64,000 nt of DNA from Pedobacter sp. SYP-B3415. Lineage in GTDB: Bacteria > Bacteroidota > Bacteroidia > Sphingobacteriales > Sphingobacteriaceae. Within the stretch, counting starts at the first letter, position 1, and every line of letters begins with the position of its first letter. The position numbers and the translations under genes are program-made. Below, piece by piece: positions 1 to 64,000 of this stretch. The stretch spans positions 1 to 64,000 of the forward strand of contig NZ_RXNQ01000032.1 of assembly GCF_004138205.1 (NCBI RefSeq). Direction: 5' to 3'. The notes beneath the pieces are model-generated. The model made no database searches, was not told the origin of the DNA, and worked only from the letters and a program-made list of their open reading frames with translations.

Positions 1-2
1 TG

Positions 3-320
3 GCTGTAAAACAATGTCCGGAAAGTAAAGGGCTGATCCACCATTCAGACCGAGGTATTCAGTATTGTAGTAAAGGTTATACAGGGATATTGAAGAAAGC
101 AGGAATAGCCATCAGCATGACAGAAGAGAATCATTGCTATGAAAATGCGCTGGCTGAAAGGATGAATGGAATATTAAAACAGGAATACGCTTTGGAAGGA
201 ACCTTTAGGAACATAGACCTGGCTAGAAAAGCCGTTAAACAGGCCATTGATGCATTCAATCAGAGACCACATTGGTCGTTGCAACTAAAGACACCAAACC
301 AGGTGCATCAGATAGCATAA
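3..320 (+). CDS. IS3-family transposase OrfB, C-terminal part
   Basis: This is the end of a DDE transposase with an rve integrase core, which catalyses excision and insertion of the element. The reading frame is open from base 3 and enters from outside the window. It contains the HHSDRGIQY motif with the second catalytic Asp, then NHCYENALAERMNGILK, where the final catalytic Glu of IS3 transposases lies, and the usual tail RPHWSLQLKTPNQV. IS3 elements normally make the active protein by frameshift from orfA to orfB; that part is not visible. The tail is intact, so the copy may be functional. Confidence 0.85.
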   Translation, partial: AVKQCPESKGLIHHSDRGIQYCSKGYTGILKKAGIAISMTEENHCYENALAERMNGILKQEYALEGTFRNIDLARKAVKQAIDAFNQRPHWSLQLKTPNQVHQIA

Positions 321-430
321 CTGGATTACCAACACAAGTTCAAAAGAAAAAAAGAAGCAAAAAAAGAAAACTGTTGAAATATGGAAAACTCTCCGAGTTT
401 CCCACATTCCAACAGATCTAACAACAACAA

Positions 431-461
431 TAAAAGTGTCTACTTTTTTTAGGACATGACA
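431..461 (+). repeat. Right terminal inverted repeat of the IS3 element
   Basis: The segment ending at 461 contains GTGTCTACTTTTTTTAGGAC followed by ATGACA. The T-rich, GTCTAC-containing layout and CA end match IS3/IS150-type termini. The inner limit is a guess because the left repeat is not in the window. Confidence 0.55.
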
Positions 462-680
462 GGCGCCCAACCCCTCAATACGCATAGCCTGCAGACGGGC
501 ATTGTTCCATGTCTCAAGATCCAAATCTCCGGAAAGCCTGCCGAGGGGTTTTGCACCCAGTCTCAACACTCACATCTCAATATTTCGCTAAAACGGCATA
601 CCCCCTCAATACGCCCACACTTGCCGACGGTTTTTTCTGTTGCGTTTCCTAAGTTTCCAATCTCTTCCTCTGCAAACAGA

Positions 681-708
681 AACGCCCACCATTTTTGTGG
701 CGGGCGTT
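681..708 (-). terminator. Hairpin after the OmpA-like gene
   Basis: An 11-bp stem with one G-U or mismatch position (AACGCCCACCA pairing with TGGCGGGCGTT) and a short T-rich loop sits 18 bases after the OmpA-like stop codon. On the minus strand it is followed by a short T-rich stretch, so an intrinsic terminator is likely. Confidence 0.55.
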
Positions 709-726
709 CGATTGAGAAAAGTATGC

Positions 727-1302
727 TTACTTCTTCCTGGCAGAAATATGCACGCCAATTTCGTTACCGGTTGTGGTTTGCTGTTTGCCTGGCGCTTCGG
801 TCTGAACCAATTTCAGCTGACTGGAAGGTATCCGGCCATTTTTGGCGATAAAGTCGCGCACGGCCTTTGCACGCTCGTCTGCAAGTTTATTTCCGGCCTC
901 ATTGTTACTCACTCCCGCGATGTCAAGCGATGATTCGGGAAACGACTTAGTAAAGGTTGATGCGAGCGATCTCAATTTTGACTGTGCGTCGGCATCAAGG
1001 GTCGCTGTTCCGGGTTTGAAGGCGACTGTTTCGTCAATGCTGTATTGCTGCAGATTATCACTGTTGATAGATGATGAGTCTGAAGCATGAAGGCTTGCGT
1101 CGGGTTTAGGGTCTACACCAGACCAGTTTGCATTGATCTCACTTTCAATCGTTGATGAGTCGCTTGCCGCACCGTGGTGTTCGGTGCTATGGTCACTCTT
1201 GCCGGTGGCAAATACAGCAACGAGGATAAGGACAACAATTATGGCACCAAGTGCCAGGTACCAGTTTTTTGGAGTTTTGGGTTTGTGTTCGTGGACAGCC
1301 AT
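727..1302 (-). CDS. OmpA-like domain protein with N-terminal membrane anchor
   Basis: A 191-residue protein with a short basic N-terminus, one hydrophobic segment (about residues 14-33, rich in Val, Ile and Leu), a Ser/Asp-rich linker and a C-terminal OmpA/MotB-like region. The motif VAFKPGTATLDADAQSKL near residue 95 and the later NKLADERAKAVRDFI are typical of peptidoglycan-binding OmpA domains. The frame could extend upstream to 1476, but that part overlaps dxs, so the ATG at 1302 is preferred. It lies 58 bases after dxs on the same strand. The start codon sits inside a perfect dyad (1299-1327). A cell-envelope tether is the likely role; no partner is evident. Confidence 0.75.
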   Translation of the reverse strand: MAVHEHKPKTPKNWYLALGAIIVVLILVAVFATGKSDHSTEHHGAASDSSTIESEINANWSGVDPKPDASLHASDSSSINSDNLQQYSIDETVAFKPGTATLDADAQSKLRSLASTFTKSFPESSLDIAGVSNNEAGNKLADERAKAVRDFIAKNGRIPSSQLKLVQTEAPGKQQTTTGNEIGVHISARKK

Positions 1303-1327
1303 AGTACATAAAGTTTTAGTACTATGG
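1299..1327 (-). promoter_or_regulatory. Perfect dyad covering the OmpA-like start codon
   Basis: Two perfect 9-base arms, CCATAGTAC and GTACTATGG, are separated by 11 bases. In the minus-strand transcript the right arm contains the AUG start codon, so a hairpin would hide it. It could instead be a DNA operator. Either reading is inference from the symmetry. Confidence 0.5.
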
Positions 1328-1360
1328 GAAACACCCGGGTGCCGGGAATGTTTGGTTACA

Positions 1361-3289
1361 CTAGCCAGCCATGGTCTTTGTTGTGCGCGCCTGGGCCATT
1401 CCGCGAACCGTGCGGATGATCGAATCAACATCATAACCACATTCTGCCCACAGTTCAGGTTGTTCGCCGTGTTCAATGATCCTGTCAGGAATACCTAACC
1501 GTACAACTTCTGCCTGATACTGATGGTCTGCCATAAACTCCAGAACCGCCGATCCCATTCCACCCTGTAAACAGCCGTCTTCAATGGTAATTACCTTCTT
1601 AAAGCTGGTAAACACTTCATGAAGCAATTTCTCATCAAGTGGTTTTACAAAGCGGAGGTCGTAGTGGGCTGGATAGATGCCCTCTGTATTCAGTTCACGG
1701 CAGGCCGCAACGGCAAAATTGCCTACATGGCCAATGGTAAGTAAAGCTACCTCATCGCCGGGGCAGATCATTCTGCCTTTGCCGGTTTCCAAACGTCTGA
1801 AAGGACGCTTCCAGTCTGGCAGCACGCCGTTCCCCCGTGGATAACGGATACAAAACGGACCCATGTCGTCCAGTTGAGCGGTGTACATCATGTTACGCAA
1901 CTCTTCCTCATTCATTGGTGCTGCAATGGTCATGTTGGGTATACAACGCATAAAAGCAAGGTCGTACGCGCCATGGTGCGTCGGCCCATCGGCCCCTGCA
2001 AGGCCGGCACGGTCCAAACAGAATACCACATTCAGTTTCTGGATAGCCACATCGTGTATAACCTGGTCATAAGCGCGCTGCATAAAACTCGAGTAAATAT
2101 TGCAGAAAGGTACAAGTCCCTGAGCCGCAAGTCCGGCTGAAAATGTTACAGCGTGCTGCTCAGCAATACCCACATCGAACGCCCGGGTAGGCATGGCTTT
2201 CATCATGATATTAAGCGAGGAACCCGAAGGCATGGCCGGCGTAATACCGACTACCTTCTCGTTTGCTTCTGCCAGTTCGACCATGGTATGGCCAAAAACA
2301 TCCTGATATTTGGGTGGCTGTGCTTTCGTCGAAACCGCTTTTTTTATTTCTCCGGTAATCTTGTCGAACAGGCCGGGCGCATGCCATTTGGTCTGGTCTT
2401 TTTCTGCCAGCGCAAAGCCCTTGCCTTTTACAGTTACGCAATGCAATAATTTCGGACCAGGAATCTCCTTCAGGTCTTTAATGATCGCAGCGAGCCGTTT
2501 TACATCGTGACCATCAACCGGGCCGAAGTACCTGAAGTTTAATGCCTCAAACAGGTTGCTGTTTTTAAGTAATGTTCCTTTTACGCTCTTCTCAATTTTC
2601 TTCACGAATTTATGCGCATTCGGTCCGAGCTCTGATAATTTGCTAAGCACGGTCGATATGTCATCCCGAAAGCGATTGTATGATCTTGAAGTCGTAATGC
2701 TGGTCAGGTACTCTTTCAAGGCCCCGACATTTGGATCAATAGACATACAGTTGTCATTCAGGACAACCAGTACGTTCGAATTTTCTATTCCGGCGTGGTT
2801 TAGTCCTTCGAAGGCCATGCCCGCTGTCATAGCGCCATCGCCGATAACGGCAACATGCTGGCGGTCTTTTTCACCTTTTAGCTGCGACGCCACGGCCATG
2901 CCCAGCGCTGCAGAAATTGAGGTAGATGAATGGCCGACACCAAAGGTGTCATATTCACTTTCACTGATCTTTGGAAAACCGCTTATGCCTTTATAGATGC
3001 GGTTGGTATGGAAAACCTCCCTGCGCCCCGTAAGGATCTTGTGGCCATAAGCCTGATGGCCAACATCCCAGATCAGTTTATCGTAAGGAGTATCGAGGGC
3101 ATAGTGCAGGGCAACCGTCAGTTCAACCACGCCGAGACTTGCGCCGAAGTGACCGCCATTCACGCTCACTACATCAATAATGTACTGGCGCAGCTCGTGG
3201 CAGATCTGTTCAAGTTCTGCTTCGGTATACCGCTTAAGATCAGCGGGATAATTAATGGTCGACAACAACGGCCCTGCCTTAACTTCCAT
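1361..3289 (-). CDS. dxs: 1-deoxy-D-xylulose-5-phosphate synthase
   Basis: DXS condenses pyruvate and glyceraldehyde 3-phosphate to 1-deoxy-D-xylulose 5-phosphate, the first step of the MEP isoprenoid pathway; it also feeds thiamine and pyridoxal synthesis. The protein has the family landmarks in order: WDVGHQAYGHK, the thiamine-diphosphate motif GDGAMTAGMAFEG...NDN, the transketolase middle domain with AEQHAVTFSAG, and HHGAYDLAFMR. The ATG at 3289 (MEVKAGPLL) gives 642 residues, a normal length; an in-frame ATG at 3319 would add ten residues. It is divergent from scpA and followed by the OmpA-like gene. Confidence 0.95.
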   Translation of the reverse strand: MEVKAGPLLSTINYPADLKRYTEAELEQICHELRQYIIDVVSVNGGHFGASLGVVELTVALHYALDTPYDKLIWDVGHQAYGHKILTGRREVFHTNRIYKGISGFPKISESEYDTFGVGHSSTSISAALGMAVASQLKGEKDRQHVAVIGDGAMTAGMAFEGLNHAGIENSNVLVVLNDNCMSIDPNVGALKEYLTSITTSRSYNRFRDDISTVLSKLSELGPNAHKFVKKIEKSVKGTLLKNSNLFEALNFRYFGPVDGHDVKRLAAIIKDLKEIPGPKLLHCVTVKGKGFALAEKDQTKWHAPGLFDKITGEIKKAVSTKAQPPKYQDVFGHTMVELAEANEKVVGITPAMPSGSSLNIMMKAMPTRAFDVGIAEQHAVTFSAGLAAQGLVPFCNIYSSFMQRAYDQVIHDVAIQKLNVVFCLDRAGLAGADGPTHHGAYDLAFMRCIPNMTIAAPMNEEELRNMMYTAQLDDMGPFCIRYPRGNGVLPDWKRPFRRLETGKGRMICPGDEVALLTIGHVGNFAVAACRELNTEGIYPAHYDLRFVKPLDEKLLHEVFTSFKKVITIEDGCLQGGMGSAVLEFMADHQYQAEVVRLGIPDRIIEHGEQPELWAECGYDVDSIIRTVRGMAQARTTKTMAG

Positions 3290-3418
3290 ATCCTGGTTTG
3301 GTGCAAAAATAAGATGCAAAGTAAACTATTTTGTTTTATATATTAACCAAAATCGGTCTCCTTTGTGTGATTGTTTGCGATAAAAGTTCCGGCATCAATG
3401 TCGTATATTTGAGGCCTG

Positions 3419-4186
3419 ATGGTAAATGACGAGCAAGAGAATTTTGAAATCAGGTTGCCTGTGTTTGAAGGTCCTTTTGATCTTTTGCTTTTTTTTATCG
3501 AGAAAGACGAACTTCAAATTCAGGAAATTGAGATTGCGCGCATTACAGACGACTTTTTAAGTTATCTGCATCGCATGACCGCCCTGAATGTGGAATTGGC
3601 AGGCGAATTTATCCTGGTTGCCGCAACCCTGATGCGGATTAAGTCGAAGATGCTGCTGCCGCGGCCCGAACAGGATGCCGACGGCAACGAAATCGATCCG
3701 CAGCAAGACCTGATTGCCAAACTGATTGCTTACAAACAGTTCAAAGAGGTTGCTGAGAAGCTGAAGGGCCTTGAAGATTCAAGGATGCTTCAGTTCAAAC
3801 GGGGCAATATTTCCCAGGATATCCCGCTGATGGCAGATGCGGCCGGTGCTGGTCCGGCAGACGAACTGCACAGCCTCGACCTGTACAAACTGTTGCTCGC
3901 TTTCCAGCGTGTCAGCCAAAAATACGACCTGCGAAAGGTTGAGGTTAAACATACGGTTGTCCAGTATCCTTACACCATAACCCAACAGAAGAACGTGATT
4001 GCGCAGCTGGTTGAAATAAATCGCACCCTTGATTTTGCGTTAATTTCAAAAAACTCCGATAACAAGGTTCATTTTGTATATAATTTTCTGGCTATTCTGG
4101 AGATGCTGCAGCAAAAATTGTTAAATATTCAAATCGGAGCCGGTTTCAATAATTTTAGCGTAACTGCTTCTGAATTTGAAGCTTAA
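3419..4186 (+). CDS. scpA: Segregation and condensation protein A
   Basis: ScpA is the kleisin subunit that bridges the heads of the SMC dimer and, with ScpB, forms the bacterial condensin used in chromosome segregation. The 255-residue protein begins with the family signature (VFEGPFDLLLFFIEKDELQIQEIEI), continues with the helical block FILVAATLMRIKSKMLLP, and ends with a winged-helix-like C-terminal domain. scpB is not next to it. A TATATTTG sequence at 3404-3411 resembles a -7 box but lies so close to the ATG that the transcript would be almost leaderless. It is divergent from dxs. Confidence 0.93.
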   Translation: MVNDEQENFEIRLPVFEGPFDLLLFFIEKDELQIQEIEIARITDDFLSYLHRMTALNVELAGEFILVAATLMRIKSKMLLPRPEQDADGNEIDPQQDLIAKLIAYKQFKEVAEKLKGLEDSRMLQFKRGNISQDIPLMADAAGAGPADELHSLDLYKLLLAFQRVSQKYDLRKVEVKHTVVQYPYTITQQKNVIAQLVEINRTLDFALISKNSDNKVHFVYNFLAILEMLQQKLLNIQIGAGFNNFSVTASEFEA

Positions 4187-4203
4187 AATTGTTTTTGATT
4201 CCG

Positions 4204-4211
4204 TAATTTTG
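4204..4211 (+). promoter_or_regulatory. Candidate -7 box for glyA
   Basis: TAATTTTG fits the Bacteroidota -7 consensus TAnnTTTG and lies 21 bases before the glyA ATG. TTG trinucleotides occur upstream, but none has ideal spacing, so the -33 element is uncertain. Confidence 0.4.
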
Positions 4212-4232
4212 CGTTTTAAAACCAACTTATAA

Positions 4233-5504
4233 ATGAAAAGAGATACCCAGATTTTTGATCTAATTAACCAGGAACTCGACCGTCAGGAACACGGGCTTGA
4301 ACTGATTGCCTCTGAAAACTTTGTCAGCAAACAGGTAATTGAGGCAGCAGGCTCCGTTCTTACCAATAAATATGCTGAAGGGCTTCCCGGAAAGCGTTAT
4401 TATGGCGGTTGCCAGGTTGTAGATCAGGTAGAAACGCTGGCCATTGAGCGTGCCAAACAACTTTTTGGCGCTGCCTGGGTTAACGTGCAGCCGCATTCTG
4501 GTGCACAGGCAAATTCAGCGGTAATGTTGGCGGTACTTCAACCTGGTGATAAGATCCTTGGTTTTGATCTGTCTCATGGTGGTCACCTTACGCACGGCTC
4601 CCCTGTTAATTTCTCAGGTAAATTATATCAGCCGCTTTTTTACGGTGTTGTTAAAGAAACCGGGCTGATCGACTATAAAAAACTTGAAGAAACAGCCCTT
4701 GCAGAAAAACCGAAGCTGATCATCTGCGGCGCATCTGCTTATTCCCGCGAATGGGATTATGCCTTTATCCGTTCCGTTGCCGATAAGATCGGTGCGCTGG
4801 TTTTGGCCGATATTTCGCATCCGGCCGGATTAATCGCTAAAGGTTTGCTGGCTAACCCACTTCCGCACTGTCATATTGTTACCACGACAACGCACAAAAC
4901 ACTCCGCGGTCCGCGTGGCGGGATGATCATGATGGGTCAGGATTTCGAAAATCCTTTCGGCCTTAAAACACCTAAGGGCGAAGTGAAAATGATGTCTGCG
5001 TTGCTGGATGCGGCCGTATTTCCCGGAACCCAGGGCGGTCCGCTTGAGCACATTATTGCCGCAAAAGCAGTAGCGTTCGGCGAAGCATTAACTGACGAGT
5101 ATGCTGAGTATATCAAACAGGTGCAGGTAAATGCACAAGCCATGGCCAAAGCTTTTCTTGAGAAAGGTTATGGAATCATATCAGGCGGAACAGATAACCA
5201 CCTGATGCTGATTGATCTCCGCAATAAAAACATTACCGGCAAACTTGCTGAAAACGCACTGGAAAAAGCCGAAATTACGGTTAATAAAAACATGGTTCCG
5301 TTTGACGATAAGTCGCCGTTTGTTACCTCTGGTTTCCGTGTAGGTACAGCTGCCATTACATCGCGTGGAATGAAAGAGCAGGACATGCAGGCCATTGTGG
5401 ACCTGATTGACCGCGTATTAACTGATGCTGAAAACGAAGGAACGATTTCGGCGGTCAGGGAAGAAGTAAAACAGCTTGTAAGTAAGTTCCCGCTTTACAA
5501 ATAA
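4233..5504 (+). CDS. glyA: Serine hydroxymethyltransferase
   Basis: GlyA is a pyridoxal-phosphate enzyme that interconverts serine plus tetrahydrofolate with glycine plus 5,10-methylene-tetrahydrofolate, the main source of one-carbon units. The 423-residue sequence is collinear with the family: [13 protein letters not shown] near the N-terminus, [23 protein letters not shown], and [14 protein letters not shown], whose Lys carries the cofactor. No residue seems missing. It has a 46-base gap after scpA with its own candidate -7 box, and the sensor kinase starts 25 bases downstream. Confidence 0.96.
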
Positions 5505-5529
5505 CCTTATAAATGACCCGGAGAATCCT

Positions 5530-8289
5530 ATGGACGAACCGTCAACATTCCAGCCTGATGACCCCCGGCAGCCTGCATTTGGCGCGCACGGGGTCATCGA
5601 GCATGGGCAGGAGTTAGCGTTCGATAATTTCACCAGGCTTGCAGCCATGATCTGCGAGGTTCCATGGGCATTTATCTCCTTCAAAGAAGGCGCTTCACTC
5701 TGGATCAAATCCGGATCCGGTCTTGATGAGTCCAGGGTCCCGCTCGAAGGCACATTGAGCCGGTTCGTCATCGACAGCGCTTCTTATATCGAAATAGAAG
5801 ACGCATCCAGGGATGACCGGTTCAGGCATGCCGGGGCTGTATCTGCAAGCCCTTTTGTAAAGTTTTTTGCAGGCGTGCCCCTCATTGACACGGCAGGCAA
5901 CTGCCTTGGTGCCTTTTGCGTAAGCGATACCTTACCCCGGGTACTTAGCGATGCCCAGCGGACTACGCTTGAAACACTATCCCGCGAGGTGATTGTACAC
6001 CTCTCACTGAGAAAAAGTAACCTGGCTCTTCGGGAGCAGGTTGCGAGAAGCCGGGAGTTCGGCGATATTTTTAACTTATCACCAGACCTGCACTGTATCC
6101 TTGACCGTCAGGGAAAAATTCTTTTTATTAACGATGCCGTAACCACCATGCTCGGCTATAAGCCAGACGAGGTAACCGGCGAAAGCATGTGGTCTTTTTG
6201 CCACGAAGACGACAGAGCCCAACTGATCAGTTTGCTGGAGGCAGGTTTGAAGAATAATAAAAAGCAATTCAATGTGGAGTTCAGACTGGTGGGCGATTAC
6301 GCACTGACCCGCTGGATAAACTGGAACATGGTGTCAAAAGCTGACCGCTGGTATGGCTACGGGCGCGATGTTACAGAAAGTAAACGCGTTCAAAGCGAAC
6401 TGCTGCAGCTGTCATTTGTGGCGAGCAAAGTAAATAATGGTATCGTCATCAGCGATGCCGGCAGCAAGGTGACCTGGGTTAACAATGCCTTTGAAAAAAT
6501 TACAGGTTTCAGTTCAGACGACCTGAGAGGAAAACGTCTGGGCGACCTGATCGCAGGTCCGAAAACAGACCTCGACCTCATCGAAAGGGCCAGACAATTA
6601 AGCAGAAACAAGCAGTCATTTACTGTTGATATCCTTGCGTATCGCAAAGATAAACGTCCGATCTGGCTTTCCATTTACAACACGGTTGTCATGGGCGAAG
6701 ACGGCAAGGTTGATGCAGAGGTTGAGATCATCTTGGATATCACCGAAAAAAAGAAAGTAGAAGAGCAGTTGCAGGTGCTCTCCCTGGTTGCAAGCAAAGC
6801 AAACACCGGCGTCATCATCTACAACCGCGAGGGAGAGGTAACCTGGGTGAATGAGTCTTTTGAAAAACTAAGCGGGTATGCGCTTGCCGAGCTGCTGGGA
6901 AAAAAGCCGGGAGATCTTCTTGCGATTCCTGATACCGATATACCGCTGATTGAGCAGGCAAGGACCAAAGCGCTGCTTAAAGAACCGTATTACATCGAAA
7001 TCCTGATTGGCCACAAATCGGGTAGACCCATCTGGGTTTCGGTATCAAATACACCTATCATCAACGCAGAAGGTGAGGTGGAAAGGCAGGTTGAGCTGGT
7101 TACAGACATCACCGGGCGAAAAACTTTTGAGGCAGAAATTATCCAGGCGAAGGAACAGGCTGTTCAGCTCAGCGAAGCAAAGGAAATGTTTTTATCGGTG
7201 ATGAGCCACGAAATCAGAACGCCGCTTAATGCCGTGATCGGCATGACCAATCTTTTGCTCGAAAACGATCCGAAAGAATCGCAACTGGCTGATCTTAATA
7301 TCCTCAAATTTTCGGCAGATAACCTTCTCGGTATTATCAATGATATTCTTGATTTTACCAAGATAGAAACCGGAAACCTTCAGCTCGAGCATCTGCCCTT
7401 CGATCTGCGTGTGCTTTGCCGGGACATTATGCAGTCGCTTCAGGTAAATGCCGGCAAAAGGGGCAACGTACTCCGGCTTGATATACCTGACGCTTTACCG
7501 TTGGTAACTGGCGATCAGACGCGCCTGTACCAGGTGCTGATGAATCTGCTCGGCAATGCGATTAAGTTTACTGAAAACGGGACTGTTAGTCTGGTGATCA
7601 GGCAGGTCTCGAAGGAGCCGGGGAAAGTGACGGTGAGCTTCCAGGTGACAGACACTGGAATTGGTATCCCTGAAGATAAACAGGCCTCTGTGTTTGAACC
7701 CTTCAGACAGGCGAAAACTGATATTGCCCGGCAATACGGCGGAACGGGCTTAGGGCTCGCAATCACGAAAAAGCTGCTCCAGCTTTTTGACGCTGAACTG
7801 GAACTGGAAAGCAGGGAAGGCAGGGGCACATCATTCTCGTTCATGATCGGGTTTGAGCCTGCAGCTGCCGAAGCAGCTAAAAACACAGCAACGGAAGCGC
7901 CTGACCGTTATACAGGCAGACGCATTCTGATTGTCGATGATAATGAAATCAATATTGTCGTTGCCAAACGCATTTTTGCCCGCTGGGATGTCGTCATAGA
8001 GACAGCATCAAACGGCCAGGAAGCCATCGATAGAATTGCAGCAGATGAACCCTATGATATGGTGTTTATGGACATTCATATGCCGGTTCTTGATGGTTAC
8101 CAAGCTACACGCAGGATCCGGGCAATGGGAGGACCTTACCTCTCCGGCCTGCCAATTGTTGCGTTGACAGCCTCAATACCGAGAGAAGAAGCAGCGTCTT
8201 TTGCCGAAAGCGGTATGAGCGCCTATCTTCTAAAGCCATTTAAACCGGAAGAAGTTGGGCAAATTTTTAAAGCCTTTTTTGCAGGATAA
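5530..8289 (+). CDS. Hybrid sensor histidine kinase (GAF, three PAS, HisKA, HATPase, REC)
   Basis: A 919-residue soluble hybrid kinase; no membrane segment or signal peptide is visible. Domains in order: a GAF domain (about 25-165, ending FFAGVPLIDTAGNCLGAFCVSD), PAS 1 (about 175-290), PAS 2 and PAS 3 (about 295-540, clearly related repeats with VASKxNxG and GEVTWVN-type cores), HisKA with phosphoacceptor His560 in SHEIRTPLNAVIG, HATPase_c with N box LLGNAIKF, G1 DTGIGIP and G2 GGTGLGL, and a receiver domain with phosphoacceptor Asp848 (MDIHMPVLDG) and the later TAS and KPF residues. No HPt domain follows and no response regulator is adjacent, so the next partner is unknown. The start has GGAGA six bases upstream. 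The signal sensed cannot be told from sequence. Confidence 0.92.
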   Translation: MDEPSTFQPDDPRQPAFGAHGVIEHGQELAFDNFTRLAAMICEVPWAFISFKEGASLWIKSGSGLDESRVPLEGTLSRFVIDSASYIEIEDASRDDRFRHAGAVSASPFVKFFAGVPLIDTAGNCLGAFCVSDTLPRVLSDAQRTTLETLSREVIVHLSLRKSNLALREQVARSREFGDIFNLSPDLHCILDRQGKILFINDAVTTMLGYKPDEVTGESMWSFCHEDDRAQLISLLEAGLKNNKKQFNVEFRLVGDYALTRWINWNMVSKADRWYGYGRDVTESKRVQSELLQLSFVASKVNNGIVISDAGSKVTWVNNAFEKITGFSSDDLRGKRLGDLIAGPKTDLDLIERARQLSRNKQSFTVDILAYRKDKRPIWLSIYNTVVMGEDGKVDAEVEIILDITEKKKVEEQLQVLSLVASKANTGVIIYNREGEVTWVNESFEKLSGYALAELLGKKPGDLLAIPDTDIPLIEQARTKALLKEPYYIEILIGHKSGRPIWVSVSNTPIINAEGEVERQVELVTDITGRKTFEAEIIQAKEQAVQLSEAKEMFLSVMSHEIRTPLNAVIGMTNLLLENDPKESQLADLNILKFSADNLLGIINDILDFTKIETGNLQLEHLPFDLRVLCRDIMQSLQVNAGKRGNVLRLDIPDALPLVTGDQTRLYQVLMNLLGNAIKFTENGTVSLVIRQVSKEPGKVTVSFQVTDTGIGIPEDKQASVFEPFRQAKTDIARQYGGTGLGLAITKKLLQLFDAELELESREGRGTSFSFMIGFEPAAAEAAKNTATEAPDRYTGRRILIVDDNEINIVVAKRIFARWDVVIETASNGQEAIDRIAADEPYDMVFMDIHMPVLDGYQATRRIRAMGGPYLSGLPIVALTASIPREEAASFAESGMSAYLLKPFKPEEVGQIFKAFFAG

Positions 8290-8331
8290 GATCGGGCAGA
8301 CGAGCGGTTTCGGGCCGGCGTTTAAAAAGTA

Positions 8332-8367
8332 AAGGGCCGATATCTTACAATGAAAATATCGACCCTT
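8332..8367. terminator. Hairpin between the convergent kinase and ComF genes
   Basis: AAGGGCCGATAT pairs with ATATCGACCCTT, a 12-bp stem with one non-Watson-Crick pair and a loop of about 12 bases. It lies 42 bases after the kinase stop and about 117 bases from the end of the convergent ComF gene, so it may serve the kinase transcript. No strong T-run follows. Confidence 0.5.
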
Positions 8368-8484
8368 ACCATCTAAATTAACGCTCTCGATATTATTAAC
8401 GGAGCTGCGAAGTAAATTGTTGCACGGAGGTTATAAAAAATATTATATTAATCGTAAAACACTGATAATCAAGATATTAAAATG

Positions 8485-9180
8485 TTATTCGGTAAAAGCA
8501 AGCGTGGCCAGGCTCACTGTTGCTGCACCTGCTTCAAGCAATACAAGCGCGCAGGCTTCGACCGTTGCACCCGTAGTCACCACATCATCAATAAGCAGGA
8601 TGTGTTTCCCGTTTACATGAGCATCTGCTGAAAGACAGAAAACCAGGCGCATATTTTCGTACCTGCTGAAGCGTGACTTACGTGTCTGGCTGCCTGTCTG
8701 GTGTTTCTTTAATAATAGCCGGTCTTCGAGCTGCGCCCCGGTAGCGGTGCACATCCCGGTTGCAATCAGCCGGCTTTGGTTGTAGCCCCGCTTTCTTTCG
8801 CTTTTTTTAAACATTGGGATTGGGACTACGAAATCTATGTTCAGCAGGTCGGGATTCGTTTTAAGCCTTTCTCCGAGGAGTGTACCCATCAAAGTGGCCA
8901 GTTCCGGTTGATTGCCGTATTTTAACCGGTGCAACAAGGCCTGAACATGGCCTCCCTTTCGGAAGTAGAGTAATGCCATGGCATACCGAAGCGGCACCCT
9001 GCCCCAAAATTGTCGTGCTACACGATTATCGGGGTCAAGATGATAATCTGTATAAGGAAGATTGTAGATACAGGTTGTACAGATGAGCCGCTCGCCTTTG
9101 AAGAGTGAGGTACCACACGCCTGGCAGGGTTCAGGAAACAGGAGCAGGCTTAAGTCATAAAGGATATCGGCGAAAACCAT
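8485..9180 (-). CDS. ComF family phosphoribosyltransferase-like protein
   Basis: A 231-residue ComF/GntX-type protein. The N-terminus has a four-cysteine zinc site (PCQACG about 20 residues before CTTC). The C-terminus has the type I phosphoribosyltransferase PRPP-binding loop ILLIDDVVTTGATVEAC, and KRGYNQS in the middle is also typical. In competent bacteria ComF helps imported single-stranded DNA reach the cytoplasm; the reaction it catalyses is not settled, and in non-competent species the role is unknown. It stands alone, convergent with the kinase and 47 bases after rlmN on the same strand. Confidence 0.88.
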   Translation of the reverse strand: MVFADILYDLSLLLFPEPCQACGTSLFKGERLICTTCIYNLPYTDYHLDPDNRVARQFWGRVPLRYAMALLYFRKGGHVQALLHRLKYGNQPELATLMGTLLGERLKTNPDLLNIDFVVPIPMFKKSERKRGYNQSRLIATGMCTATGAQLEDRLLLKKHQTGSQTRKSRFSRYENMRLVFCLSADAHVNGKHILLIDDVVTTGATVEACALVLLEAGAATVSLATLAFTE

Positions 9181-9227
9181 TTAGCTTCATTATTTGAAGT
9201 TAAATAAATTTCTGCGAAATATAAAAT

Positions 9228-10277
9228 TTATTCCTGCTCTTTTACAGCAAGCTGGCCGCACGCTGCATCGATGTCTTTTCCGCGGCTGCGCCGGATGTTG
9301 GTGATAATTCCCTTTGCTTTCAGGTGAGCAGCAAATGCATCGATTTTATCCCCCTCAGCATTTTTAAAATCGGCAAATGCAATGGGATTGTATTCAATCA
9401 GGTTCACTTTGCAGGGGATATGTTTACAGAACTTTGCAAGTTCGGCGGCGTCTTCAATCTCATCATTGAAATTATTGAAGACGATATACTCATACGTTAC
9501 CGGATTCTTTGTTTTCGCAAAATAATACTTAAGTGCATCAGCAAGCGCAGGCAAGGAATTCTGTTCATTGATCGGCATAATTTCATTCCGCTTCCTGTCG
9601 TTTGCGGCGTGCAGCGAAAGCGCCAGGTTAAATTTCACCTGGTCATCACCCAGCTTTCTGATCATCTTTGCTATGCCCGCGGTAGAAACAGTAATGCGCT
9701 TGTATGACATATTTAAGCCGTCTGGGGATGTAATTCTGTCAATCGAGCGTAATACGTTTGCGTAATTAAGCAGCGGCTCGCCCATACCCATGTAAACGAT
9801 ATTGCTGAGCGGAGCATTATAATGTTTCTTCGCTTGCTGATCGATCAGCACAACCTGATCATAAATTTCATCTGCATTGAGGTTTCGTTTACGATCCATA
9901 TAACCGGTTGCACAGAATTTGCAGGTCAGGCTGCAGCCCACCTGCGAACTCACACAGGCGGTCATCCGGTCGTCGGCCGGGATCAATACCCCTTCAACAA
10001 TGTTGGCGTCGGCCAGCCGGAAGGTGTTTTTTATTGTCTGATCGCTGCTGAATTGTGAGTTATTTACTTCAACCGCATTGATCACACAGGTTTCTTTTAA
10101 GCGTTCACGCAGATCTTTCGAAAGATTACTCATTTCGTCAAAACTGCGGGCAGATTTTTCCCATAGCCACTGGTAAACCTGTTTGGCCCTGTATGCAGGC
10201 TGATTCATAGCAACGAAGTGCTGCTGCAGCTGTTCAAGATTGAGCGAACGTATGTCTGTTTTTTTTACTGGAACCAT
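9228..10277 (-). CDS. rlmN: 23S rRNA (adenine-2503-C2)-methyltransferase
   Basis: RlmN is a radical-SAM enzyme that methylates C2 of A2503 in 23S rRNA and also A37 of some tRNAs, supporting ribosome fidelity. The 349-residue protein has the CxxxCxxC iron-sulfur cluster motif (CSLTCKFC followed by ATG), the GMGEPLLNY motif that helps bind SAM, and near the C-terminus AACGQLA, whose Cys is the methyl-handling residue in this family. CAAATTTA at 10285-10292 reads TAAATTTG on the minus strand and could be its -7 box, although that would give a near-leaderless message. Confidence 0.95.
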   Translation of the reverse strand: MVPVKKTDIRSLNLEQLQQHFVAMNQPAYRAKQVYQWLWEKSARSFDEMSNLSKDLRERLKETCVINAVEVNNSQFSSDQTIKNTFRLADANIVEGVLIPADDRMTACVSSQVGCSLTCKFCATGYMDRKRNLNADEIYDQVVLIDQQAKKHYNAPLSNIVYMGMGEPLLNYANVLRSIDRITSPDGLNMSYKRITVSTAGIAKMIRKLGDDQVKFNLALSLHAANDRKRNEIMPINEQNSLPALADALKYYFAKTKNPVTYEYIVFNNFNDEIEDAAELAKFCKHIPCKVNLIEYNPIAFADFKNAEGDKIDAFAAHLKAKGIITNIRRSRGKDIDAACGQLAVKEQE

Positions 10278-10333
10278 CAGGCTGCAAATTTACCGAAAAA
10301 TTTAAGCGCAAACCGCCAGCATATGAAAAAATG

Positions 10334-10361
10334 ATCCCGGGCGGATAAACCGCCCCGGGAT
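10334..10361 (-). terminator. Intrinsic terminator of the DinB-like gene
   Basis: ATCCCGGGCGG pairs with CCGCCCCGGGAT across a five-base loop, with one bulged base. On the minus strand it is followed by ATTTTTTC, a proper T-run. It lies about 40 bases after the DinB-like stop codon. Confidence 0.75.
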
Positions 10362-10402
10362 TCTTAAAGGAATGATAAAATTCTTGTAGCCAGCAAATTA
10401 AG

Positions 10403-10900
10403 CTACATGCTAGGGTCATCTGCGCTTGGGCCATAACTTCCTGGTATCGGGATGTTTAAAAGGCGGAGGTACACGCCCAACTGCGCGCGGTGGTGAATGG
10501 TCTGGCTGAATGCATGGCGAATCGTTTCATACTTTGTCCAGGTACTGTAGATTTGATCACCGCTTCGCATGGTCCATGTTCCCGTCAGCAGTTCCGGAGT
10601 CGCATTTTCAAGTGTGCTCAGTCCTGACCGGAAGTTTTCTTCAAACAGCGCCAGCAGTTCGGCTGTGCCGGTTACATCTGTCGGCGTCCAGTTATTCTGG
10701 TCGAAGTCCAGCTCATCTGTAGTCATGGCCATGGTTACCCAGCCAGGTAAATCAGCAATATGCGTGGCAAGATTTTTTAGCTTCATGCTTTTTTGGTGTG
10801 GTGCCCAGTCAAACTTTTCAGCAGGTACCAGCGCAAGCATTTTCCGGGTGGTTTCAGCTTCCCGGGTCATTTCGGTAATAAGGAGATCAATGATGTTCAT
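10403..10900 (-). CDS. DinB family protein
   Basis: A 165-residue four-helix-bundle protein of the DinB/YfiT superfamily, which holds a metal through three histidines. Visible candidate ligands are His in ATHIADLPGW and the His residues in the C-terminal segment TIHHRAQLGVYLR; the second of that His-His pair normally fits the family. Members include thiol transferases and damage-inducible proteins, so the reaction is not defined. The ATG at 10900 (MNIIDLL) is preferred over one ten codons upstream because the extra stretch is Lys/Gln/Asn-rich and unlike the family. It follows the WYL regulator gene by 85 bases on the same strand, which suggests that regulator may control it. Confidence 0.85.
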   Translation of the reverse strand: MNIIDLLITEMTREAETTRKMLALVPAEKFDWAPHQKSMKLKNLATHIADLPGWVTMAMTTDELDFDQNNWTPTDVTGTAELLALFEENFRSGLSTLENATPELLTGTWTMRSGDQIYSTWTKYETIRHAFSQTIHHRAQLGVYLRLLNIPIPGSYGPSADDPSM

Positions 10901-10985
10901 GTTTTCTTTGTTTTGCTTTTGATATGACAAAGAAAACCGCGGCTACTGACAACCCTATGTCAGCGAGCACATGCCCTGAAAAAAA

Positions 10986-11675
10986 TTAATAGGCTACCGG
11001 AAGTAACTTCATATAATCGTTAATGTGCATATGCTCGCTGCGCGTAAAATTATCCTCTAAAGATCGGATATGCTTAATTCTTACCAGGCTGAAATCGCGG
11101 TAATCTTTGCGCATATGGCACCAGGCGATCAGGTGCCAGCCAAACGCATAAAAAATAAGGCCAATCGGTTCACAACACCTGATGGTTTGCTCATTCTTGC
11201 TGCTCAGGTAGGTAACCTGGATCACTTTTTTATTTGAAATTGCCGTCTGCAGCGCAGACAGGTATTCGAAATCCAGCGTATACCGTTCGGGCAACTGAAG
11301 ACGAATGTGATTATTCATCGTTTCCAATGCCTCTTTCTGTGTATGCTTTAAGACATTTTTAACCTTTACAAGTGCTTCAGAATAATGCTTTCTGATCGAC
11401 TTGTCAGCAAAGCCATTTACAATACTTTCAACAAGCAGGAGGGCATTGGCCTCTTCCATGTTAAATAAGATAGGAGGAAGGAAATACCCGCTTGAAACAA
11501 AATACCCTTTGTTTGGTTCGAATCCGATGGGAACACCCTGTTCGTTCAATGCCCGGATATCTCTGTAGACGGTGCGGATGCTCATGCCAAACTTTTCAGC
11601 AATCTGCTCTGCCGAGGTGTGTTTCCTCGATTGCAGATAAGTCAGAAGCCCGAAAAGCCTGTCAATGCGGTTCAT
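10986..11675 (-). CDS. YafY/DeoR-type HTH regulator with WYL domain
   Basis: A 229-residue transcription regulator. Residues 1-60 form a winged helix-turn-helix (AEQIAEKFGMSIRTVYRDIRALNEQGVPI). The middle is a helical linker, and residues about 130-229 form a WYL domain, which in related proteins senses ligands or nucleic acid. The second half shows VIQVTYLSSKNEQTIRCCEPIGLIFYAFGWHLIAWC, the WYL fold with a substituted core motif. The DinB-like gene follows it. No operator was identified. Confidence 0.88.
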   Translation of the reverse strand: MNRIDRLFGLLTYLQSRKHTSAEQIAEKFGMSIRTVYRDIRALNEQGVPIGFEPNKGYFVSSGYFLPPILFNMEEANALLLVESIVNGFADKSIRKHYSEALVKVKNVLKHTQKEALETMNNHIRLQLPERYTLDFEYLSALQTAISNKKVIQVTYLSSKNEQTIRCCEPIGLIFYAFGWHLIAWCHMRKDYRDFSLVRIKHIRSLEDNFTRSEHMHINDYMKLLPVAY

Positions 11676-11910
11676 GTTTTAAAGATACGCAACATTGTTG
11701 TTAGGCAAAACCTCTGTTGGAATTTGTAAGCAGGTGGCTTCAGAGACAGTGCTTTCTGGTCAGTGAATCATGGGCACGGCGACCGGCCATTAACTATAGA
11801 TGCGGTGTATTAAGGCACTGAAGTCAACTATTCTTCTTCTTCACAGTTGGCCTTCGGTTTCCCTTGTCGCGCTTCGTTGTGGTTTCGACTTGTTTACAAG
11901 AATTTTAAAA

Positions 11911-11935
11911 AGGGGATTGTACAATCACATCCCCT
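11911..11935 (-). terminator. Intrinsic terminator of the SusCD-GH30 locus
   Basis: AGGGGAT pairs with ATCCCCT across an 11-base loop. On the minus strand the stem runs straight into TTTTT, 21 bases after the GH30 stop. The rest of 11676-11955 holds no gene or repeat I can support. Confidence 0.7.
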
Positions 11936-11955
11936 CCTTAGGTTTCGAGCCTGAT

Positions 11956-13359
11956 TTACCAGGTCAGGGTCGCTGCGGCGCCTGCGGGAACAGAGGTGCT
12001 GAAATGCCGGCTACGATCCTGAACAGAAAATTTCTGATCGGAGGCCGTCGTATTCATAACAATAAGCACAGTGTTACCCCCGGGTGTTTTGAATGCTACA
12101 TTTGGCAGGCCAGTGGCAAGGTCAGATTCAATTCGCTTCGAGCCGGGTTGAACAAACTTCGAAGCGTGGCCGATAACATACCAGGCTACATTGCGGGTTA
12201 CTTCTTCTCCATTTATTGTGATTGCCCCGAGACAGCTGGTGCAGCCTCCTTTATCTGTATGCGGACCATAGTTGGCATCGGCCGCTACATTCCACTCTAA
12301 CACGGTGCGGCTCCAGTTGCGTGTGGCGCCAACCAATAAAGTGCCGACATGCCATTTCAGATCTTCGGCGAAATTACCCGGCCCGCCAACCCACTGTTCA
12401 GTAAAGTAGATGTTTTTGTTTGGAAAGGCATCATGAACCTCTGAAAGCGCAGAAAGCTTGCCTGCGTACAGGTGAAATGCAGAACCGTCTGTCCATTTAT
12501 TGGCTTCGGGATCGCGCAATACGGTAAGCGGATAATCCGGGCGATCAGCATTATGGTCATACGCTATGATCTTCGTTTTGATGCCGGCCTTTTTTAATGC
12601 CGGTCCGAGCAGGCGGATGAAAGCAGCCTGGTCTGTTGCAGACATAAACATGCTCGGGTTATTTCCCGGATGCAGCGGTTCATTTTGCGGCGTAATCGCA
12701 TCGATCGTGATGCCTTCTTTTTGCATCGCCTGAACATAGCGCACAAAATAGCGTGCATAAGCGGGGAAATACTGTTTCAGAAGACTACCGCCTTTAAAAT
12801 TTTTGTTGTCTTTCATCCACGTTGGTGCCGTCCAGGGTGATCCAAGAATCTTTATTTTTGGATTGATGGCAACAATTTTTTTTAACACGGGAATAAGATC
12901 AGACTGTTCTTGTTTCAGAGAAAATTTCTTTTGCGCCGCGTCGGTTTCGCCTGTGGGCAGCTCGTTGTATGTAAACAGCGAGGCACTCAGGTCTGAAGCT
13001 CCGATACTGATACGAAGGTAACTGACACCGATTCCATCGCCTGAAAACAAGTCACGTAACAGCGCATTTTTCTTGTCGTCAGGTAATTGGTTGATAAGGC
13101 TGGCACTGCCGCCGGTTAATGTATAACCAAAGCCGTCTATTTCCTGATAAATTTTTCCGGCATCCACTTTTATTACGGTGCCTGACGCCGGACCGTCGGT
13201 CCAACTGATCGCATCAGGAACGGCCTGAAGAAGGCTGCTTTTGTTTGCAGTTGTCAGGTATTGACTGATTGTTGTTGTCTGGGCGCAGGCATTCAAGATA
13301 CAAACCGCGAACAACAACTGCGTCAATATCACTTTGCGCAACGATAGGGTTGAGTACAT
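11956..13359 (-). CDS. GH30 family glycoside hydrolase, lipoprotein (glucosylceramidase or beta-1,6-glucanase type)
   Basis: A 467-residue secreted glycosidase. The signal peptide ends in the lipobox LNAC (Cys25), so it is probably a lipoprotein. The (beta/alpha)8 barrel has the GH30 landmarks IDGFGYTLTGG near residue 75, the acid/base Glu227 in ITPQNEP and the nucleophile Glu321 in YFTEQW. A small beta-sandwich follows to the end. GH30 enzymes of this type cleave glucosylceramide or beta-1,6-glucan with retention. The SusCD partner upstream points to a glucan or fungal-wall glycan, but the substrate is not shown by sequence. It is the last gene of the locus, 51 bases after susD. Confidence 0.9.
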   Translation of the reverse strand: MYSTLSLRKVILTQLLFAVCILNACAQTTTISQYLTTANKSSLLQAVPDAISWTDGPASGTVIKVDAGKIYQEIDGFGYTLTGGSASLINQLPDDKKNALLRDLFSGDGIGVSYLRISIGASDLSASLFTYNELPTGETDAAQKKFSLKQEQSDLIPVLKKIVAINPKIKILGSPWTAPTWMKDNKNFKGGSLLKQYFPAYARYFVRYVQAMQKEGITIDAITPQNEPLHPGNNPSMFMSATDQAAFIRLLGPALKKAGIKTKIIAYDHNADRPDYPLTVLRDPEANKWTDGSAFHLYAGKLSALSEVHDAFPNKNIYFTEQWVGGPGNFAEDLKWHVGTLLVGATRNWSRTVLEWNVAADANYGPHTDKGGCTSCLGAITINGEEVTRNVAWYVIGHASKFVQPGSKRIESDLATGLPNVAFKTPGGNTVLIVMNTTASDQKFSVQDRSRHFSTSVPAGAAATLTW

Positions 13360-13373
13360 ATCAAATGATTTTA

Positions 13374-13399
13374 AAGGGGGACCTTAACGGGGTCCCCTT
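13374..13399 (-). terminator. Intercistronic hairpin between susD and the GH30 gene
   Basis: AAGGGGGACC pairs with GGTCCCCTT, with one bulged G and a short loop. It sits between the susD stop and the GH30 start. It may stabilise or partly terminate the susCD message, so that the enzyme is made at a different level from the transporter. Confidence 0.5.
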
Positions 13400-13410
13400 A
13401 TATTAAAGAT

Positions 13411-14829
13411 TTATCTGGCATTTGGATTCCGGTCCAGTTCTGCCTGAGGGATTGGAAACAGGAGTTTCGCGGGCGAAACGTTATAGTTCAGATTGTTGCC
13501 GCGCCCGTCTTTCTGTGCATTCATGACTTCAGCAGCACGTCCGGTACGAAGCAGATCGAACCAGCGGTGACCTTCGAAAGCTAATTCCAGCCTGCGTTCT
13601 TTTTCAATCGCGAGCCGCATAGCGGTCTGGCTCGTTGCCGATGTGCTGCCAAGTGCAACCCGGTTCCTGATCTGGTCTACCAATGGTTTAGCCTGTGACC
13701 AGCCGGATGCTGAAAGCTCATTGAGCGCTTCTGCTTTCAGTAAGATAATATCCGCCAGCCTGATGATGTATGAATTTGTACGGTCGTCATTGCGGTATTT
13801 ATTAATGTAGGGATAACTTGATTTTGACCAGTAGTTGTCCGACCAGCCTTCGTCTGATGCGTTTCTGAATACAACGCTAGCATTTTTCCGCTGTACATCA
13901 CCTTCAGCATCGAAAGCGGCAACAAGATCATTTGTCGGGGTACAAAAGCGTTTCCAGCCGCTACCGACGATAACGCCAGGCATCCAGTTTCCGCGTCCGG
14001 TCGGGCCACCCCAGCCATCGTACTGCATTTCCCAGATCGATTCTGAATTGTTTTTGTTGTTGCCTGAGAAAAGACCATCAAAACTACCAAAAAGGCTGTA
14101 GCCGCCGGTAATCACTGCGTCGGCATATTGATTTACCCTGGTCCAGTCGGGTGTGGGTTTTGAAGCGTGTACTTTAGCCAGCAGGGCGTTTACAACGCCT
14201 TTTGTAACGATACCTTTGTGGGGTGCAGTTGTTCTTACATGAACAAGCGCATATTCGAGGTCCTTAATAATCTGATCATATACCTCGCTAACCGGCGATT
14301 TTGCTTTCTGCATTTCTTCCAGGCTTGCAGGCGTTTTTAGAATCAGCGGAACCGGGCCCCATAAACGAACGAGGTGAAAATACATATAGGCCCGGATGGC
14401 GCTGGCTTCGCCGAGAATCTGGTTCCGGCGGCTACCCTGATCGAGAACAGGATCCTGGATATTCGGAACGTTTTCCAGGACCTCGTTGGCGTTTTTGATA
14501 TCGCTGTACAGGGCACCCCAGTCACGCCCAATATTTCCATTTGTCGATGTCGCAGTAAACAGGTCGATCTGGATGTTTGCCGGATTGTCGCCTCCGGCAT
14601 AGGCATTATCAGCTGTTACATCGCCGTTTACCATATAGTCCCAGATATGGTAGTCATTATACATTGAGCCGTATGCGCCTGACAGTAACTTTTCAGCACC
14701 GGCGGCATTTGTGAATGCCACATCAGGCGTAACCTGGTTAAAAGGCTGTTTATCCAGGAAATCTTTTTTGCAGCCCGCTGCGGTGATGGCGATCAGTACT
14801 GCAGTAGATAAATATATTTTTAGTTTCAT
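13411..14829 (-). CDS. SusD/RagB-type nutrient-binding lipoprotein
   Basis: A 472-residue outer-membrane lipoprotein that captures glycan at the surface and forms the lid of the SusC transporter. The lipobox is AAGC (Cys20), followed by KKDFLDKQPFNQVTPDVAF, a classic SusD start. The tetratricopeptide-like core includes GEASAIRAYMYFHLVRLWGPVPLI. The C-terminus has the RagB/SusD motif with RLADIILLKAEALNELS and ERRLELAFEGHRWFDLLRTG. It begins 11 bases after susC, so the pair is one transcription unit. Confidence 0.95.
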   Translation of the reverse strand: MKLKIYLSTAVLIAITAAGCKKDFLDKQPFNQVTPDVAFTNAAGAEKLLSGAYGSMYNDYHIWDYMVNGDVTADNAYAGGDNPANIQIDLFTATSTNGNIGRDWGALYSDIKNANEVLENVPNIQDPVLDQGSRRNQILGEASAIRAYMYFHLVRLWGPVPLILKTPASLEEMQKAKSPVSEVYDQIIKDLEYALVHVRTTAPHKGIVTKGVVNALLAKVHASKPTPDWTRVNQYADAVITGGYSLFGSFDGLFSGNNKNNSESIWEMQYDGWGGPTGRGNWMPGVIVGSGWKRFCTPTNDLVAAFDAEGDVQRKNASVVFRNASDEGWSDNYWSKSSYPYINKYRNDDRTNSYIIRLADIILLKAEALNELSASGWSQAKPLVDQIRNRVALGSTSATSQTAMRLAIEKERRLELAFEGHRWFDLLRTGRAAEVMNAQKDGRGNNLNYNVSPAKLLFPIPQAELDRNPNAR

Positions 14830-14840
14830 GGGTTGTAGAA

Positions 14841-17747
14841 TTAAAAGCCAACGTTTACACCAAAAAGGAAAGTCCTGGCCTGCGGGTAAGTGCCGTAATC
14901 GACACCCATCGAAGGGCCGTTTGCTCCGTACTGATTAACCTCCGGGTCAAGTCCACTGTATTTTGTAAAAGTGAGCAGGTTGTAACCGGTGGCGAACAGC
15001 ATCAGTTTGCTCATGCGTAACTTGCCGAGCGCCGCCTGGCCGAAATTATAGGAAAGGGTAGCAGTTTTAAGACGCAGGTAAGATGCATCCTCGACAAAAC
15101 GGCTCGAGGTCAGCGAGTTTGCAGACGATTGAGAAAGGGCCCGCGGTATATTTGTGATCTGTCCTGCGGTGGTCCACCGGTTCAATACGGCTGCACTTTG
15201 GTTCTTACTGTCAAACATACCCTCGAGGTCAATTCTTGATGCATTGAATAACTGATTACCCTGAACACCCTGGAAAAAGATATTTAAGCCCCAGTTGCCC
15301 AGCGTAAAACTATTATTGAGGCCGTAGGTAAAATCGGGCTGCGCGGAACCGATAAATGTACGGTCGCCTGCGTCTGTGCTGCCATTGTTATTCAGATCAG
15401 CATAGATTGCATTGCCGTTCGCCGGATTTACTCCGTTGTAAACGTAACCATAAAAACTTCCGAGAGGCCGCCCTGCTTCAATACGCACCGCCGCATCACG
15501 TTCATAAATTCCTGCAAAGTCGAGCGACTTCTGGGTATTGCCGAGGCTGGTTACCTTGTTCCGGTTTAGCGAGAAGTTGAGGTCTGTAGACCAGTTAAAC
15601 TTTTCCCGTACAAAGTTTTTTGTAGAAAGCACAAACTCCAGTCCTTTATTCTCCATTGATCCCACGTTATAGGCCTGAACGCCAAAGCCAGACGATGGCG
15701 GCAATTGGACATTTATGAGGAGGTCATTTGTGCGCTTCAGGTAGGCATCAGCTGTAAACACCAGGCGGTTGTTAAACATCGTCAGATCCAGGCCAACATT
15801 GGTTTGTGTGGTGCGTTCCCATTTCAGATCCTCGTTTGCGGGGTTAGAAAGCGTGTAGTCGCCCTGGGCTGTGATCTGATAAAGCTTCAGGTAGGCGTAG
15901 TCACCAATCCCTTCATCATTGCCAACCTGGCCCCAACTTGCGCGTACTTTCAGATCGTCGATGGTTTGGCTGTCTTTCAGGAAGTTCTCGCCCGAGATTC
16001 GCCAGCCGGCTGAAAACGAAGGAAAATAGCCGAACTTATTTTTAGAAGAAAAGCGCGAAGATCCGTCTGCCCTGAAGTTCGAGCTGAAAAGATAACGGCT
16101 ATCCCACGCATAGGTTATGCGACCCAGGAAGGACTGCTTTGACCACTGCGCCTGCTGCGGGATGGTGAGTGCTACTGAAGGTTGAATGGGAGCGCCTGTT
16201 GTTTGATCCAGGTAACGCGACTCCTGGTACTCATAATAGCGGTAATTCGATGCCTGCATTGTATAACCAGCTGTGGCCGTAAATGCATGCTTGCCCGCGT
16301 TCTTGATGTAGTTGAGAATGTTTTCATTCAGCCATACATTGTCATACGTGTCATTGGTGCGAAACAACCCGCGTTCCTGCCTGCCATAGGTAGTTAAAAA
16401 CGGATCAACATAGTAGCGGTAGTGGTTTTTATTCACATTGCTGCTGATGCTCGACTTCAGAGACAGGTCTTTTGTAAAGTTCAGTTCTGCTGCGAAGGCG
16501 CCTACAAAACGCAGGTTGCGGGTATTGTTGTCATTCCCAAAGGCCAGGGCAACAGGGTTGTCCCAACCACCCGCATTTGGCACTGTCGTGTATTGGCCGT
16601 TTGGTGCAAAAACGCCTATAGTTGGCGGCGTCGTCAAAGCAGCCAGAATGGTTCCACCGCGTGAAACGCCGGCATTATCGCTCACATCTATCGAATTTCG
16701 CGATGTCAGCGCTGCATTCGCAGATAGCTTCAGCCATTTGGTTAAACTTTGGGTGCCATTAAAATTGAACGTATACCTGTCCAGCTTTGCCGGGGCAACG
16801 GTGCCCTTATCCTGTTGATAACCAGATGAGAAATAGTACTGACCGCCTTTAAGTCCGCCAGACAGGGAAAGCTGATAACTGTTCTGCGTACCTGTGCCAA
16901 AAGTTTCCTTTTGCCAGTCTGTGTTCAGGTCGCCGCCGAAGGTGGTATAGCCAAGTTCGCGCATCAATGCGATATACTGATCCCTGTCTAATACACCCTG
17001 CGTTTGCCACAGGTTTGAAAATCCGCTGAAAGCGTTAAATGCAACTTTCAGTTTGCCTGCAGATCCTTTTTTCGTTGTGATCAAAACCACACCATTGGCG
17101 CCGCTTGAGCCATAGATCGCCGCAGCTGATGCATCTTTCAGGATGGTCATCGTTTCGATATCGTTGGGGTTCAGAAAACTTGCATCCCGTGAGGTAACGC
17201 CATCAATAACATACAGGGGGCTGTTTGAGGCTGTAATCGAAGTGTTACCGCGGATTGTGATAGATATACCCGATCCGGGTTTGCCGGATTGAGAGGAAAC
17301 CTGTACCCCTGCCGCCCGCCCCTGCACCGCCTGAAGGGGGTTGGTGATGGGCTGATTTTCGATATCCTTTGCCGATACAGATACTACCGCTGTGGTCAGA
17401 TCTTTTTTGGTTTGTGTTCCATAACCAATTACGACCACATCATTCAGCTGCTGGTTGTCATCACCCAATGTGATGTTTAGTGTTGTCCGGTTATTCACAA
17501 CCTCTTCGACGGTGACATAACCGATGGACGTGAAAACAAGTGTGGCGTCGGCGGCTGCGCGAATACTGAAGGCACCGGTTGCCGTACTGGCTACACCCTG
17601 CGTGCTTCCCTTTACCCGAACCGAAACGCCCGGGATTCCTGCTCCGCTTCTGTCTTTAACCATTCCGGTTACTGTAAGATCCTGGGCGAATACCAGGGCC
17701 GGAAGACAGATCAGGAAACAGACAAATAACGTAATGGTTCTTCTCAT
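14841..17747 (-). CDS. SusC/RagA-type TonB-dependent outer-membrane transporter
   Basis: A 968-residue TonB-linked transporter that imports glycan fragments caught by SusD. A signal peptide (about residues 1-21) is followed by a carboxypeptidase-regulatory-like beta-sandwich (VTGMVKDRSGAGIPGVSVRVKG), then the SusC-specific plug motif DVVVIGYGTQTKKDLTTAV, the plug domain with DGV and IYGSSGANGVVLITTKKG, and a long beta-barrel ending in an aromatic residue. No anti-sigma-binding N-terminal extension is present, so control is not by an ECF/anti-sigma pair. The gene is preceded by a good promoter and two matching GGTACC sites. Confidence 0.95.
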   Translation of the reverse strand: MRRTITLFVCFLICLPALVFAQDLTVTGMVKDRSGAGIPGVSVRVKGSTQGVASTATGAFSIRAAADATLVFTSIGYVTVEEVVNNRTTLNITLGDDNQQLNDVVVIGYGTQTKKDLTTAVVSVSAKDIENQPITNPLQAVQGRAAGVQVSSQSGKPGSGISITIRGNTSITASNSPLYVIDGVTSRDASFLNPNDIETMTILKDASAAAIYGSSGANGVVLITTKKGSAGKLKVAFNAFSGFSNLWQTQGVLDRDQYIALMRELGYTTFGGDLNTDWQKETFGTGTQNSYQLSLSGGLKGGQYYFSSGYQQDKGTVAPAKLDRYTFNFNGTQSLTKWLKLSANAALTSRNSIDVSDNAGVSRGGTILAALTTPPTIGVFAPNGQYTTVPNAGGWDNPVALAFGNDNNTRNLRFVGAFAAELNFTKDLSLKSSISSNVNKNHYRYYVDPFLTTYGRQERGLFRTNDTYDNVWLNENILNYIKNAGKHAFTATAGYTMQASNYRYYEYQESRYLDQTTGAPIQPSVALTIPQQAQWSKQSFLGRITYAWDSRYLFSSNFRADGSSRFSSKNKFGYFPSFSAGWRISGENFLKDSQTIDDLKVRASWGQVGNDEGIGDYAYLKLYQITAQGDYTLSNPANEDLKWERTTQTNVGLDLTMFNNRLVFTADAYLKRTNDLLINVQLPPSSGFGVQAYNVGSMENKGLEFVLSTKNFVREKFNWSTDLNFSLNRNKVTSLGNTQKSLDFAGIYERDAAVRIEAGRPLGSFYGYVYNGVNPANGNAIYADLNNNGSTDAGDRTFIGSAQPDFTYGLNNSFTLGNWGLNIFFQGVQGNQLFNASRIDLEGMFDSKNQSAAVLNRWTTAGQITNIPRALSQSSANSLTSSRFVEDASYLRLKTATLSYNFGQAALGKLRMSKLMLFATGYNLLTFTKYSGLDPEVNQYGANGPSMGVDYGTYPQARTFLFGVNVGF

Positions 17748-17776
17748 AAATTTTGCTGTTAATACAAATCAGGGTG

Positions 17777-17808
17777 TAAAGTTAGCAGCGGCAATAGGAT
17801 AAAAGCAA
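17777..17808 (-). promoter_or_regulatory. Candidate susC promoter
   Basis: On the minus strand a TTG (17806-17808) is followed after 21 bases by TAACTTTA (17777-17784). This fits the Bacteroidota pattern TTG, 19-21 bases, TAnnTTTG with one mismatch. It lies about 30 bases before the susC ATG. Confidence 0.5.
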
Positions 17809-17873
17809 GTTAAACAGTAAAAATATTTAATGTAACCGTCTGAAAAATAGCAAGTTGCACTTAATTTAATACG

Positions 17874-17888
17874 GTTTGGTACCGTAAC
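17874..17888. promoter_or_regulatory. GGTACC-centred site 1 upstream of susC
   Basis: GTTTGGTACCGTAAC is an imperfect dyad around GGTACC. It shares the 11-mer TGGTACCGTAA with site 2, whose centre is exactly 90 bp further upstream. The pair lies upstream of the candidate susC -33 element, a position that suits an activator. Confidence 0.45.
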
Positions 17889-17963
17889 TTATCTCAACGG
17901 AAACCGCTGTATTTCAGCGCGCAGTATCGGTGTTTGCATGTAACCATCCGCCCTGCCGATACG

Positions 17964-17977
17964 TTATGGTACCGTAA
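17964..17977. promoter_or_regulatory. GGTACC-centred site 2 upstream of susC
   Basis: TTATGGTACCGTAA is a near-perfect dyad: TTA and TAA flank GGTACC, with a single mismatched pair between. It is the second copy of the 11-mer found at site 1, in the same orientation. Confidence 0.45.
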
Positions 17978-18032
17978 GCGAAAAATGACGGAAAGTTGTG
18001 AGGAAAAATCTGTTGCAGAGAAAATTGGCAGG

Positions 18033-19919
18033 TTATTCAAGCACCAGCTGGCTCCAGTCATTTCGTCCTGCTTTCTTCAACTCCCGCCGCCGTTCATCCA
18101 TTACCTTTTTGATCCGCGTACCGAAGGTCCAGCAGGTGCTTTGGCGGATCGTGAGAAGTTCAGAAAGTTTGTGTGAAGAGATCTTGCCCTTGGTTGAATA
18201 CACCAGATAGATCATATAAAAAGCTTTATTGATCGGGATACGTGTGTTATGAAAAATCGTATAACTGGTTACTGATTCTTCATAGCCACATTTTGAGCAC
18301 CGGCGACTCAGGCTGATGTGGCCGGGATAATAGTGGTCATTACCACATTTTTTGCAGGCATAACCATGTTGCCATTTCAGCCGCGCCAGAAAATCATAGC
18401 AGCTGTCTTTGTCGGGATAGATGCGGCTGAATTCTTCGAAGTCAACATCGGCAGACATGACCCTGTCGCGTGTCACCTTTTCAACACTGTGCTGCAGTTC
18501 AAAGTTATCCTGTTCGAGCAATACATTCATGCGCGATATTTCCTCGGCCTGTTGCTGCAGCAGGAGGTTAGCCCTTTCCAGCTCTTCATTCTTCTTTTCA
18601 ATGATGAGCGACTTGTGATACACCTCGCGTGTCCGTTCCTCAACCTTTTTTTCAAGCTCGGTATTCAGCGTGTCTTTGAGCCGGGCATTGATTGTCATTT
18701 GCCTGAACATCTTCTGCTGGGTTTTATCTTTCTTTTTCTTTAGCAGACGCACTTTGTCGCCGATGGCAAGTGAAAGAAAAATCATTTCGAGCACAAAACA
18801 AAAGCTAAGGCTATAGTAACTGACAACGCCGAAGTTGAGCGATGAAAAGCCCAGCATGATTAAAAATTTGAGCAGGAAGCCCAGGAAGAGAAAGCTGTAA
18901 CCGAGCACAAAAAAGCGGGCAGGCTGATAGCCGCGCCGGTAAATATACACACCGGTAAAAAACGCGGTTGCCAGTGGAATTGCTTCTATAAATTTATAAT
19001 TCAGTAATGCCCGGTCAAAAAAGTAGGCATACAACAGAAATGCTGTGCGCAGGCCAATAATAACAAGAATAAGTTTGTTCAGCAGCGGCGCCTTTGCCTT
19101 TACATACAGCAACTGCCGGGTAAACAGCAACGCAAATACACCTACTGCATACAAGGCGAACGCATAAGCAATCTGGTTCCATTCGGGCCAGGACGGCCAG
19201 AGGTAATGGTAAGCAATGCCATCGGTGCTCATTTCGTATAAGCCCACGCTCAGGTTATAAAGAACGTAATAGAGATACTGCTTTTGCCTGATGGCGATAA
19301 ACATGATCAGGTTATAAAAGCTGAACACCACGATCATACCATAGAAGATGCCGAAATAGAAGTATTCGTTGAGTGCATATCCTATAAAATAATCTACCGA
19401 ACGAAGAACAACGATGACATCAGCAATCTGGGCAGATCTTACCCTGAAATACCAGGTGTGAACACCCGCCTGGGTATTGTCCAGTCTAACCTCAAAATTT
19501 TTGTGCCTGATGCTGCGGCTCGCAAAATCGTGTTTATCGCCCAGCTGTATATGCGTGTAGCCGCCACCATTTTTTGGTGCCCAAACCTCAATATCATCTA
19601 TAGTCTGGTCAAAAAATTCGAGCAGGTATGGGTTTTTGGTTACCTCTTTCTGATCAATTCGGATGCGGAACCAATAGGCACTTTGAAGGTGCAGGGTTTG
19701 CGGCGTGCTTTTCTTGCTGGCACTGAATTTAGCCGACCATGCCGGTGTGCTGATCTGCTCAAACGACAGCTTACCGCCCGGGTCTTCATACTGCTCGATT
19801 TGCCCGAAGGAAAAGATATGTTCCTGAAGCTGATCAGTAAGCACAACAGGCTGCTGAGCCTGCGCACCACCCAGCCGGAAAAACAAAACAAAAAACAGCA
19901 GAAACAACCTCACCCGCAT
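18033..19919 (-). CDS. 7TMR-DISM-type membrane sensor with IS1595-transposase-like zinc-ribbon output domain
   Basis: A 628-residue protein. A signal peptide (RLFLLFFVLFFRLGGAQA) leads into a periplasmic beta-rich region resembling 7TMR-DISM extracellular domain 2 (about 30-180), which is thought to bind carbohydrate. Seven hydrophobic helices follow (about 185-395), then a long coiled coil (about 400-485). The C-terminus (about 495-610) is unlike a kinase or cyclase: it has a CxxC...CxxC zinc ribbon (Cys522, Cys525, Cys541, Cys544) followed by a helical KISSHKLSELLTIRQSTCW segment that resembles the zinc-ribbon and HTH front end of IS1595/ISXO2 transposases. The catalytic DDE part is absent. 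The gene lies just upstream of susC on the same strand, so it is probably the locus regulator, acting from the membrane. It starts 19 bases after the META-domain gene. Confidence 0.8.
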   Translation of the reverse strand: MRVRLFLLFFVLFFRLGGAQAQQPVVLTDQLQEHIFSFGQIEQYEDPGGKLSFEQISTPAWSAKFSASKKSTPQTLHLQSAYWFRIRIDQKEVTKNPYLLEFFDQTIDDIEVWAPKNGGGYTHIQLGDKHDFASRSIRHKNFEVRLDNTQAGVHTWYFRVRSAQIADVIVVLRSVDYFIGYALNEYFYFGIFYGMIVVFSFYNLIMFIAIRQKQYLYYVLYNLSVGLYEMSTDGIAYHYLWPSWPEWNQIAYAFALYAVGVFALLFTRQLLYVKAKAPLLNKLILVIIGLRTAFLLYAYFFDRALLNYKFIEAIPLATAFFTGVYIYRRGYQPARFFVLGYSFLFLGFLLKFLIMLGFSSLNFGVVSYYSLSFCFVLEMIFLSLAIGDKVRLLKKKKDKTQQKMFRQMTINARLKDTLNTELEKKVEERTREVYHKSLIIEKKNEELERANLLLQQQAEEISRMNVLLEQDNFELQHSVEKVTRDRVMSADVDFEEFSRIYPDKDSCYDFLARLKWQHGYACKKCGNDHYYPGHISLSRRCSKCGYEESVTSYTIFHNTRIPINKAFYMIYLVYSTKGKISSHKLSELLTIRQSTCWTFGTRIKKVMDERRRELKKAGRNDWSQLVLE

Positions 19920-19938
19920 CTCCGTCCCCCCGCTGTCT

Positions 19939-20334
19939 TTATTCTGCTTTTGAGAAAACGAGGAGTGTCTGATCTCCGTTTAGCAGAACAAGTTTTTCGC
20001 CATCTTTTTTTACCGTATTGGTAGCTTCGAGCGCCCGGATGTACGCGTTTTCGAAGGTGCTGAGTTCCTCACAGAACATTTTTGTAGATATTATTTTTTC
20101 TATGCGTACTTTATTTCCGGTTACAACAACGTTTCCGCCGAAGCCATTGCAAAAGGCCTTGCCACCTACCTTGTCGCCATCAATGTTAAGTGTGCCTTTT
20201 CCCGAGGTTGGCAGCGTTTTTCCGGGAAGCTCTGTCAATTCCCATTTTGTGCCATTCAGGCTTGCCAGGTCGGCTTTTTCGAGACATGAACCAAAAAAAC
20301 ATAGCAGGATCAGCGCAAAAGCATATTTTTTCAT
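19939..20334 (-). CDS. META domain lipoprotein
   Basis: A 131-residue protein with a lipoprotein signal (FGSC, Cys17) and one META domain, seen from NGTKWELTELPGK through CNGFGGNVVVTGNKVRI and a final ALEATNTVKKDGEKLVLLNGD...LLVFSK strand pair. META domains occur in HslJ and other envelope proteins linked to stress and heat resistance; no enzymatic role is known. It is 19 bases ahead of the sensor gene and may share its transcript. The divergent gene starts about 210 bases away. Confidence 0.85.
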   Translation of the reverse strand: MKKYAFALILLCFFGSCLEKADLASLNGTKWELTELPGKTLPTSGKGTLNIDGDKVGGKAFCNGFGGNVVVTGNKVRIEKIISTKMFCEELSTFENAYIRALEATNTVKKDGEKLVLLNGDQTLLVFSKAE

Positions 20335-20545
20335 AGGATAGAAGTGTTTTTTATTTAAATCTTGTCAGATGTGTTTGCTGCAAAGTTTTACGAACAATGG
20401 CATACATTTTTGCGTAACACTGGTTTCACTGCATCACACATTTGAACGTTAAAGATACGGATTAATTGACTGAAGAGGCGATGGGGGGTACGTTTCTTGC
20501 AGCAACCGGTAAAAATGGGGATTATTGCAGTTGAAACAGGAGCCT

Positions 20546-21460
20546 ATGACCGGGTCGCTCATCCGCTTTATTTTTTTTGGGAATTACTTTGTAGGTCTGC
20601 TTGCTGTAGCACTTACCCTCGAGGCCGGCATGCAGCTGCAGCTACCTTTTTGTTCTGCAGCCTACTATCTGCTGTTGTTTCTTGCGCCTGTTGTTTATTA
20701 TACATATGCTTATGCTGGCAGCACCGCCCGGGTTAAATTTGCCAATTCCCGCACACGCTGGTACGAGAAGCACCGGCGGTTTGTGCGCCGCAGCCAGGCC
20801 GTTCTCACATTTGTCTGTATTAGTCTGCTCGTTTGGTTAATTCAGCAAAATTTCAGTGCTATCCTGGCCTTGCCGGCCGATTATTGGTTGAGCGTCTTTG
20901 TGTTGCTGATAGCCGCCGGACTGTATTATGGATTGCTTCCACGTTCCGTTTTTCGCTTGAATCTTCGAAACACGGGCTGGCTAAAGGCCTTCGTAATCGG
21001 CTTTGTATGGGCGTGCTGTGTAAATGTTCTGCTTCTCATCGTACTAAAAGTGGAAAAGGGAGTGGCAGAAGAAGACCTTCCGCTCTGGATCTGGTTATTT
21101 ATAAAGAACTGGATGTTTTGTACGGTAAATGCTATTCTCTTTGATATCAAAGATTACCCAAGCGATGCAAACCGGCACCTGCGTACTTTTGTCGTGAGTT
21201 TTGGATTACGGCGCACGATTTTCTATATCCTGATCCCACTGTTGCTAGTCGGACTTGCCGCGCTTTTTGTATTTGCCTGGTACAGGGAGTTCAGCGCCCT
21301 GCAGATCGGTTTTAATGTACTTCCTTTTCTTGCCACGATCATGGTAGCTTATTCAATGCATAAACGCCAGCCCATTTTGTACTACCTGATGGTGATTGAC
21401 GGATTAATACTCTTCAAAGCAATTTGCGGAATTTTAGGTATGCAGTTTTTAGGAGTATGA
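20546..21460 (+). CDS. UbiA-like integral membrane protein
   Basis: A 304-residue membrane protein with about eight or nine hydrophobic helices. The cytoplasmic loop ILFDIKDYPSDANRHLRTF near residue 200 looks like the second Asp-rich motif (DxxDxxxD) of UbiA-superfamily prenyltransferases. The first Asp-rich motif is not clear; the equivalent loop, NSRTRWYEKHRRFVRR, is basic instead. So it may be a divergent prenyltransferase or a non-catalytic relative. The ATG at 20546 is chosen because AGGAG lies four bases before it; an in-frame TTG at 20525 is less likely. Its stop overlaps the methyltransferase start (ATGA), indicating coupled translation. Confidence 0.7.
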   Translation: MTGSLIRFIFFGNYFVGLLAVALTLEAGMQLQLPFCSAAYYLLLFLAPVVYYTYAYAGSTARVKFANSRTRWYEKHRRFVRRSQAVLTFVCISLLVWLIQQNFSAILALPADYWLSVFVLLIAAGLYYGLLPRSVFRLNLRNTGWLKAFVIGFVWACCVNVLLLIVLKVEKGVAEEDLPLWIWLFIKNWMFCTVNAILFDIKDYPSDANRHLRTFVVSFGLRRTIFYILIPLLLVGLAALFVFAWYREFSALQIGFNVLPFLATIMVAYSMHKRQPILYYLMVIDGLILFKAICGILGMQFLGV

Positions 21461-22110
21461 AAACGGAGTCAGGTTACGATCGGATTTCAGGGATTTACGA
21501 CCAGATGAGCCGCCTGATATTTGGGCGTGCCCAGGTGCGGGCACAGACAGATCAGCTCGATTACCTTGCGGCGGGCGAACGGATTTTAATTGTTGGTGGA
21601 GGCACCGGCTGGATATTGGATGAACTCGGTAAGATAACCCGTCGGCTGCATATCGTTTACCTGGAACAATCATCACGAATGGTCGGCCTTTCAAAAAAAC
21701 GCGAACCGGGCAAACATATGATCGAATTTGTCACGGGATCGGCATTCGATTATAACACAGACGACCTTTTTGACGTTGTGTTTACGCCGTTTATATTTGA
21801 TCATTTTGACCAGACGGGAGCAGAAGCACTTTTCACAAACCTGCACCGCCTGCTGAGGGGAAATGGATTATGGGTCTACACGGACTTTTGCGCGTTAAAA
21901 TCGTCTGACCAATTATGGAAGCGTTTGTTAATGAGCGCGATGTATGCATTTTTCCGGCAACTAAACATCGTAAAGGTAAAAGGGATGCCGGATATAATTG
22001 AGCTGTTTGAGAAGAACGGCTACCGCCGGACGAATCACCGGACCTATTACGGAAAACTAATTGAATCTTGTGTTTATGTCAAACGCGAAAAAACGGACTT
22101 CAGCCTTTAA
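21457..22110 (+). CDS. Class I SAM-dependent methyltransferase
   Basis: A 217-residue Rossmann-fold methyltransferase. Motif I is RILIVGGGTGWILDEL, followed by an acidic strand end (YLEQSS), and motif II/III is DVVFTPFIFDHFDQ. The N-terminus YDRISGIYDQMSRLIFGRAQ is like UbiE/COQ5-type and other lipid or quinone methyltransferases. The substrate is not evident. The ATG at 21457 overlaps the upstream UbiA-like stop codon. A membrane prenyl-transfer-like protein coupled to a methyltransferase suggests modification of an isoprenoid or aromatic lipid, which is inference only. Confidence 0.85.
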   Translation: MKTESGYDRISGIYDQMSRLIFGRAQVRAQTDQLDYLAAGERILIVGGGTGWILDELGKITRRLHIVYLEQSSRMVGLSKKREPGKHMIEFVTGSAFDYNTDDLFDVVFTPFIFDHFDQTGAEALFTNLHRLLRGNGLWVYTDFCALKSSDQLWKRLLMSAMYAFFRQLNIVKVKGMPDIIELFEKNGYRRTNHRTYYGKLIESCVYVKREKTDFSL

Positions 22111-22141
22111 AGTTGGTAACTTTCGTAAAGTTACCAACTTT
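22109..22141. terminator. Bidirectional terminator between methyltransferase and phosphoesterase genes
   Basis: AAAGTTGGTAAC and GTTACCAACTTT form a perfect 12-bp stem with a nine-base loop. It overlaps the methyltransferase stop codon. A second A/T-rich inverted stretch (aaagaaaaaatatttctttttt) lies just beyond, before the convergent phosphoesterase stop. Confidence 0.75.
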
Positions 22142-22181
22142 GATCCAAATTTCCCAAAAAGAAAAAATATTTCTTTTTTAT

Positions 22182-23444
22182 TTAAGCTCTTTTAAGTTCG
22201 AAAATCGTAATTTCCGGTAACATACCTACACGTCCGGGATAGCCGAGAAAACCGTAACCTACATTCACGTATAGTTGCTGATGTTTCTCCCTGTAAAGGC
22301 CTGCCCATTCTTTATAGATATACTGCACCGGACTCCATTGAAACTGGTCCAGGCGTACACCAAACTGCATACCGTGTGTATGGCCACTAAACATAGCGTC
22401 AATTTGCGGATACTTCTCCAGAACCTCACCACGCCAGTGCGAGGGATCGTGGGAGAGCAAAAGTTTTACCGGCAGGTCATCAGTGTCTTTCACCGCAAGA
22501 TCCATCCGTCCATATTTTGGAAAACGGCCCATGCCCCAGTTTTCAATACCTAAAATCCCGATCTCTTCGCCGTCAACTTTTAACCGGCGGTGTTCATTCA
22601 TCAGCAGATCATAACCCATAATCTTATGAACCATCTTGAGGTCGTTCAGATTTTTGGTACGTGCGGGCGAAGCTGTCCGGCCAAAGTAATAATCGCCGTA
22701 ATCATGGTTCCCTAAAGACGAATAGACGCCCAGCGGTGCTTTTACCCTGGCAAAGATGTCCTGGTAGTCGCGCATTTCTGTAGCTACGTTATTCACAAGG
22801 TCACCGGTAAAAAACACAAAATCAGGTTTTTCGGCAAGAAGCAGATCAATCCCGCCATTTACGGCCTTGCGGTTATAAAAGCTGCCCGAATGAACGTCAG
22901 ATATCTGTGCCATCGTGATGCCATCGAAAGCCCTCGGCAGGTTAGGTAATACCAATTGCTGCCGTCTCACCCGGTAGTCATAAGCACCCGATATGATGCC
23001 CCAGCTTAGCGAGCTAAGCGGAATGGCCGCTGCTACGAGACCTGTTTTTACCAGAAACGCAGACCGGCTGATAGGCTCGCCTGAATGTACAGGTGCTTCG
23101 TTAGCTGTTGAAAGAGTTTTATTTTTCCGGGCGTACCGCCAGAGTTTTATCCCGCCGCGGCGGATATCGTCTACAAGCAGGAAAGGCAACATAATTACCT
23201 TGCAGACTACTGTCAGGAAAAACGCAACCAGGATGATCGAGCGGATAGTTAAATACAGGTTCAGATAGATGCTGCAAAAAACTCCCAGGATAAGCACAAT
23301 GCTATATCCCCAATAGAGCATGCCAAAGATCCGCTTAGTTCGGGGCTTCCACTTATGAAAAACGGACAATAAAGCTTTATAGCAATAAACATCAAACGCC
23401 AGTATAAAGATAGAGGCGATGATCAGTAAGGAAGTTCTTCCCAT
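22182..23444 (-). CDS. Membrane-anchored metallophosphoesterase
   Basis: A 420-residue protein with several hydrophobic N-terminal segments (within residues 1-155) and a calcineurin-like phosphoesterase domain (about 170-415). All metal-binding motifs are present: QISDVHSGS, FTGDLVNN, SLGNHDYGDY, LSHDP and SGHTHGMQFG. It resembles YkuE/YaeI-type phosphoesterases, some of which act on lipid pyrophosphates such as UDP-diacylglucosamine; the substrate here is unknown. It lies 68 bases after the AAA+ gene on the same strand. Confidence 0.88.
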   Translation of the reverse strand: MGRTSLLIIASIFILAFDVYCYKALLSVFHKWKPRTKRIFGMLYWGYSIVLILGVFCSIYLNLYLTIRSIILVAFFLTVVCKVIMLPFLLVDDIRRGGIKLWRYARKNKTLSTANEAPVHSGEPISRSAFLVKTGLVAAAIPLSSLSWGIISGAYDYRVRRQQLVLPNLPRAFDGITMAQISDVHSGSFYNRKAVNGGIDLLLAEKPDFVFFTGDLVNNVATEMRDYQDIFARVKAPLGVYSSLGNHDYGDYYFGRTASPARTKNLNDLKMVHKIMGYDLLMNEHRRLKVDGEEIGILGIENWGMGRFPKYGRMDLAVKDTDDLPVKLLLSHDPSHWRGEVLEKYPQIDAMFSGHTHGMQFGVRLDQFQWSPVQYIYKEWAGLYREKHQQLYVNVGYGFLGYPGRVGMLPEITIFELKRA

Positions 23445-23466
23445 TAATTCCGGAATTTTTATGGTA

Positions 23467-23504
23467 GCCTGTCAAAGAGAATGCCATGGCAATCCTGCTG
23501 ACAG
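23467..23504 (-). terminator. Nested hairpin between the AAA+ and phosphoesterase genes
   Basis: GCCTGTCA pairs with TGACAGGC, and a palindromic TGCCATGGCA lies in the loop. It follows the AAA+ stop on the minus strand. There is no T-run, so its role as a terminator is uncertain. Confidence 0.35.
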
Positions 23505-23512
23505 GCCGTCAG

Positions 23513-25006
23513 TTAATGTAAGTCGTTTTCGTCGTGATCGTCTTCACCAAACTCGGCATTGAACAAACTTCCGAACATATCAGAGAAAGCGGTTCCGCCT
23601 GCCATGCTGTTTTTGCTGAGCTGCGAAAACTCGGCGAGTCCATGCAGCACAAACTCCATTAAGAGCAGCGTCTGGTTTTCAGTCAGCTTTGGATGGAATT
23701 TCCTGGCAAGGTCATACAAACCAGGCACCTCCATGAGCAATTTTTTATAGCTGCTATATGGAAGCTGATCTGTCAGATCAACGCTGTGATCGTCTGCGAA
23801 CCAATCGGTTATTTCCGCATATGGGTTAGCCCGCTTGCTTTTTTTCGCTTTTTCCGGGTCCGGGAAATACCGCGTAAACAGTGTTTTGATTGCTTTACCA
23901 ATGAGCGTGTTTGCTACGTGAACCGGGCCTTCCAGTTCTCCTTCGTAAACAAGTTCAATTTTACCCGTAATAGCCGGTGTGATTCCCGACAGATCAGACA
24001 GCCTGACGAATGTGTTTTTCTCGCCATTAATGATCATGCGCCGTTCTGCCGTGCTGACCAGGTTTTCATAAGCTGATATAGTAAGTCGTGCAGACACGCC
24101 CGATTTTTGATCAATATATTCGCTCTTTCTGGCTTCAAACGCAACCTGCTCTACCAGGTCTTTCAAGAGTCCGTCTACTTCAATCGCTTTCTGCTCTTCG
24201 GTCAGTTTTGCCTCCTGGAATGTAATTTTCCGTGAGATCTCGATGCTCCTCGGATAGTGGGTCAGGATCTGGCTTTCAATACGGTCTTTGAGGGGTGTAA
24301 CGATGGAGCCACGGTTGGTGTAATCTTCCGGATTGGCGGTGAACACAAACTGGATATCTAACGGTAGCCGCAATTTAAATCCCCTGATCTGGATGTCTTT
24401 TTCCTGCAGCATATTAAACAGCGCCACCTGAATGCGCGCCTGTAAGTCAGGAAGCTCATTAATTACAAAGATACCCCTGTGCGCCCGCGGGATCAGACCG
24501 TAATGAATTACCCTTTCATCGTTATAGGTAAGCCTGAGACTTGCCGCCTTGATTGGGTCAACATCGCCAACAAGATCTGCAACGGTAACATCAGGTGTGG
24601 CAAGCTTTTCCGTATACCGCTCAGAGCGGTGCAGCCAGGCAATTGGTGTGTTGTCGCCATGCGCATCGATCTCTGCACGTCCGTACCAGGATATCGGCTG
24701 CAGGGGATCCTCAAAAATCTCACTGCCTGCAATATAGGGAACATATTCATCAAGCAGGTTGATCATTAACCGCGCAATCCGCGTTTTTGCCTGTCCGCGT
24801 AAGCCCAGTAACAAAACATTATGCCGGGAAAGCAATGCGGTCTGAAGCTCCGGAATTACCGTTTCATCATAACCGAGAATGCCCTGAAATCCTTCCTTAT
24901 TGCTGCGGAGCAATGTGATCAGGTTAGCCCGGAGCTCTTCTTTTACCGACCGGCTTTTGTAACCAGATTTTTTTAATTCACCAAGTGTTTTTATGTTGAT
25001 ATCCAT
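23513..25006 (-). CDS. AAA+ ATPase of the magnesium-chelatase/MoxR type
   Basis: A 497-residue AAA+ protein. Walker A is GLRGQAKTR (Lys74). Walker B is in IFVINELPDL, where the usual Asp-Glu is Asn-Glu. Sensor 1 is in FVFTANPEDYTNRG and the arginine-finger/sensor region is LKDRIES. ChlI/BchI and MoxR ATPases work with a VWA-domain partner to remodel or load cofactors into client proteins; the partner gene is directly upstream (23-base gap). The C-terminal part (about 330-497) is helical with an acidic tail. The client is not evident. Confidence 0.85.
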   Translation of the reverse strand: MDINIKTLGELKKSGYKSRSVKEELRANLITLLRSNKEGFQGILGYDETVIPELQTALLSRHNVLLLGLRGQAKTRIARLMINLLDEYVPYIAGSEIFEDPLQPISWYGRAEIDAHGDNTPIAWLHRSERYTEKLATPDVTVADLVGDVDPIKAASLRLTYNDERVIHYGLIPRAHRGIFVINELPDLQARIQVALFNMLQEKDIQIRGFKLRLPLDIQFVFTANPEDYTNRGSIVTPLKDRIESQILTHYPRSIEISRKITFQEAKLTEEQKAIEVDGLLKDLVEQVAFEARKSEYIDQKSGVSARLTISAYENLVSTAERRMIINGEKNTFVRLSDLSGITPAITGKIELVYEGELEGPVHVANTLIGKAIKTLFTRYFPDPEKAKKSKRANPYAEITDWFADDHSVDLTDQLPYSSYKKLLMEVPGLYDLARKFHPKLTENQTLLLMEFVLHGLAEFSQLSKNSMAGGTAFSDMFGSLFNAEFGEDDHDENDLH

Positions 25007-25029
25007 GTGTGTGCTTCTGTTGTGAACGG

Positions 25030-26127
25030 TTAACGCACCGTTCGTCTGCGATTTTTGATATAGTCCTCAAATATATACTCGCCTAAACCATTGAGCGAGC
25101 TATAGAATGCCCTGCCACCATTTATCTGCGTAAACTGCCTCACGAACTGCTGCAGATAAGGGTCTTTAGCGATCATAAAGGTTGTTATGGGAATGTTCAA
25201 CCTTTTGCACTGCGCGGCCATGTTTAGTGTTTTATTGATCACCTTACGGTCAAGGCCCATGCTGTTTTTGTAATAACGCCCGTTTTCTTTCAGACAGGTT
25301 GGTTTACCATCTGTGATCATAAAGATCTGTTTGTTGTGCGTTTTACGGCGGCGAAGCAGATCAGCTGCAAGCTCGAGACCCGCAAACGTGTTGGTATGAT
25401 AAGGTCCCACCTGCAGGTATGGCAGATCTTTTATACTTATCGGCCAAGCATCATTACCAAAAACCACAATGTCTAAGGTATCTTTAGGATACCTGGTTTT
25501 GATGAGCTCAGCCAGGGCCATCGCAACTTTTTTTGCTGGCGTGATCCGGTCTTCACCGTAAAGGATCATACTGTGCGAAATATCGATCATCAGCACAGTA
25601 GATGTAAGCGTTTTGTAGTCCTTCTCTTCAACTTCCAGATCGCGTTCTGTCAGCGTGAAATTGCCAATACCGTGATTTATCTGCGCGTTATGAATCGATG
25701 CAGTCATGTCAATCTGATCAAGGCTGTCGCCGAAGTTAAACTCCCGGCGGTCGGCATTTTTTTCTTCACCTATCCCTGAAATGTTGCTGTTATGATTCCC
25801 TTTTCCGGCTTTTTTCAATTTGCCGAAAATTTCCTCAAGCGCAGATTTACGAATGGTCTGCTCGGTTTTTGCAGTTATACTGAGTTCGCCATCGGCCGGA
25901 TTTTCCTGCAAATAACCCTTGTCTTTAAGATCCTGGATAAAATCGCCCATACCATAATCATTGTTGGTAAGGTTATATTGTTTATCCAGCTCATTAAGCC
26001 AGGCCAGCGCCTCGCCGGCATCGCCCGCCGTATAGTTCAGCAGTTCGCTGAATAGTTTGAGCAGCTCGTCAAAGCCGCCCTTCGGAAGCTCTCCGGGCAG
26101 GAAGTCTGTAAATCTGAAACCGCGCAT
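25030..26127 (-). CDS. VWA domain protein, partner of the AAA+ ATPase
   Basis: A 365-residue protein. The N-terminal half is helical and contains a Gly/Asn-rich linker. The C-terminal half is a von Willebrand A domain with the MIDAS motif DISHS (Asp182, Ser184, Ser186), then a conserved Thr in ITDGKPT about 90 residues on, matching ChlD/CoxE-like proteins. No signal peptide is present, so it acts in the cytoplasm with the ATPase encoded next to it. The pair forms a two-gene operon. Confidence 0.85.
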   Translation of the reverse strand: MRGFRFTDFLPGELPKGGFDELLKLFSELLNYTAGDAGEALAWLNELDKQYNLTNNDYGMGDFIQDLKDKGYLQENPADGELSITAKTEQTIRKSALEEIFGKLKKAGKGNHNSNISGIGEEKNADRREFNFGDSLDQIDMTASIHNAQINHGIGNFTLTERDLEVEEKDYKTLTSTVLMIDISHSMILYGEDRITPAKKVAMALAELIKTRYPKDTLDIVVFGNDAWPISIKDLPYLQVGPYHTNTFAGLELAADLLRRRKTHNKQIFMITDGKPTCLKENGRYYKNSMGLDRKVINKTLNMAAQCKRLNIPITTFMIAKDPYLQQFVRQFTQINGGRAFYSSLNGLGEYIFEDYIKNRRRTVR

Positions 26128-26235
26128 ATCTTTTAAAGGAATAACTAAGTTAAAAGTTTAGTGCCGCAGTATTTTAAGCCGGGTGTCATTTTTGCCTGCA
26201 GTCAGATTACAGGCCATTTTATCGGGCTAAAGATT

Positions 26236-27351
26236 TTACTGTATAAGCGCATAACTTGTACTTCGCCCGCCTGCATCTTCCCTGATCAGAATGCCCCGGT
26301 TTATCAGGTCCTGAATATCCCTGCCAGCAGTATCCTGCGAGCATTTTGTTATTTTGGCCCATTTGGATGATGTTAGTTTCCCTTCAAAATGTCCGGTGAG
26401 CCGGTTCAGCATAAGTCTTTGCCTTTCATTGATACCCAGTGCAGCGGCTGATTCGAACAATTTTGCTTTTCTTATAACCGACCCGAGCAATTCCTCTGTT
26501 GCCGCAATTGCCCGTTCAAGACATTCCAGGAACCAGATCAGCCAGTTTGTAATATCTAAAGAGCCCTTTTGTTTCTCTTCAAGCATATCGTAATACCTGT
26601 TTCTTTCCAGTCTGATCTGGGCAGACATGCTGTAAAAGCGATCGGCACTTTCGTCGGCACGTGCAAGCAGGAGGTCTGTCAGTGCCCTCGCGATCCGGCC
26701 ATTGCCGTCATCGAAAGGGTGAATGGTGACAAACCATAAATGCGCAATGCCCGCCTTGATAACCGGATCCGGTTCATCTGAAGTGTTGAACCAGTCAATG
26801 AAGGCAGCCATTTCCGCGTCCAGCAACTCAGAATCAGGTGCCTGATAATGGACACGCTCCTTGCCCATTGCGCCTGAAACAACTTGCATAGGGTCATCTT
26901 TGGTGTTATCCCGCCAGGCTCCTACAACTATTTTATGCATCCCGCTGCGTGCAGAGGGAAATAAGCAGGAATGCCATCCATATAAACGCTCGGCCGACAA
27001 AGGTTCCGTATATCCGCGTGTTGCGTCTAACATCATCTCTACCACACCGTCTACATGCCGGTCAGAGGGAACAAGTCCGCCAATGTCCAGTCCAAGCCTC
27101 CGCGCAATCGAAGAACGCACTTGTGACGCATTCAGAATTTCTCCCTCAATTTCGCTTGATTTCACTACATCCTGAGTAAGAGTCTGCAGGCTGGCTTCGG
27201 CTATCAGATTAAATCCGAGCTTATGCATTTTACCCAGTATTTTTCCCTGTTTGAATCGCGTCGAGGCCAAGGCTTTATATACTGTCCTTTCATCCCATTT
27301 AAATGCCGGCCAATCTGGAAGCTGATGAATATATATTGGTATTCTCCGCAT
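26236..27351 (-). CDS. Fic family protein with N-terminal DUF4172 and C-terminal winged helix
   Basis: Fic proteins usually transfer AMP to hydroxyl groups of target proteins. This 371-residue protein has a DUF4172-like N-terminus (IHQLPDWPAFKWD), an inhibitory-helix motif SxxxEG (Ser65, Glu69, Gly70 in SSEIEG), the active-site motif HPFDDGNGRIAR (His211) and a C-terminal winged-helix region (about 300-371: LTSSKWAKITKCSQDTAGRDI). So the catalytic site is intact and probably self-inhibited through the N-terminal helix, and the protein may bind DNA. The start codon lies inside the first unit of a repeat array (27340-27514), so the first codons encode MRRI from the repeat itself. Self-regulation is the simplest reading. 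Confidence 0.9.
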   Translation of the reverse strand: MRRIPIYIHQLPDWPAFKWDERTVYKALASTRFKQGKILGKMHKLGFNLIAEASLQTLTQDVVKSSEIEGEILNASQVRSSIARRLGLDIGGLVPSDRHVDGVVEMMLDATRGYTEPLSAERLYGWHSCLFPSARSGMHKIVVGAWRDNTKDDPMQVVSGAMGKERVHYQAPDSELLDAEMAAFIDWFNTSDEPDPVIKAGIAHLWFVTIHPFDDGNGRIARALTDLLLARADESADRFYSMSAQIRLERNRYYDMLEEKQKGSLDITNWLIWFLECLERAIAATEELLGSVIRKAKLFESAAALGINERQRLMLNRLTGHFEGKLTSSKWAKITKCSQDTAGRDIQDLINRGILIREDAGGRSTSYALIQ

Positions 27352-27514
27352 ATCTTGCGGTGAATATAGCTGTTATTCTCCGCAAATTAAAGCGCATTTC
27401 TACGGTTTAATTAAAAAACCGCCCATCTGTAATTTTATTCTCCGCATCTTGTGCGGCGAATAGGCAGGGTAATCTCCGCATAAAATGCGGAGATTACCGG
27501 GTATAATCTCCGCG
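27340..27514. repeat. Five-unit palindromic repeat array in the fic promoter
   Basis: The unit is TATTCTCCGCA, five bases, then TGCGGNGAATA. Copies start at 27340 (dyad overlapping the fic ATG), 27374 (left half clear, right half decayed), 27436 (full dyad), 27470 (full perfect dyad, TAATCTCCGCA / TGCGGAGATTA) and 27504 (left half). Starts are 34 bp apart within the groups 27340-27374 and 27436-27470-27504, with a 62-bp step between groups. The three full dyads all have five-base spacers. This looks like a multi-site operator or iteron-type binding array. The rest of the 27352-27548 gap holds only an A/T-rich stretch and a hairpin. Confidence 0.8.
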
Positions 27515-27540
27515 TGGCAGTTGCGAAAAAGAAACTGCCA
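27515..27540 (-). terminator. Hairpin after the PfkB kinase gene
   Basis: TGGCAGTT pairs with AACTGCCA across a ten-base loop, eight bases after the sugar-kinase stop. The minus-strand loop is T-rich but no T-run follows the stem, so termination efficiency is uncertain. Confidence 0.4.
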
Positions 27541-27548
27541 ACTAACGG

Positions 27549-28415
27549 CTATTCAAAAACAGCGCTCGAGTAATCAGGGTTTGCGCCTGCGCGCGATGCT
27601 ACAAATGCACCAACCTTACAAGCCCGGTCAAGTGTTGCTTCAAGGGGATAACCCTGCAGATAACTGGCAACAAATGTAGCAAGAAAGGCATCGCCGGCGC
27701 CGACTGTATCTGCAACCTCAACGCGGTAGCCCTGATGGGTGTATAACTTTTCTGCCGTCCACACCCAGGCACCTTTATCGCCGAGTGTAAGGCAAATGAT
27801 AGAAATATCAAATAAACGGGCAATTTCTTCAAGCAGCGCAACGTCCTCACTGCCTTTCAGTGAGAAGGCCGTGCGCAGATACGCAATCTCATGTTCATTG
27901 ATCTTAAGCAGGTCGGCCGCGGCCAGTAAATTTTTAAGCGTATATGGCTGGTAATGCGGCGCGCGCAGGTTGATATCAAACACTTTAAATGATGCCCTGC
28001 CGAGCAGTTCCTGAACAGTATGGCGGGTCTTTTCATTCCTGCAGGTAAGCGAACAATAGACCAGCGCATCAGCTTCGCTGACCGCGCTAAGTGCTTCGGG
28101 AACGGCTTCGATGGCATCCCAGGCTACTGGCTCAACAATGGTATAACTGGCATGACCGGCAGCATCCAGTTCCACTTCGACAGTGCTGGTAGGCAAGTGG
28201 TTTTGCTGAATCAGGTTGGCAGGGAACGACTGTGAAGCAAGGAAGTCGCTAAGTTCGCGGCCATCTGTGTCCCTGCCTACCGCGCTGATAAACCGGCTGT
28301 CTATTCCCTGCTTGTGCAGGTTAAGTGCCACATTCATACTCGACCCGCCCGGCTTCCTGCCAGAGGGGAGCAGATCCCATAGAATCTCGCCAATAGATAC
28401 GACCCGTTTTTGCAT
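27549..28415 (-). CDS. PfkB family carbohydrate kinase (fructokinase-like)
   Basis: A 288-residue ribokinase-fold sugar kinase. Signatures are SIGEILWDLLPSGRKPGGSSMNVALNL at the N-terminus, GRDTDG, and the catalytic and anion-hole motif DTVGAGDAFLATF near residue 240. The N-terminal wording is closest to bacterial fructokinases, which make fructose 6-phosphate, but other sugars are possible. No sugar-transport genes are adjacent. It is divergent from the NTF2-like gene and upstream of fic on the same strand. Confidence 0.85.
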   Translation of the reverse strand: MQKRVVSIGEILWDLLPSGRKPGGSSMNVALNLHKQGIDSRFISAVGRDTDGRELSDFLASQSFPANLIQQNHLPTSTVEVELDAAGHASYTIVEPVAWDAIEAVPEALSAVSEADALVYCSLTCRNEKTRHTVQELLGRASFKVFDINLRAPHYQPYTLKNLLAAADLLKINEHEIAYLRTAFSLKGSEDVALLEEIARLFDISIICLTLGDKGAWVWTAEKLYTHQGYRVEVADTVGAGDAFLATFVASYLQGYPLEATLDRACKVGAFVASRAGANPDYSSAVFE

Positions 28416-28488
28416 AACATAAAAGTACTGGGTTGATTCCGGCTATGCAAGACTTTCCGGCCATGTAAAAATTGATTACCTTAAGCCC

Positions 28489-28932
28489 ATGACAAATAGA
28501 ATGGTACTTAAATTTTTCCTCGCGCTTTGCGGCTGTTTTTGCAGCCTGGTATCGTCGGCACAGACTTCTGCAGACCGGCGCGAGATACTCACGCTTCTTG
28601 AGACGCAGAGAAAATCGTGGAACGCGGGAGATCTGGAAACATTTATGCAAACTTATCAGAAGAGTGACAGCCTGCTGTTTGTCGGAAAAAGCGGCCCAAC
28701 GTATGGCTGGCAGCAAACGCTTGATAATTACCGCAAGGGATATCCGGATAAAGCTGCTATGGGAACGCTGACATTTGATATCAGAAAGGTCGAATTCCTG
28801 GCGCGAGACATCGCCTTTGTGCTTGGCGGCTGGCATCTTAAGCGTGCCAGCGATGAACCGCAGGGGTTTTTTACTTTACTCATGCGCAAGACACCCCGGG
28901 GCTGGAAGATCATTTCAGATCACAGCTCCTGA
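28489..28932 (+). CDS. Secreted NTF2-like (DUF4440/SnoaL-type) protein
   Basis: A 147-residue protein with a signal peptide (FFLALCGCFCSLVSSAQ) and a cone-shaped NTF2-like fold: helix EILTLLETQRKSWNAGDLETFMQTY, then GWQQTLDNYRKGYPD and four strands ending GFFTLLMRKTPRGWKIISDHSS. This family covers ketosteroid-isomerase-like enzymes and simple binding proteins; the WKIISDHSS ending is typical of DUF4440 members. No substrate can be named. It is convergent with the cupin gene, 35 bases away. Confidence 0.8.
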   Translation: MTNRMVLKFFLALCGCFCSLVSSAQTSADRREILTLLETQRKSWNAGDLETFMQTYQKSDSLLFVGKSGPTYGWQQTLDNYRKGYPDKAAMGTLTFDIRKVEFLARDIAFVLGGWHLKRASDEPQGFFTLLMRKTPRGWKIISDHSS

Positions 28933-28967
28933 CCGGATTGTTGTAATTACGAATAGGTCGATGCGGT

Positions 28968-29849
28968 TTAGCGGGGCCGGCCTGCTTTTAAGGCCTTTTC
29001 AGCACGTTTTATTGCGATCTTCTCACGCCAGGCTCCATAGCGGCCTTTAAAAGCCATTTTCAGCACACTGTCCAGTCCGCCTTTTAATGCCAGGCTTAAT
29101 ACGCTTTCGGCTTTCCGTTTCCAGGAAGCATCCCATGCCCGTAAGGTAAGCGAGAACGAGCCATCGAGATATTTCATCCAGTGCCACATGCCTGTAGGCA
29201 TGAATAATGTGTCTCCATGTTCGAGCACCACTTCATAACCTTCTACGCCTTCCAGCGCGGGGAATTTGCTGGTATCTGGCTTGGCAACATCGAAATCTTC
29301 CAGTGCATAGGTGGTATTCGGGAGTTTGTAAAGCCGCTCCTTCCATTTGTTGTCAAACAGGATAACATGTTTGCGACCGCAAAAATGCGTATGAAACAGA
29401 TGCGGCAGATCGATATCGTAATGCAAAAACGTAACAGATTCAGAGCCGCCAAAGAACATAGCAGGCATGCTTTCCAGAAAACCACCCATAAGTGAACGCG
29501 GCAGCTTGATGTCTTTCAACAGTTCCGGCCGGTGTTTAAACAGGTTGAAAAAGAAGATACGAAGCTCGGTCGGCTCCCGCCGGATCAGATCGAGGTAGTC
29601 TCTGAATTTCATTTCCGAAGCCGATTGGTTGATTGGCTTTGCGGGGTCTGCTTTTGAGTTGTCGTAAAGGGGAACGGTCAGCTCGCCCGCCAGATCTTTC
29701 AAAAAGTCGGTATTCCACTTATCGCGTGCAGCCCATGTTTTGGTAAGCCCCTTAATAACAAGTGGTTTGCGCGGCAGAAGATACTTTCTTCTGAAATCGT
29801 CTGCGCTGATCTGTTCGACCACATCAACGGCAGCTAGTTTGAAACCCAT
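28968..29849 (-). CDS. Cupin/JmjC-like (cupin_8) protein, copy 1
   Basis: A 293-residue protein of the cupin_8/JmjC-like group, whose members are often Fe(II)- and 2-oxoglutarate-dependent hydroxylases. The double-stranded beta-helix has the metal triad His143-x-Asp145 (LHYDIDLPH) and His223 (MPTGMWHWMKY); Lys160 (GRKHVILFD) is a good 2-oxoglutarate contact. The family start DDFRRKYLLPRKPLVIKG is present, and the C-terminus is basic and helical. It aligns end to end without gaps with the second copy at 30794-31675. It follows the DUF3050 gene by 94 bases. Its substrate is unknown. Confidence 0.85.
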   Translation of the reverse strand: MGFKLAAVDVVEQISADDFRRKYLLPRKPLVIKGLTKTWAARDKWNTDFLKDLAGELTVPLYDNSKADPAKPINQSASEMKFRDYLDLIRREPTELRIFFFNLFKHRPELLKDIKLPRSLMGGFLESMPAMFFGGSESVTFLHYDIDLPHLFHTHFCGRKHVILFDNKWKERLYKLPNTTYALEDFDVAKPDTSKFPALEGVEGYEVVLEHGDTLFMPTGMWHWMKYLDGSFSLTLRAWDASWKRKAESVLSLALKGGLDSVLKMAFKGRYGAWREKIAIKRAEKALKAGRPR

Positions 29850-29943
29850 GGAGTTTTGAAGAGAAGGATATGATCCAGCGAAATTTCTAAATATTTGTTC
29901 TCTTCAGACAAAGATGGGTATTTACGCGGGATAACCGGTCTAT

Positions 29944-30741
29944 TTATAAAGATTGTGTGGGTTTCGCCTGTCGGCCTTTAATTTCTTCGAGTGCAGCATC
30001 CCAGAGCAGTTTACGCATTTCAAGTGCGCGTGCTGCTGCTGCGGTTGCTTCTTCCCAATTACGGGCATCCCCATGGCAAAGTTTTTCGGTCATTGAAAGA
30101 GCCAGGTGACTGTGTTCATCGCCATCAACTTCAATATGGCGCTGCAGGTAATAGTGCAATTTGGAGATGGAGCCGTTGCCAGCACTGTTCAGATCGCGCA
30201 CCATGGCGATAAACATGCCGGGAATCAGGTCTTCCCTGCCAAAAGTAAATGCCGCAGCAGTTTCATGGATTTTTGGCTGTGCGGTGAGCTGAAAGGTAAA
30301 TTCCATAAACCGCCGCGCCGCCGCCGGAACGCCTGCAGCCAGGCATGCTTCTGCAAGCGATTCGCCCTGCTGCAGTCTGCGCAGAAAATCAAGCACGGGA
30401 GCAGTATCCGCACCACATTGTTCCATAGCATCGAGATACATCTCAAAGTGGCTCTTTATCTCGCCAAGCTCATTGATATCGGCTTCTTCTCCGGCAACAA
30501 TCTGGTTGATGAGCTGGCGGGTTTGCGGATCGCCTACAGGAAACCAGGGTATTGAAACCCCCGTTAGCCGGATCTGCAGTGCCTTCAGGAGTGACATAAA
30601 ATCCCAAACTGCGTAAACATGGAACTGCATAAAAATGCGCAGGTCTTCGACTCCTGATACCGACCTGTATAACAGGTGGTCATTTATGCTTTGCCTTAGT
30701 GGCGCAATTTGTTCCTGTATTTTGCTGATATTCTGATGCAT
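29944..30741 (-). CDS. DUF3050 heme-oxygenase-like-fold protein
   Basis: A 265-residue, almost entirely helical protein of the DUF3050 family, related in fold to heme oxygenase and to the heme-oxygenase-like diiron oxidases. Conserved polar residues include His41 (MQFHVYAVWDF), Glu85, Glu86 and His98 (AGEEADIN...KSHFEMYLDAM), and a dense cluster His202, Asp206, Asp208, Glu209, His210, His212 (RHIEVDGDEHSH). That spacing could hold one or two metal ions, but this is inference. It sits between the two cupin_8 paralogues on the same strand, suggesting a shared oxidative pathway. A terminator-like hairpin lies just before its start. Confidence 0.8.
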   Translation of the reverse strand: MHQNISKIQEQIAPLRQSINDHLLYRSVSGVEDLRIFMQFHVYAVWDFMSLLKALQIRLTGVSIPWFPVGDPQTRQLINQIVAGEEADINELGEIKSHFEMYLDAMEQCGADTAPVLDFLRRLQQGESLAEACLAAGVPAAARRFMEFTFQLTAQPKIHETAAAFTFGREDLIPGMFIAMVRDLNSAGNGSISKLHYYLQRHIEVDGDEHSHLALSMTEKLCHGDARNWEEATAAAARALEMRKLLWDAALEEIKGRQAKPTQSL

Positions 30742-30746
30742 ATATA

Positions 30747-30773
30747 AATAAAAAGCCGGCGGAATGGCCGGCT
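30747..30773 (-). terminator. Terminator between cupin copy 2 and DUF3050
   Basis: AGCCGGC and GCCGGCT form a perfect 7-bp GC-rich stem with a six-base loop. On the minus strand it runs into TTTTTAT. It ends only about six bases before the DUF3050 start, so readthrough or attenuation probably sets expression of the downstream genes. Confidence 0.7.
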
Positions 30774-30793
30774 GCTGATATTAGAACGTTTTT

Positions 30794-31675
30794 TTACCGG
30801 GGTAAGTGTCTTTCAAGCGCTTTATTTGCTCTTTTTATGGCCAGCTGTTCTTTCCAGCTCATGTATTTCTCGCGGAAATTACCTTTCATAAAATCATCAA
30901 ATTTACGCTGAATGGTCAGGTTGTAAAGGCTTTTTGCTTTGACTGCCCAGCTCTTGTCCCAGGCACGAAGGCTGATCGAGAAAGATCCGTCCAGGTACTT
31001 CATCCAGTGCCAGTATCCGGTAGGCATAAACAACGTATCGCCATGTTCTAAAAAGCCTTCCAGGCCCTGCACACCCTGCAGGGCCGGGAATTTTTCAAAG
31101 TCAGGCCGCTCTACATCGTAATCTTCGAGCGCATAGGTAGCAAAGGGAATCTGATAAAGCCGCTCTTTCCACTTGTAATCGAACAGAATAATGTGTTTTC
31201 TGCCGTTAAAATGGGTATGGAAGATATGAGCCAGATCAATGTCGTAGTGAAGGAAAGTAACTGAACCCCGGCCCCCGAAAAACATATTCGGATAACTGTC
31301 AAGAAAACCGCCCATCAGTTCCTTCGGTGCGCGGTAATCTTTCAGCAGGTCAGGTGCAAATTTGATCGGGTCAAACAGGAAAATACGCAGATCAGTCGGG
31401 GTTTCTTTTATCAGGTCAATATAGTCGCCAAATTTCATCTCCGCAGCCGATGCATTGATTGGCTTTGAAGGGTCAGCCTTTGAGCTGTCGTACAGCGGAA
31501 CCGTGGTGTCGCCGACCACCTCTTTCATGTAGTCCATTGTCCACTTTTCATAAGCCGGCCAGTTTTTAGCCATTTTTTTGATGATAAGTGGCTTTCTGGG
31601 ATTGAGGTATCTCTGCTCAAACTCAGATCTGGAAATACTGTCAACAATGTCGATTGGAGATAAATCGAATTTCAT
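30794..31675 (-). CDS. Cupin/JmjC-like (cupin_8) protein, copy 2
   Basis: A 293-residue paralogue of the gene at 28968-29849, same length and same positions for the triad His143, Asp145 and His223, with Lys160 also kept. Regions around the active site (FLHYDIDL, FHTHF, HGDTLFMPTG, YWHWMKYLDGSFS) are nearly identical between copies, while the N- and C-terminal thirds differ more, as expected for diverged substrate contacts. It is the first gene of the trio and has the best promoter candidate (31702-31709). Confidence 0.85.
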   Translation of the reverse strand: MKFDLSPIDIVDSISRSEFEQRYLNPRKPLIIKKMAKNWPAYEKWTMDYMKEVVGDTTVPLYDSSKADPSKPINASAAEMKFGDYIDLIKETPTDLRIFLFDPIKFAPDLLKDYRAPKELMGGFLDSYPNMFFGGRGSVTFLHYDIDLAHIFHTHFNGRKHIILFDYKWKERLYQIPFATYALEDYDVERPDFEKFPALQGVQGLEGFLEHGDTLFMPTGYWHWMKYLDGSFSISLRAWDKSWAVKAKSLYNLTIQRKFDDFMKGNFREKYMSWKEQLAIKRANKALERHLPR

Positions 31676-31701
31676 CGCATTAAATTTATATAAACTTACT
31701 G

Positions 31702-31709
31702 CAAAATTA
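31702..31709 (-). promoter_or_regulatory. Candidate -7 box for the cupin-DUF3050 genes
   Basis: CAAAATTA reads TAATTTTG on the minus strand, an exact match to TAnnTTTG, 27 bases before the cupin start. No good TTG is seen at the expected -33 distance. Confidence 0.4.
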
Positions 31710-31815
31710 ATCTAAAATAGGGCGTGGTCAGCACCGCTGTCAAAATTCTGAAAAACAACTGACAATTATACTCTTAAAGTCAGTTTGTATCAGTACTTCC
31801 CTTAACCGGAAAAAC

Positions 31816-31845
31816 GAAAGCAGCACCCGGCTGGATACTGCTTTC
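31816..31845 (-). terminator. Hairpin after the fasciclin gene
   Basis: GAAAGCAG pairs with CTGCTTTC across a 14-base loop, about 30 bases after the fasciclin stop. The minus strand continues with TTTTTCC after a few bases. Confidence 0.6.
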
Positions 31846-31873
31846 TGTTCAATATATGATGTGTAAAATGTGG

Positions 31874-32431
31874 CTAGTTTGGCATCAGGACCGTGTCAAT
31901 GACGTGGATTACGCCATTTTTCTGAAACACATCAGCAATGCTTACAGTAGCGGTTCCGCCTTTTTCGTCTTTGATCATCAGGTTTTTACCTTCCATCCAT
32001 GCCCAGAGTTTTCCGCCCTGAACTGTAGTCAGTTCCGCTTTTCCGCCGCCGGCTTTGATAGCTTTCGCGATCTCCTTGCTTCCCATTTTTCCGGCCACAA
32101 CATGGTAGGTCAGAACTTTGGTCAGCATATCTTTCATTTCAGGCTTAAGCAGGCTGGTTACGGTTCCGGCCGGAAGTTTGTCAAAAGCGGCATTTGTCGG
32201 AGCAAAAACTGTAAAGGGACCGGCACCTTTCAGCACATCTACCAGTCCGGCTGCCTTAACAGCTGCAACCAGCGTTGTATGGTCTTTCGAGTTTACAGCA
32301 TTCTCTACAATATCTTTTGTTGGATACATGGCGGCCCCGCCTACCATTTTGGTTTTTTGTGCCTGAACATTGGTTGCAAACGCGATCGCTACGATAGCTA
32401 TTGCAGACATAAAGAATTTTTTCATTTTCAT
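31874..32431 (-). CDS. Secreted fasciclin (FAS1) domain protein
   Basis: A 185-residue exported protein: signal peptide (KFFMSAIAIVAIAFATNVQA) and one FAS1 domain with both signature segments, GPFTVFAPTNAAFDKLP (H1) and GVIHVIDTVLMP (H2), plus the YH motif in VLTYHVVAGK. FAS1 domains mediate adhesion in cell-surface proteins. It stands alone with its own terminator. The 183-base upstream gap has an imperfect palindrome around aagctttaagctt but no clear promoter. Confidence 0.92.
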   Translation of the reverse strand: MKMKKFFMSAIAIVAIAFATNVQAQKTKMVGGAAMYPTKDIVENAVNSKDHTTLVAAVKAAGLVDVLKGAGPFTVFAPTNAAFDKLPAGTVTSLLKPEMKDMLTKVLTYHVVAGKMGSKEIAKAIKAGGGKAELTTVQGGKLWAWMEGKNLMIKDEKGGTATVSIADVFQKNGVIHVIDTVLMPN

Positions 32432-32614
32432 GATCTGTTTTGAGGAGCAGGAAGCAGCGTTAAGGTTACTGATCAGGGTAAGCTTTAAGCTTAAGCGCTT
32501 TTCATTGCTTAATTTGTTTTTTAACTGACCAGATTTACGGAGCCAGGTACTTCTGCGGATTTTGAAAATGAAAAAAAATCAATTCTTATTTATGATAAAT
32601 TGTTATTCAGCCCA

Positions 32615-33397
32615 TTAATTTTCTCTGTTTCTCAGTTTTTTTGAAAGATAGCCGGGAAAGAGCCTTTTTAACCAAACGGCAATCGTTTCCCTGCCGCCAA
32701 TGTAAACTTCCTCTTTACCCGCAGCGATAGCCTTTATGATTTCGGCGGCACAGGCTGAAGCCGACATACCATTTGCCTGATTCTCATCCATGGTTCCCTG
32801 CACTTCTCCGCTGGCAGTCAGCGCATTAAGCGAGATATTGGTTTTGATATAGCCGGGGCAGATTATAGTAACCCTGATGTTATCTTTGAAAACCTCTGAC
32901 CGGAGTGCATCGAAATACCCATGAAGAGCATGTTTCGATGCGGCGTATGCCGAGCGGTTTTTTGTAGCGAGTTTCCCGGCTATACTGCTGATGCACACGA
33001 GCTGACCTGATCCGGCGCTAATCATGGCAGGCAGGACGGCTTTGCTCAAGGCTACCGTACCCCAGAAGTTTACATTCATGATACGCTGCTCGGTTTCATT
33101 ACCTGTTTGCAGCGCCAGTCCACGCTGACTGATACCACCCGAATTGATCAGCACGTCAATCCGGCCATAGATATTCAAAGCATTTGCTGCCTTGGAGGCA
33201 AGGGCATCAGTATCTTCAAGATCAAGCGGCAGGACGTGTACATGCGCCTGTGTGCGGCATTGCTGTTTTACCCTGAAAAGCTCATCGCGGTTTCTGGCGG
33301 ATAGAATAAGTCTCGCGCCAGCTTCTGCATAGGCATAAGCCAGGGCTTCTCCGATCCCTGATGATGCACCGGTTATCCAGATAATTTTGTCTTTCAT
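32615..33397 (-). CDS. Short-chain dehydrogenase/reductase
   Basis: A 260-residue classical SDR. The cofactor loop is TGASSGIGEALAYAYA, with a following Ser-Ala-Arg-Asn-Arg that suggests NADP(H). The structural NSGG motif replaces the more common NNAG, and the catalytic Ser-Tyr-Lys set is in CISSIAGK and YAASKHAL. It resembles DhrS7/YqjQ-like SDRs. The substrate is unknown. It begins three bases after the hemW stop, so the two are cotranscribed. Confidence 0.88.
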   Translation of the reverse strand: MKDKIIWITGASSGIGEALAYAYAEAGARLILSARNRDELFRVKQQCRTQAHVHVLPLDLEDTDALASKAANALNIYGRIDVLINSGGISQRGLALQTGNETEQRIMNVNFWGTVALSKAVLPAMISAGSGQLVCISSIAGKLATKNRSAYAASKHALHGYFDALRSEVFKDNIRVTIICPGYIKTNISLNALTASGEVQGTMDENQANGMSASACAAEIIKAIAAGKEEVYIGGRETIAVWLKRLFPGYLSKKLRNREN

Positions 33398-33400
33398 CTT

Positions 33401-34534
33401 TTAATCTTCGTCAACTTTGAATAATTCAGATGCGATATGATCTGCGAACATCTTGCCATCGGTAGTCAGCTTTAATCGGCGATTATCCTCAATAAGCCAA
33501 CCCTTACCTGCAAAGTCTTTTAATGCACGTTCAAGATGACTTTTGTACAGGTAGCCAAAATCAGTATCAACCTTATCGAGGTCCAGCCCCCACATGGTGC
33601 GCAGACTTGTCATTACGTACTCGTTGTAGCGATCGTTCTGCGTCAGCATCTCCTGCTGTTCCGGCAATTTTCCGCCGACCAGGTCGCGCATATACAAAGC
33701 GTTGTTCGCCACATTCATGTAGCGGATATAACCGTCGAAGCCATGAGCAGACGGGCCGATACCCAGGTAGGGGATACCCCGCCAGTAATTTGTGTTGTGA
33801 ACGGCGTATGCGCCGGGCCTGGCAAAGTTCGAAATCTCATAATGTTCAAAGCCTGCCTGCCCGAGTGTGGTCATGAGCGCAGCAAATTGCCTTGCGCTTT
33901 GTGTGTCTGTTGGCGCAGGCTCCTTTCTTTTTTCAATTGCAGCCCACAGAGCCGTACGTGGTTCTACAGTGAGTGAATAGGAAGAAAGATGGGGAACCTG
34001 CAGATCGATTGCAGTTTTAAGATTTCGCTGCCACTTCTCATCGCTTAACAGCGGATAGCCATAAATCAGGTCGATGCTGAGGTTTTCGAAGCCTGCATCC
34101 TGACTGCGCTTTATGCTGTCAGTTGCCTCTGCCGCGTGGTGGGCGCGGTTCATCCAGCGCAAGTCCTCGTCAAAAAATGATTGCACGCCTATGCTGAACC
34201 GGTTAACGGGCAGTGTACGCAACATTTTGATCGTCGCAGCATCCAGGTCATCAGGATTTGCTTCAAGTGTAATTTCAGCTTCGGCAGCGACGGAGAAGTG
34301 CTGTTCGATCGTTCCGAAAAGTTTTCCAAGTGCCGCTGGCGGCAGGATTGATGGCGTGCCGCCACCAAAATAAATGCTTCCTGCCTGACCTTGTACGCGG
34401 TTTGCTTTCAGCGCAATTTCAAGACAAATGGCATCTACCATCTCATCAAGATACTTAAGAGACGTGGAAAAATGGAAGTCACAATAGTGACAGGCTTTCT
34501 TACAAAAAGGTATATGTATGTAAATTCCGAACAC
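33401..34534 (-). CDS. hemW: Radical SAM family heme chaperone HemW
   Basis: HemW binds heme and is thought to deliver it to respiratory proteins; it resembles coproporphyrinogen III dehydrogenase HemN. The radical-SAM cluster motif is CKKACHYC close to the N-terminus, followed by SIYFGGGTPS, ITLEANPDD, SIGVQSF and DLIYGYP, all in family order, and the C-terminal HemN domain. A GTG at 34534 gives VFGIYIHIPFC, the usual family start, at 377 residues. An in-frame ATG at 34621 would add 29 residues rich in Cys and Ser that do not look like the family, so GTG is preferred without proof. Confidence 0.87.
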   Translation of the reverse strand: MFGIYIHIPFCKKACHYCDFHFSTSLKYLDEMVDAICLEIALKANRVQGQAGSIYFGGGTPSILPPAALGKLFGTIEQHFSVAAEAEITLEANPDDLDAATIKMLRTLPVNRFSIGVQSFFDEDLRWMNRAHHAAEATDSIKRSQDAGFENLSIDLIYGYPLLSDEKWQRNLKTAIDLQVPHLSSYSLTVEPRTALWAAIEKRKEPAPTDTQSARQFAALMTTLGQAGFEHYEISNFARPGAYAVHNTNYWRGIPYLGIGPSAHGFDGYIRYMNVANNALYMRDLVGGKLPEQQEMLTQNDRYNEYVMTSLRTMWGLDLDKVDTDFGYLYKSHLERALKDFAGKGWLIEDNRRLKLTTDGKMFADHIASELFKVDED

Positions 34535-34952
34535 GCCCTGCAGTCTGTTTTGCTTATTTGAATTTTCAGATACCTTACATATACTGCAATAAGGTTCTGT
34601 GCTTATAAAACGTTCGCACAAAGATACTCAATTCTATTCCGTCCCGAGCTTTCGTTAGATTTTAGACCTTATTCTGCAAAAAACAACAGTGGTGTACTAA
34701 AAGAAAGGGTCATTGCAGGACGCTTTTTTGTGATGTTTTTTACATAACAAGCGTATTTTATTAAATGCTCAAAATTATTACGATGTATTAATACGTAAAG
34801 ACTGTATTTGTACAGCATTTCATCGTGGTTAAAATGTATTAACACGTCTTATAAGGCTTCAACTACGCCATAATGGTGTTTTCTGGCATGGTGGCACCTC
34901 GATTGATGTGCTCGCATCAATAAACTTCCTGAAAAAGCTTCCCTAGTTATTG
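34535..34952. other. Gene-free region upstream of the exopolysaccharide cluster
   Basis: About 420 bases between divergent hemW and the exporter gene. It is AT-rich. It holds two near-identical dyads, ATGTATTAATACGT (34783-34796) and ATGTATTAACACGT (34834-34847), 51 bp apart in the same orientation, and a 5-bp-arm palindrome CTGTATTTGTACAG (34802-34815) between them. No clear TAnnTTTG box was found. These are candidate operators for the cluster. Confidence 0.45.
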
Positions 34953-35750
34953 ATGAGAAAACTACCCACTATCGCAAATCTGTGTTTTTCCTGTTTGACC
35001 ATGCTGTTGGCAGCGTGCGGAACAAGTAAACATGTGCCCTATTTCGGCGATATCAAGTCGCGAAATAGTGACCAGCTGGACAGCATTGCCCGGTTTACCA
35101 AACCGGTAATTCAATCTGACGATATTTTATCTGTATCCATTTTTACGCTGAACCCGGCAACGGCGAGCGTAGTAAACCAGGCTATTAATCTGCCGACACT
35201 CGGGGGCGGGCAAAATACCGCCCTCAGCGCGCAGGCGACCAATGGGTTCCTGGTAGACGAAAACGGCGAAATCGAGCTGACGGCAATCGGAAAGATCAAA
35301 GTGAGTGGCCTGACGACTACCGAGGCCAGAGAGCTCATCAGGGAGAAGGCTAAAAAGGTGTTTAAAGAACCTAATGTGCAGGTCAGGTATGCGAACTTCA
35401 TCGTAACTGTTCTCGGCGAGGTTAATGCCCCTGCCGCTTACACACTTCCGAAAGAAAAAGTTTCTATTCTCGATGCGATCGGCCTGGCCGGCGACCTTAC
35501 CATTTACGGCAAACGGGATAACATTCTGATCGTACGTGATACCGAAGGCAAAAAGGAGTATGCGCGTGTAAACCTCAACTCCTCAGATATTTTCAAGAGT
35601 CCTTATTTCTATCTCAAACAGAATGATGTCATCTATGTCGAGCCGAATAAGGCACGTACTGCTGCAAACAATGCGAACAGTCTGCAGACACTCGGCGTGG
35701 TCACATCAGTGCTTACAGTTCTTGTCCTAATATTTACCACCCTTAGATAA
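34953..35750 (+). CDS. Polysaccharide export lipoprotein (Wza/BexD type)
   Basis: A 265-residue outer-membrane lipoprotein that forms the exit channel for the polymer. Lipobox LAAC gives Cys22. It has a polysaccharide-export domain (DDILSVSIFTLNPATA and GEIELTAIGKIKVSGLTTTEARELI) and one SLBB-type repeat (VTVLGEVNAPAAYTLPKEKVSILDAI). A hydrophobic helix at the very C-terminus (about 245-262, VVTSVLTVLVLIFTTL) could be the outer-membrane segment of Wza-like proteins. It is the first gene of the cluster, 11 bases before the Wzz/kinase gene. The ATG at 34953 is used; a TTG lies one codon earlier. Confidence 0.9.
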   Translation: MRKLPTIANLCFSCLTMLLAACGTSKHVPYFGDIKSRNSDQLDSIARFTKPVIQSDDILSVSIFTLNPATASVVNQAINLPTLGGGQNTALSAQATNGFLVDENGEIELTAIGKIKVSGLTTTEARELIREKAKKVFKEPNVQVRYANFIVTVLGEVNAPAAYTLPKEKVSILDAIGLAGDLTIYGKRDNILIVRDTEGKKEYARVNLNSSDIFKSPYFYLKQNDVIYVEPNKARTAANNANSLQTLGVVTSVLTVLVLIFTTLR

Positions 35751-35761
35751 AATACTTATCA

Positions 35762-38119
35762 ATGAGTATTCCCACGCCAAACTTCAGCCGACCGGCACGT
35801 AAGGATGACGACGTCATCAACTTAAAGAAAATTGCTCAAAAGCTTACCGATCGGTGGCCATTGTTTCTTGCCAGCGCGCTTATATGCCTGGTAATAGGTT
35901 ACATCTATATTATCTACACACCGCCGGTATACCGGATCACGGCCGAAGTTCTTGTCAATGCCGAAGGAAGCGGCGGCTCTTTCATCCCGCAGAGCGAAGG
36001 TGTTGCCGATATGAACCTGTTTGGTGGAAAAAGCACCGTAGATAACGAAGCCCGGGTACTCAAAACGAGATTTTTAATGGAACAGGTTGTGCGTGAAATG
36101 CAGCTCAATCTGGTAGTAAGTAAAAAGACGGGCATCAGAACCACAGAGGTTTACCGGCCGCCGTTTAAGCTTAATTTTATAAAGGGAGCGGATACGCTTC
36201 GCACCTCGGCCTTCAATGTAGAGCTGCTGGATGCGGGTACATTGCAGCTCAGCGGCGACGAGTTCCAGATGACAGTCAGATGGGGACAACCTTTTAAACT
36301 TCCCGGTATTGGTGAAGTAAATATAACGCCCGTGCCGGGCATAAAGATGAAGAAAGGCGATCCCTACATCATCACCATATCTTCATTTGATCAGAAAGTT
36401 GCAGAATTGGCCGGGCGGCTCAATATCGCGGTCAGCAGCAGCAAAGAAACGGTTATCGATCTTTCGCTCCAGTATCCGCTTCAGCAAAAGGGAGAAGACA
36501 TTCTAAATACCCTGATTACCCGTTACCGGGCGTCGAATATCGAGGAGCGGAACGAAGTAGCCGATAGCACGATCAAATTTATACAGGGGCGTCTGTCATA
36601 CCTGGGCAGCGAACTGGGAGATCTTGAGGGCAATATTCAACGCTTCAGGGAACGAAACAGCCTGGCAGACATGTCTGAGCAAAGCAAACTTCTGGTGGCG
36701 AACACGGGAGAAATCAATAGCGAGCTTGGTAAGACAGAAATTCAACTTTCAGTGCTGACCGATCTTGAAAAATACCTGAAAGATCCCCAGACAAGCAAAC
36801 GTGTGCTGCCGAGTTCGCTCGTGCCAAATGACCAGGTTTACGGCAGCCTCATGGACCGCTACAATGCTTTACTTCTTGAGCGGGACCGGCTCTTACTGAG
36901 TGTTACTGAAGAAAGTGCTTTCGTTAAAAACCTCGATAACCAGATCAGCAACCTGCGCAGCGACATCATCTCGAATATAGGGAGTACCAAAAGTTCATAC
37001 GTGATTACCAGGAATAAACTGCGCGGACAGATCAGCAGTGCGGAAGGCAAAATCAGGGGAGTGCCGCAAACCGAGAAAAATTACCTGGTACTTGCCAGGC
37101 AGCAAAAAATCAAGGAGGAGCTCTACATCTTCCTGATGGAAAAGGCTGAGGAAACCGCCATTTCAAAAACGTCAAACGTTTCGGTTGCCAAAACAATAGA
37201 CCCGCCGAAAGCCGATCTGGTACCTGTTAGCCCGAACAGGAACATGATCCTGCTGGCAGCGCTGGTTATCGGCCTGTTGCTGCCGGTTGTCTACATCATC
37301 GCGGTTGAACTATCTAGAACAACTATTGCGTCTAAAGATGATATCATCGAGCTTACGCAGGCGCCAATTTTTGGTGAAATCAACCATGCCGGCGATGCCA
37401 ATCTCGTTGCAAATAACGGCAGATCGGCAATTGCCGAGCAATTCAGGGCGCTCAGGACGAACCTGTCGTTTTATCTGAAAGATGAGCATGAGAAGGTAGT
37501 GCTTTTTACGTCCAGCATGTCTGGTGAGGGGAAGTCTTTTACGGCAATAAACCTGGCAAACATTCTGGCCATGACGGGTAAAAAGGTCCTGCTGATGGAA
37601 ATGGATCTGAGAAAGCCTGGTTTGTCAAACAAACTGGGCAGGGAGAACAGAATTGGCTTTACAAATTATGTTGTTAATCCGAATCAAAATGTCTCAGACC
37701 TGCTCCAACCCGTTTCTGAGAACCTATACCTCCTAAGCTCTGGTGTGCTGCCGCCAAACCCGGCGGAGATGCTGATGAATCCCCGCACAGCCAGGCTGAT
37801 AACTGAACTGAAACTGCAGTTTGATTACCTGCTGCTTGACGCCCCGCCGGTGGGCATTGTAACCGATGCGCAGCTGCTTGCTGATTATGCGAATGTGACC
37901 CTCTACCTGGTGCGACACAAGGTTACCAGAAGAGAACAGGTCGAAGTCCTTGAGACACTTTATCAGGAAGGAAAAATGCGAAATCTCGGCGTGGTAGTGA
38001 ATGATATATCCTCAAAAAAATATGGTTACGGCTATGGTTATGGCTACGGCTACAGCGGAGAACAGTCAGACGCCGGCATGCTCGGCAGGATTAAACAGGT
38101 ATTAAAATTTAAAAAATAA
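35762..38119 (+). CDS. Wzz chain-length regulator fused to BY-type tyrosine autokinase
   Basis: A 785-residue inner-membrane protein (Wzc type) that controls polymer length and export by cycles of autophosphorylation. Two membrane helices (about 36-55 and 495-515) flank a long periplasmic region with coiled coil and GNVR-like VPQTEKNYLVLARQQKIKEELY. The cytoplasmic kinase has Walker A SGEGKSF (Lys near 591), Walker A' LLMEMDLRKP and Walker B LLLDAPPVG. The C-terminus has an alternating Tyr-Gly tract followed by YSGEQSD, the expected autophosphorylation cluster. It lies between the exporter and rfbF. No separate phosphatase gene was found in the cluster. Confidence 0.93.
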   Translation: MSIPTPNFSRPARKDDDVINLKKIAQKLTDRWPLFLASALICLVIGYIYIIYTPPVYRITAEVLVNAEGSGGSFIPQSEGVADMNLFGGKSTVDNEARVLKTRFLMEQVVREMQLNLVVSKKTGIRTTEVYRPPFKLNFIKGADTLRTSAFNVELLDAGTLQLSGDEFQMTVRWGQPFKLPGIGEVNITPVPGIKMKKGDPYIITISSFDQKVAELAGRLNIAVSSSKETVIDLSLQYPLQQKGEDILNTLITRYRASNIEERNEVADSTIKFIQGRLSYLGSELGDLEGNIQRFRERNSLADMSEQSKLLVANTGEINSELGKTEIQLSVLTDLEKYLKDPQTSKRVLPSSLVPNDQVYGSLMDRYNALLLERDRLLLSVTEESAFVKNLDNQISNLRSDIISNIGSTKSSYVITRNKLRGQISSAEGKIRGVPQTEKNYLVLARQQKIKEELYIFLMEKAEETAISKTSNVSVAKTIDPPKADLVPVSPNRNMILLAALVIGLLLPVVYIIAVELSRTTIASKDDIIELTQAPIFGEINHAGDANLVANNGRSAIAEQFRALRTNLSFYLKDEHEKVVLFTSSMSGEGKSFTAINLANILAMTGKKVLLMEMDLRKPGLSNKLGRENRIGFTNYVVNPNQNVSDLLQPVSENLYLLSSGVLPPNPAEMLMNPRTARLITELKLQFDYLLLDAPPVGIVTDAQLLADYANVTLYLVRHKVTRREQVEVLETLYQEGKMRNLGVVVNDISSKKYGYGYGYGYGYSGEQSDAGMLGRIKQVLKFKK

Positions 38120-38123
38120 AAAT

Positions 38124-38915
38124 ATGAAAGTGGTACTATTAGCCGGAGGGCTGGGAACACGGCTGTCGGAAGAGACTGTTCTGAAGCCGAAACCTATGGT
38201 TGAAATAGGAGGTATGCCTATACTGTGGCATATCATGAAAATATACTCAGCTCATGGGTATAATGACTTTATCATTTGCCTCGGCTATAAGGGTTATCTG
38301 ATCAAAGAATACTTTAGCAACTACTTCCTCCACAAGTCTGACGTGACCGTTAACCTGGCCAATAATTCGGTTAAGGTTCATGGATCTCAGGCAGAGCCGT
38401 GGACCATCACAATGGTAGATACGGGGACAGAAACCATGACAGGCGGCCGTATCAAACGTATTGAGAAATATGTGGGCAATGAACCGTTCCTCTTAACCTA
38501 CGGAGATGGTGTAAGCGATGTGAATATTACCGAGCTGGTCGCCTTCCATCAATCGAAGGGCAAATTATGTACAGTGACCTCTGTGCAGCCTTCGGGCAGG
38601 TTCGGAGCGCTGAATATCGGAAACGACAATGACGTGATCTCTTTCATGGAAAAGCCGAAAGGCGATGGTTCATGGATAAACGGCGGGTTCTTTGTCTGCG
38701 AGCCGGGCGTATTTAAATACATCGAGGCTGACAGTACCACCTGGGAAAAAGAACCGATGGAAGATATTGCCAGGGCGGGCGAAATGTCAACTTACCGGCA
38801 TGATGGCTTCTGGAAGCCAATGGATACCCTTAGAGACAAACAGGAGCTGGAAGCTGAATGGGCAACCGGACACGCAAAATGGGATATCAAAACTTCAGTA
38901 GCCAGCCATGTTTAA
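38124..38915 (+). CDS. rfbF: Glucose-1-phosphate cytidylyltransferase
   Basis: RfbF joins CTP and glucose 1-phosphate to give CDP-glucose, the entry to CDP-6-deoxy and dideoxy sugars. The 263-residue protein starts with the nucleotidyltransferase loop VVLLAGGLGTRLSEET, then KPKPMVEIGGMPILWHIMKIY, the metal-binding TYGDGVSDV, and MEKPKGDGSWINGGFFV. All match RfbF rather than RmlA. It starts four bases after the kinase stop and overlaps rfbG by eight bases. Confidence 0.93.
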   Translation: MKVVLLAGGLGTRLSEETVLKPKPMVEIGGMPILWHIMKIYSAHGYNDFIICLGYKGYLIKEYFSNYFLHKSDVTVNLANNSVKVHGSQAEPWTITMVDTGTETMTGGRIKRIEKYVGNEPFLLTYGDGVSDVNITELVAFHQSKGKLCTVTSVQPSGRFGALNIGNDNDVISFMEKPKGDGSWINGGFFVCEPGVFKYIEADSTTWEKEPMEDIARAGEMSTYRHDGFWKPMDTLRDKQELEAEWATGHAKWDIKTSVASHV

Positions 38916-40011
38916 TCATATTTACGAAAACAAGAAAGTCCTGGTAACGGGCCATACCGGTTTTAAGGGAAGCTGGCTGTGCAGCTGGTTGAAAATGATG
39001 GGTGCAAGGGTTTATGGCATTTCAAATGAGATCTATCCTGATCCATCCATGTTTCAGGTAGCCGGAATCGGGCATGAACTCGAGTCTCACCTTGCGGACA
39101 TCCGGGACCTCGATGAAATGAAACAGATCATCGGTGATATAAAGCCTGACTTTCTCTTTCACATGGCAGCCCAACCGATTGTAAAAAAGGCGTTTGAAGA
39201 ACCGGTAGATACCTTCACAACCAATATTATCGGCACGGCAAATATCCTCGAGGCGCTCAGAGTCGGCGACTTTCCATGTGTAGCCGTCATGATTACGAGC
39301 GACAAATGTTATGATAATGTCGAGTGGATCTGGGGTTACAAAGAAACCGACCACCTGGGCGGTAAAGACCCATATTCTGCTTCAAAAGGCGGGTCGGAAC
39401 TGATGATCAAAACCTATTTCCACTCCTATTTCAAAAAAGATGATCGCATAAAAATGTGTTCAGTGCGGGCCGGAAATGTGATTGGCGGCGGCGACTGGGC
39501 CGATGCGCGCATAGTTCCTGACTGTTTCCGGGCATGGTCAAAAGGCGAGAAAGTAGTCATCCGCAGCCCCGATGCCACGCGGCCATGGCAGCATGTGCTT
39601 GAGCCGTTAAGCGGTTACCTGAGAACCGGACAGCTGCTTGCAGAGCCGGGAAAAATCAACGTAAACGGCGAGGCATACAATTTTGGTCCGCCGACCGATC
39701 AGAATTACACCGTACTCGATCTGCTGAAAGAACTTGCGCTCAACTGGGAAGAAGGAAATGATGATATGCTGCAGGTAGAAGACGGGAAATTTCCCGAATC
39801 CGGTTTGCTTAAACTCAACATTGATAAGGCTCTGTTTGATATGCACTGGAACCCGACGCTGAGCTTCAAGGAGACCGCTGCATTTACAAGCAACTGGTAC
39901 AAATACTATTACCAGGAGCAGCCGGGGTCAATGATGGATTACACAACAGCGCAGATCAGCCAGTACATCACTATCGCAAAAGAAAAAGGTATATCATGGG
40001 CACAAAAATAA
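38908..40011 (+). CDS. rfbG: CDP-glucose 4,6-dehydratase
   Basis: RfbG converts CDP-glucose to CDP-4-keto-6-deoxyglucose using bound NAD. The 367-residue SDR has the cofactor loop VTGHTGFKGSWLCSWL, FHMAAQPIVKKAFEEP, the catalytic Tyr-Lys in DPYSASKGGSE (YxxxK) with SDKCY upstream, and SVRAGNVIGGGDWADARIVPD, all typical of RfbG. Its product is the substrate for the epimerase and reductase genes that follow. It overlaps both neighbours by a few bases. Confidence 0.93.
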   Translation: MFNHIYENKKVLVTGHTGFKGSWLCSWLKMMGARVYGISNEIYPDPSMFQVAGIGHELESHLADIRDLDEMKQIIGDIKPDFLFHMAAQPIVKKAFEEPVDTFTTNIIGTANILEALRVGDFPCVAVMITSDKCYDNVEWIWGYKETDHLGGKDPYSASKGGSELMIKTYFHSYFKKDDRIKMCSVRAGNVIGGGDWADARIVPDCFRAWSKGEKVVIRSPDATRPWQHVLEPLSGYLRTGQLLAEPGKINVNGEAYNFGPPTDQNYTVLDLLKELALNWEEGNDDMLQVEDGKFPESGLLKLNIDKALFDMHWNPTLSFKETAAFTSNWYKYYYQEQPGSMMDYTTAQISQYITIAKEKGISWAQK

Positions 40012-40463
40012 TAGAAGGCGTGATTTTCTATCCTGTTCAGCCCATTTCAACGACGGGCGGTCGGGTCATGAAAGGCATAACGGGCCTGGATGCGCATCTG
40101 CCCGCATTCGGCGAATGTTACTTCTCAACGGCGAGACCACAGGATCCTAAAGCCTGGAAGAAACACAGCCAGATGGTATGCAACCTCTTTGTGCCTTCTG
40201 GGGCAGTTAAGTTCGTGTTCTTTGACGACCGGCCCGCAAGCCCTGACTTCGGGCAGGTTGAAGAGTTTCTCCTTTCTGAAGAAAACTATGGGCGGCTGGT
40301 TATTGAACCGGGTATCTGGTTCGGTTTTTCCGCAATCGGCAAACAGCGTGAAAGCATTATTCTGAATGTGGCAAGTGTTGCACATGATCCTTCAGAAAGT
40401 GAGCGACTTGAGCCTGGCGATAAGCAGATACCGTACGAGTGGAATTTTAATACGGAATTATGA
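39996..40463 (+). CDS. RmlC-like sugar epimerase (dTDP-4-dehydrorhamnose 3,5-epimerase family)
   Basis: A 155-residue cupin-fold protein similar to RmlC-type epimerases, seen in VFYPVQPISTTGGRVMKGI near the start and in FVPSGAVKFVFFDDRP and IEPGIWFGFSAIG. It lacks some standard RmlC wording and is shorter than RmlC (about 180), so activity may be at one carbon only. Given its place after rfbG, the probable substrate is CDP-4-keto-6-deoxyglucose. It overlaps rfbG by 16 bases and the next gene by four. Confidence 0.75.
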   Translation: MGTKIIEGVIFYPVQPISTTGGRVMKGITGLDAHLPAFGECYFSTARPQDPKAWKKHSQMVCNLFVPSGAVKFVFFDDRPASPDFGQVEEFLLSEENYGRLVIEPGIWFGFSAIGKQRESIILNVASVAHDPSESERLEPGDKQIPYEWNFNTEL

Positions 40464-41323
40464 AAGTGTTGCTTACAGGTGCGTCGGGTATCCTCGGTAC
40501 AGATATCAAATTACAGCTCGAATCGCGCGGAGACGAAGTGTTGGGGTTTAATTCATCGGACATCGCTATCACAGACTTTGAATCGGTAAGCGGCATCGTC
40601 AAAAATTTCAGGCCTGATGTGGTGATTCACAGCGCGGCCATGACCGCTGTAGACCGCTGTGAGGATGAGCAGGAACTGGCTTATGCGGTAAATGTGACCG
40701 GAACAAAAAACATGGCGATGACTGCTGCACAAGCAGGTGCGCGTCTGGTCTACATAAGCAGCTGCGGGGTGTATGGTAACGGGAAATCAACGCCATACCA
40801 CGAGATGGACGCAACGCAGCCGGTTAATTATCATCACCAGACTAAGCTGGAAGGCGAACGGCAGGTGAAGACGCACCATTCAGACTATCTGATTGTAAGA
40901 CCAGGATGGTTGTTTGGAGGCACCCCTGGACACAAAAAGAATTTTGTTGCCGCACGCCGTAAAGAAGCCATAACTAACCCGGTGCTGCAAAGCGCTTTCG
41001 ATAAAATTGGCTCGCCAACATTTACAAAAGATGTTGCTGCACAGCTGGTTGTACTTTTAGATCATGGTTATACCGGTCTTTTCAACCTGGTAAATGAAGG
41101 GGAGGCCTCAAGATTCAGTTATGTCTCTGAAATAGTCAGGTTGTTTGAGCTGGACACCCGGATTGAAGCCGTCAACTCTTCAATGTTTCCGCGAAGAGCC
41201 AATATGCCTGATAATGAATGCCTCGAAAACCGCAATCTGAATCTGAAAGGGTGCAACACGATGCGACACTGGAAACTGGCGCTGAAAGAATACATCAATA
41301 CAAACTATCAAAGTTATGAATAA
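40460..41323 (+). CDS. RmlD-like sugar-nucleotide reductase (SDR)
   Basis: A 287-residue extended SDR. The cofactor loop is LLTGASGILGTDIKLQL, followed by PDVVIHSAAMTAVDRCEDE, YISSCGVYGNG and the catalytic YHHQTKLEGE (YxxxK), closest to dTDP-4-dehydrorhamnose reductase (RmlD). In this setting it probably reduces the 4-keto group of the CDP-6-deoxysugar after epimerisation. It overlaps the epimerase stop (ATGA) and the next gene by eight bases. Confidence 0.82.
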   Translation: MKVLLTGASGILGTDIKLQLESRGDEVLGFNSSDIAITDFESVSGIVKNFRPDVVIHSAAMTAVDRCEDEQELAYAVNVTGTKNMAMTAAQAGARLVYISSCGVYGNGKSTPYHEMDATQPVNYHHQTKLEGERQVKTHHSDYLIVRPGWLFGGTPGHKKNFVAARRKEAITNPVLQSAFDKIGSPTFTKDVAAQLVVLLDHGYTGLFNLVNEGEASRFSYVSEIVRLFELDTRIEAVNSSMFPRRANMPDNECLENRNLNLKGCNTMRHWKLALKEYINTNYQSYE

Positions 41324-41720
41324 CGTAAAACTGCTGGAATTGCCAAAAATTCTGGATGAGCGGGGAAACCTTTCATTTTTTCAGGGGCCCGAGCAGATCC
41401 CGTTCGCCATCAAAAGAACCTACTGGATCTATGATGTTCCCGGCGGACAGCAACGGGGCGGACATGCATACCGGGAGTTGCATGAAGTGATTATCGCCCT
41501 TTCAGGAAGTTTCGATGTTGTGCTGCACGATGGTGTCAAAGAGCAAAGATTTACACTTAACAGATCTTACTACGGGCTCTATGTGCCAAACATGATCTGG
41601 AGAACAATAGATAATTTCTCTACAAACTCGCTTGCACTGATTGTGTCAGACCAGGCTTACAACAGTGAGGATTATGTAAGAGATTTCGACGAATACAAAA
41701 ACCTGAAACATGCCAACTAA
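41316..41720 (+). CDS. FdtA/QdtA-type sugar 3,4-ketoisomerase homologue, copy 1
   Basis: A 134-residue single-domain cupin like FdtA, QdtA and the WxcM C-terminal domain, which move the keto group of dTDP-4-keto-6-deoxyglucose from C4 to C3. Family wording is clear: KILDERGNLSFFQG, RTYWIYDVPGG, RGGHAYRELHEVIIALSGSF and a YYGLYVPNMIWRTI strand. The usual His-Ala-His of the active site reads His-Ala-Tyr here, so the reaction may be altered or lost. The next gene is a paralogue that keeps His-Ala-His. Confidence 0.82.
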   Translation: MNNVKLLELPKILDERGNLSFFQGPEQIPFAIKRTYWIYDVPGGQQRGGHAYRELHEVIIALSGSFDVVLHDGVKEQRFTLNRSYYGLYVPNMIWRTIDNFSTNSLALIVSDQAYNSEDYVRDFDEYKNLKHAN

Positions 41721-42126
41721 AACTGTTTTTGATTGCAGCATTATCAGCCTGCCGAAGATTCAGAACCGGGCGGGAAACATTACGCCGATTCATAATGAGC
41801 GGGAAATACCATTTAATGTTGAACGGATATTTTACCTGTATGATATTCCCGGCGGCGAATCACGGGGAGCCCATGCGCACAAGCGCTGTCATCAGTTTCT
41901 CGTTGCCGCAAGCGGAAGTTTTGAGGTACTCCTCGATGACGGGGATGTACAGCGGCTTGTCCAATTAAACCGGCCTTACATGGGGCTCCATATTCCCCCA
42001 TCCATCTGGGCCCACGAGATCAACTTTTCTTCCGGTTCGATCTGCCTGGTGCTGGCATCAGAAAAATATTCACCCGAAGATTATATCCGGGATTACGAGG
42101 AATTTAAAACATACCGGGCCATATGA
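41710..42126 (+). CDS. FdtA/QdtA-type sugar 3,4-ketoisomerase homologue, copy 2
   Basis: A 138-residue paralogue of the preceding gene: PKIQNRAGNITPIH, RIFYLYDIPGGESRGAHAHKRCHQFLVAASGSF and YMGLHIPPSIWAHEINFS. It keeps the His-Ala-His active-site pattern. In known pathways FdtA is followed by an aminotransferase and an acetyltransferase to make 3-acetamido-3,6-dideoxyhexoses; here only a fused fragment of those two remains. Overlaps on both sides show translational coupling. Confidence 0.85.
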   Translation: MPTKTVFDCSIISLPKIQNRAGNITPIHNEREIPFNVERIFYLYDIPGGESRGAHAHKRCHQFLVAASGSFEVLLDDGDVQRLVQLNRPYMGLHIPPSIWAHEINFSSGSICLVLASEKYSPEDYIRDYEEFKTYRAI

Positions 42127-42416
42127 AACAGATTCATCAGACAGCCGAGGTTCAGACCGCGCAGGTGGGGGAAAATACCTTCATCTGGCAACATGCAGTT
42201 ATTTACTATCCGATGCCATCCTACCTGCAGAAAGCTTACAGCAGCCTTCGTATACAGCGTGGAGCCTATCCGCTTGCCGAAGAAATCGCAGAGACCTGCC
42301 TTAGCCTTCCCTTATGGCCAGGCATGACTGAGGAGATGGTAAAAACAGTGGCCATGGCCATAAAAGTTTTTTTCCGAAGCAGAAAGTCCGCAGTCTTTAT
42401 CCAGGCCGTCAGTTAA
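42123..42416 (+). pseudogene. Deletion-fused remnant: sugar acetyltransferase start joined to aminotransferase end
   Basis: The 97-codon frame begins like a left-handed beta-helix sugar N-acetyltransferase (IHQTAEVQTAQVGENTFIWQHAVI). At about residue 28 (near 42204) it switches to the last 65 or so residues of a DegT/DnrJ/EryC1/StrS aminotransferase (YPMPSYLQKAYSSL...GAYPLAEEIAETCLSLPLWPGMTEEMVKTVAMAI). No hexapeptide repeats, catalytic Lys or cofactor-binding part remain, so neither activity can survive. An in-frame deletion spanning the end of an fdtC-like gene and most of an fdtB-like gene explains it. The ATGA overlap with the upstream gene is kept. The following 136 bases hold no gene I can see. 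Confidence 0.8.
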
Positions 42417-42552
42417 CCATCGCGCAGGAAAGTATGTCCGGGTCTCAGCCCCGAGTCCGAACCTCCAACAATTTAATGATAGAATCAAACCCTTTACCTG
42501 AGCCAGCAAATCAAAGCTTTTCAATTACCTCTGAAAAATTAAGAATAAGATT

Positions 42553-44121
42553 ATGAATGCCCTTACAGATCAACTTTTCAATGCCAGTCCACACAAGCTT
42601 GCCAGAGACTGGTCGGCTTTAAAGAAATTGGTTGGAGAGGCTGTTGACCGGGAAGACCATCCTGAAGCATTCAGGCTGCTTAAGGCCCTCGGTTATATCG
42701 GCTACAGGTATAATTTCCTGGATAAGTTCGTCGATACGGAGGCAGATGCGCTCATTCTTCGGCTTACGGAACAAATACAGCCCCCCGTCTCAGCCGTTCA
42801 GGTACATGAAGACAGGGTTGTCTTTTATGATTATTTTCTGTTGGAAAACCGGGGCTTCACCCAACAGTACATTGATCAGATTATTAAAAATGATGTCGAA
42901 CTGCTGTTTATCACGCTTGCAGATGAGCGCGATTTAAACGAAGATAACGCCATCATCAGGACGCTTCGTGGATATCGAAAAGCGTCTGTATATGTTGTTC
43001 CCTATCAGCTGCCTAAAGCGGAACAAGTGCGTTTGATGACGCAGGAGATCCTCAGGTTTGCGCCTTCAAAATGGTTTAACCACAATATTCCATATGATAT
43101 TCTGCCTGTTTGCGTGGCATTTGCGCTTAAAAATACAGGCATACGCTCATATTTTTTAAATATTTCAGATCACGCCTTTTTTCTCGGGCGGGACGCATTC
43201 GACTTTTTCATCGACTTCCGTATCTATGGCCACCAGCTAAACGCATTGCTGCGCGGCATTGACAGATCGCGGTTACTTGTTATCCCCACACCGCCTTACC
43301 TGACGCCTGAAACCTATACCACTTTTGAAGGCTTTCCCGTTGAGACGACCGGAAAAGTAATTGGATTTTCTGGCGGCATGGTCTATAAGATTATAGATAA
43401 GGACAATACTTTTTTGCATCTGATCAAAACGGTGCTCGATGAAAACCCGGACTTTCTTTTCCTCTTCGCGAATGTATTCGGCGATTCTTTGCTGCGCGAT
43501 TTTATAAAAAAACACGGCCTGGAAAATCGATTCATATTGATCGGCAACCGACGCGATATCAACGAGGTTTATAAACGCATTGATATCTATATCAACACGT
43601 ATCCCTTTAGCGGCAGCCTGATGATGCAGTATGCGATCCAACACCAGAAACCAGTGCTGTCGCTTTCAGACGCTGAGCTGGTTTTCGTAAGGATGGACAA
43701 GCTTTTTGATAAGGAATGGGATAATAAATTTATCATCACCGACAGGGAAAAGTTTGTGCGTATTGCGGGAAAGCTGATCAATGATAAACAATATCGTGAC
43801 GATTACGCCCGCGAGCTGGCCGATGGAATTGACACCACGGAAACGTTTGCGCAAAAATTCGCTGCATTGCTGAATAACGAGTACCGTCAGCAACCGGTTG
43901 ACCTGCATTCATTTGAGATCAATACTGAGGCAGTTGCCAACTTTCATATTAATATGGACAACATCTTTTTTAAAGAGTACCTCTATCTCAAAAACGCATT
44001 TTTTCCCGGACAAAACAAACTGCAAAAGGCAATCGGCACCCGGTTGCCACTCATCCTGCTCAAGATAACCGGTAAAGTAAAAAAGCAGACTTATGGTCCC
44101 ACAATTTTAAGATATAACTAA
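42553..44121 (+). CDS. Glycosyltransferase-like protein (GT-B, OGT/GT4-like C-terminal half)
   Basis: A 522-residue protein I cannot place in a named family. The N-terminal 250 residues are helical and unlike standard transferases. The C-terminal half looks like a GT-B nucleotide-sugar domain: TGKVIGFSGGMVYKII, then NPDFLFLFANVFGDSLLRDFIKKHGLENRFILIGNRRDINEVYKRIDIYINTYPFSGSLMMQYAIQHQKPVLSL, a layout seen in bacterial O-GlcNAc-transferase-like and HMW1C-like proteins. The surrounding cluster supports a role in polymer assembly. The donor and acceptor are unknown. Confidence 0.65.
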   Translation: MNALTDQLFNASPHKLARDWSALKKLVGEAVDREDHPEAFRLLKALGYIGYRYNFLDKFVDTEADALILRLTEQIQPPVSAVQVHEDRVVFYDYFLLENRGFTQQYIDQIIKNDVELLFITLADERDLNEDNAIIRTLRGYRKASVYVVPYQLPKAEQVRLMTQEILRFAPSKWFNHNIPYDILPVCVAFALKNTGIRSYFLNISDHAFFLGRDAFDFFIDFRIYGHQLNALLRGIDRSRLLVIPTPPYLTPETYTTFEGFPVETTGKVIGFSGGMVYKIIDKDNTFLHLIKTVLDENPDFLFLFANVFGDSLLRDFIKKHGLENRFILIGNRRDINEVYKRIDIYINTYPFSGSLMMQYAIQHQKPVLSLSDAELVFVRMDKLFDKEWDNKFIITDREKFVRIAGKLINDKQYRDDYARELADGIDTTETFAQKFAALLNNEYRQQPVDLHSFEINTEAVANFHINMDNIFFKEYLYLKNAFFPGQNKLQKAIGTRLPLILLKITGKVKKQTYGPTILRYN

Positions 44122-44122
44122 T

Positions 44123-45484
44123 ATGTACACGATACTCGGAGCGGGATTGGCCGGCTTAAGCACCGCGCACCATTTACAGCAGAAAGGCATAGCTTTCAGG
44201 ATCTTTGAAGCAAAGGCCCACGGCGGCGGACACGTTCACAGCGAAGAAAGGGATGGATTTATATGGGATGAGGGACCTCATGTATCGTTTACCAAATACG
44301 CATATGTGAGGGAATATTTTGCGGCCAATTGCAATCAGGCGTATCAGGAGTTTGCTCCTGTTCCCTCGAACTATGCTTCCGGCAACTGGATCCCCCATCC
44401 GGCACAGGCCAACATGTATGCGGTGCCCGAGGCGCTGCGCGAAGCGTGTATCGCCGATGTGAAAGTAGCACGCAGCAGACAGCCCAAGAACTTTATAGCG
44501 AATAATTATCAGGAGTGGATCGACTATGCCTTCGGCGAAACGTTCGCAGAAAAATTTGCAGGCGTTTACACAAGGAAATACTGGACTACAGATCCCGAAA
44601 ATCTAACAACCGACTGGATCGGAAAACGGATCTATTTTCCTGAATTAAGCGACATGACCGACAGCGCCTCGGGTCCGCTTGAAAAACAGACACACTATAT
44701 CTCAAGCGTGCGCTATCCGCAAGAAGGCGGTTATTACAGCTACATCAGAGATGTGGAATCTCAGCTTAACATTACCTACAACCATAAGCTCACAGCCATT
44801 TCGTTCGAAAGAAAGGAAATCATTTTTGAGCATGGTGCCCACATTTCGTTCGATAAATTGATATCGACCCTTCCGCTTCCGCTCCTGATCGGATGCAGTG
44901 ACGCACCCCTTCCAGTGAAGGCGGCGGCAAAGCAACTTAGATGCTCCAGCGTGCTGATCATTAATGTCGTAGCCAATCATCCTGCGAAGGTGGACGCCCA
45001 CTGGATCTATGTTTACGACGAAGCTTTTTACAGTACCCGGATCAACTTTACCGAACTCTTGTCAGCCAGCAATGGCATAACAGGCCAGACTGGTATACAG
45101 GTCGAAGTCTATTTTTCGGATTATCACCCGGTGAATCACCAGGTCGAGATGATCGAAAAAGAGGTGATTCGTGAGCTGATCATCATGGGCCTGATTGCAG
45201 ATCAGGAAAGTGTGTCAAGTTACCATTCGAAATGGGTCGACTGGGCAAATGTAATCTTCGATATACTCCGAAAGGAAGCGCAGGAAACCGTATTCAAGTG
45301 GCTGGCCACACAGGGACTGGCACGGGAAGATGACGACCTGGAGCCCATGACCGAGTGGGATACAAAACCAATTTGGCAACCAGGCAGCCTCATGCTGGCC
45401 GGCAGGTTTGCGCAATGGAAATACTACTGGACCGACGACTGTGTAATGCGTGCACGCTATATCGCCGATAATCTCGAAAAATAA
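44123..45484 (+). CDS. FAD-dependent amine-oxidase/mutase-like protein
   Basis: A 453-residue flavoprotein. The dinucleotide-binding motif ILGAGLAGLSTAHHLQQKG is at the N-terminus, followed by EAKAHGGGHVHSEERDGFIWDEGPHVSF, the layout of protoporphyrinogen-oxidase and UDP-galactopyranose-mutase relatives. LMLAGRFAQWKYYWTDDCVMRA near the end binds the flavin in such proteins. Proteins like this recur in polysaccharide clusters, with no defined reaction. It starts one base after the preceding stop. It is distinct from the true Glf further down. Confidence 0.75.
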   Translation: MYTILGAGLAGLSTAHHLQQKGIAFRIFEAKAHGGGHVHSEERDGFIWDEGPHVSFTKYAYVREYFAANCNQAYQEFAPVPSNYASGNWIPHPAQANMYAVPEALREACIADVKVARSRQPKNFIANNYQEWIDYAFGETFAEKFAGVYTRKYWTTDPENLTTDWIGKRIYFPELSDMTDSASGPLEKQTHYISSVRYPQEGGYYSYIRDVESQLNITYNHKLTAISFERKEIIFEHGAHISFDKLISTLPLPLLIGCSDAPLPVKAAAKQLRCSSVLIINVVANHPAKVDAHWIYVYDEAFYSTRINFTELLSASNGITGQTGIQVEVYFSDYHPVNHQVEMIEKEVIRELIIMGLIADQESVSSYHSKWVDWANVIFDILRKEAQETVFKWLATQGLAREDDDLEPMTEWDTKPIWQPGSLMLAGRFAQWKYYWTDDCVMRARYIADNLEK

Positions 45485-45485
45485 G

Positions 45486-46934
45486 ATGCTCAGGAAAAAT
45501 CTGCTATACAATATGCTGCTTTCTGTAAGCCACCTGATCTTTCCTTTGATCACGTTTCCTTATGCGTCGAGAATTCTCGGGCCGCAGGGAATGGGGGCGG
45601 TGAGCTTTATCGACAGCATTACGCAGTACTTTATCCTGTTTGCCGCGCTTGGCGTACCGCTGTACGGCATCAGGGAGATTTCCCGTTGCGGTGATGACCA
45701 GGAGAAAAGAAACCGCATATTCAGCGAGATCCTGGTAATTCATCTTGCTGCTACGGTTTTGTTTTCGATAGTGTACGCGGCAATTGCATTCAACGTGACC
45801 GCATTGCAGGTGCATTGGCCGCTCGTTGCAGTGGGCATTGCTTCCATGTATTTTAATGTCTTTGCGGTAGAATGGTTTTACCAGGGGACGGAGCAGTTTG
45901 TATACATCACCAGGAGAACCCTGTTGATCAGGTTGTTAACAGTAGTAATTCTGTTTGTTTTTCTCAAACCCGGTTCTGACCCCGTTGTATACAGCGTCAT
46001 CTTTGTGTCGGCCATATTGATGAATGCGATTATCAATGTTATCATGCTTCGTAAGCATGTAAGGCTCGATTTCAGACCTGCCGGCCTGACCAGGCACATC
46101 CGCCCGTTGGTCTTAATCTTTGGTTCTGCGGTAACCGTCAGTGTGTACACGCTAATGGATAATGTTTTACTCGGCTTCATCAAAAACGAAACGGCGGTAG
46201 GTATCTATTCGACGAGCCTGAAGATTGTCCGGATACCTTTTACGCTTATCGCCGCGATCGGTGCAGTTATTCTCCCCCAGGTGTCGAGGGCATTTGCAGA
46301 ACAACAACGGGAGCGTGTAAATGAACTGATTAACAAATCGTTTGCTTTTACCTGCATTGTTGGCTTGCCGATCGTATCGGGCCTTTTTGTCAGCGCGGGT
46401 TTTCTGGTCAGCTGTTTCGCCGGTCCTGCCTTTGCGCAGGCGGCAGACGTTATTCGCATACTGTGTCCGGTGGTCATGCTCATTGGGATGAACAGCCTGC
46501 TGGCTACGCAGCTGCTTGCACCCATGGGCATGGAAAGACAGCTTCTGGTACTTGCGGTCATCTGTATGATCTTCAGCCTGTGCAGCAATTTCATTCTTAT
46601 CCCATTGTACTCATTTAATGGGGCTGCGGTAACAAATGTATTTACCGAAGCGCTGCTCGTGGGCATGTTATGGTACAGTGTAAGGAAGGCCAAAGCTGCA
46701 ACCCTGAACACCCGCATTTTTTTTCAATGCTTAACTGTTGCCATTCTCTTTGTCCCTATAGCGCTTGGCATAAGGCTGCTTGATATTGATTATATGGTTA
46801 GAGAGATGGTCATTATCGTGGCCTGCGGACTGTTTTATTGTACCTGCCTGCTGGTATTTATAGAGAACGAGCATATCAAAACAGTCAGTCAGTTTATGCT
46901 CAGCAAACTTTCACTTCAAAGAATAAAAAATTAA
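45486..46934 (+). CDS. Oligosaccharide flippase (Wzx type)
   Basis: A 482-residue inner-membrane protein with about 12-14 helices that should flip lipid-linked repeat units to the periplasm. The N-terminus NMLLSVSHLIFPLITFPYASRILGPQGMGAVSFIDSI is the polysaccharide-biosynthesis (PF01943-type) signature. The ATG at 45486 follows the previous stop directly; an earlier ATG at 45450 would overlap it. It is followed by a series of transferases. Confidence 0.92.
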   Translation: MLRKNLLYNMLLSVSHLIFPLITFPYASRILGPQGMGAVSFIDSITQYFILFAALGVPLYGIREISRCGDDQEKRNRIFSEILVIHLAATVLFSIVYAAIAFNVTALQVHWPLVAVGIASMYFNVFAVEWFYQGTEQFVYITRRTLLIRLLTVVILFVFLKPGSDPVVYSVIFVSAILMNAIINVIMLRKHVRLDFRPAGLTRHIRPLVLIFGSAVTVSVYTLMDNVLLGFIKNETAVGIYSTSLKIVRIPFTLIAAIGAVILPQVSRAFAEQQRERVNELINKSFAFTCIVGLPIVSGLFVSAGFLVSCFAGPAFAQAADVIRILCPVVMLIGMNSLLATQLLAPMGMERQLLVLAVICMIFSLCSNFILIPLYSFNGAAVTNVFTEALLVGMLWYSVRKAKAATLNTRIFFQCLTVAILFVPIALGIRLLDIDYMVREMVIIVACGLFYCTCLLVFIENEHIKTVSQFMLSKLSLQRIKN

Positions 46935-46937
46935 CTC

Positions 46938-47852
46938 ATGCTATCTGTTGTTGTCCTTGCCTATGACCGTTGTGCTGAAGTTCTGATCACGATCAGTAAA
47001 CTCAAGGCGTTTGCGGTTACCCTGCCTTTTCCGGTCGAGATCATTGTGGTCGATAATGCGTCGGTGGATGATACCACCCTACGTATTCAGGAGCAGCATC
47101 CCGATATCACGCTGGTTACCAAAATCAAAAACAACGGCATAGCCGGCTGGAACGATGGTTTTGCGCTGGCCAGACACAAATACATGCTGGTACTCGATGA
47201 CGACAGCCACCCGGAGCACGGCGTGGCCGAAGCGGTTGCATACATGGAGGTTCATCCCCGCACCGGAATTCTTGCGCTGAACATAACGAGCGGGCCCTAT
47301 CGTACCGACGACTGGGTTTGGCAGAATGCAAAGCCATGGCAGCACGAAGAACTGATTCTTGGATTTTTTGGCTGCGGGGCCATCATCAGGAAAGATGTGT
47401 ATGATAAGATCGGCGGATTTGCCGAATGGATGACGGTCTACGCACACGAATGGGAATATGGGTTACGGTGTATGAATGCGGGTTATGAAATCAGGTATTT
47501 CCAGACCAGCAGCGTGAACCACCGGGCAAGTATGGTTAACCGGTCTAAAAAAAGAATGATGATTTACGGCAGCAAGAACGAAATGCTGATGGTCTACCAG
47601 TTTATCGCAAACCGCTGGAAGTTTTTGCTGCGCATGTTTATCAACAACATGAAGAGAATGTATCCCGAGGGTCCGAGAGCCGGTTATTACTACCTCCTCG
47701 GCGGGATCAAGTTTTTAAAGGAACGGCATACGATTCCGCATACGCCCGTTAACAGCGACGTTCAGCAATTCTTTACGAGCAACTACATGAATACTTTCCC
47801 GGTTTTCAGATTCCTGACCCGCCGGATTAAGGCACTGGCTAACAAAAATTGA
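46938..47852 (+). CDS. GT2 family glycosyltransferase
   Basis: A 304-residue GT-A enzyme: VVVLAYDRCAEVLITISKLK, IIVVDNASVDDTT, NNGIAGWNDGF and the metal-binding VLDDDSHPEHG (DDD), then GFFGCGAIIRKDVYDKIGGF and HEWEYGLRCMNAGY. It is a close paralogue of 48724-49611, with a GT8 gene between. There is no membrane helix, so it acts on the cytoplasmic face. The sugar is unknown. Confidence 0.88.
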   Translation: MLSVVVLAYDRCAEVLITISKLKAFAVTLPFPVEIIVVDNASVDDTTLRIQEQHPDITLVTKIKNNGIAGWNDGFALARHKYMLVLDDDSHPEHGVAEAVAYMEVHPRTGILALNITSGPYRTDDWVWQNAKPWQHEELILGFFGCGAIIRKDVYDKIGGFAEWMTVYAHEWEYGLRCMNAGYEIRYFQTSSVNHRASMVNRSKKRMMIYGSKNEMLMVYQFIANRWKFLLRMFINNMKRMYPEGPRAGYYYLLGGIKFLKERHTIPHTPVNSDVQQFFTSNYMNTFPVFRFLTRRIKALANKN

Positions 47853-47857
47853 AGAAT

Positions 47858-48721
47858 ATGAGTCTCAATGTATTTTATTCGACCAGCGAGTCTTATGTTC
47901 AGCACTTTACTGTGTCTGCTGTCTCCCTGCTGGAAAACAACAGGGATATTGATATCAACCTTTTCGTAATTCATGATGGTCCTGCTCCGCCGGCATTACA
48001 CCTGGCCAAGATGTTCCTCGATGAAACATACCAGATAGACGTGAAACTGCTGCGGTTTGAAAGCGATGATTTGCCCGATCTGAATACAGATGACTACTAT
48101 GGCAAATATACCTTGTTCAGACTTTACCTGGCAGATATAGCTCCCGCCGATATAGATCAGGTCTTATTTCTGGATGTAGACACGGTTATTACCGGATCGC
48201 TGCGCGAACTGGAAACAAGCGATCTGGATACCTTCGCTATTGCTGCCGTCAGCGAGCCGGCTGTTGCTGAGAATACAGGTCGACTGTCTGCTTTAGGGGA
48301 AACCCTCAATGGGTATTTCAATGCGGGTGTTATTCAGGCCAGCCTGGTGCGCTGGCGCGCTCTGGGCATAACGCGGTCATTCCTGTCTATATGTAAGAAA
48401 TACGGACGTAAACTGATCTGGGTGGATCAGGATGTCATGAATATCGGATTTGCAGACCAATGGCTCAGACTGAATGAAAAATATAACGGGACCCATATTC
48501 AGGAAAAAAGAATGTATCAGCCCGTTATTGTGCATTACAATACCGCGTCTAAGCCCTGGCATTACGTCGATACGCATCCCTATAAATATCTGTACTGGAA
48601 GTACCTGAGAATGACGCCCTTCAAAGGGTACCGGCCAACCGGTGTCAACCTCAGAAACATCGTGCTTAGAAACGGCCGTTTGTTCAAGCGGCTTTTGAGA
48701 AATCATGGCTTAATTAAATAG
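47858..48721 (+). CDS. GT8 family glycosyltransferase
   Basis: A 287-residue retaining transferase of the LPS galactosyl/glucosyltransferase type. Landmarks: FYSTSESYVQHFTVSAVSLLENN, the DxD motif in VLFLDVDTVITGSL, GYFNAGVIQASLVRWR, WVDQDVMNIGF and IVHYNTASKPWHY. The ATG at 47858 is used; an in-frame TTG three codons earlier overlaps the previous stop. UDP-glucose or UDP-galactose is the usual donor in the family. Confidence 0.88.
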   Translation: MSLNVFYSTSESYVQHFTVSAVSLLENNRDIDINLFVIHDGPAPPALHLAKMFLDETYQIDVKLLRFESDDLPDLNTDDYYGKYTLFRLYLADIAPADIDQVLFLDVDTVITGSLRELETSDLDTFAIAAVSEPAVAENTGRLSALGETLNGYFNAGVIQASLVRWRALGITRSFLSICKKYGRKLIWVDQDVMNIGFADQWLRLNEKYNGTHIQEKRMYQPVIVHYNTASKPWHYVDTHPYKYLYWKYLRMTPFKGYRPTGVNLRNIVLRNGRLFKRLLRNHGLIK

Positions 48722-48723
48722 AG

Positions 48724-49611
48724 ATGGTATCAGCGATCATATTATCGTATAACAGGTGCAGTGAAGTACTTATTACGCTGCAAAAACTTTTTGCCGTTCG
48801 CAGGTCCCTGCCCTTTGCGCTTGAGATTATCGTGGTCGATAATGCTTCGATAGATGATACATCGGCACAAGTAAGCCGCCTGTATCCGGACGCCGTGCTG
48901 ATTACCAAACAAAAAAATAATGGCATAGCCGGCTGGAATGACGGCTTTGCTAAAGCAACCGGCCAATATATGCTCGTACTTGACGATGACAGCTGCGTGG
49001 AACAGGGACTAACTGAAGCGGTGGCTTATATGGAGCAACACCCGCAAATCGGAATTCTTGCATGCAATATTGTAGACGAAGATCTGAAAGGCGATCCTGC
49101 CCTGAATCCCGATGAAGCCTGGAAAGACGGGGAGGAAGTAGCCGGCTTTATTGGTTGCGGAGCATTAATCAGGAAAGAAGTGTATGATGCCATCGGTGGT
49201 TATGCAGACTGGATCTACCTCTATACACATGAGTTTGATTATTCGATCAGGTGCATGCAGGCGGGATACAAAATAGAATTTTTTGAAAACGCACTGGTGG
49301 TTCACCGGGTCAGCAAACTTAACAGGCTGAAGAAAAATATGCTGGTCTTTGCTACACGGAATGAACTGGCTATCGTCTATAAGTACTTCAGTACGGAGCG
49401 GCTGCGCTTTCTTGTCCGCACCTTATTAAACAACCTCAAAATCTTGAAAAGAGAAGGCTTTCGCTCGGCATGGTACGTTGCGCTGGGCTTCGGCCAGTTC
49501 CTTCGGCTCAGGGGAGATCTGGAACGCACGCCTGTTTCGGCAGAAGTACAGGCCTTTTATGCGGAAAATTTCTGGTCAACCAAACCAGTGCTTAGAAAAC
49601 GAAAAAACTAA
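48724..49611 (+). CDS. GT2 family glycosyltransferase, paralogue
   Basis: A 295-residue GT-A enzyme, clearly a duplicate of the gene at 46938: IILSYNRCSEVLITLQKL, IIVVDNASIDDTSAQ, NNGIAGWNDGF, VLDDDSCVEQG and GFIGCGALIRKEVYDAIGGY. The two copies probably add different or successive sugars. It starts two bases after the GT8 stop and is followed five bases later by glf. Confidence 0.88.
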   Translation: MVSAIILSYNRCSEVLITLQKLFAVRRSLPFALEIIVVDNASIDDTSAQVSRLYPDAVLITKQKNNGIAGWNDGFAKATGQYMLVLDDDSCVEQGLTEAVAYMEQHPQIGILACNIVDEDLKGDPALNPDEAWKDGEEVAGFIGCGALIRKEVYDAIGGYADWIYLYTHEFDYSIRCMQAGYKIEFFENALVVHRVSKLNRLKKNMLVFATRNELAIVYKYFSTERLRFLVRTLLNNLKILKREGFRSAWYVALGFGQFLRLRGDLERTPVSAEVQAFYAENFWSTKPVLRKRKN

Positions 49612-49616
49612 TACCG

Positions 49617-50756
49617 ATGGATATGAAGAAGCAGTACGATTATTTAATAGTGGGCAGCGGTTTGTATGGCTGCGTTTTCGCGCATGAGGCTACAAACCGG
49701 GGGAAAAGCTGCCTGGTAATCGACAAGCGCGGGCACACGGGCGGCAACGTGTATTGCGAAGAGATGGAGGGTATTAATGTTCATAAATACGGGGCACATA
49801 TTTTCCATACCAACAGCAGGGAAATCTGGGATTATGTAAACTCTTTCGTCGAGTTCAATCGCTATACGAATAGTCCGGTGGCAAATTATAACGGCGAACT
49901 GTACAACCTCCCATTTAATATGAACACGTTTTATCAGCTGTGGAAAGTGAAAACTCCGGCTGAGGCCCGGGCAATGATCAAATCGCAGGTTGACGAGAAT
50001 AAAGTGTCAAACCCTGCCAATCTGGAAGAACAGGCCTTGTCGCTGGTAGGCACAGATATCTATGAGAAGCTGATCAAGGGCTACACCGAAAAACAGTGGG
50101 GAAGGTCTGCCACCGAATTGCCGGCATTTATCATCAAGCGGCTCCCGGTCAGATTTACGTATGACAACAACTATTTCAATGACAAATACCAGGGCATCCC
50201 GATCGGGGGATATAATAAACTAACCGATGGGTTGCTTGCAGGGATTGATGTGCGGCTCGGCGTCGACTATTTTGAATCGCGTGCCGACTGGGATGCAATG
50301 GCCGCGCAGGTGGTATTTACAGGCAACATTGACCAATATTACGATTACCGGTTCGGCAGGCTTGAGTACAGGAGCCTGCGGTTCGAACATACAATTTATA
50401 ATGAGGAAAACCACCAGGGGAATGCTGTAGTCAACTACACCACTCGCGACATACCGTATACACGTACCATTGAACATAAGCATTTCGAATTTGGCAGCCA
50501 GCCTAAAACCGTGGTAACGAGAGAATATCCGGAAGAATGGACGCCGGATAAAGAAGCGTATTACCCGGTTAACGATGCGCGTAATACCGAAATTTTTAAC
50601 CGGTACAGGGCACTGGCTGATCGGGAAAGCAACGTGATTTTCGGCGGCAGGCTTGCTGAATACAAGTACTACGACATGCACCAGATTATCGGTTCAGCCC
50701 TCAAGAAAGTATCGGTGCACTTTGATCAGACAACAACCGAATATGGAAATCAATAA
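49617..50756 (+). CDS. glf: UDP-galactopyranose mutase
   Basis: Glf uses reduced FAD to convert UDP-galactopyranose to UDP-galactofuranose. The 379-residue protein has YDYLIVGSGLYGCVFAHEA (FAD loop), GHTGGNVYCEEMEGINVHKYGAHIFHTN, FNMNTFYQLW, the YTEKQWG and RLPVRFTYDNNYFNDKYQGIPIGGYNKL segments, and GRLAEYKYYDMHQII near the end. All are typical of bacterial Glf. Galactofuranose is therefore a likely polymer component. Either ATG (49617 or 49623) could start it. The next gene overlaps its end. Confidence 0.96.
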   Translation: MDMKKQYDYLIVGSGLYGCVFAHEATNRGKSCLVIDKRGHTGGNVYCEEMEGINVHKYGAHIFHTNSREIWDYVNSFVEFNRYTNSPVANYNGELYNLPFNMNTFYQLWKVKTPAEARAMIKSQVDENKVSNPANLEEQALSLVGTDIYEKLIKGYTEKQWGRSATELPAFIIKRLPVRFTYDNNYFNDKYQGIPIGGYNKLTDGLLAGIDVRLGVDYFESRADWDAMAAQVVFTGNIDQYYDYRFGRLEYRSLRFEHTIYNEENHQGNAVVNYTTRDIPYTRTIEHKHFEFGSQPKTVVTREYPEEWTPDKEAYYPVNDARNTEIFNRYRALADRESNVIFGGRLAEYKYYDMHQIIGSALKKVSVHFDQTTTEYGNQ

Positions 50757-51645
50757 AATTGTAGCGGTCCTTGTTACCAACAACAGGTTGGAGTTGCTGA
50801 AAGAGGCACTTGCGGCGCTCAGGCAGCAGGTTTATCCGTTGCATCAGATCATTGTTATTAACAATGGCAGCACGGATGGGACTGGTACCTGGCTGAATAC
50901 CCAGACGGACATCGTTGTAAAGTACCAGGCGAACTCTGGTGGCTCCGGCGGATTTTATACCGGCATTGAAATGGCGTCGCAGCTCGGCGCCGACTGGATC
51001 TGGCTGATGGATGATGATACCATCTGCAAACCGGACACGCTCGAAAAACTCGTCGAAAAGCTTCTGCTCGTGGATGCTGAAGTTGGCTTTATCGGCAGCA
51101 AATGTATCTGGAAAGACGAAAAACCGCACATGATGAATGTGCCGGCAATTAAACCTTCCTTTAATGGTTCGGTGCCTTTTAACACCTTCGACGATATAAA
51201 CGTCTTACTCATTGAAACCTGTTCGTTCGTTTCGCTCCTGATCAGCACAAAGGCAGTGAAAGAAGTCGGACTTCCCTATAAGGAATTTTTCATCTGGGGC
51301 GATGATCAGGAATATACCCGCCGGATCTCCGCCGCCGGTTATGTCGGTTTGTATTGCAGCGATAGTATTGCCCTGCACAAGACCGGCGTAAATTACTTCC
51401 CCGACTTTTATAATGATTCCGTAAACAATCTCTGGAAACATAAATATGGCTTCAGAAACGAATTCTTTATGATAAAGAAAAATAAAGGATTCGCGTATTT
51501 CATTTTCTGGCTTGCTGCAAAGGTTGGTTATACATCACTGAAACTCATTAAAAAAAGGACAGATAACCGGCTCAGGTTTATCTCTGTTCTGTGCAGCTCG
51601 GCCTGGGATTCCATTTTTTTCAATCCAAAAATTCACCGGATATGA
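50743..51645 (+). CDS. GT2 glycosyltransferase, probable galactofuranosyltransferase
   Basis: A 300-residue GT-A enzyme: VAVLVTNNRLELLKEALAAL, VINNGSTDGTG, ANSGGSGGFYTGIEMA and the metal-binding WLMDDDTICKPDTL, then FFIWGDDQEYTRRISAAGY. The NSGGSGGF and WLMDDD wording resembles GlfT-like and rhamnosyl/galactofuranosyl transferases. Its 14-base overlap with glf supports use of UDP-galactofuranose, which is inference from context. The ATG at 50743 is chosen over an upstream frame that runs inside glf. Confidence 0.82.
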   Translation: MEINKIVAVLVTNNRLELLKEALAALRQQVYPLHQIIVINNGSTDGTGTWLNTQTDIVVKYQANSGGSGGFYTGIEMASQLGADWIWLMDDDTICKPDTLEKLVEKLLLVDAEVGFIGSKCIWKDEKPHMMNVPAIKPSFNGSVPFNTFDDINVLLIETCSFVSLLISTKAVKEVGLPYKEFFIWGDDQEYTRRISAAGYVGLYCSDSIALHKTGVNYFPDFYNDSVNNLWKHKYGFRNEFFMIKKNKGFAYFIFWLAAKVGYTSLKLIKKRTDNRLRFISVLCSSAWDSIFFNPKIHRI

Positions 51646-52682
51646 GGAAGTACCAGTTCTGTATCAGGTTTACCGGCATAGACGTCAACTCTGCGGCAAC
51701 CAAGGCAGTTTCAGATTGTAATGAAATCTTTGCGCAGCATGGATTTTCAGACTATACGTTCAGTGTAACAGACAACCGGAACAAGCTGGTTTATTACCTG
51801 AAGCTGATCAGGAAACTCACTGCTTTTTTCATGAAGATCAGTTCCGGATCGCTGGTGGGTGTACAATACCCTTTGTTAAGCATCAATGAGGTTTTCCGGT
51901 ATTTCATAAAAGTGGCCCGGCTAAAGGGTGTACGTTTTTTCTGCATTATTCATGACCTTGAATCGCTCAGAACCGGTGGGAAAGATGAAGTGTTGATTCG
52001 CCGGGAAATCAGTAACCTCAGCTGTTACGACATCGTAATTTCACATAATGCGTCTATGTCCTCGTGGCTGAAAACCCACGGACTGGTCCGTAAGGTCATT
52101 TCGCTTGACTTGTTTGACTATCTCCTGAAATCTCAGGAGCCCGCAGGAAATACGCCAGGCAGGCGCACCATCGTTTTTGCCGGCAACCTGGGGAAAAGCA
52201 CGTTTATTTATAAGCTTCACGAGTTTGCCGGGTGGAACTTCAATTTATACGGTTCAAACTTCGATGCAGGTTTCGTAAACAGATACCCCAACCTGCACTG
52301 GGCGGGATCTTTTGATCCCCAGCACATAGCAGCTGCACTCGAAGGTGATTTCGGATTGATCTGGGATGGTGCCGAGACAAGCCATACAGATGCAGTTCTT
52401 GGAAATTACATGCGATACAACAATCCGCATAAGTGTTCCCTGTATATAGCGGCCGGCCTGCCGCTTATTGCTCCGAAGAACTCGGCCATCGGCAGATTCA
52501 TTCTTTCATCAAACATCGGTTTTCTTGTAGACAGCCTGGAGGAGCTTCAGTCTGTAGAGATCAGTCAGGGGCAATATGATACGATGAAGGAAAATGTACT
52601 CCGCATCAGGCCTGAAGTTATCTCGGGAAAATTTTTCGGTACCGCAATTCAATCAATTGAAAAAACTTATGCAGCCGGATAG
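51642..52682 (+). CDS. WbbI-like galactofuranosyltransferase
   Basis: A 346-residue GT-B protein. The segments FGLIWDGAETSHTDAVLGNYMRYNNPHKCSLYIAAGLPLIAPKNSAIGRFI and FFCIIHDLESLR resemble the beta-1,6-galactofuranosyltransferase WbbI group. The ATG at 51642 overlaps the previous stop (ATGA). Together with glf and the preceding GT2 it forms a likely galactofuranose cassette. The linkage cannot be read from sequence. Confidence 0.78.
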   Translation: MRKYQFCIRFTGIDVNSAATKAVSDCNEIFAQHGFSDYTFSVTDNRNKLVYYLKLIRKLTAFFMKISSGSLVGVQYPLLSINEVFRYFIKVARLKGVRFFCIIHDLESLRTGGKDEVLIRREISNLSCYDIVISHNASMSSWLKTHGLVRKVISLDLFDYLLKSQEPAGNTPGRRTIVFAGNLGKSTFIYKLHEFAGWNFNLYGSNFDAGFVNRYPNLHWAGSFDPQHIAAALEGDFGLIWDGAETSHTDAVLGNYMRYNNPHKCSLYIAAGLPLIAPKNSAIGRFILSSNIGFLVDSLEELQSVEISQGQYDTMKENVLRIRPEVISGKFFGTAIQSIEKTYAAG

Positions 52683-53865
52683 AGGAAATAAAAATATACT
52701 GTACATCTTCGGCGGCGAGAAGGCGCAGGGAGCGGAGATTGTTATGGAGCGGCTGATGGCTTACAACAGCGAGCACGTAAGGGCAGTGCTGCTCATCTCA
52801 CCGGGCGAATTTGCAAGCAGGCTGCTTGCTGAAGATAAGCCTTACAAAATTGTCACGTGCAGTTACCTTAAAAAGCTAAACCGCAGCCAAAGCAGTGCAG
52901 CGGGATTTTACGGCCGGCTTCTTCGTAATTACCTGGCTATTTCTCTTGTCATTTTACGGTATATCAACAAGTTCAGCATAGACATCGTTCACGCCAATAC
53001 GATTGTCCCCGCAGTCTATGCCCTACCATTGGTTAATATCCTTTCGATCGTGCGCCCCAGCCTGAAGTGGCTGTGGACTGATCACGATATGCGCTATTTC
53101 TCAAAAATAGAAACCAGGCTTTCAAAGATTTGTGTTAATCGCTACGACCAAACCATCGTTGTGTCAAATGCCGTAAAAAACAAATATCCGCACCAGGAGA
53201 AAATCACGGTCCTCTACAACGGGCTGGATCTGAACACATTCAGAAAAGACAAGCGGCTTCGAGAAGCTTTCAGACAACAACACCATATCTCACAGGATGC
53301 GGTTGTTATCGGGATGGCAGCCAGCATCTGCCCGGGGAAGGGACAACTTTCATTGATCGAAACTTTTAAAAAGCTTCATCAAAATTCTCCCGGCTCTTAC
53401 TTGCTCATGGCAGGCACGTATAATGCTGATGACCCTGCTTATAATGCGGCGGTAAGGCGTGCACTTGCCGATTCTCCAAACACATGTTATCTGGGGCATG
53501 TGTCAGATATGCTGTCATTTTACAATGCCTGTGATGTCATTGTAAGCAACAGTGACGCGATCAGGAGCGAATCTCTCGGTACAAGCATCTACGAGGCTAT
53601 GGCTTGCGAGCGTACCGTCGTTGCGTCTGCTACCGGCGGAAGTCCGGAGATTATCGATAACCGGCTGAACGGCTTTCTGTTCGAGCCGGGCAACATGAAT
53701 GATTTATTCATTATGCTTTCGCAGGCAATCAGAACGCCGGCCAGGAGAGAAGAAATCGGCAGAGCAGCCCGGCAGAAGGTAAGGCGAAAGTTCAGCATCA
53801 GTGAGATGGCAAACACCTACAATAATATCATTTACCGCAAACACCAAATACTGGCTCGTGGATAA
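52669..53865 (+). CDS. GT4 family glycosyltransferase
   Basis: A 398-residue GT-B retaining transferase. The N-terminal domain begins ILYIFGGEKAQGAEIVMERLM. The C-terminal donor-binding domain has IGMAASICPGKGQLSLIETFKKL, CYLGHVSDMLSFYNACDVIVSNSD, and the EAMACERTVVASATGGSPEII motif with the EX7E pattern beginning at ESLGTSIYE. It overlaps both neighbours. The sugar is unknown. Confidence 0.88.
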   Translation: MQPDRGNKNILYIFGGEKAQGAEIVMERLMAYNSEHVRAVLLISPGEFASRLLAEDKPYKIVTCSYLKKLNRSQSSAAGFYGRLLRNYLAISLVILRYINKFSIDIVHANTIVPAVYALPLVNILSIVRPSLKWLWTDHDMRYFSKIETRLSKICVNRYDQTIVVSNAVKNKYPHQEKITVLYNGLDLNTFRKDKRLREAFRQQHHISQDAVVIGMAASICPGKGQLSLIETFKKLHQNSPGSYLLMAGTYNADDPAYNAAVRRALADSPNTCYLGHVSDMLSFYNACDVIVSNSDAIRSESLGTSIYEAMACERTVVASATGGSPEIIDNRLNGFLFEPGNMNDLFIMLSQAIRTPARREEIGRAARQKVRRKFSISEMANTYNNIIYRKHQILARG

Positions 53866-55096
53866 CCTCATTATATTTACGTCTTTACTGATCTTTGCGT
53901 TCAGCAGCTACATTGTCTGGCCGAGCAGGCAGAACGTAGTGTCACACCTTAGTGTGGGCGGGGGGTTCATTGCCATATTTGTTCCAATCGTTATTCTAAA
54001 TGTCAAGCAGGATTATCCTGAATCTGTAGTGGCTCTCTATGTATCTGTATTGCTGCTCGGAGCTGTCTGTTACCTGCCATTTTTCATACTAGGCTTTGCG
54101 ATGGCCAAAGGAAAAACATCAAAATTTACATTTGATGTTCTCCCCGAAGCCGTGTTTGAGAAAAGAACGGTCAAACTTACGCAGTTCCTGATGCTGGCCG
54201 GGATTGCCGGACTTGCGATCAGTTATGCCGGCATGGGCTTTATTCCCATGTTTGCAAAAGATCCTATTGCAGCAAAGCTGTTCAGAGCACAGTATCAGGC
54301 GCCGTATCTGCGCGTAGCCGTTCTGTTCCGGTCGTCTTTCTACATCCTCGCTACCATCATGCCCATCGCCTGCATCATATGGTATAAATTCCGCAGCGGC
54401 TATTTTCTTCTGCTTGTACTTGCCGCACTTGTCCTTATGTCTTTTTCACTGGTACGAGCAGGCAGTTTTGGCGGTGTCGTGTTTGCCATCACTATTGTCA
54501 TGTCGCTCAAAAGTCGCAAACACTTCATTATTCTCATGTTCGGTATCATCGGCATCTTTATCATGAGCTCATTTTTCTATTACATTATTGGTGTCAGGAC
54601 CTTTACATCAAATGATAATTTCTGGAAGATCCTTGCCGCCGGCTCTTCTGATATTCAGGATCAGTTTGAATTTCTCGTCAAATTTGAAGACAATCCTGTT
54701 TTTACCTATGGTCGTACAATTTATGGAGGTCTTATTCCTGGCCATTACAAGTGGAATCCTTCGGTTTACACACTCAGCATCATCGCACCTACTGAGGATA
54801 TCAACCAGGTTGGTTCAGGCGGTATCCGTTTACCGCTGCCGTTATGGGGATATGTGTCTTTCAAATGGATTGGGGTTGTGTTGTTCTGCGTTTCAACGGG
54901 TTTTCTGAACGGCTATTTTCTAAGGATTCTCAAAAATTGGTTTGCCAAATTTTCCTCGATCCTGATCAAAACGGTTTGCATTACCGCCTTTGGTTCCATC
55001 TACGGCACTATCATCAATTTCACGCAGCTTAATATGTTTTTTATGCCGCCCCTGGTCATTATTCTCTTATACGTCTACAGATTCAAATGGAGGTAA
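53858..55096 (+). CDS. Oligosaccharide repeat-unit polymerase (Wzy type)
   Basis: A 412-residue membrane protein with about ten to twelve helices and a large periplasmic loop between about residues 230 and 320 (containing VKFEDNPVFTYGRTIYGGLIPGHYKW). The arrangement, low sequence conservation and place in the cluster fit an O-antigen-polymerase-like Wzy that joins repeat units in the periplasm. The start is uncertain: a GTG at 53858 overlaps the previous gene by eight bases; another GTG at 53801 would lie deeper inside it. Confidence 0.78.
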   Translation: MDNLIIFTSLLIFAFSSYIVWPSRQNVVSHLSVGGGFIAIFVPIVILNVKQDYPESVVALYVSVLLLGAVCYLPFFILGFAMAKGKTSKFTFDVLPEAVFEKRTVKLTQFLMLAGIAGLAISYAGMGFIPMFAKDPIAAKLFRAQYQAPYLRVAVLFRSSFYILATIMPIACIIWYKFRSGYFLLLVLAALVLMSFSLVRAGSFGGVVFAITIVMSLKSRKHFIILMFGIIGIFIMSSFFYYIIGVRTFTSNDNFWKILAAGSSDIQDQFEFLVKFEDNPVFTYGRTIYGGLIPGHYKWNPSVYTLSIIAPTEDINQVGSGGIRLPLPLWGYVSFKWIGVVLFCVSTGFLNGYFLRILKNWFAKFSSILIKTVCITAFGSIYGTIINFTQLNMFFMPPLVIILLYVYRFKWR

Positions 55097-55099
55097 CTC

Positions 55100-56182
55100 A
55101 TGGTTAAAGAACGAATTTATATAAACGGGAGATTTCTCACCAGGCCAATTACAGGCGTGGAACGTACGGCTTATGAGCTGATTCGTGCGTTAGATCAGAT
55201 CATTGACAAACAGCAAGTGCCTGATTCTTATGAGTATGTAGTGATTTATTCAGGCGAAATTGTTAACCCCATCACGCTGAAGCATATCAAACTTCTGAAA
55301 AAGGGTGTCCTGAAAGGGAATGCATGGGAACAGTTTGAACTCCCGGTTTATACCGCCGGTAGACTGCTGGTTAGTCTTTGCACCATTTCTACGCTTTTTA
55401 AGCGCCGGCAGCTGCTTATGGTGCATGACGCTTCGTTTGCAGCCAATCCGCAATTTTTCCCGAAGGCGCTCCGGAAGTGGTACAATTTCGCTATTCCCAT
55501 CCTGGGCAAAAAAGTCTGCCGTCTCATAACCGTGTCGCAATTTTCAAAAGCTGAGCTTTGTAAATATTTCGGTTTTAAGCCATATAATATAGATATTATC
55601 TATAATAGCGCTGAGCATATATTACGCTTTGGCAGGCCGGGCGAAGCCTTTAAAAAACGGATTAATTCTTTAAAGCCATATGTGCTAGCCGTTAGTAGCC
55701 TGAGCGCCAATAAAAATTTCAGGGGCTTAAGCGAAGCGATTAAACAGGTCGATTTTAAGAACTACCGGATGCTGATTGCCGGTGGTGCAATGAAAACTTT
55801 GCAGCAAACCACGCTTGATCCTGCCGTTGTTCAGCTCGGATATGTGTGTGATGCCGAGCTGCGCTACCTCTATAGCCAAGCTGCCCTCTTTGTATTTCCA
55901 TCCTTCTACGAAGGATTTGGTATACCCCCTCTGGAGGCTATGGTTTCAGGCTGCCCGGTACTTGCCTCAGGTACAAGTTCTATGCCTGAAGTACTGGGTG
56001 ATGCCTGCGAGTTTTTCGATCCGGATAAAACCGGGACACTGGCATTAAAACTCAGTGCGCTCCTTAATGACGGTCACCGGCTGGAAGCTCTTAAACTAAA
56101 GGGGCAGGAGCGGGCATCACTTTATAACTGGAATACAAGTGCAATAAAATTATACCGCCTAATCGAACAATATGTCAGCTAG
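55100..56182 (+). CDS. GT4 family glycosyltransferase
   Basis: A 360-residue GT-B enzyme: [26 protein letters not shown] at the N-terminus (mannosyl/rhamnosyltransferase-like), [14 protein letters not shown], and a donor site with [73 protein letters not shown] carrying the EX7E motif. It starts three bases after the polymerase stop and overlaps the next gene by 11 bases. Confidence 0.9.
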
Positions 56183-57275
56183 AAAGAAAATACTGCACAT
56201 TACGCAGGCCATGGGAGGGGTTAAGACATATCTTACTCACGTGTTTAACTATGCAGATCACGATCAATACGAGTTCGTGATTATTGCGCCAAAAGACGAA
56301 GCCTTTGAGGCTTTTTGTGCCAGCAAAGGCATCAGGTATTACTGTATAAACCTCCAGCGAAGCATAGCACCGGTGGCCGATCTGAAAGGGCTGTTCAGAA
56401 TCGCCTCGCTGATTCGTAAAGAAAAGCCCCATGTGATACATACGCACAGCGCTAAGGGCGGGTTTTTGGGTCGGCTGGCTACAAAATTTGCCAAGTCAAA
56501 GGTTATCTATACACCTCATGGATTTTCATACATGTCTTTTACCGGTGTAAAACGTGTGCTGTTTTATTCTCTGGAAATACTTGCGCAGCGCTGGACAAAC
56601 CTCCTGCTGGCCGTTTCTTATTCGGAAGGCAACCGCGCGATATTTGAAATTGGTTTTAAACCGGCCAAGGTCAAGGTGATTTTAAACGCGATACCCATTC
56701 CTTTCAAACCGCGCACAGTAATGGGAATACCTGACCTGCATATCGGCATGATCGGGCGGCTAACCTATCAGAAAAATCCTCTTCTTTTCCTGGAGCTTGC
56801 AAAAACTTTACTGGAAAAGTTTCCCGGGCTGAAGTTTTCGATGCTCGGAGCCGGTTTGCATGATCACCTGTCGAAAGAAATCACTGCATATCTGGAAAAA
56901 CATGAACTGACCAGCCGGGTAGCTTTTATCAACTGGGGAGAAGATGGCACCAGCGAGCGTTTTCTGAACAGCATTGACGTCTTTCTGATGACCTCTGTAT
57001 TCGAGGGTCTTCCTTTTTCATTACTTGAAGCCATGGGCGTTGGCCTGCCCTGTGTCGTATCAAAAGTAGACGGCAACACAGATGTGATACAGAACAACGA
57101 AAACGGATATGCATGTCTGAGCAAGGAAGAGTTTATCGAAAAGTTAACCTTCCTGGTACAAGACCAGCACCTGAGAACTGTTACCGGGAAAGCTGCACGA
57201 AGGTATGTTGCCGCCCATCACAACATTGAAAAGACGATTAAAGAACTCGAAGGGATTTACGATAACCTGATTTAA
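56172..57275 (+). CDS. GT4 family glycosyltransferase
   Basis: A 367-residue GT-B enzyme of the EpsD/PglA-like type: ILHITQAMGGVKTYLTHVF, PHVIHTHSAKGGFLGRLA and the donor-site VFLMTSVFEGLPFSLLEAMGVGLPCVVSKVDGN with EX7E. Transferases beginning this way often act early in repeat-unit assembly, near the initiating phosphoglycosyl transferase, which is encoded four bases downstream. Confidence 0.9.
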   Translation: MSARKKILHITQAMGGVKTYLTHVFNYADHDQYEFVIIAPKDEAFEAFCASKGIRYYCINLQRSIAPVADLKGLFRIASLIRKEKPHVIHTHSAKGGFLGRLATKFAKSKVIYTPHGFSYMSFTGVKRVLFYSLEILAQRWTNLLLAVSYSEGNRAIFEIGFKPAKVKVILNAIPIPFKPRTVMGIPDLHIGMIGRLTYQKNPLLFLELAKTLLEKFPGLKFSMLGAGLHDHLSKEITAYLEKHELTSRVAFINWGEDGTSERFLNSIDVFLMTSVFEGLPFSLLEAMGVGLPCVVSKVDGNTDVIQNNENGYACLSKEEFIEKLTFLVQDQHLRTVTGKAARRYVAAHHNIEKTIKELEGIYDNLI

Positions 57276-57279
57276 TCTG

Positions 57280-57915
57280 ATGAACAGCGCTGAAAATCTA
57301 TACGGTCCGCTTGCAGGGCAAACCAATCAAATAAAAAAGCGAATTGCAGATGTCGTGATCAGTTTGCTGGTTATTGTATTCATATTGAGCTGGCTCTTTC
57401 CAATTATCGGAATCCTGATCAAACTGCAGAGCCGCGGACCAATTCTATTCAAGCAACTGCGCAGCGGCCGGGACGATGTTCCCTTCTATTGTTATAAGTT
57501 TAGAAGTATGCGGGTTAATGGGGACAGCGATGTCAGGCAGGCCTCGAAAACTGATGACCGCATAACACCAATCGGTCGCTTTCTCCGGTCGACCAGCCTG
57601 GATGAGTTCCCGCAATTTATCAATGTATTTCTGGGCGATATGAGTGTGGTTGGGCCCCGGCCACACATGATCAGGCATACTGAGCACTACAAACAACTCA
57701 TACACCGCTTTATGGTTCGTCACTTCCTGAAGCCGGGAATTACCGGCTGGGCACAAATCAGCGGATGCAGAGGGGAAACCCGACAAAAGGAAGACATGGA
57801 AAGACGTGTTCAGCATGACATCTGGTACCTCGAAAACTGGTCGTCAGGGCTTGATATGAAAATAGTCCTATTAACAATGTTAGCTGTAATTAAAGGAGAT
57901 GAAAACGCATTTTAA
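57280..57915 (+). CDS. Initiating phosphoglycosyl transferase (sugar transferase, WcaJ/PglC type)
   Basis: A 211-residue monotopic or single-helix membrane enzyme that transfers sugar phosphate from a UDP-sugar to undecaprenyl phosphate and so starts each repeat unit. The N-terminal basic stretch and helix (KKRIADVVISLLVIVFILSWLF) precede the core: GPILFKQLRSGRDDVPFYCYKFRSM, RSTSLDEFPQFINVFLGDMSVVGPRPHM and PGITGWAQISGCRGET. The catalytic Asp-Glu pair is in LDEFP. Its last 17 bases overlap the Wzi-like gene. Confidence 0.93.
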   Translation: MNSAENLYGPLAGQTNQIKKRIADVVISLLVIVFILSWLFPIIGILIKLQSRGPILFKQLRSGRDDVPFYCYKFRSMRVNGDSDVRQASKTDDRITPIGRFLRSTSLDEFPQFINVFLGDMSVVGPRPHMIRHTEHYKQLIHRFMVRHFLKPGITGWAQISGCRGETRQKEDMERRVQHDIWYLENWSSGLDMKIVLLTMLAVIKGDENAF

Positions 57916-59437
57916 AATTTTTCTCATCGCAATGCTGTTGTGCAATGCGGACAAAGTGATCGCCCAGGATGCAGACTCCGCGACCCTTGCAGCCCATACC
58001 GCCTTCAGGCCGTTGTTCCTGAACGATACGCTCCCGGCAATTGATTCAACCAGGAGCTGGGTACATCGTAAACTTTTTAATGAACACCTGGTCCAGGTAT
58101 CAAAACCGGATTACAGTTTTTACGCAGATTTTCTGCCCGATTTTATGGCCGGCCGGGATTTTGCGAACCACCGCAATACATGGTTAAACACCCGCGGTTA
58201 CCAGGTTGGGGGTACAGTGCTCCGGAAGTTCTCCTTCCATACCAGCGGCTTTGAAAACCAGGCGCGTTTTCCCAATTACTACGACCGCTTTGTGAATGAA
58301 ACTGATGTCGTTCCCGGGCAATCCTATAACCGGGGCTATGATAAATTTATTATTCCCGAAACCAAAGACTGGTCTTATGTAACAGCCCTGCTTTCGTACG
58401 CGCCAATTAAATACCTGAACATAACGCTCGGCCACGACAAAAACTTTATAGGCGACGGTTACCGTTCGCTGCTGCTTTCTGACGTGGCATCGCCATATAC
58501 ATTCCTGAAACTGACAGGTACCCTGGGCCGCGTGCAATATACGGCTATGTGGACGGGCATGCAGGATCCCAGTGCCCCCAGGTTATCCGAGTATTCGGGC
58601 AACCGGAAAAAAGGCGCTGTCTTCCATTACCTAGACTGGAACATCAACAAACGGTTGTCTGTCGGCTTTTTTGATGCCGTAGTCTGGGCCAGAACTGATG
58701 ATACCGGCAACCGGAGGGGGTTTGATGTCGACTATATTAATCCGGTCATTTTTTTGCGGCCACTTGAAGGCTCCAGCGGCTCACCTGATAATGCTGTAAT
58801 GGGACTTACCGGCAAATACAAGCTGTCTGAAGAAGCTATTTTCTACGGACAATTTGTGCTTGACGATTTTGTTGCCGAACACTTTTTCTCCGGTAATGGA
58901 TTTTTCAGGAACAAAAGCGGCTTCCAACTCGGCGTGAAGGGGGCCGTCAGTCATCGAGAGAAGAGGCTGAACTACCTTGCAGAATTCAATAGTGTCAGGC
59001 CCTTTACCTACTCTGAGAAAACGATGTCAATTATTAACTACGCCCATTATAATCAGCCTCTGGCTCATCCCCTCGGCGCGAACTTCAGGGAAGTGATCGG
59101 TATGTTGTCTTACAACTTCGGCCGGTTTACCGCATCTGCCCAGGGCAACTACGCAACGTATGGTTATGACATGAACGGCATTAATTACGGAAAAAACATC
59201 TTCAATCTTTATGAGATAAACTCCATGGAGCGCGGAAATTATATCGGCCAGGGACTGGCTACCAAACTCTATTACGGTGAAGGCAACCTGTCGTTTATGA
59301 TCAATCCGAGTTATAACCTCAGGCTGGAGCTCTCAGGGATCTACAGGCATGAGACCAACGCCCAGTTCAACGAAAAAACGGGCTGGCTTATGTTCGGATT
59401 GCGTTCTTCATTCAGGAAATTATACACAGATTTTTAA
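57899..59437 (+). CDS. Wzi/RemB-like outer-membrane capsule-assembly protein
   Basis: A 512-residue exported protein: signal peptide ending KVIAQ, then a beta-rich sequence with many aromatic-ended strands, as in an outer-membrane barrel. It resembles the capsule-assembly Wzi family and the Bacteroidota gliding-motility protein RemB (PIKYLNITLGHDKNFIGDGYRSLLLSDVASPYTFLKL). Wzi holds exported polymer on the cell surface, so this is probably the last step of the cluster. It overlaps the sugar-transferase gene by 17 bases; GGAG lies directly before its ATG, which is unusually close for a ribosome site. Confidence 0.82.
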   Translation: MKTHFKIFLIAMLLCNADKVIAQDADSATLAAHTAFRPLFLNDTLPAIDSTRSWVHRKLFNEHLVQVSKPDYSFYADFLPDFMAGRDFANHRNTWLNTRGYQVGGTVLRKFSFHTSGFENQARFPNYYDRFVNETDVVPGQSYNRGYDKFIIPETKDWSYVTALLSYAPIKYLNITLGHDKNFIGDGYRSLLLSDVASPYTFLKLTGTLGRVQYTAMWTGMQDPSAPRLSEYSGNRKKGAVFHYLDWNINKRLSVGFFDAVVWARTDDTGNRRGFDVDYINPVIFLRPLEGSSGSPDNAVMGLTGKYKLSEEAIFYGQFVLDDFVAEHFFSGNGFFRNKSGFQLGVKGAVSHREKRLNYLAEFNSVRPFTYSEKTMSIINYAHYNQPLAHPLGANFREVIGMLSYNFGRFTASAQGNYATYGYDMNGINYGKNIFNLYEINSMERGNYIGQGLATKLYYGEGNLSFMINPSYNLRLELSGIYRHETNAQFNEKTGWLMFGLRSSFRKLYTDF

Positions 59438-59443
59438 AGCATC

Positions 59444-60088
59444 ATGGTAAATATATTATTAGCGGAAGAACAAAATATTGTTCGCAACGGGATCAGGATG
59501 CTGCTTGAAACAGATCAGGATATCAGTATCATCGGCGAGGCTGTTGATGCAAAAGAGGTTACAGAGTTTATAAAAAAAGGAAGCATTCCTGATGTGGTGT
59601 TGTCAGATATTAAATGGGAAAACCATGGATATTCACTGATTGAAGAGATCAAATCGCTAGGGCCAGACATTAAAGTTGTCATTCTGACCTCCCACGACGC
59701 TGAAAAATATCTTTCAAGAGCATTTCATGAGGGGGCAGACGGTTTTCTCCTGAAAACCGTCAAGGCAGACGAGCTGATATTTTCACTAAAACATGTGAGC
59801 AATGGCAACCGATATATCGCCTCAGAACTTTCCCAGAAAATGTTGAACACGCAATTGAACACCTTATCTTACTTCAAGAGGGATAATGCTGGTCTGGAAA
59901 TTTCAGAAAAAGAGCTGCTGGTTATGCAAAGTATAGCCGATGGACTAACCAATTCAGAAATCTCAGAGAAGCTGGTTATCAGCAAAAGGACGATCGAAGG
60001 CTACCGGCATAGTCTGATCGAAAAATCGGGATCAAAAAATACGGCATCGCTGATACGTTTCGCGGTTTTGCACGGCCTGGTGCATTAA
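59444..60088 (+). CDS. NarL/LuxR-type response regulator
   Basis: A 214-residue two-domain regulator. The receiver domain (1-120) has the acidic pair Glu8-Glu9, phosphoacceptor Asp55 (VVLSDIKW), a Thr in VILTSHDAE and a Lys in FLLKTVKADE. The C-terminal LuxR-type HTH is ISEKELLVMQSIADGLTNSEISEKLVISKRTIEGYRHSLIEKSG. No histidine kinase gene is adjacent. It lies six bases after the Wzi-like gene, so it may be cotranscribed with, and perhaps regulate, the exopolysaccharide cluster. Confidence 0.9.
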   Translation: MVNILLAEEQNIVRNGIRMLLETDQDISIIGEAVDAKEVTEFIKKGSIPDVVLSDIKWENHGYSLIEEIKSLGPDIKVVILTSHDAEKYLSRAFHEGADGFLLKTVKADELIFSLKHVSNGNRYIASELSQKMLNTQLNTLSYFKRDNAGLEISEKELLVMQSIADGLTNSEISEKLVISKRTIEGYRHSLIEKSGSKNTASLIRFAVLHGLVH

Positions 60089-60128
60089 TTACTTGCAGCA
60101 ACCTGCCTCCAATCCGCAAATAATGACC

Positions 60129-60136
60129 TAACTTTG
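60129..60136 (+). promoter_or_regulatory. Candidate -7 box for the DUF4271 gene
   Basis: TAACTTTG matches TAnnTTTG exactly, 25 bases before the ATG. The -33 element is not clear. Confidence 0.4.
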
Positions 60137-60161
60137 CGGAAACCAACAGGAAAGCCCCGGC

Positions 60162-61127
60162 ATGCGTAAGTTTTTTCTGGCTCTTATACTCATGATCAGC
60201 GCTTTCTGTGCAGGAGCGCAGCAGCAGACTGTTGGAGACAGTGTGCGGAGGGTCTACAGGTGGAGGCCCGTGCGCGATTCGGCCTACCTGGAACGGCAGC
60301 GGCAGGTTACCGACTCGTCAATGTACCAGGTATGGTTACACCGGCCCGGAACACCCCTGCCAAATAAAACACTCGACGGTATCGAAAAGGAATACCTTTA
60401 TCCAAAATTTGATCTGGATGGCTGGTTTGCCAAATACGGACACCTGAAAAAAAAGGAAAGCAGGTTCAGGGAAGGGAAACTTCTGGCCAAAGGAGAGATC
60501 TGGGTGTTGGGCGTTATTTTTCTGCTGCTGCTGCTGTTTGCCATCCTCAAATTCTCGTTCTTCAGGCAATTGCAGACCATTGTGCAGTCTTTCTTTAGCA
60601 ACCGGGTGCTCGGAAACCTGAATAAAGAGGAAAACCTGTTTACGTCGTGGCCATTCCTCCTGTTGTTTATCCAGTTTGGATTCACTATCGGCATGTTCTT
60701 TTATCTGGTAAGCCGGTACTACGGCGTGTCATCTCCATGGAGTAAATTTGAATTTTACGCAGGTATTTCAGTGGCAATTATTCTTTTGTACGCACTAAAA
60801 ATCCTTATTCTGCGGTTTCTTGGCTATGTTTTCAATATACAAAAACCAGTGGGTGAATATGTTTCAATTCTTTACCTGAGTTATTTCAACGCGTCGCTGG
60901 TTTTTATGCCGCTGGTGCTGGCATTTGCATTGATGCCGCTGCGGTACGGACAAGTCTTTATCGTTTTAGCAATTATTATAACCGGCATTATTTTCTCATT
61001 TCAATTGATCAGGGCGGGAATTAATATTCTGTCTCACAATAAGTTTTCAAAAGTCTATTTGTTTCTGTACTTTTGCGCCCTCGAAATATGTCCTATTTTG
61101 ATACTAATAAAGACCATAGGTTTATAG
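60162..61127 (+). CDS. DUF4271 integral membrane protein
   Basis: A 321-residue protein with a signal peptide (FFLALILMISAFCAGA), a periplasmic segment (about 22-105) and about six or seven membrane helices in the C-terminal two thirds. DUF4271 genes usually precede hemD in Bacteroidota, as here; the function is unknown, although the link to the gld/por genes suggests envelope biology. Its end abuts hemD. Confidence 0.85.
   Translation: MRKFFLALILMISAFCAGAQQQTVGDSVRRVYRWRPVRDSAYLERQRQVTDSSMYQVWLHRPGTPLPNKTLDGIEKEYLYPKFDLDGWFAKYGHLKKKESRFREGKLLAKGEIWVLGVIFLLLLLFAILKFSFFRQLQTIVQSFFSNRVLGNLNKEENLFTSWPFLLLFIQFGFTIGMFFYLVSRYYGVSSPWSKFEFYAGISVAIILLYALKILILRFLGYVFNIQKPVGEYVSILYLSYFNASLVFMPLVLAFALMPLRYGQVFIVLAIIITGIIFSFQLIRAGINILSHNKFSKVYLFLYFCALEICPILILIKTIGL
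61068..61075 (+). promoter_or_regulatory. Candidate -7 box for hemD
   Basis: TACTTTTG fits TAnnTTTG, and TTTTC 19-20 bases upstream could be the -33 region. It lies inside the end of the DUF4271 gene, so hemD may have its own promoter. Confidence 0.4.
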
Positions 61128-61141
61128 CGGATCCAGAAAAC

Positions 61142-61912
61142 ATGCAAGACAAGATTGAAGAAAGACGCAGCAAGGTGAAGAGTATCCTGATCACGTTGCC
61201 AAAGCCAGAGACTGAAAAATCTCCTTACTTTGACCTCGCAAAAAAGTACAACTTAAAGATTGATTTCCGTTCTTTCATCCATGTCGAAGGTGTTCCTGCC
61301 CGCGATTTCAGAAAAGAGAAGATCAATCTGGCCGACTTTACTGCTGTAATTTTCACAAGCCGTAATGCAGCAGACCACTTCTTCCGGATCTGCGAGGAGA
61401 TGCGTTATGAAGTGCCGGCAGACCTTAAGTATTTCTGCCTGTCTGAGACTATTGCACTTTATCTTCAAAAATATATTCAATACCGTAAGCGGAAGATCTT
61501 TTTCGGTAAACAAACTGCGGCAGATCTGGCCGAGGTTTTGAAGAAACATGCCAACGAGAAATTCCTGTATCCATGTTCTGATGTGGCAACAGAAGATACC
61601 ATGAATTTTCTTGAAAAGAATGGTTATAATTTTACGCCGGCGGTTCTGTTCCGTACGGTTGTGAGTGACCTGTCAGACCTGGCAGATGTGTTTTATGATG
61701 TGATCGCTTTCTTTAGTCCGTCGAGCATCCAATCGCTCTACAAGAACTTTCCTGAGTTCAAACAAAATAAGACGCGTATAGCTGCTTTCGGTACAAATAC
61801 CTCGAAAGCCGTTGAGGAAAAGGGATTGATCGTTGATATCGCGGCCCCTGCACCGGGTGTTCCGTCTATGATTATGGCGATTGAAAACTATGTTAAAATT
61901 TCAAATAAATAA
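61142..61912 (+). CDS. hemD: Uroporphyrinogen-III synthase
   Basis: HemD cyclises hydroxymethylbilane with inversion of ring D to give uroporphyrinogen III, the branch point to heme and siroheme. The family is poorly conserved. The 256-residue protein has the expected two alternating alpha/beta lobes: ILITLPKPETEKSPYFDLAKKYNL, AVIFTSRNAADHFFRI, FLYPCSDVATEDTMNFLEKNGY and VIAFFSPSSIQSLYKNFPEF. The ATG at 61142 is preferred because it is downstream of the candidate promoter and the DUF4271 stop; an ATG at 61088 is also in frame. Confidence 0.85.
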   Translation: MQDKIEERRSKVKSILITLPKPETEKSPYFDLAKKYNLKIDFRSFIHVEGVPARDFRKEKINLADFTAVIFTSRNAADHFFRICEEMRYEVPADLKYFCLSETIALYLQKYIQYRKRKIFFGKQTAADLAEVLKKHANEKFLYPCSDVATEDTMNFLEKNGYNFTPAVLFRTVVSDLSDLADVFYDVIAFFSPSSIQSLYKNFPEFKQNKTRIAAFGTNTSKAVEEKGLIVDIAAPAPGVPSMIMAIENYVKISNK

Positions 61913-61978
61913 GCCGACTTGCCCATCGGATTATTATCTTAGTTGAAAAACAGTTTCAATTCAGACGTATAGCCGATA

Positions 61979-63298
61979 ATGACCAAACATCTACTTTGGG
62001 TCCTTTCATGCTGCTTCTCTCTTACCGCCTGCAACAGCTTTAACAGCAGCAGAACGGCAGAGCTTGCCAGAAAATCTGCGAAAGTAACCTACAGCACCAA
62101 TCCGGGCGAACAAAACATGGTTTTCATTCCATCGGGCTCTTTTATGATGGGCCAGAGTAAGGAAAACGAATTGTTTGACCAGCTTGCCCAGCAAAGAAAG
62201 GTGAGCGTTTCTTCCTTCTATATGGATGAGACGGAGGTGGACAATAAACTTTACAGAAAGTTTGTAAACTGGGTTCGGGATTCTATAGCCATTACCAATT
62301 ACACGACTGATAAGGAATCATGGTACATGAAGCCGCCGCCGGGGAAAAAGGCAGACCCTTCATTTGATCCGAAACGTATCAACTGGGCCAAGGTTGGCGA
62401 CGGGCGACTGATCTGGAATAAGGTAAACCGCAAGAAAAACCCTGACCTTGAACGTATGTTTCTGGCCAGCGACGGCTTGTTCAGCAACAAGGGCGACCTG
62501 GATGTTAGCCAGCTTCGGTATACGTACAGTCTGTTTGATTTCAGACAGGCCTTTGCGGCCCGGAACAGTCCTGTGCGCGGGCGTGAGGAATTTACCTTCC
62601 GCGATACGGTTAATGTTTATCCCGACACCACCGTATGGGTAAAGGACTTCAATTACTCCGCAAATGACCCGCTGATGCGAAATTACTTCTCGCATCCTGC
62701 GTTGGCTAATTACCCGGTTGTGGGTGTAAGCTGGCGCCAGGCGCTGGCATTTACGGTCTGGCGCACCAACTATGTCAATAATTATTATGCGCGCAACAAA
62801 AAGCGGCGTAAATCAGAATTCCGCCTGCCTACAGAAGCTGAATGGGAGTATGCCGCCAGAGGCGGACTCGTTGCCAAAGAGTATCCCTGGGGAAATAACC
62901 TGAAAAACGACTGCGACTGTCTGATGGCTAATTTTAAATCGGGTCCCGGAAATTATGTCAAAGAAAAAGGGATCTATACCTCTCCGGTAAAATCTTTTTA
63001 TCCAAACGGTTTCGGACTGTATAACATGGCCGGTAATGTTGCCGAATGGACCGCAGATCTTTACACAACTTCTGTCCTTGCAAAAACCGGCGATCTTAAT
63101 CCACGTAACCAGCACCTTCCGCAGCGCACCGATCCCAAAGATATGCAGCGTCGTGTAATCAAGGGTGGTTCCTGGAAAGATGGTCCTTACTTTATGCGTA
63201 ATGCTGCCCGCTCGTTCGAATACCAGGATACAGCCCGTTCAAACATTGGGTTCAGAACTGTGGTAAGCATCAGTGATGAGCGTGCTATTCTAAAGTAA
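61979..63298 (+). CDS. gldK: Gliding motility/type IX secretion lipoprotein GldK
   Basis: GldK (PorK) is an outer-membrane-attached lipoprotein that forms the ring of the type IX secretion and gliding machinery with GldN. The 439-residue protein has the lipobox LTAC (Cys18) and a formylglycine-generating-enzyme-like (SUMF1) fold: GSFMMGQSKENE, FYMDETEVDNKLYRKFVNWV, VVGVSWRQALAFTVWR, FRLPTEAEWEYAARGG and NGFGLYNMAGNVAEWTAD. The fold is structural here; no sulfatase is adjacent. It is followed six bases later by gldL, as in other Bacteroidota. Confidence 0.93.
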   Translation: MTKHLLWVLSCCFSLTACNSFNSSRTAELARKSAKVTYSTNPGEQNMVFIPSGSFMMGQSKENELFDQLAQQRKVSVSSFYMDETEVDNKLYRKFVNWVRDSIAITNYTTDKESWYMKPPPGKKADPSFDPKRINWAKVGDGRLIWNKVNRKKNPDLERMFLASDGLFSNKGDLDVSQLRYTYSLFDFRQAFAARNSPVRGREEFTFRDTVNVYPDTTVWVKDFNYSANDPLMRNYFSHPALANYPVVGVSWRQALAFTVWRTNYVNNYYARNKKRRKSEFRLPTEAEWEYAARGGLVAKEYPWGNNLKNDCDCLMANFKSGPGNYVKEKGIYTSPVKSFYPNGFGLYNMAGNVAEWTADLYTTSVLAKTGDLNPRNQHLPQRTDPKDMQRRVIKGGSWKDGPYFMRNAARSFEYQDTARSNIGFRTVVSISDERAILK

Positions 63299-63304
63299 AG
63301 CATC

Positions 63305-63877
63305 ATGAAACAGAAAAGAAAATTCAGGGTCACCATCAATTCCGTAACCTCCTGGGGTGCGTCTGTTGTGATTATTGGTGTCATGGCCAAGCTGTTACGC
63401 TGGCAGGCAGCAGATTCATTGATCATTGCGGGTATGCTGACAGAAGCAGTGCTGTTCTTTATTCTTGGCTTTCAGCGTGAAGATGATGATGATACGGCTG
63501 TTGCAGCACAGCCTGTAGCCATACCGGCCTCAGCGGGTCATCCGGCTACGGGAGCAGCAGTAAATAATTCCGTTCAACCGGCCGCTACCGGCATTTCCGG
63601 CGGCACTTATGGGGGTAATAAGGGCACAGCAGTAACGACAGGATTTTCTGCAGAGACGACTGTAGCCTATGACGCACAGGTTGAGGAGCTGGTCCGGAAG
63701 CTCACCTTTATGAACCGGTCTTTCGAAAAAATGGCGGCTGACTTTCAGGCATTGGAAAACCAGGCGGAGACTGCCCAGCGTGTACAGCATGAAATGGAAA
63801 AAATGGCGAAGAACCTGACGGCAATTAATTCGGTATACCGGAATATGCTTTCAGCGATGAATATGCCGGGAGCCTGA
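63305..63877 (+). CDS. gldL: Gliding motility/type IX secretion motor protein GldL
   Basis: GldL (PorL) with GldM forms the proton-driven inner-membrane motor of gliding and type IX secretion. The 190-residue protein has two membrane helices close to the N-terminus (ASVVIIGVMAKLLRW and SLIIAGMLTEAVLFFILGF), with the conserved Glu of the second helix in the membrane as expected for a proton-path residue. A Pro/Ala/Gly-rich linker and a coiled-coil cytoplasmic tail follow. It begins six bases after gldK and ends eight bases before gldM. Confidence 0.92.
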   Translation: MKQKRKFRVTINSVTSWGASVVIIGVMAKLLRWQAADSLIIAGMLTEAVLFFILGFQREDDDDTAVAAQPVAIPASAGHPATGAAVNNSVQPAATGISGGTYGGNKGTAVTTGFSAETTVAYDAQVEELVRKLTFMNRSFEKMAADFQALENQAETAQRVQHEMEKMAKNLTAINSVYRNMLSAMNMPGA

Positions 63878-63885
63878 TCTACGCC

Positions 63886-64000
63886 ATGTCGAAATCAAAA
63901 ATGACTCCCCGGCAGCGGCTCGTGAACCTGATGTATCTGGTTTTGCTGGCTATGCTTGCCCTGAGCATTCCTGATTCGGTGCTTAATGCGTTCCGCAACC
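63886..64000 (+). CDS. gldM: GldM, N-terminal fragment
   Basis: The window ends 38 codons into gldM. The visible part, MTPRQRLVNLMYLVLLAMLALSIPDSVLNAFRN, is the characteristic GldM/PorM N-terminus: the cytoplasmic QRxxNLMYLV motif and the single membrane helix that packs in the GldL ring. The rest, a long periplasmic shaft, lies outside. Confidence 0.9.
   Translation, partial: MSKSKMTPRQRLVNLMYLVLLAMLALSIPDSVLNAFRN

What the first reader, a model, noticed from the sequence alone, without database searches (positions are those of the whole stretch)
27340..27514. Five-unit, 34-bp-period palindromic array overlapping the fic start codon
Three full dyads (TATTCTCCGCA, five bases, TGCGGNGAATA) and two half sites are spaced 34 bp apart in two groups. 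The first dyad contains the fic ATG, so the protein's first residues (MRRI) are written by the repeat. The Fic protein has a C-terminal winged helix. The simplest model is a Fic protein that binds its own promoter and may couple AMPylation to repression. An array this regular suggests cooperative or spreading binding.
Basis: partly seen in the sequence, partly recalled or inferred. Interest (0 to 1): 0.75.

Follow-up and report, generated by a model that had tools for sequence, protein, structure and literature searches.

The report
Fic enzymes with matched self-operators
The repeat array at the start of this fic gene is almost certainly the landing strip of the Fic enzyme itself: relatives in several bacterial phyla carry the same kind of array, and its DNA letters tend to change in step with the amino acids of the enzyme's own predicted DNA-reading helix, so a DNA target that had not been known for this group of enzymes can now be tested directly.

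Summary
The array is real, best described as eight 12-bp half-sites (TGCGGAGAATAA and its reverse complement) alternating every 17 bp in two groups (3 + 5). The first contains the fic ATG, the only in-frame start codon before the DUF4172 domain. In 4.47 Mb the exact dyad occurs only here. Of 80 related fic genes 79 have two or more such half-sites just upstream of or across the start; elsewhere in these loci hits are at background. Most more distant DUF4172-Fic genes, including a second one in this genome, carry other half-sites in similar geometry. Half-site bases covary with the protein: of about 300 columns, residue 339 ranks first for base 6 and 340 for base 3, and AlphaFold starts the recognition helix at 339. 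A TATA is fused to the promoter-proximal half-site. Best explanation: DUF4172-Fic enzymes are autorepressors, each reading its own operator. Autorepression by one Fic protein (CccR) was known; a family-wide operator with a recognition code and helical-turn spacing was not found in the library searched. Coupling of operator occupancy to AMPylation/deAMPylation is plausible from CbFic2 but untested here.

The parts
26236..27351 (-). fic gene, 371 aa: DUF4172 (res 7-88), Fic domain (117-229), predicted C-terminal winged helix; Fic motif HPFDDGNGRIAR and N-terminal inhibitory motif SSEIEG intact
27339..27350 (-). half-site R(+1) TGCGGAGAATAC; its TG is the TG of the fic ATG
27356..27367 (+). half-site F(-16) (TGCGGTGAATAT on + strand)
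27373..27384 (-). half-site R(-33) TGCGGAGAATAA
27435..27446 (-). half-site R(-95) TGCGGAGAATAA
27452..27463 (+). half-site F(-112) TGCGGCGAATAG
27469..27480 (-). half-site R(-129) TGCGGAGATTAC
27486..27497 (+). half-site F(-146) TGCGGAGATTAC
27503..27514 (-). half-site R(-163), CGCGGAGATTAT
27363..27368 (-). promoter-like box TATATT fused to the proximal F half-site; transcription would start a few bases before the ATG (inferred)
26299..26337 (-). predicted recognition helix, residues 339-351 (QDTAGRDIQDLIN); residues 339 and 340 covary with half-site bases 5/6 and 3
26245..26289 (-). predicted wing, residues 355-369 (strands 355-357 and 367-369, loop with GGR 361-363)

Best explanation
The array is the operator of the Fic protein itself. 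Fic dimers hold the half-sites with their C-terminal winged helices: residues 339/340, at the start of the recognition helix, read the TGCGGA core, and the wing perhaps lies along the A/T tail. Dimers sit side by side at distances that keep them on one face of the helix and cover the promoter box, the presumed transcription start and the start codon, so the enzyme shuts off its own gene when abundant. Members of the DUF4172-Fic family carry their own versions of the pair (reading helix plus operator) and keep it in different genomes and surroundings. Shown here: conservation, near-restriction to fic, geometry, covariation. Inferred: physical binding, direction of regulation (repression), dimer stoichiometry.
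For: (1) Half-site hits (>=9 bits) per kb: 19.7 in -200..+30 of fic in 81 loci (window + 80) and 8.2 in 168 further loci, against 0.02-0.17 in every other bin that holds sequence. (2) 79 of 80 loci have two or more half-sites: Bacteroidota 52/53, Pseudomonadota 20/20, Planctomycetota 2/2, and one locus each in five other phyla by record title. In the 12 largest clusters of neighbour ORFs (6-17 loci each) the loci shown are alphaproteobacterial only. (3) Pattern search of 17 genomes (own + 16 chosen from the 80): 24 of 25 places with <=2 mismatches lie just upstream of a DUF4172-fic; two 3-mismatch places in G404 (Olivibacter sitiensis, L020) lie at a second fic. (4) Of 249 loci, 234 have a TG-anchored dyad unit (shuffle expectation about 28; in-gene control 36 of 249), including 76 of 82 relatives under 50% identity, 78 of which lack window-type sites. 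(5) Covariation over 142 nonredundant pairs: residue 340 rank 1 of 320 columns for base 3; 339 rank 1 for base 6 in all (320), D340-only (301) and non-D340 (323) sets, and rank 1 for base 5 in the D340 set. Identity-matched comparison: residue 339 rank 1 of 305, effect 0.36, next 0.23. AlphaFold starts the recognition helix at 339. (6) TATA at the 5' edge of 63 of 101 promoter-proximal F sites against 3 of 103 distal ones. (7) Precedent: CccR, a Fic+HTH protein, represses its own promoter through inverted repeats (PMC9755527, section 10 part 1 read).
Against: No binding or expression experiment. Sequences are related, so column ranks are confounded by descent: D340 changes only 3 times on the tree and gives 2 independent pairs (1 concordant, 1 without difference). 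Other phylogenetically independent pairs are few (H339/T5 3:0; K/R339/A4-5 3:0 with 1 tie; K339/C5 in non-D340 about 4:0 with 2 ties; Q339/A6 about 1.4:0.2 with 5 ties; none significant alone) and the wing column G362 has no support there (1.7:1.4). Residue 339 ranks only 20th for base 5 in the non-D340 set and 152nd for base 4 overall. L024 (Pedobacter sp. Leaf250) has no detectable half-sites in the 129 upstream bases held. Fifteen of 249 loci show no dyad unit. Seventeen stray single sites (1 with 2 mismatches, 16 with 3) exist against 2 for the control pattern, and 8 against 4, so a few further targets cannot be excluded. Overlap of start codons with half-sites was not compared with a shuffled control. 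The fold predicted is a monomer.
Confidence: 0.88

Rival explanations
1. The array binds some other regulator that controls fic; the Fic protein's winged helix does something else.
For: No binding experiment; many winged-helix proteins regulate neighbours.
Against: The array is found with fic in three phyla with more than one locus while no neighbour recurs outside alphaproteobacteria in the clusters listed, and half-site bases 5-6 change with residue 339 of the Fic protein more than with any of 305 columns tested. A second fic in the same genome has its own different half-site.
Confidence: 0.05
2. The dyads act as RNA hairpins (attenuator or leader element) rather than as DNA operator.
For: Inverted repeats could fold; they lie upstream of the start codon.
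Against: Direct R-R repeats without an F between them are common (19-22 bp in 48 of 65 adjacent R-R pairs). A TATA lies at the proximal site, so most of the array is probably upstream of the transcript. Covariation with the recognition helix is not expected of a hairpin.
Confidence: 0.03
3. The repeats are ends or integration sites of a mobile element that carries fic.
For: fic is patchily distributed, and relatives occur on plasmids (569 of 72,556 plasmid records match by tblastn, 37 of them at 60% identity or more).
Against: No excess of matching repeats downstream of the gene (0.09-0.17 hits per kb); the TATA stands at the proximal site, not at distal ones.
Confidence: 0.02
4. As the best explanation, but the protein activates or fine-tunes rather than represses its own promoter.
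For: The upstream group of sites (-95 to -163 in the window) could serve activation.
Against: The proximal unit covers the TATA, the presumed start and the start codon; CccR represses (PMC9755527).
Confidence: 0.07

Closest known systems
CccR of Yersinia pseudotuberculosis (PMC9755527; passages and section 10 part 1 seen)
   Same: Class II Fic enzyme with C-terminal HTH that binds inverted repeats (AGATAATCAT-N26-ATGATAATCT) near -35/-10 of its own promoter and represses itself; dimer interface needed.
   Different: One pair of half-sites with a 26-bp spacer instead of an array of 12-bp half-sites every 17 bp; other half-site sequence (its inner ends read TGA, as in the non-D340 types here, a resemblance not tested); T6SS effector.
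CbFic2 (PDB 8cil; PMC10628234: abstract, passages, part 1 of sections 15 and 16 seen)
   Same: Closest solved structure (Z 42.0, rmsd 2.3, 344 aligned, 44% identity; 334 bits); DUF4172 + Fic + wHTH; binds DNA with nM affinity; DNA of 20 bp or more induces dimerisation and favours deAMPylation.
   Different: Random DNA sequences were used; the authors call studies of a specific binding sequence a task for the future. Its gene and promoter were not fetched here.
SoFic (PDB 3eqx, 3zcn, 3zec; PADLOC SoFic)
   Same: Similar domain order by fold (Z 26.1-26.4, rmsd 8.7-9.0, 335-337 aligned, 17% identity); PADLOC's SoFic model matches the window Fic (150 bits) and the second Fic of this genome (175 bits).
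   Different: Low identity; DNA binding not demonstrated for SoFic according to PMC10628234.

Membership tests
DUF4172-type class II Fic proteins (CbFic2-like) | N-terminal DUF4172 followed by Fic domain | tested here: met
   PF13776 115.3 bits, PF02661 62.5 bits, both over cut-off
DUF4172-type class II Fic proteins (CbFic2-like) | Fic motif HxFx(D/E)GNGRxxR and inhibitory (S/T)xxxE(G/N) N-terminal to it (motifs recalled; CbFic2's are given) | tested here: met
   HPFDDGNGRIAR and SSEIEG
DUF4172-type class II Fic proteins (CbFic2-like) | C-terminal winged helix, fold as CbFic2 | tested here: met
   mean pLDDT 87.7; Z 42.0, rmsd 2.3 to 8cil over 344 residues
DUF4172-type class II Fic proteins (CbFic2-like) | AMPylation / DNA-stimulated deAMPylation | not testable with these tools
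   needs protein
Autorepressing Fic regulators (CccR kind) | Inverted repeats over own promoter | tested here: met
   promoter only predicted
Autorepressing Fic regulators (CccR kind) | Own HTH reads the repeats | tested here: inconclusive
   covariation, few independent pairs, no binding assay
Autorepressing Fic regulators (CccR kind) | Repression of own promoter | not testable with these tools
   needs reporter
PADLOC SoFic defence system | HMM match | tested here: met
   150.4 bits, residues 9-368; the tool gives no cut-off
PADLOC SoFic defence system | Anti-phage activity | not testable with these tools
   needs plaque assays

The most novel reading that the evidence does not exclude
The operator array is an allosteric part of the enzyme's control: promoter-bound Fic dimers are held in the deAMPylating state and only protein in excess of the sites, or released from them, AMPylates its target. 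DUF4172-Fic genes would then be self-contained one-gene circuits in which one helix sets both gene dosage and enzyme mode, with private operators that keep several Fic circuits in one cell apart.
Probability: 0.3. Interest if true: 0.85.

Novelty: new variant of a known kind. Interest (0 to 1): 0.66.

Why it matters
The authors of the CbFic2 study name a specific binding sequence as a task for future work. The comparison gives a half-site, its geometry and a partial residue-to-base code for this group, so binding, specificity swaps and the link between DNA and enzyme mode can be tested with cognate DNA in place of random DNA. It also suggests that autorepression, known for one Fic protein, is widespread in a family met in 48 of 395 genomes of the window's phylum (Bacteroidota, as judged from its relatives), 86 of 398 Pseudomonadota, 30 of 199 Acidobacteriota and 23 of 199 Planctomycetota, but in only 1 of 299 Bacillota, that one being the centre genome, a metagenome bin (phyla by record titles of the centre loci, centres counted).

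Tried and rejected
Dispersed repeat: rejected. Mobile-element ends: rejected, no excess downstream. RNA hairpin: unlikely. Tandem Repeats Finder found nothing. A per-locus motif finder without anchoring was weak (145 of 249 loci above the 95th percentile of shuffles, 44 above their maximum), so a TG-anchored dyad search was used; anchoring fixes bases 1-2 by construction and admits some chance instances (for example in L036 and L219). A first test for a promoter box (55 of 67 against 264 of 1780 at random positions) was discarded because the half-site itself satisfies that pattern; one search compares proximal with distal sites instead. Wing column G362 ranks first for bases 7 and 8 but has no support from independent pairs. 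Whether dimers sit on the inward dyad (A/T tails facing, R-5-F) or the outward one (F-5-R) is not settled: R-to-F stays 16-17 bp in both sets while F-to-R is 17 or 27-28 bp, which favours the inward dyad; but F-to-R is 16/16 in 5 arrays and mixed in only 1 (44 are 17/17), so the outward spacing is also controlled. Literature: (CC-licensed PubMed Central papers only) showed no description of this operator; listings were capped (15 of 77; 15 of 24; 10 of 62 papers holding the string GCGGAGAATA; none of the 10 titles concerns Fic). Two papers (PMC10628234, PMC9755527) were read in part; the others were seen as listings only.

Rows dropped: of 257 loci (window + L007-L264 without the duplicates L087 and L089), L230, L231, L261 and L262 had no Fic match and 4 more no ORF of 300 aa, leaving 249. 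Of 234 loci with a dyad unit, 227 with three or more sites entered the covariation, 142 after filtering at 75% identity, 217 after removing identical rows. At least four loci of the later sets (L142, L213, L235, L264) are genomes already met. Several phylum labels rest on single metagenome bins. In one search genome G408 shows no match at its fic.

Full report
WHAT IS THERE. fic (26236-27351, minus strand, 371 aa) encodes DUF4172 (residues 7-88), a Fic domain (117-229) and a predicted C-terminal winged helix (helices 309-319, 328-335 and 339-351, strands 355-357 and 367-369). The nearest solved structure is CbFic2, PDB 8cil (Z 42.0, rmsd 2.3, 344 aligned, 44% identity). With a 12-bp half-site, R = TGCGGAGAATAA and F = its reverse complement, the array in gene orientation (A of ATG = 0) is R+1, F-16, R-33, then R-95, F-112, R-129, F-146, R-163: neighbours start 17 bp apart except for one step of 62 bp. 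The ATG takes its TG from R+1, and no other in-frame start codon precedes the DUF4172 domain.

SPECIFICITY IN GENOMES. The exact outward dyad pattern occurs only at the three dyads in 4.47 Mb; 8 other places have 2 mismatches, against 1 for the reversed control. In 16 genomes chosen from the loci, the same pattern with at most 1 mismatch has 29 places: 21 at the known fic, 8 elsewhere, control 4; three genomes (G398, G400, G402) have none at fic (fic places). The inward dyad TGCGGNGAWTA-N7-TAWTCNCCGCA with up to 3 mismatches has 46 places in these 16 genomes and the window's. Of 25 with at most 2 mismatches, 24 lie just upstream of a DUF4172-fic and one does not (G406:C62). Of 21 with 3 mismatches, 5 lie at a fic, two of them at a second fic of G404 that I had not known of; 16 do not. 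The reversed control has 2 places. Two of the strays, in G407, are a hairpin near the end of a 524-aa ORF, present twice.

CONSERVATION. One search kept the best 80 of 539 relatives (62-71% identity). Of these 80, 79 have two or more half-sites of at least 9 bits within -200..+30; the exception, L024, has only 129 bases upstream. Density there is 19.7 per kb (81 loci, window counted) against 0.02-0.17 in the other bins; the half-site matrix was built from this same region, so the second set is the fairer one: 8.2 per kb in 168 further loci. There the window-type operator (two or more hits) follows identity to the window Fic: 1 of 60 below 40%, 3 of 22 at 40-50%, 16 of 17 at 50-55%, 37 of 45 at 55-60%, 22 of 24 at 60-70%. 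Among ORFs of 110 aa or more in the flanks held, the 12 largest recurring clusters show alphaproteobacterial loci only; in L033 fic follows repC, with a RepB/ParB-like gene before it and an ArdC-like gene after it. So the operator goes with fic, not with the place.

DISTANT RELATIVES HAVE OTHER OPERATORS. Seventy-eight loci under 50% identity lack the window-type sites. In them direct repeats of any sequence peak at 44 bp (23 loci, 2.8 expected), 34 bp (18, 1.4 expected) and 45 bp (12, 1.6 expected; five first-order shuffles). Reading them (output cut in the middle) shows TGAGCCGAATAA-type sites with recognition helices beginning S-K-A-T-A, TGAGGCGAATAA with some S-R-A-T-A, and TGAG(C/T)(G/T)ATA types. 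A TG-anchored dyad unit is found in 234 of 249 loci (104/105, 54/62, 20/22 and 56/60 from high to low identity), against about 28 expected from shuffles and 36 of 249 in an in-gene control. The window genome has such a second fic (L088) with TGAGCCGGTTAA / TTAATTGGCTCA / TGAGCCGATTAA before its start.

GEOMETRY. In 128 nonredundant window-type arrays R-to-F is 17 bp in 165 of 209 adjacent pairs (16 bp in 21), and F-to-R 17 bp in 149 of 196 (16 bp in 19). The commonest layouts are RFRRFR (28) and RFRFR (27). In the 53 nonredundant loci without D340, R-to-F is 17 bp (74) or 16 bp (10), while F-to-R is 27-28 bp (31) or 17 bp (18). Same-orientation spacings cluster at 33-34, 44-45 and 52-56 bp, about one helical turn apart, which suggests that neighbouring dimers keep the same face (inference).

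COVARIATION. Over 142 nonredundant pairs of protein and operator (227 before filtering at 75% identity of residues 7-299), mutual information was computed between half-site bases and 301-323 protein columns. Residue 340 ranks first for base 3. Residue 339 ranks first for base 6 in all loci, in the D340 set and in the non-D340 set, and first for base 5 in the D340 set; it ranks third for base 5 overall, 20th in the non-D340 set, and 152nd for base 4. Column 362 (wing) ranks first for bases 7 and 8 overall. In 217 rows, D340 goes with C at base 3 in 147 of 147, and 2 of 70 others have C. H339 goes with T at base 5 in 7 of 7 D340 rows (3 of 140 others). K/R339 goes with A at base 4 or 5 in 7 of 8 (1 of 139 others). 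Q339 goes with A at base 6 in 60 of 72 (27 of 75 others). K339 goes with C at base 5 in 20 of 22 non-D340 rows (16 of 48 others). Because descent confounds this, pairs of loci matched for overall identity (12,204 pairs, 50-90%) were compared: when residue 339 differs, bases 5-6 differ more often by 0.36, rank 1 of 305 columns, next 0.23. Independent pairs on the tree agree in direction for H339, K/R339 and K339 but are too few for significance each; Q339 is weak, D340 has 2 pairs (1 concordant, 1 tie) and G362 is unsupported. AlphaFold, which was given no DNA, begins the recognition helix at 339.

PROMOTER. TATA stands at the 5' edge of 63 of 101 promoter-proximal F sites but only 3 of 103 distal ones (128 arrays). 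In the window it is TATATT at 27363-27368. An in-frame start codon overlaps a half-site in 64 of 89 D340 and 39 of 53 other nonredundant loci; in 40 of 89 and 23 of 52 every candidate start does; no shuffled control was run for this overlap. A bound protein would cover promoter, start point and, in many loci, the start codon.

MECHANISM. Most likely negative autoregulation by direct occlusion, with two or more dimers side by side. Shown: conservation, tie to fic, geometry, covariation. Inferred: binding, repression, dimers. CccR gives the precedent for autorepression (PMC9755527), and CbFic2 for a change of enzyme mode on DNA of 20 bp or more (PMC10628234), a length close to the distance of about 20 bp between the GCGGAGA cores of an inward dyad here.

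NOVELTY. Autorepression by a Fic protein is known. A family-wide array with a partial recognition code was not seen in the searches made. Hence: new variant of a known kind.

Noticed in passing
G000:C1:45802-46047 (L088, L089): A second DUF4172-Fic gene (385-aa ORF) in the same genome, with half-sites of different sequence running up to its start; a natural test of orthogonality.
   Followed up: partly
L033 38-1279, 1486-2847, 4832-5881; similar ORFs in up to 16 other loci: In alphaproteobacterial (mostly Rhodobacteraceae) loci fic follows repC of repABC-type replicons, with an ArdC-like anti-restriction gene downstream; domains were checked in L033 only.
   Followed up: partly
G404:C48:27087-27419 (L265): A genome-wide pattern search for the inward dyad found a second fic and its array in this genome.
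   Followed up: yes
L024 1-130: Pedobacter sp. Leaf250 fic, 65% identical, lacks any half-site in the bases held upstream: possible promoter replacement or contig-edge effect.
   Followed up: no
window 28968-29849 and 30794-31675: Two similar 293-aa proteins encoded close together on the minus strand, with a 265-aa ORF between them.
   Followed up: no
G407:C4:150-178 and C10:109962-109990 (L267, L268): A near-identical hairpin near the end of a 524-aa ORF, present twice; no link to fic seen.
   Followed up: partly
window 26239-27351: PADLOC's SoFic model matches this Fic (150 bits) and the second Fic (175 bits), so annotation pipelines may file both as defence genes.
   Followed up: no
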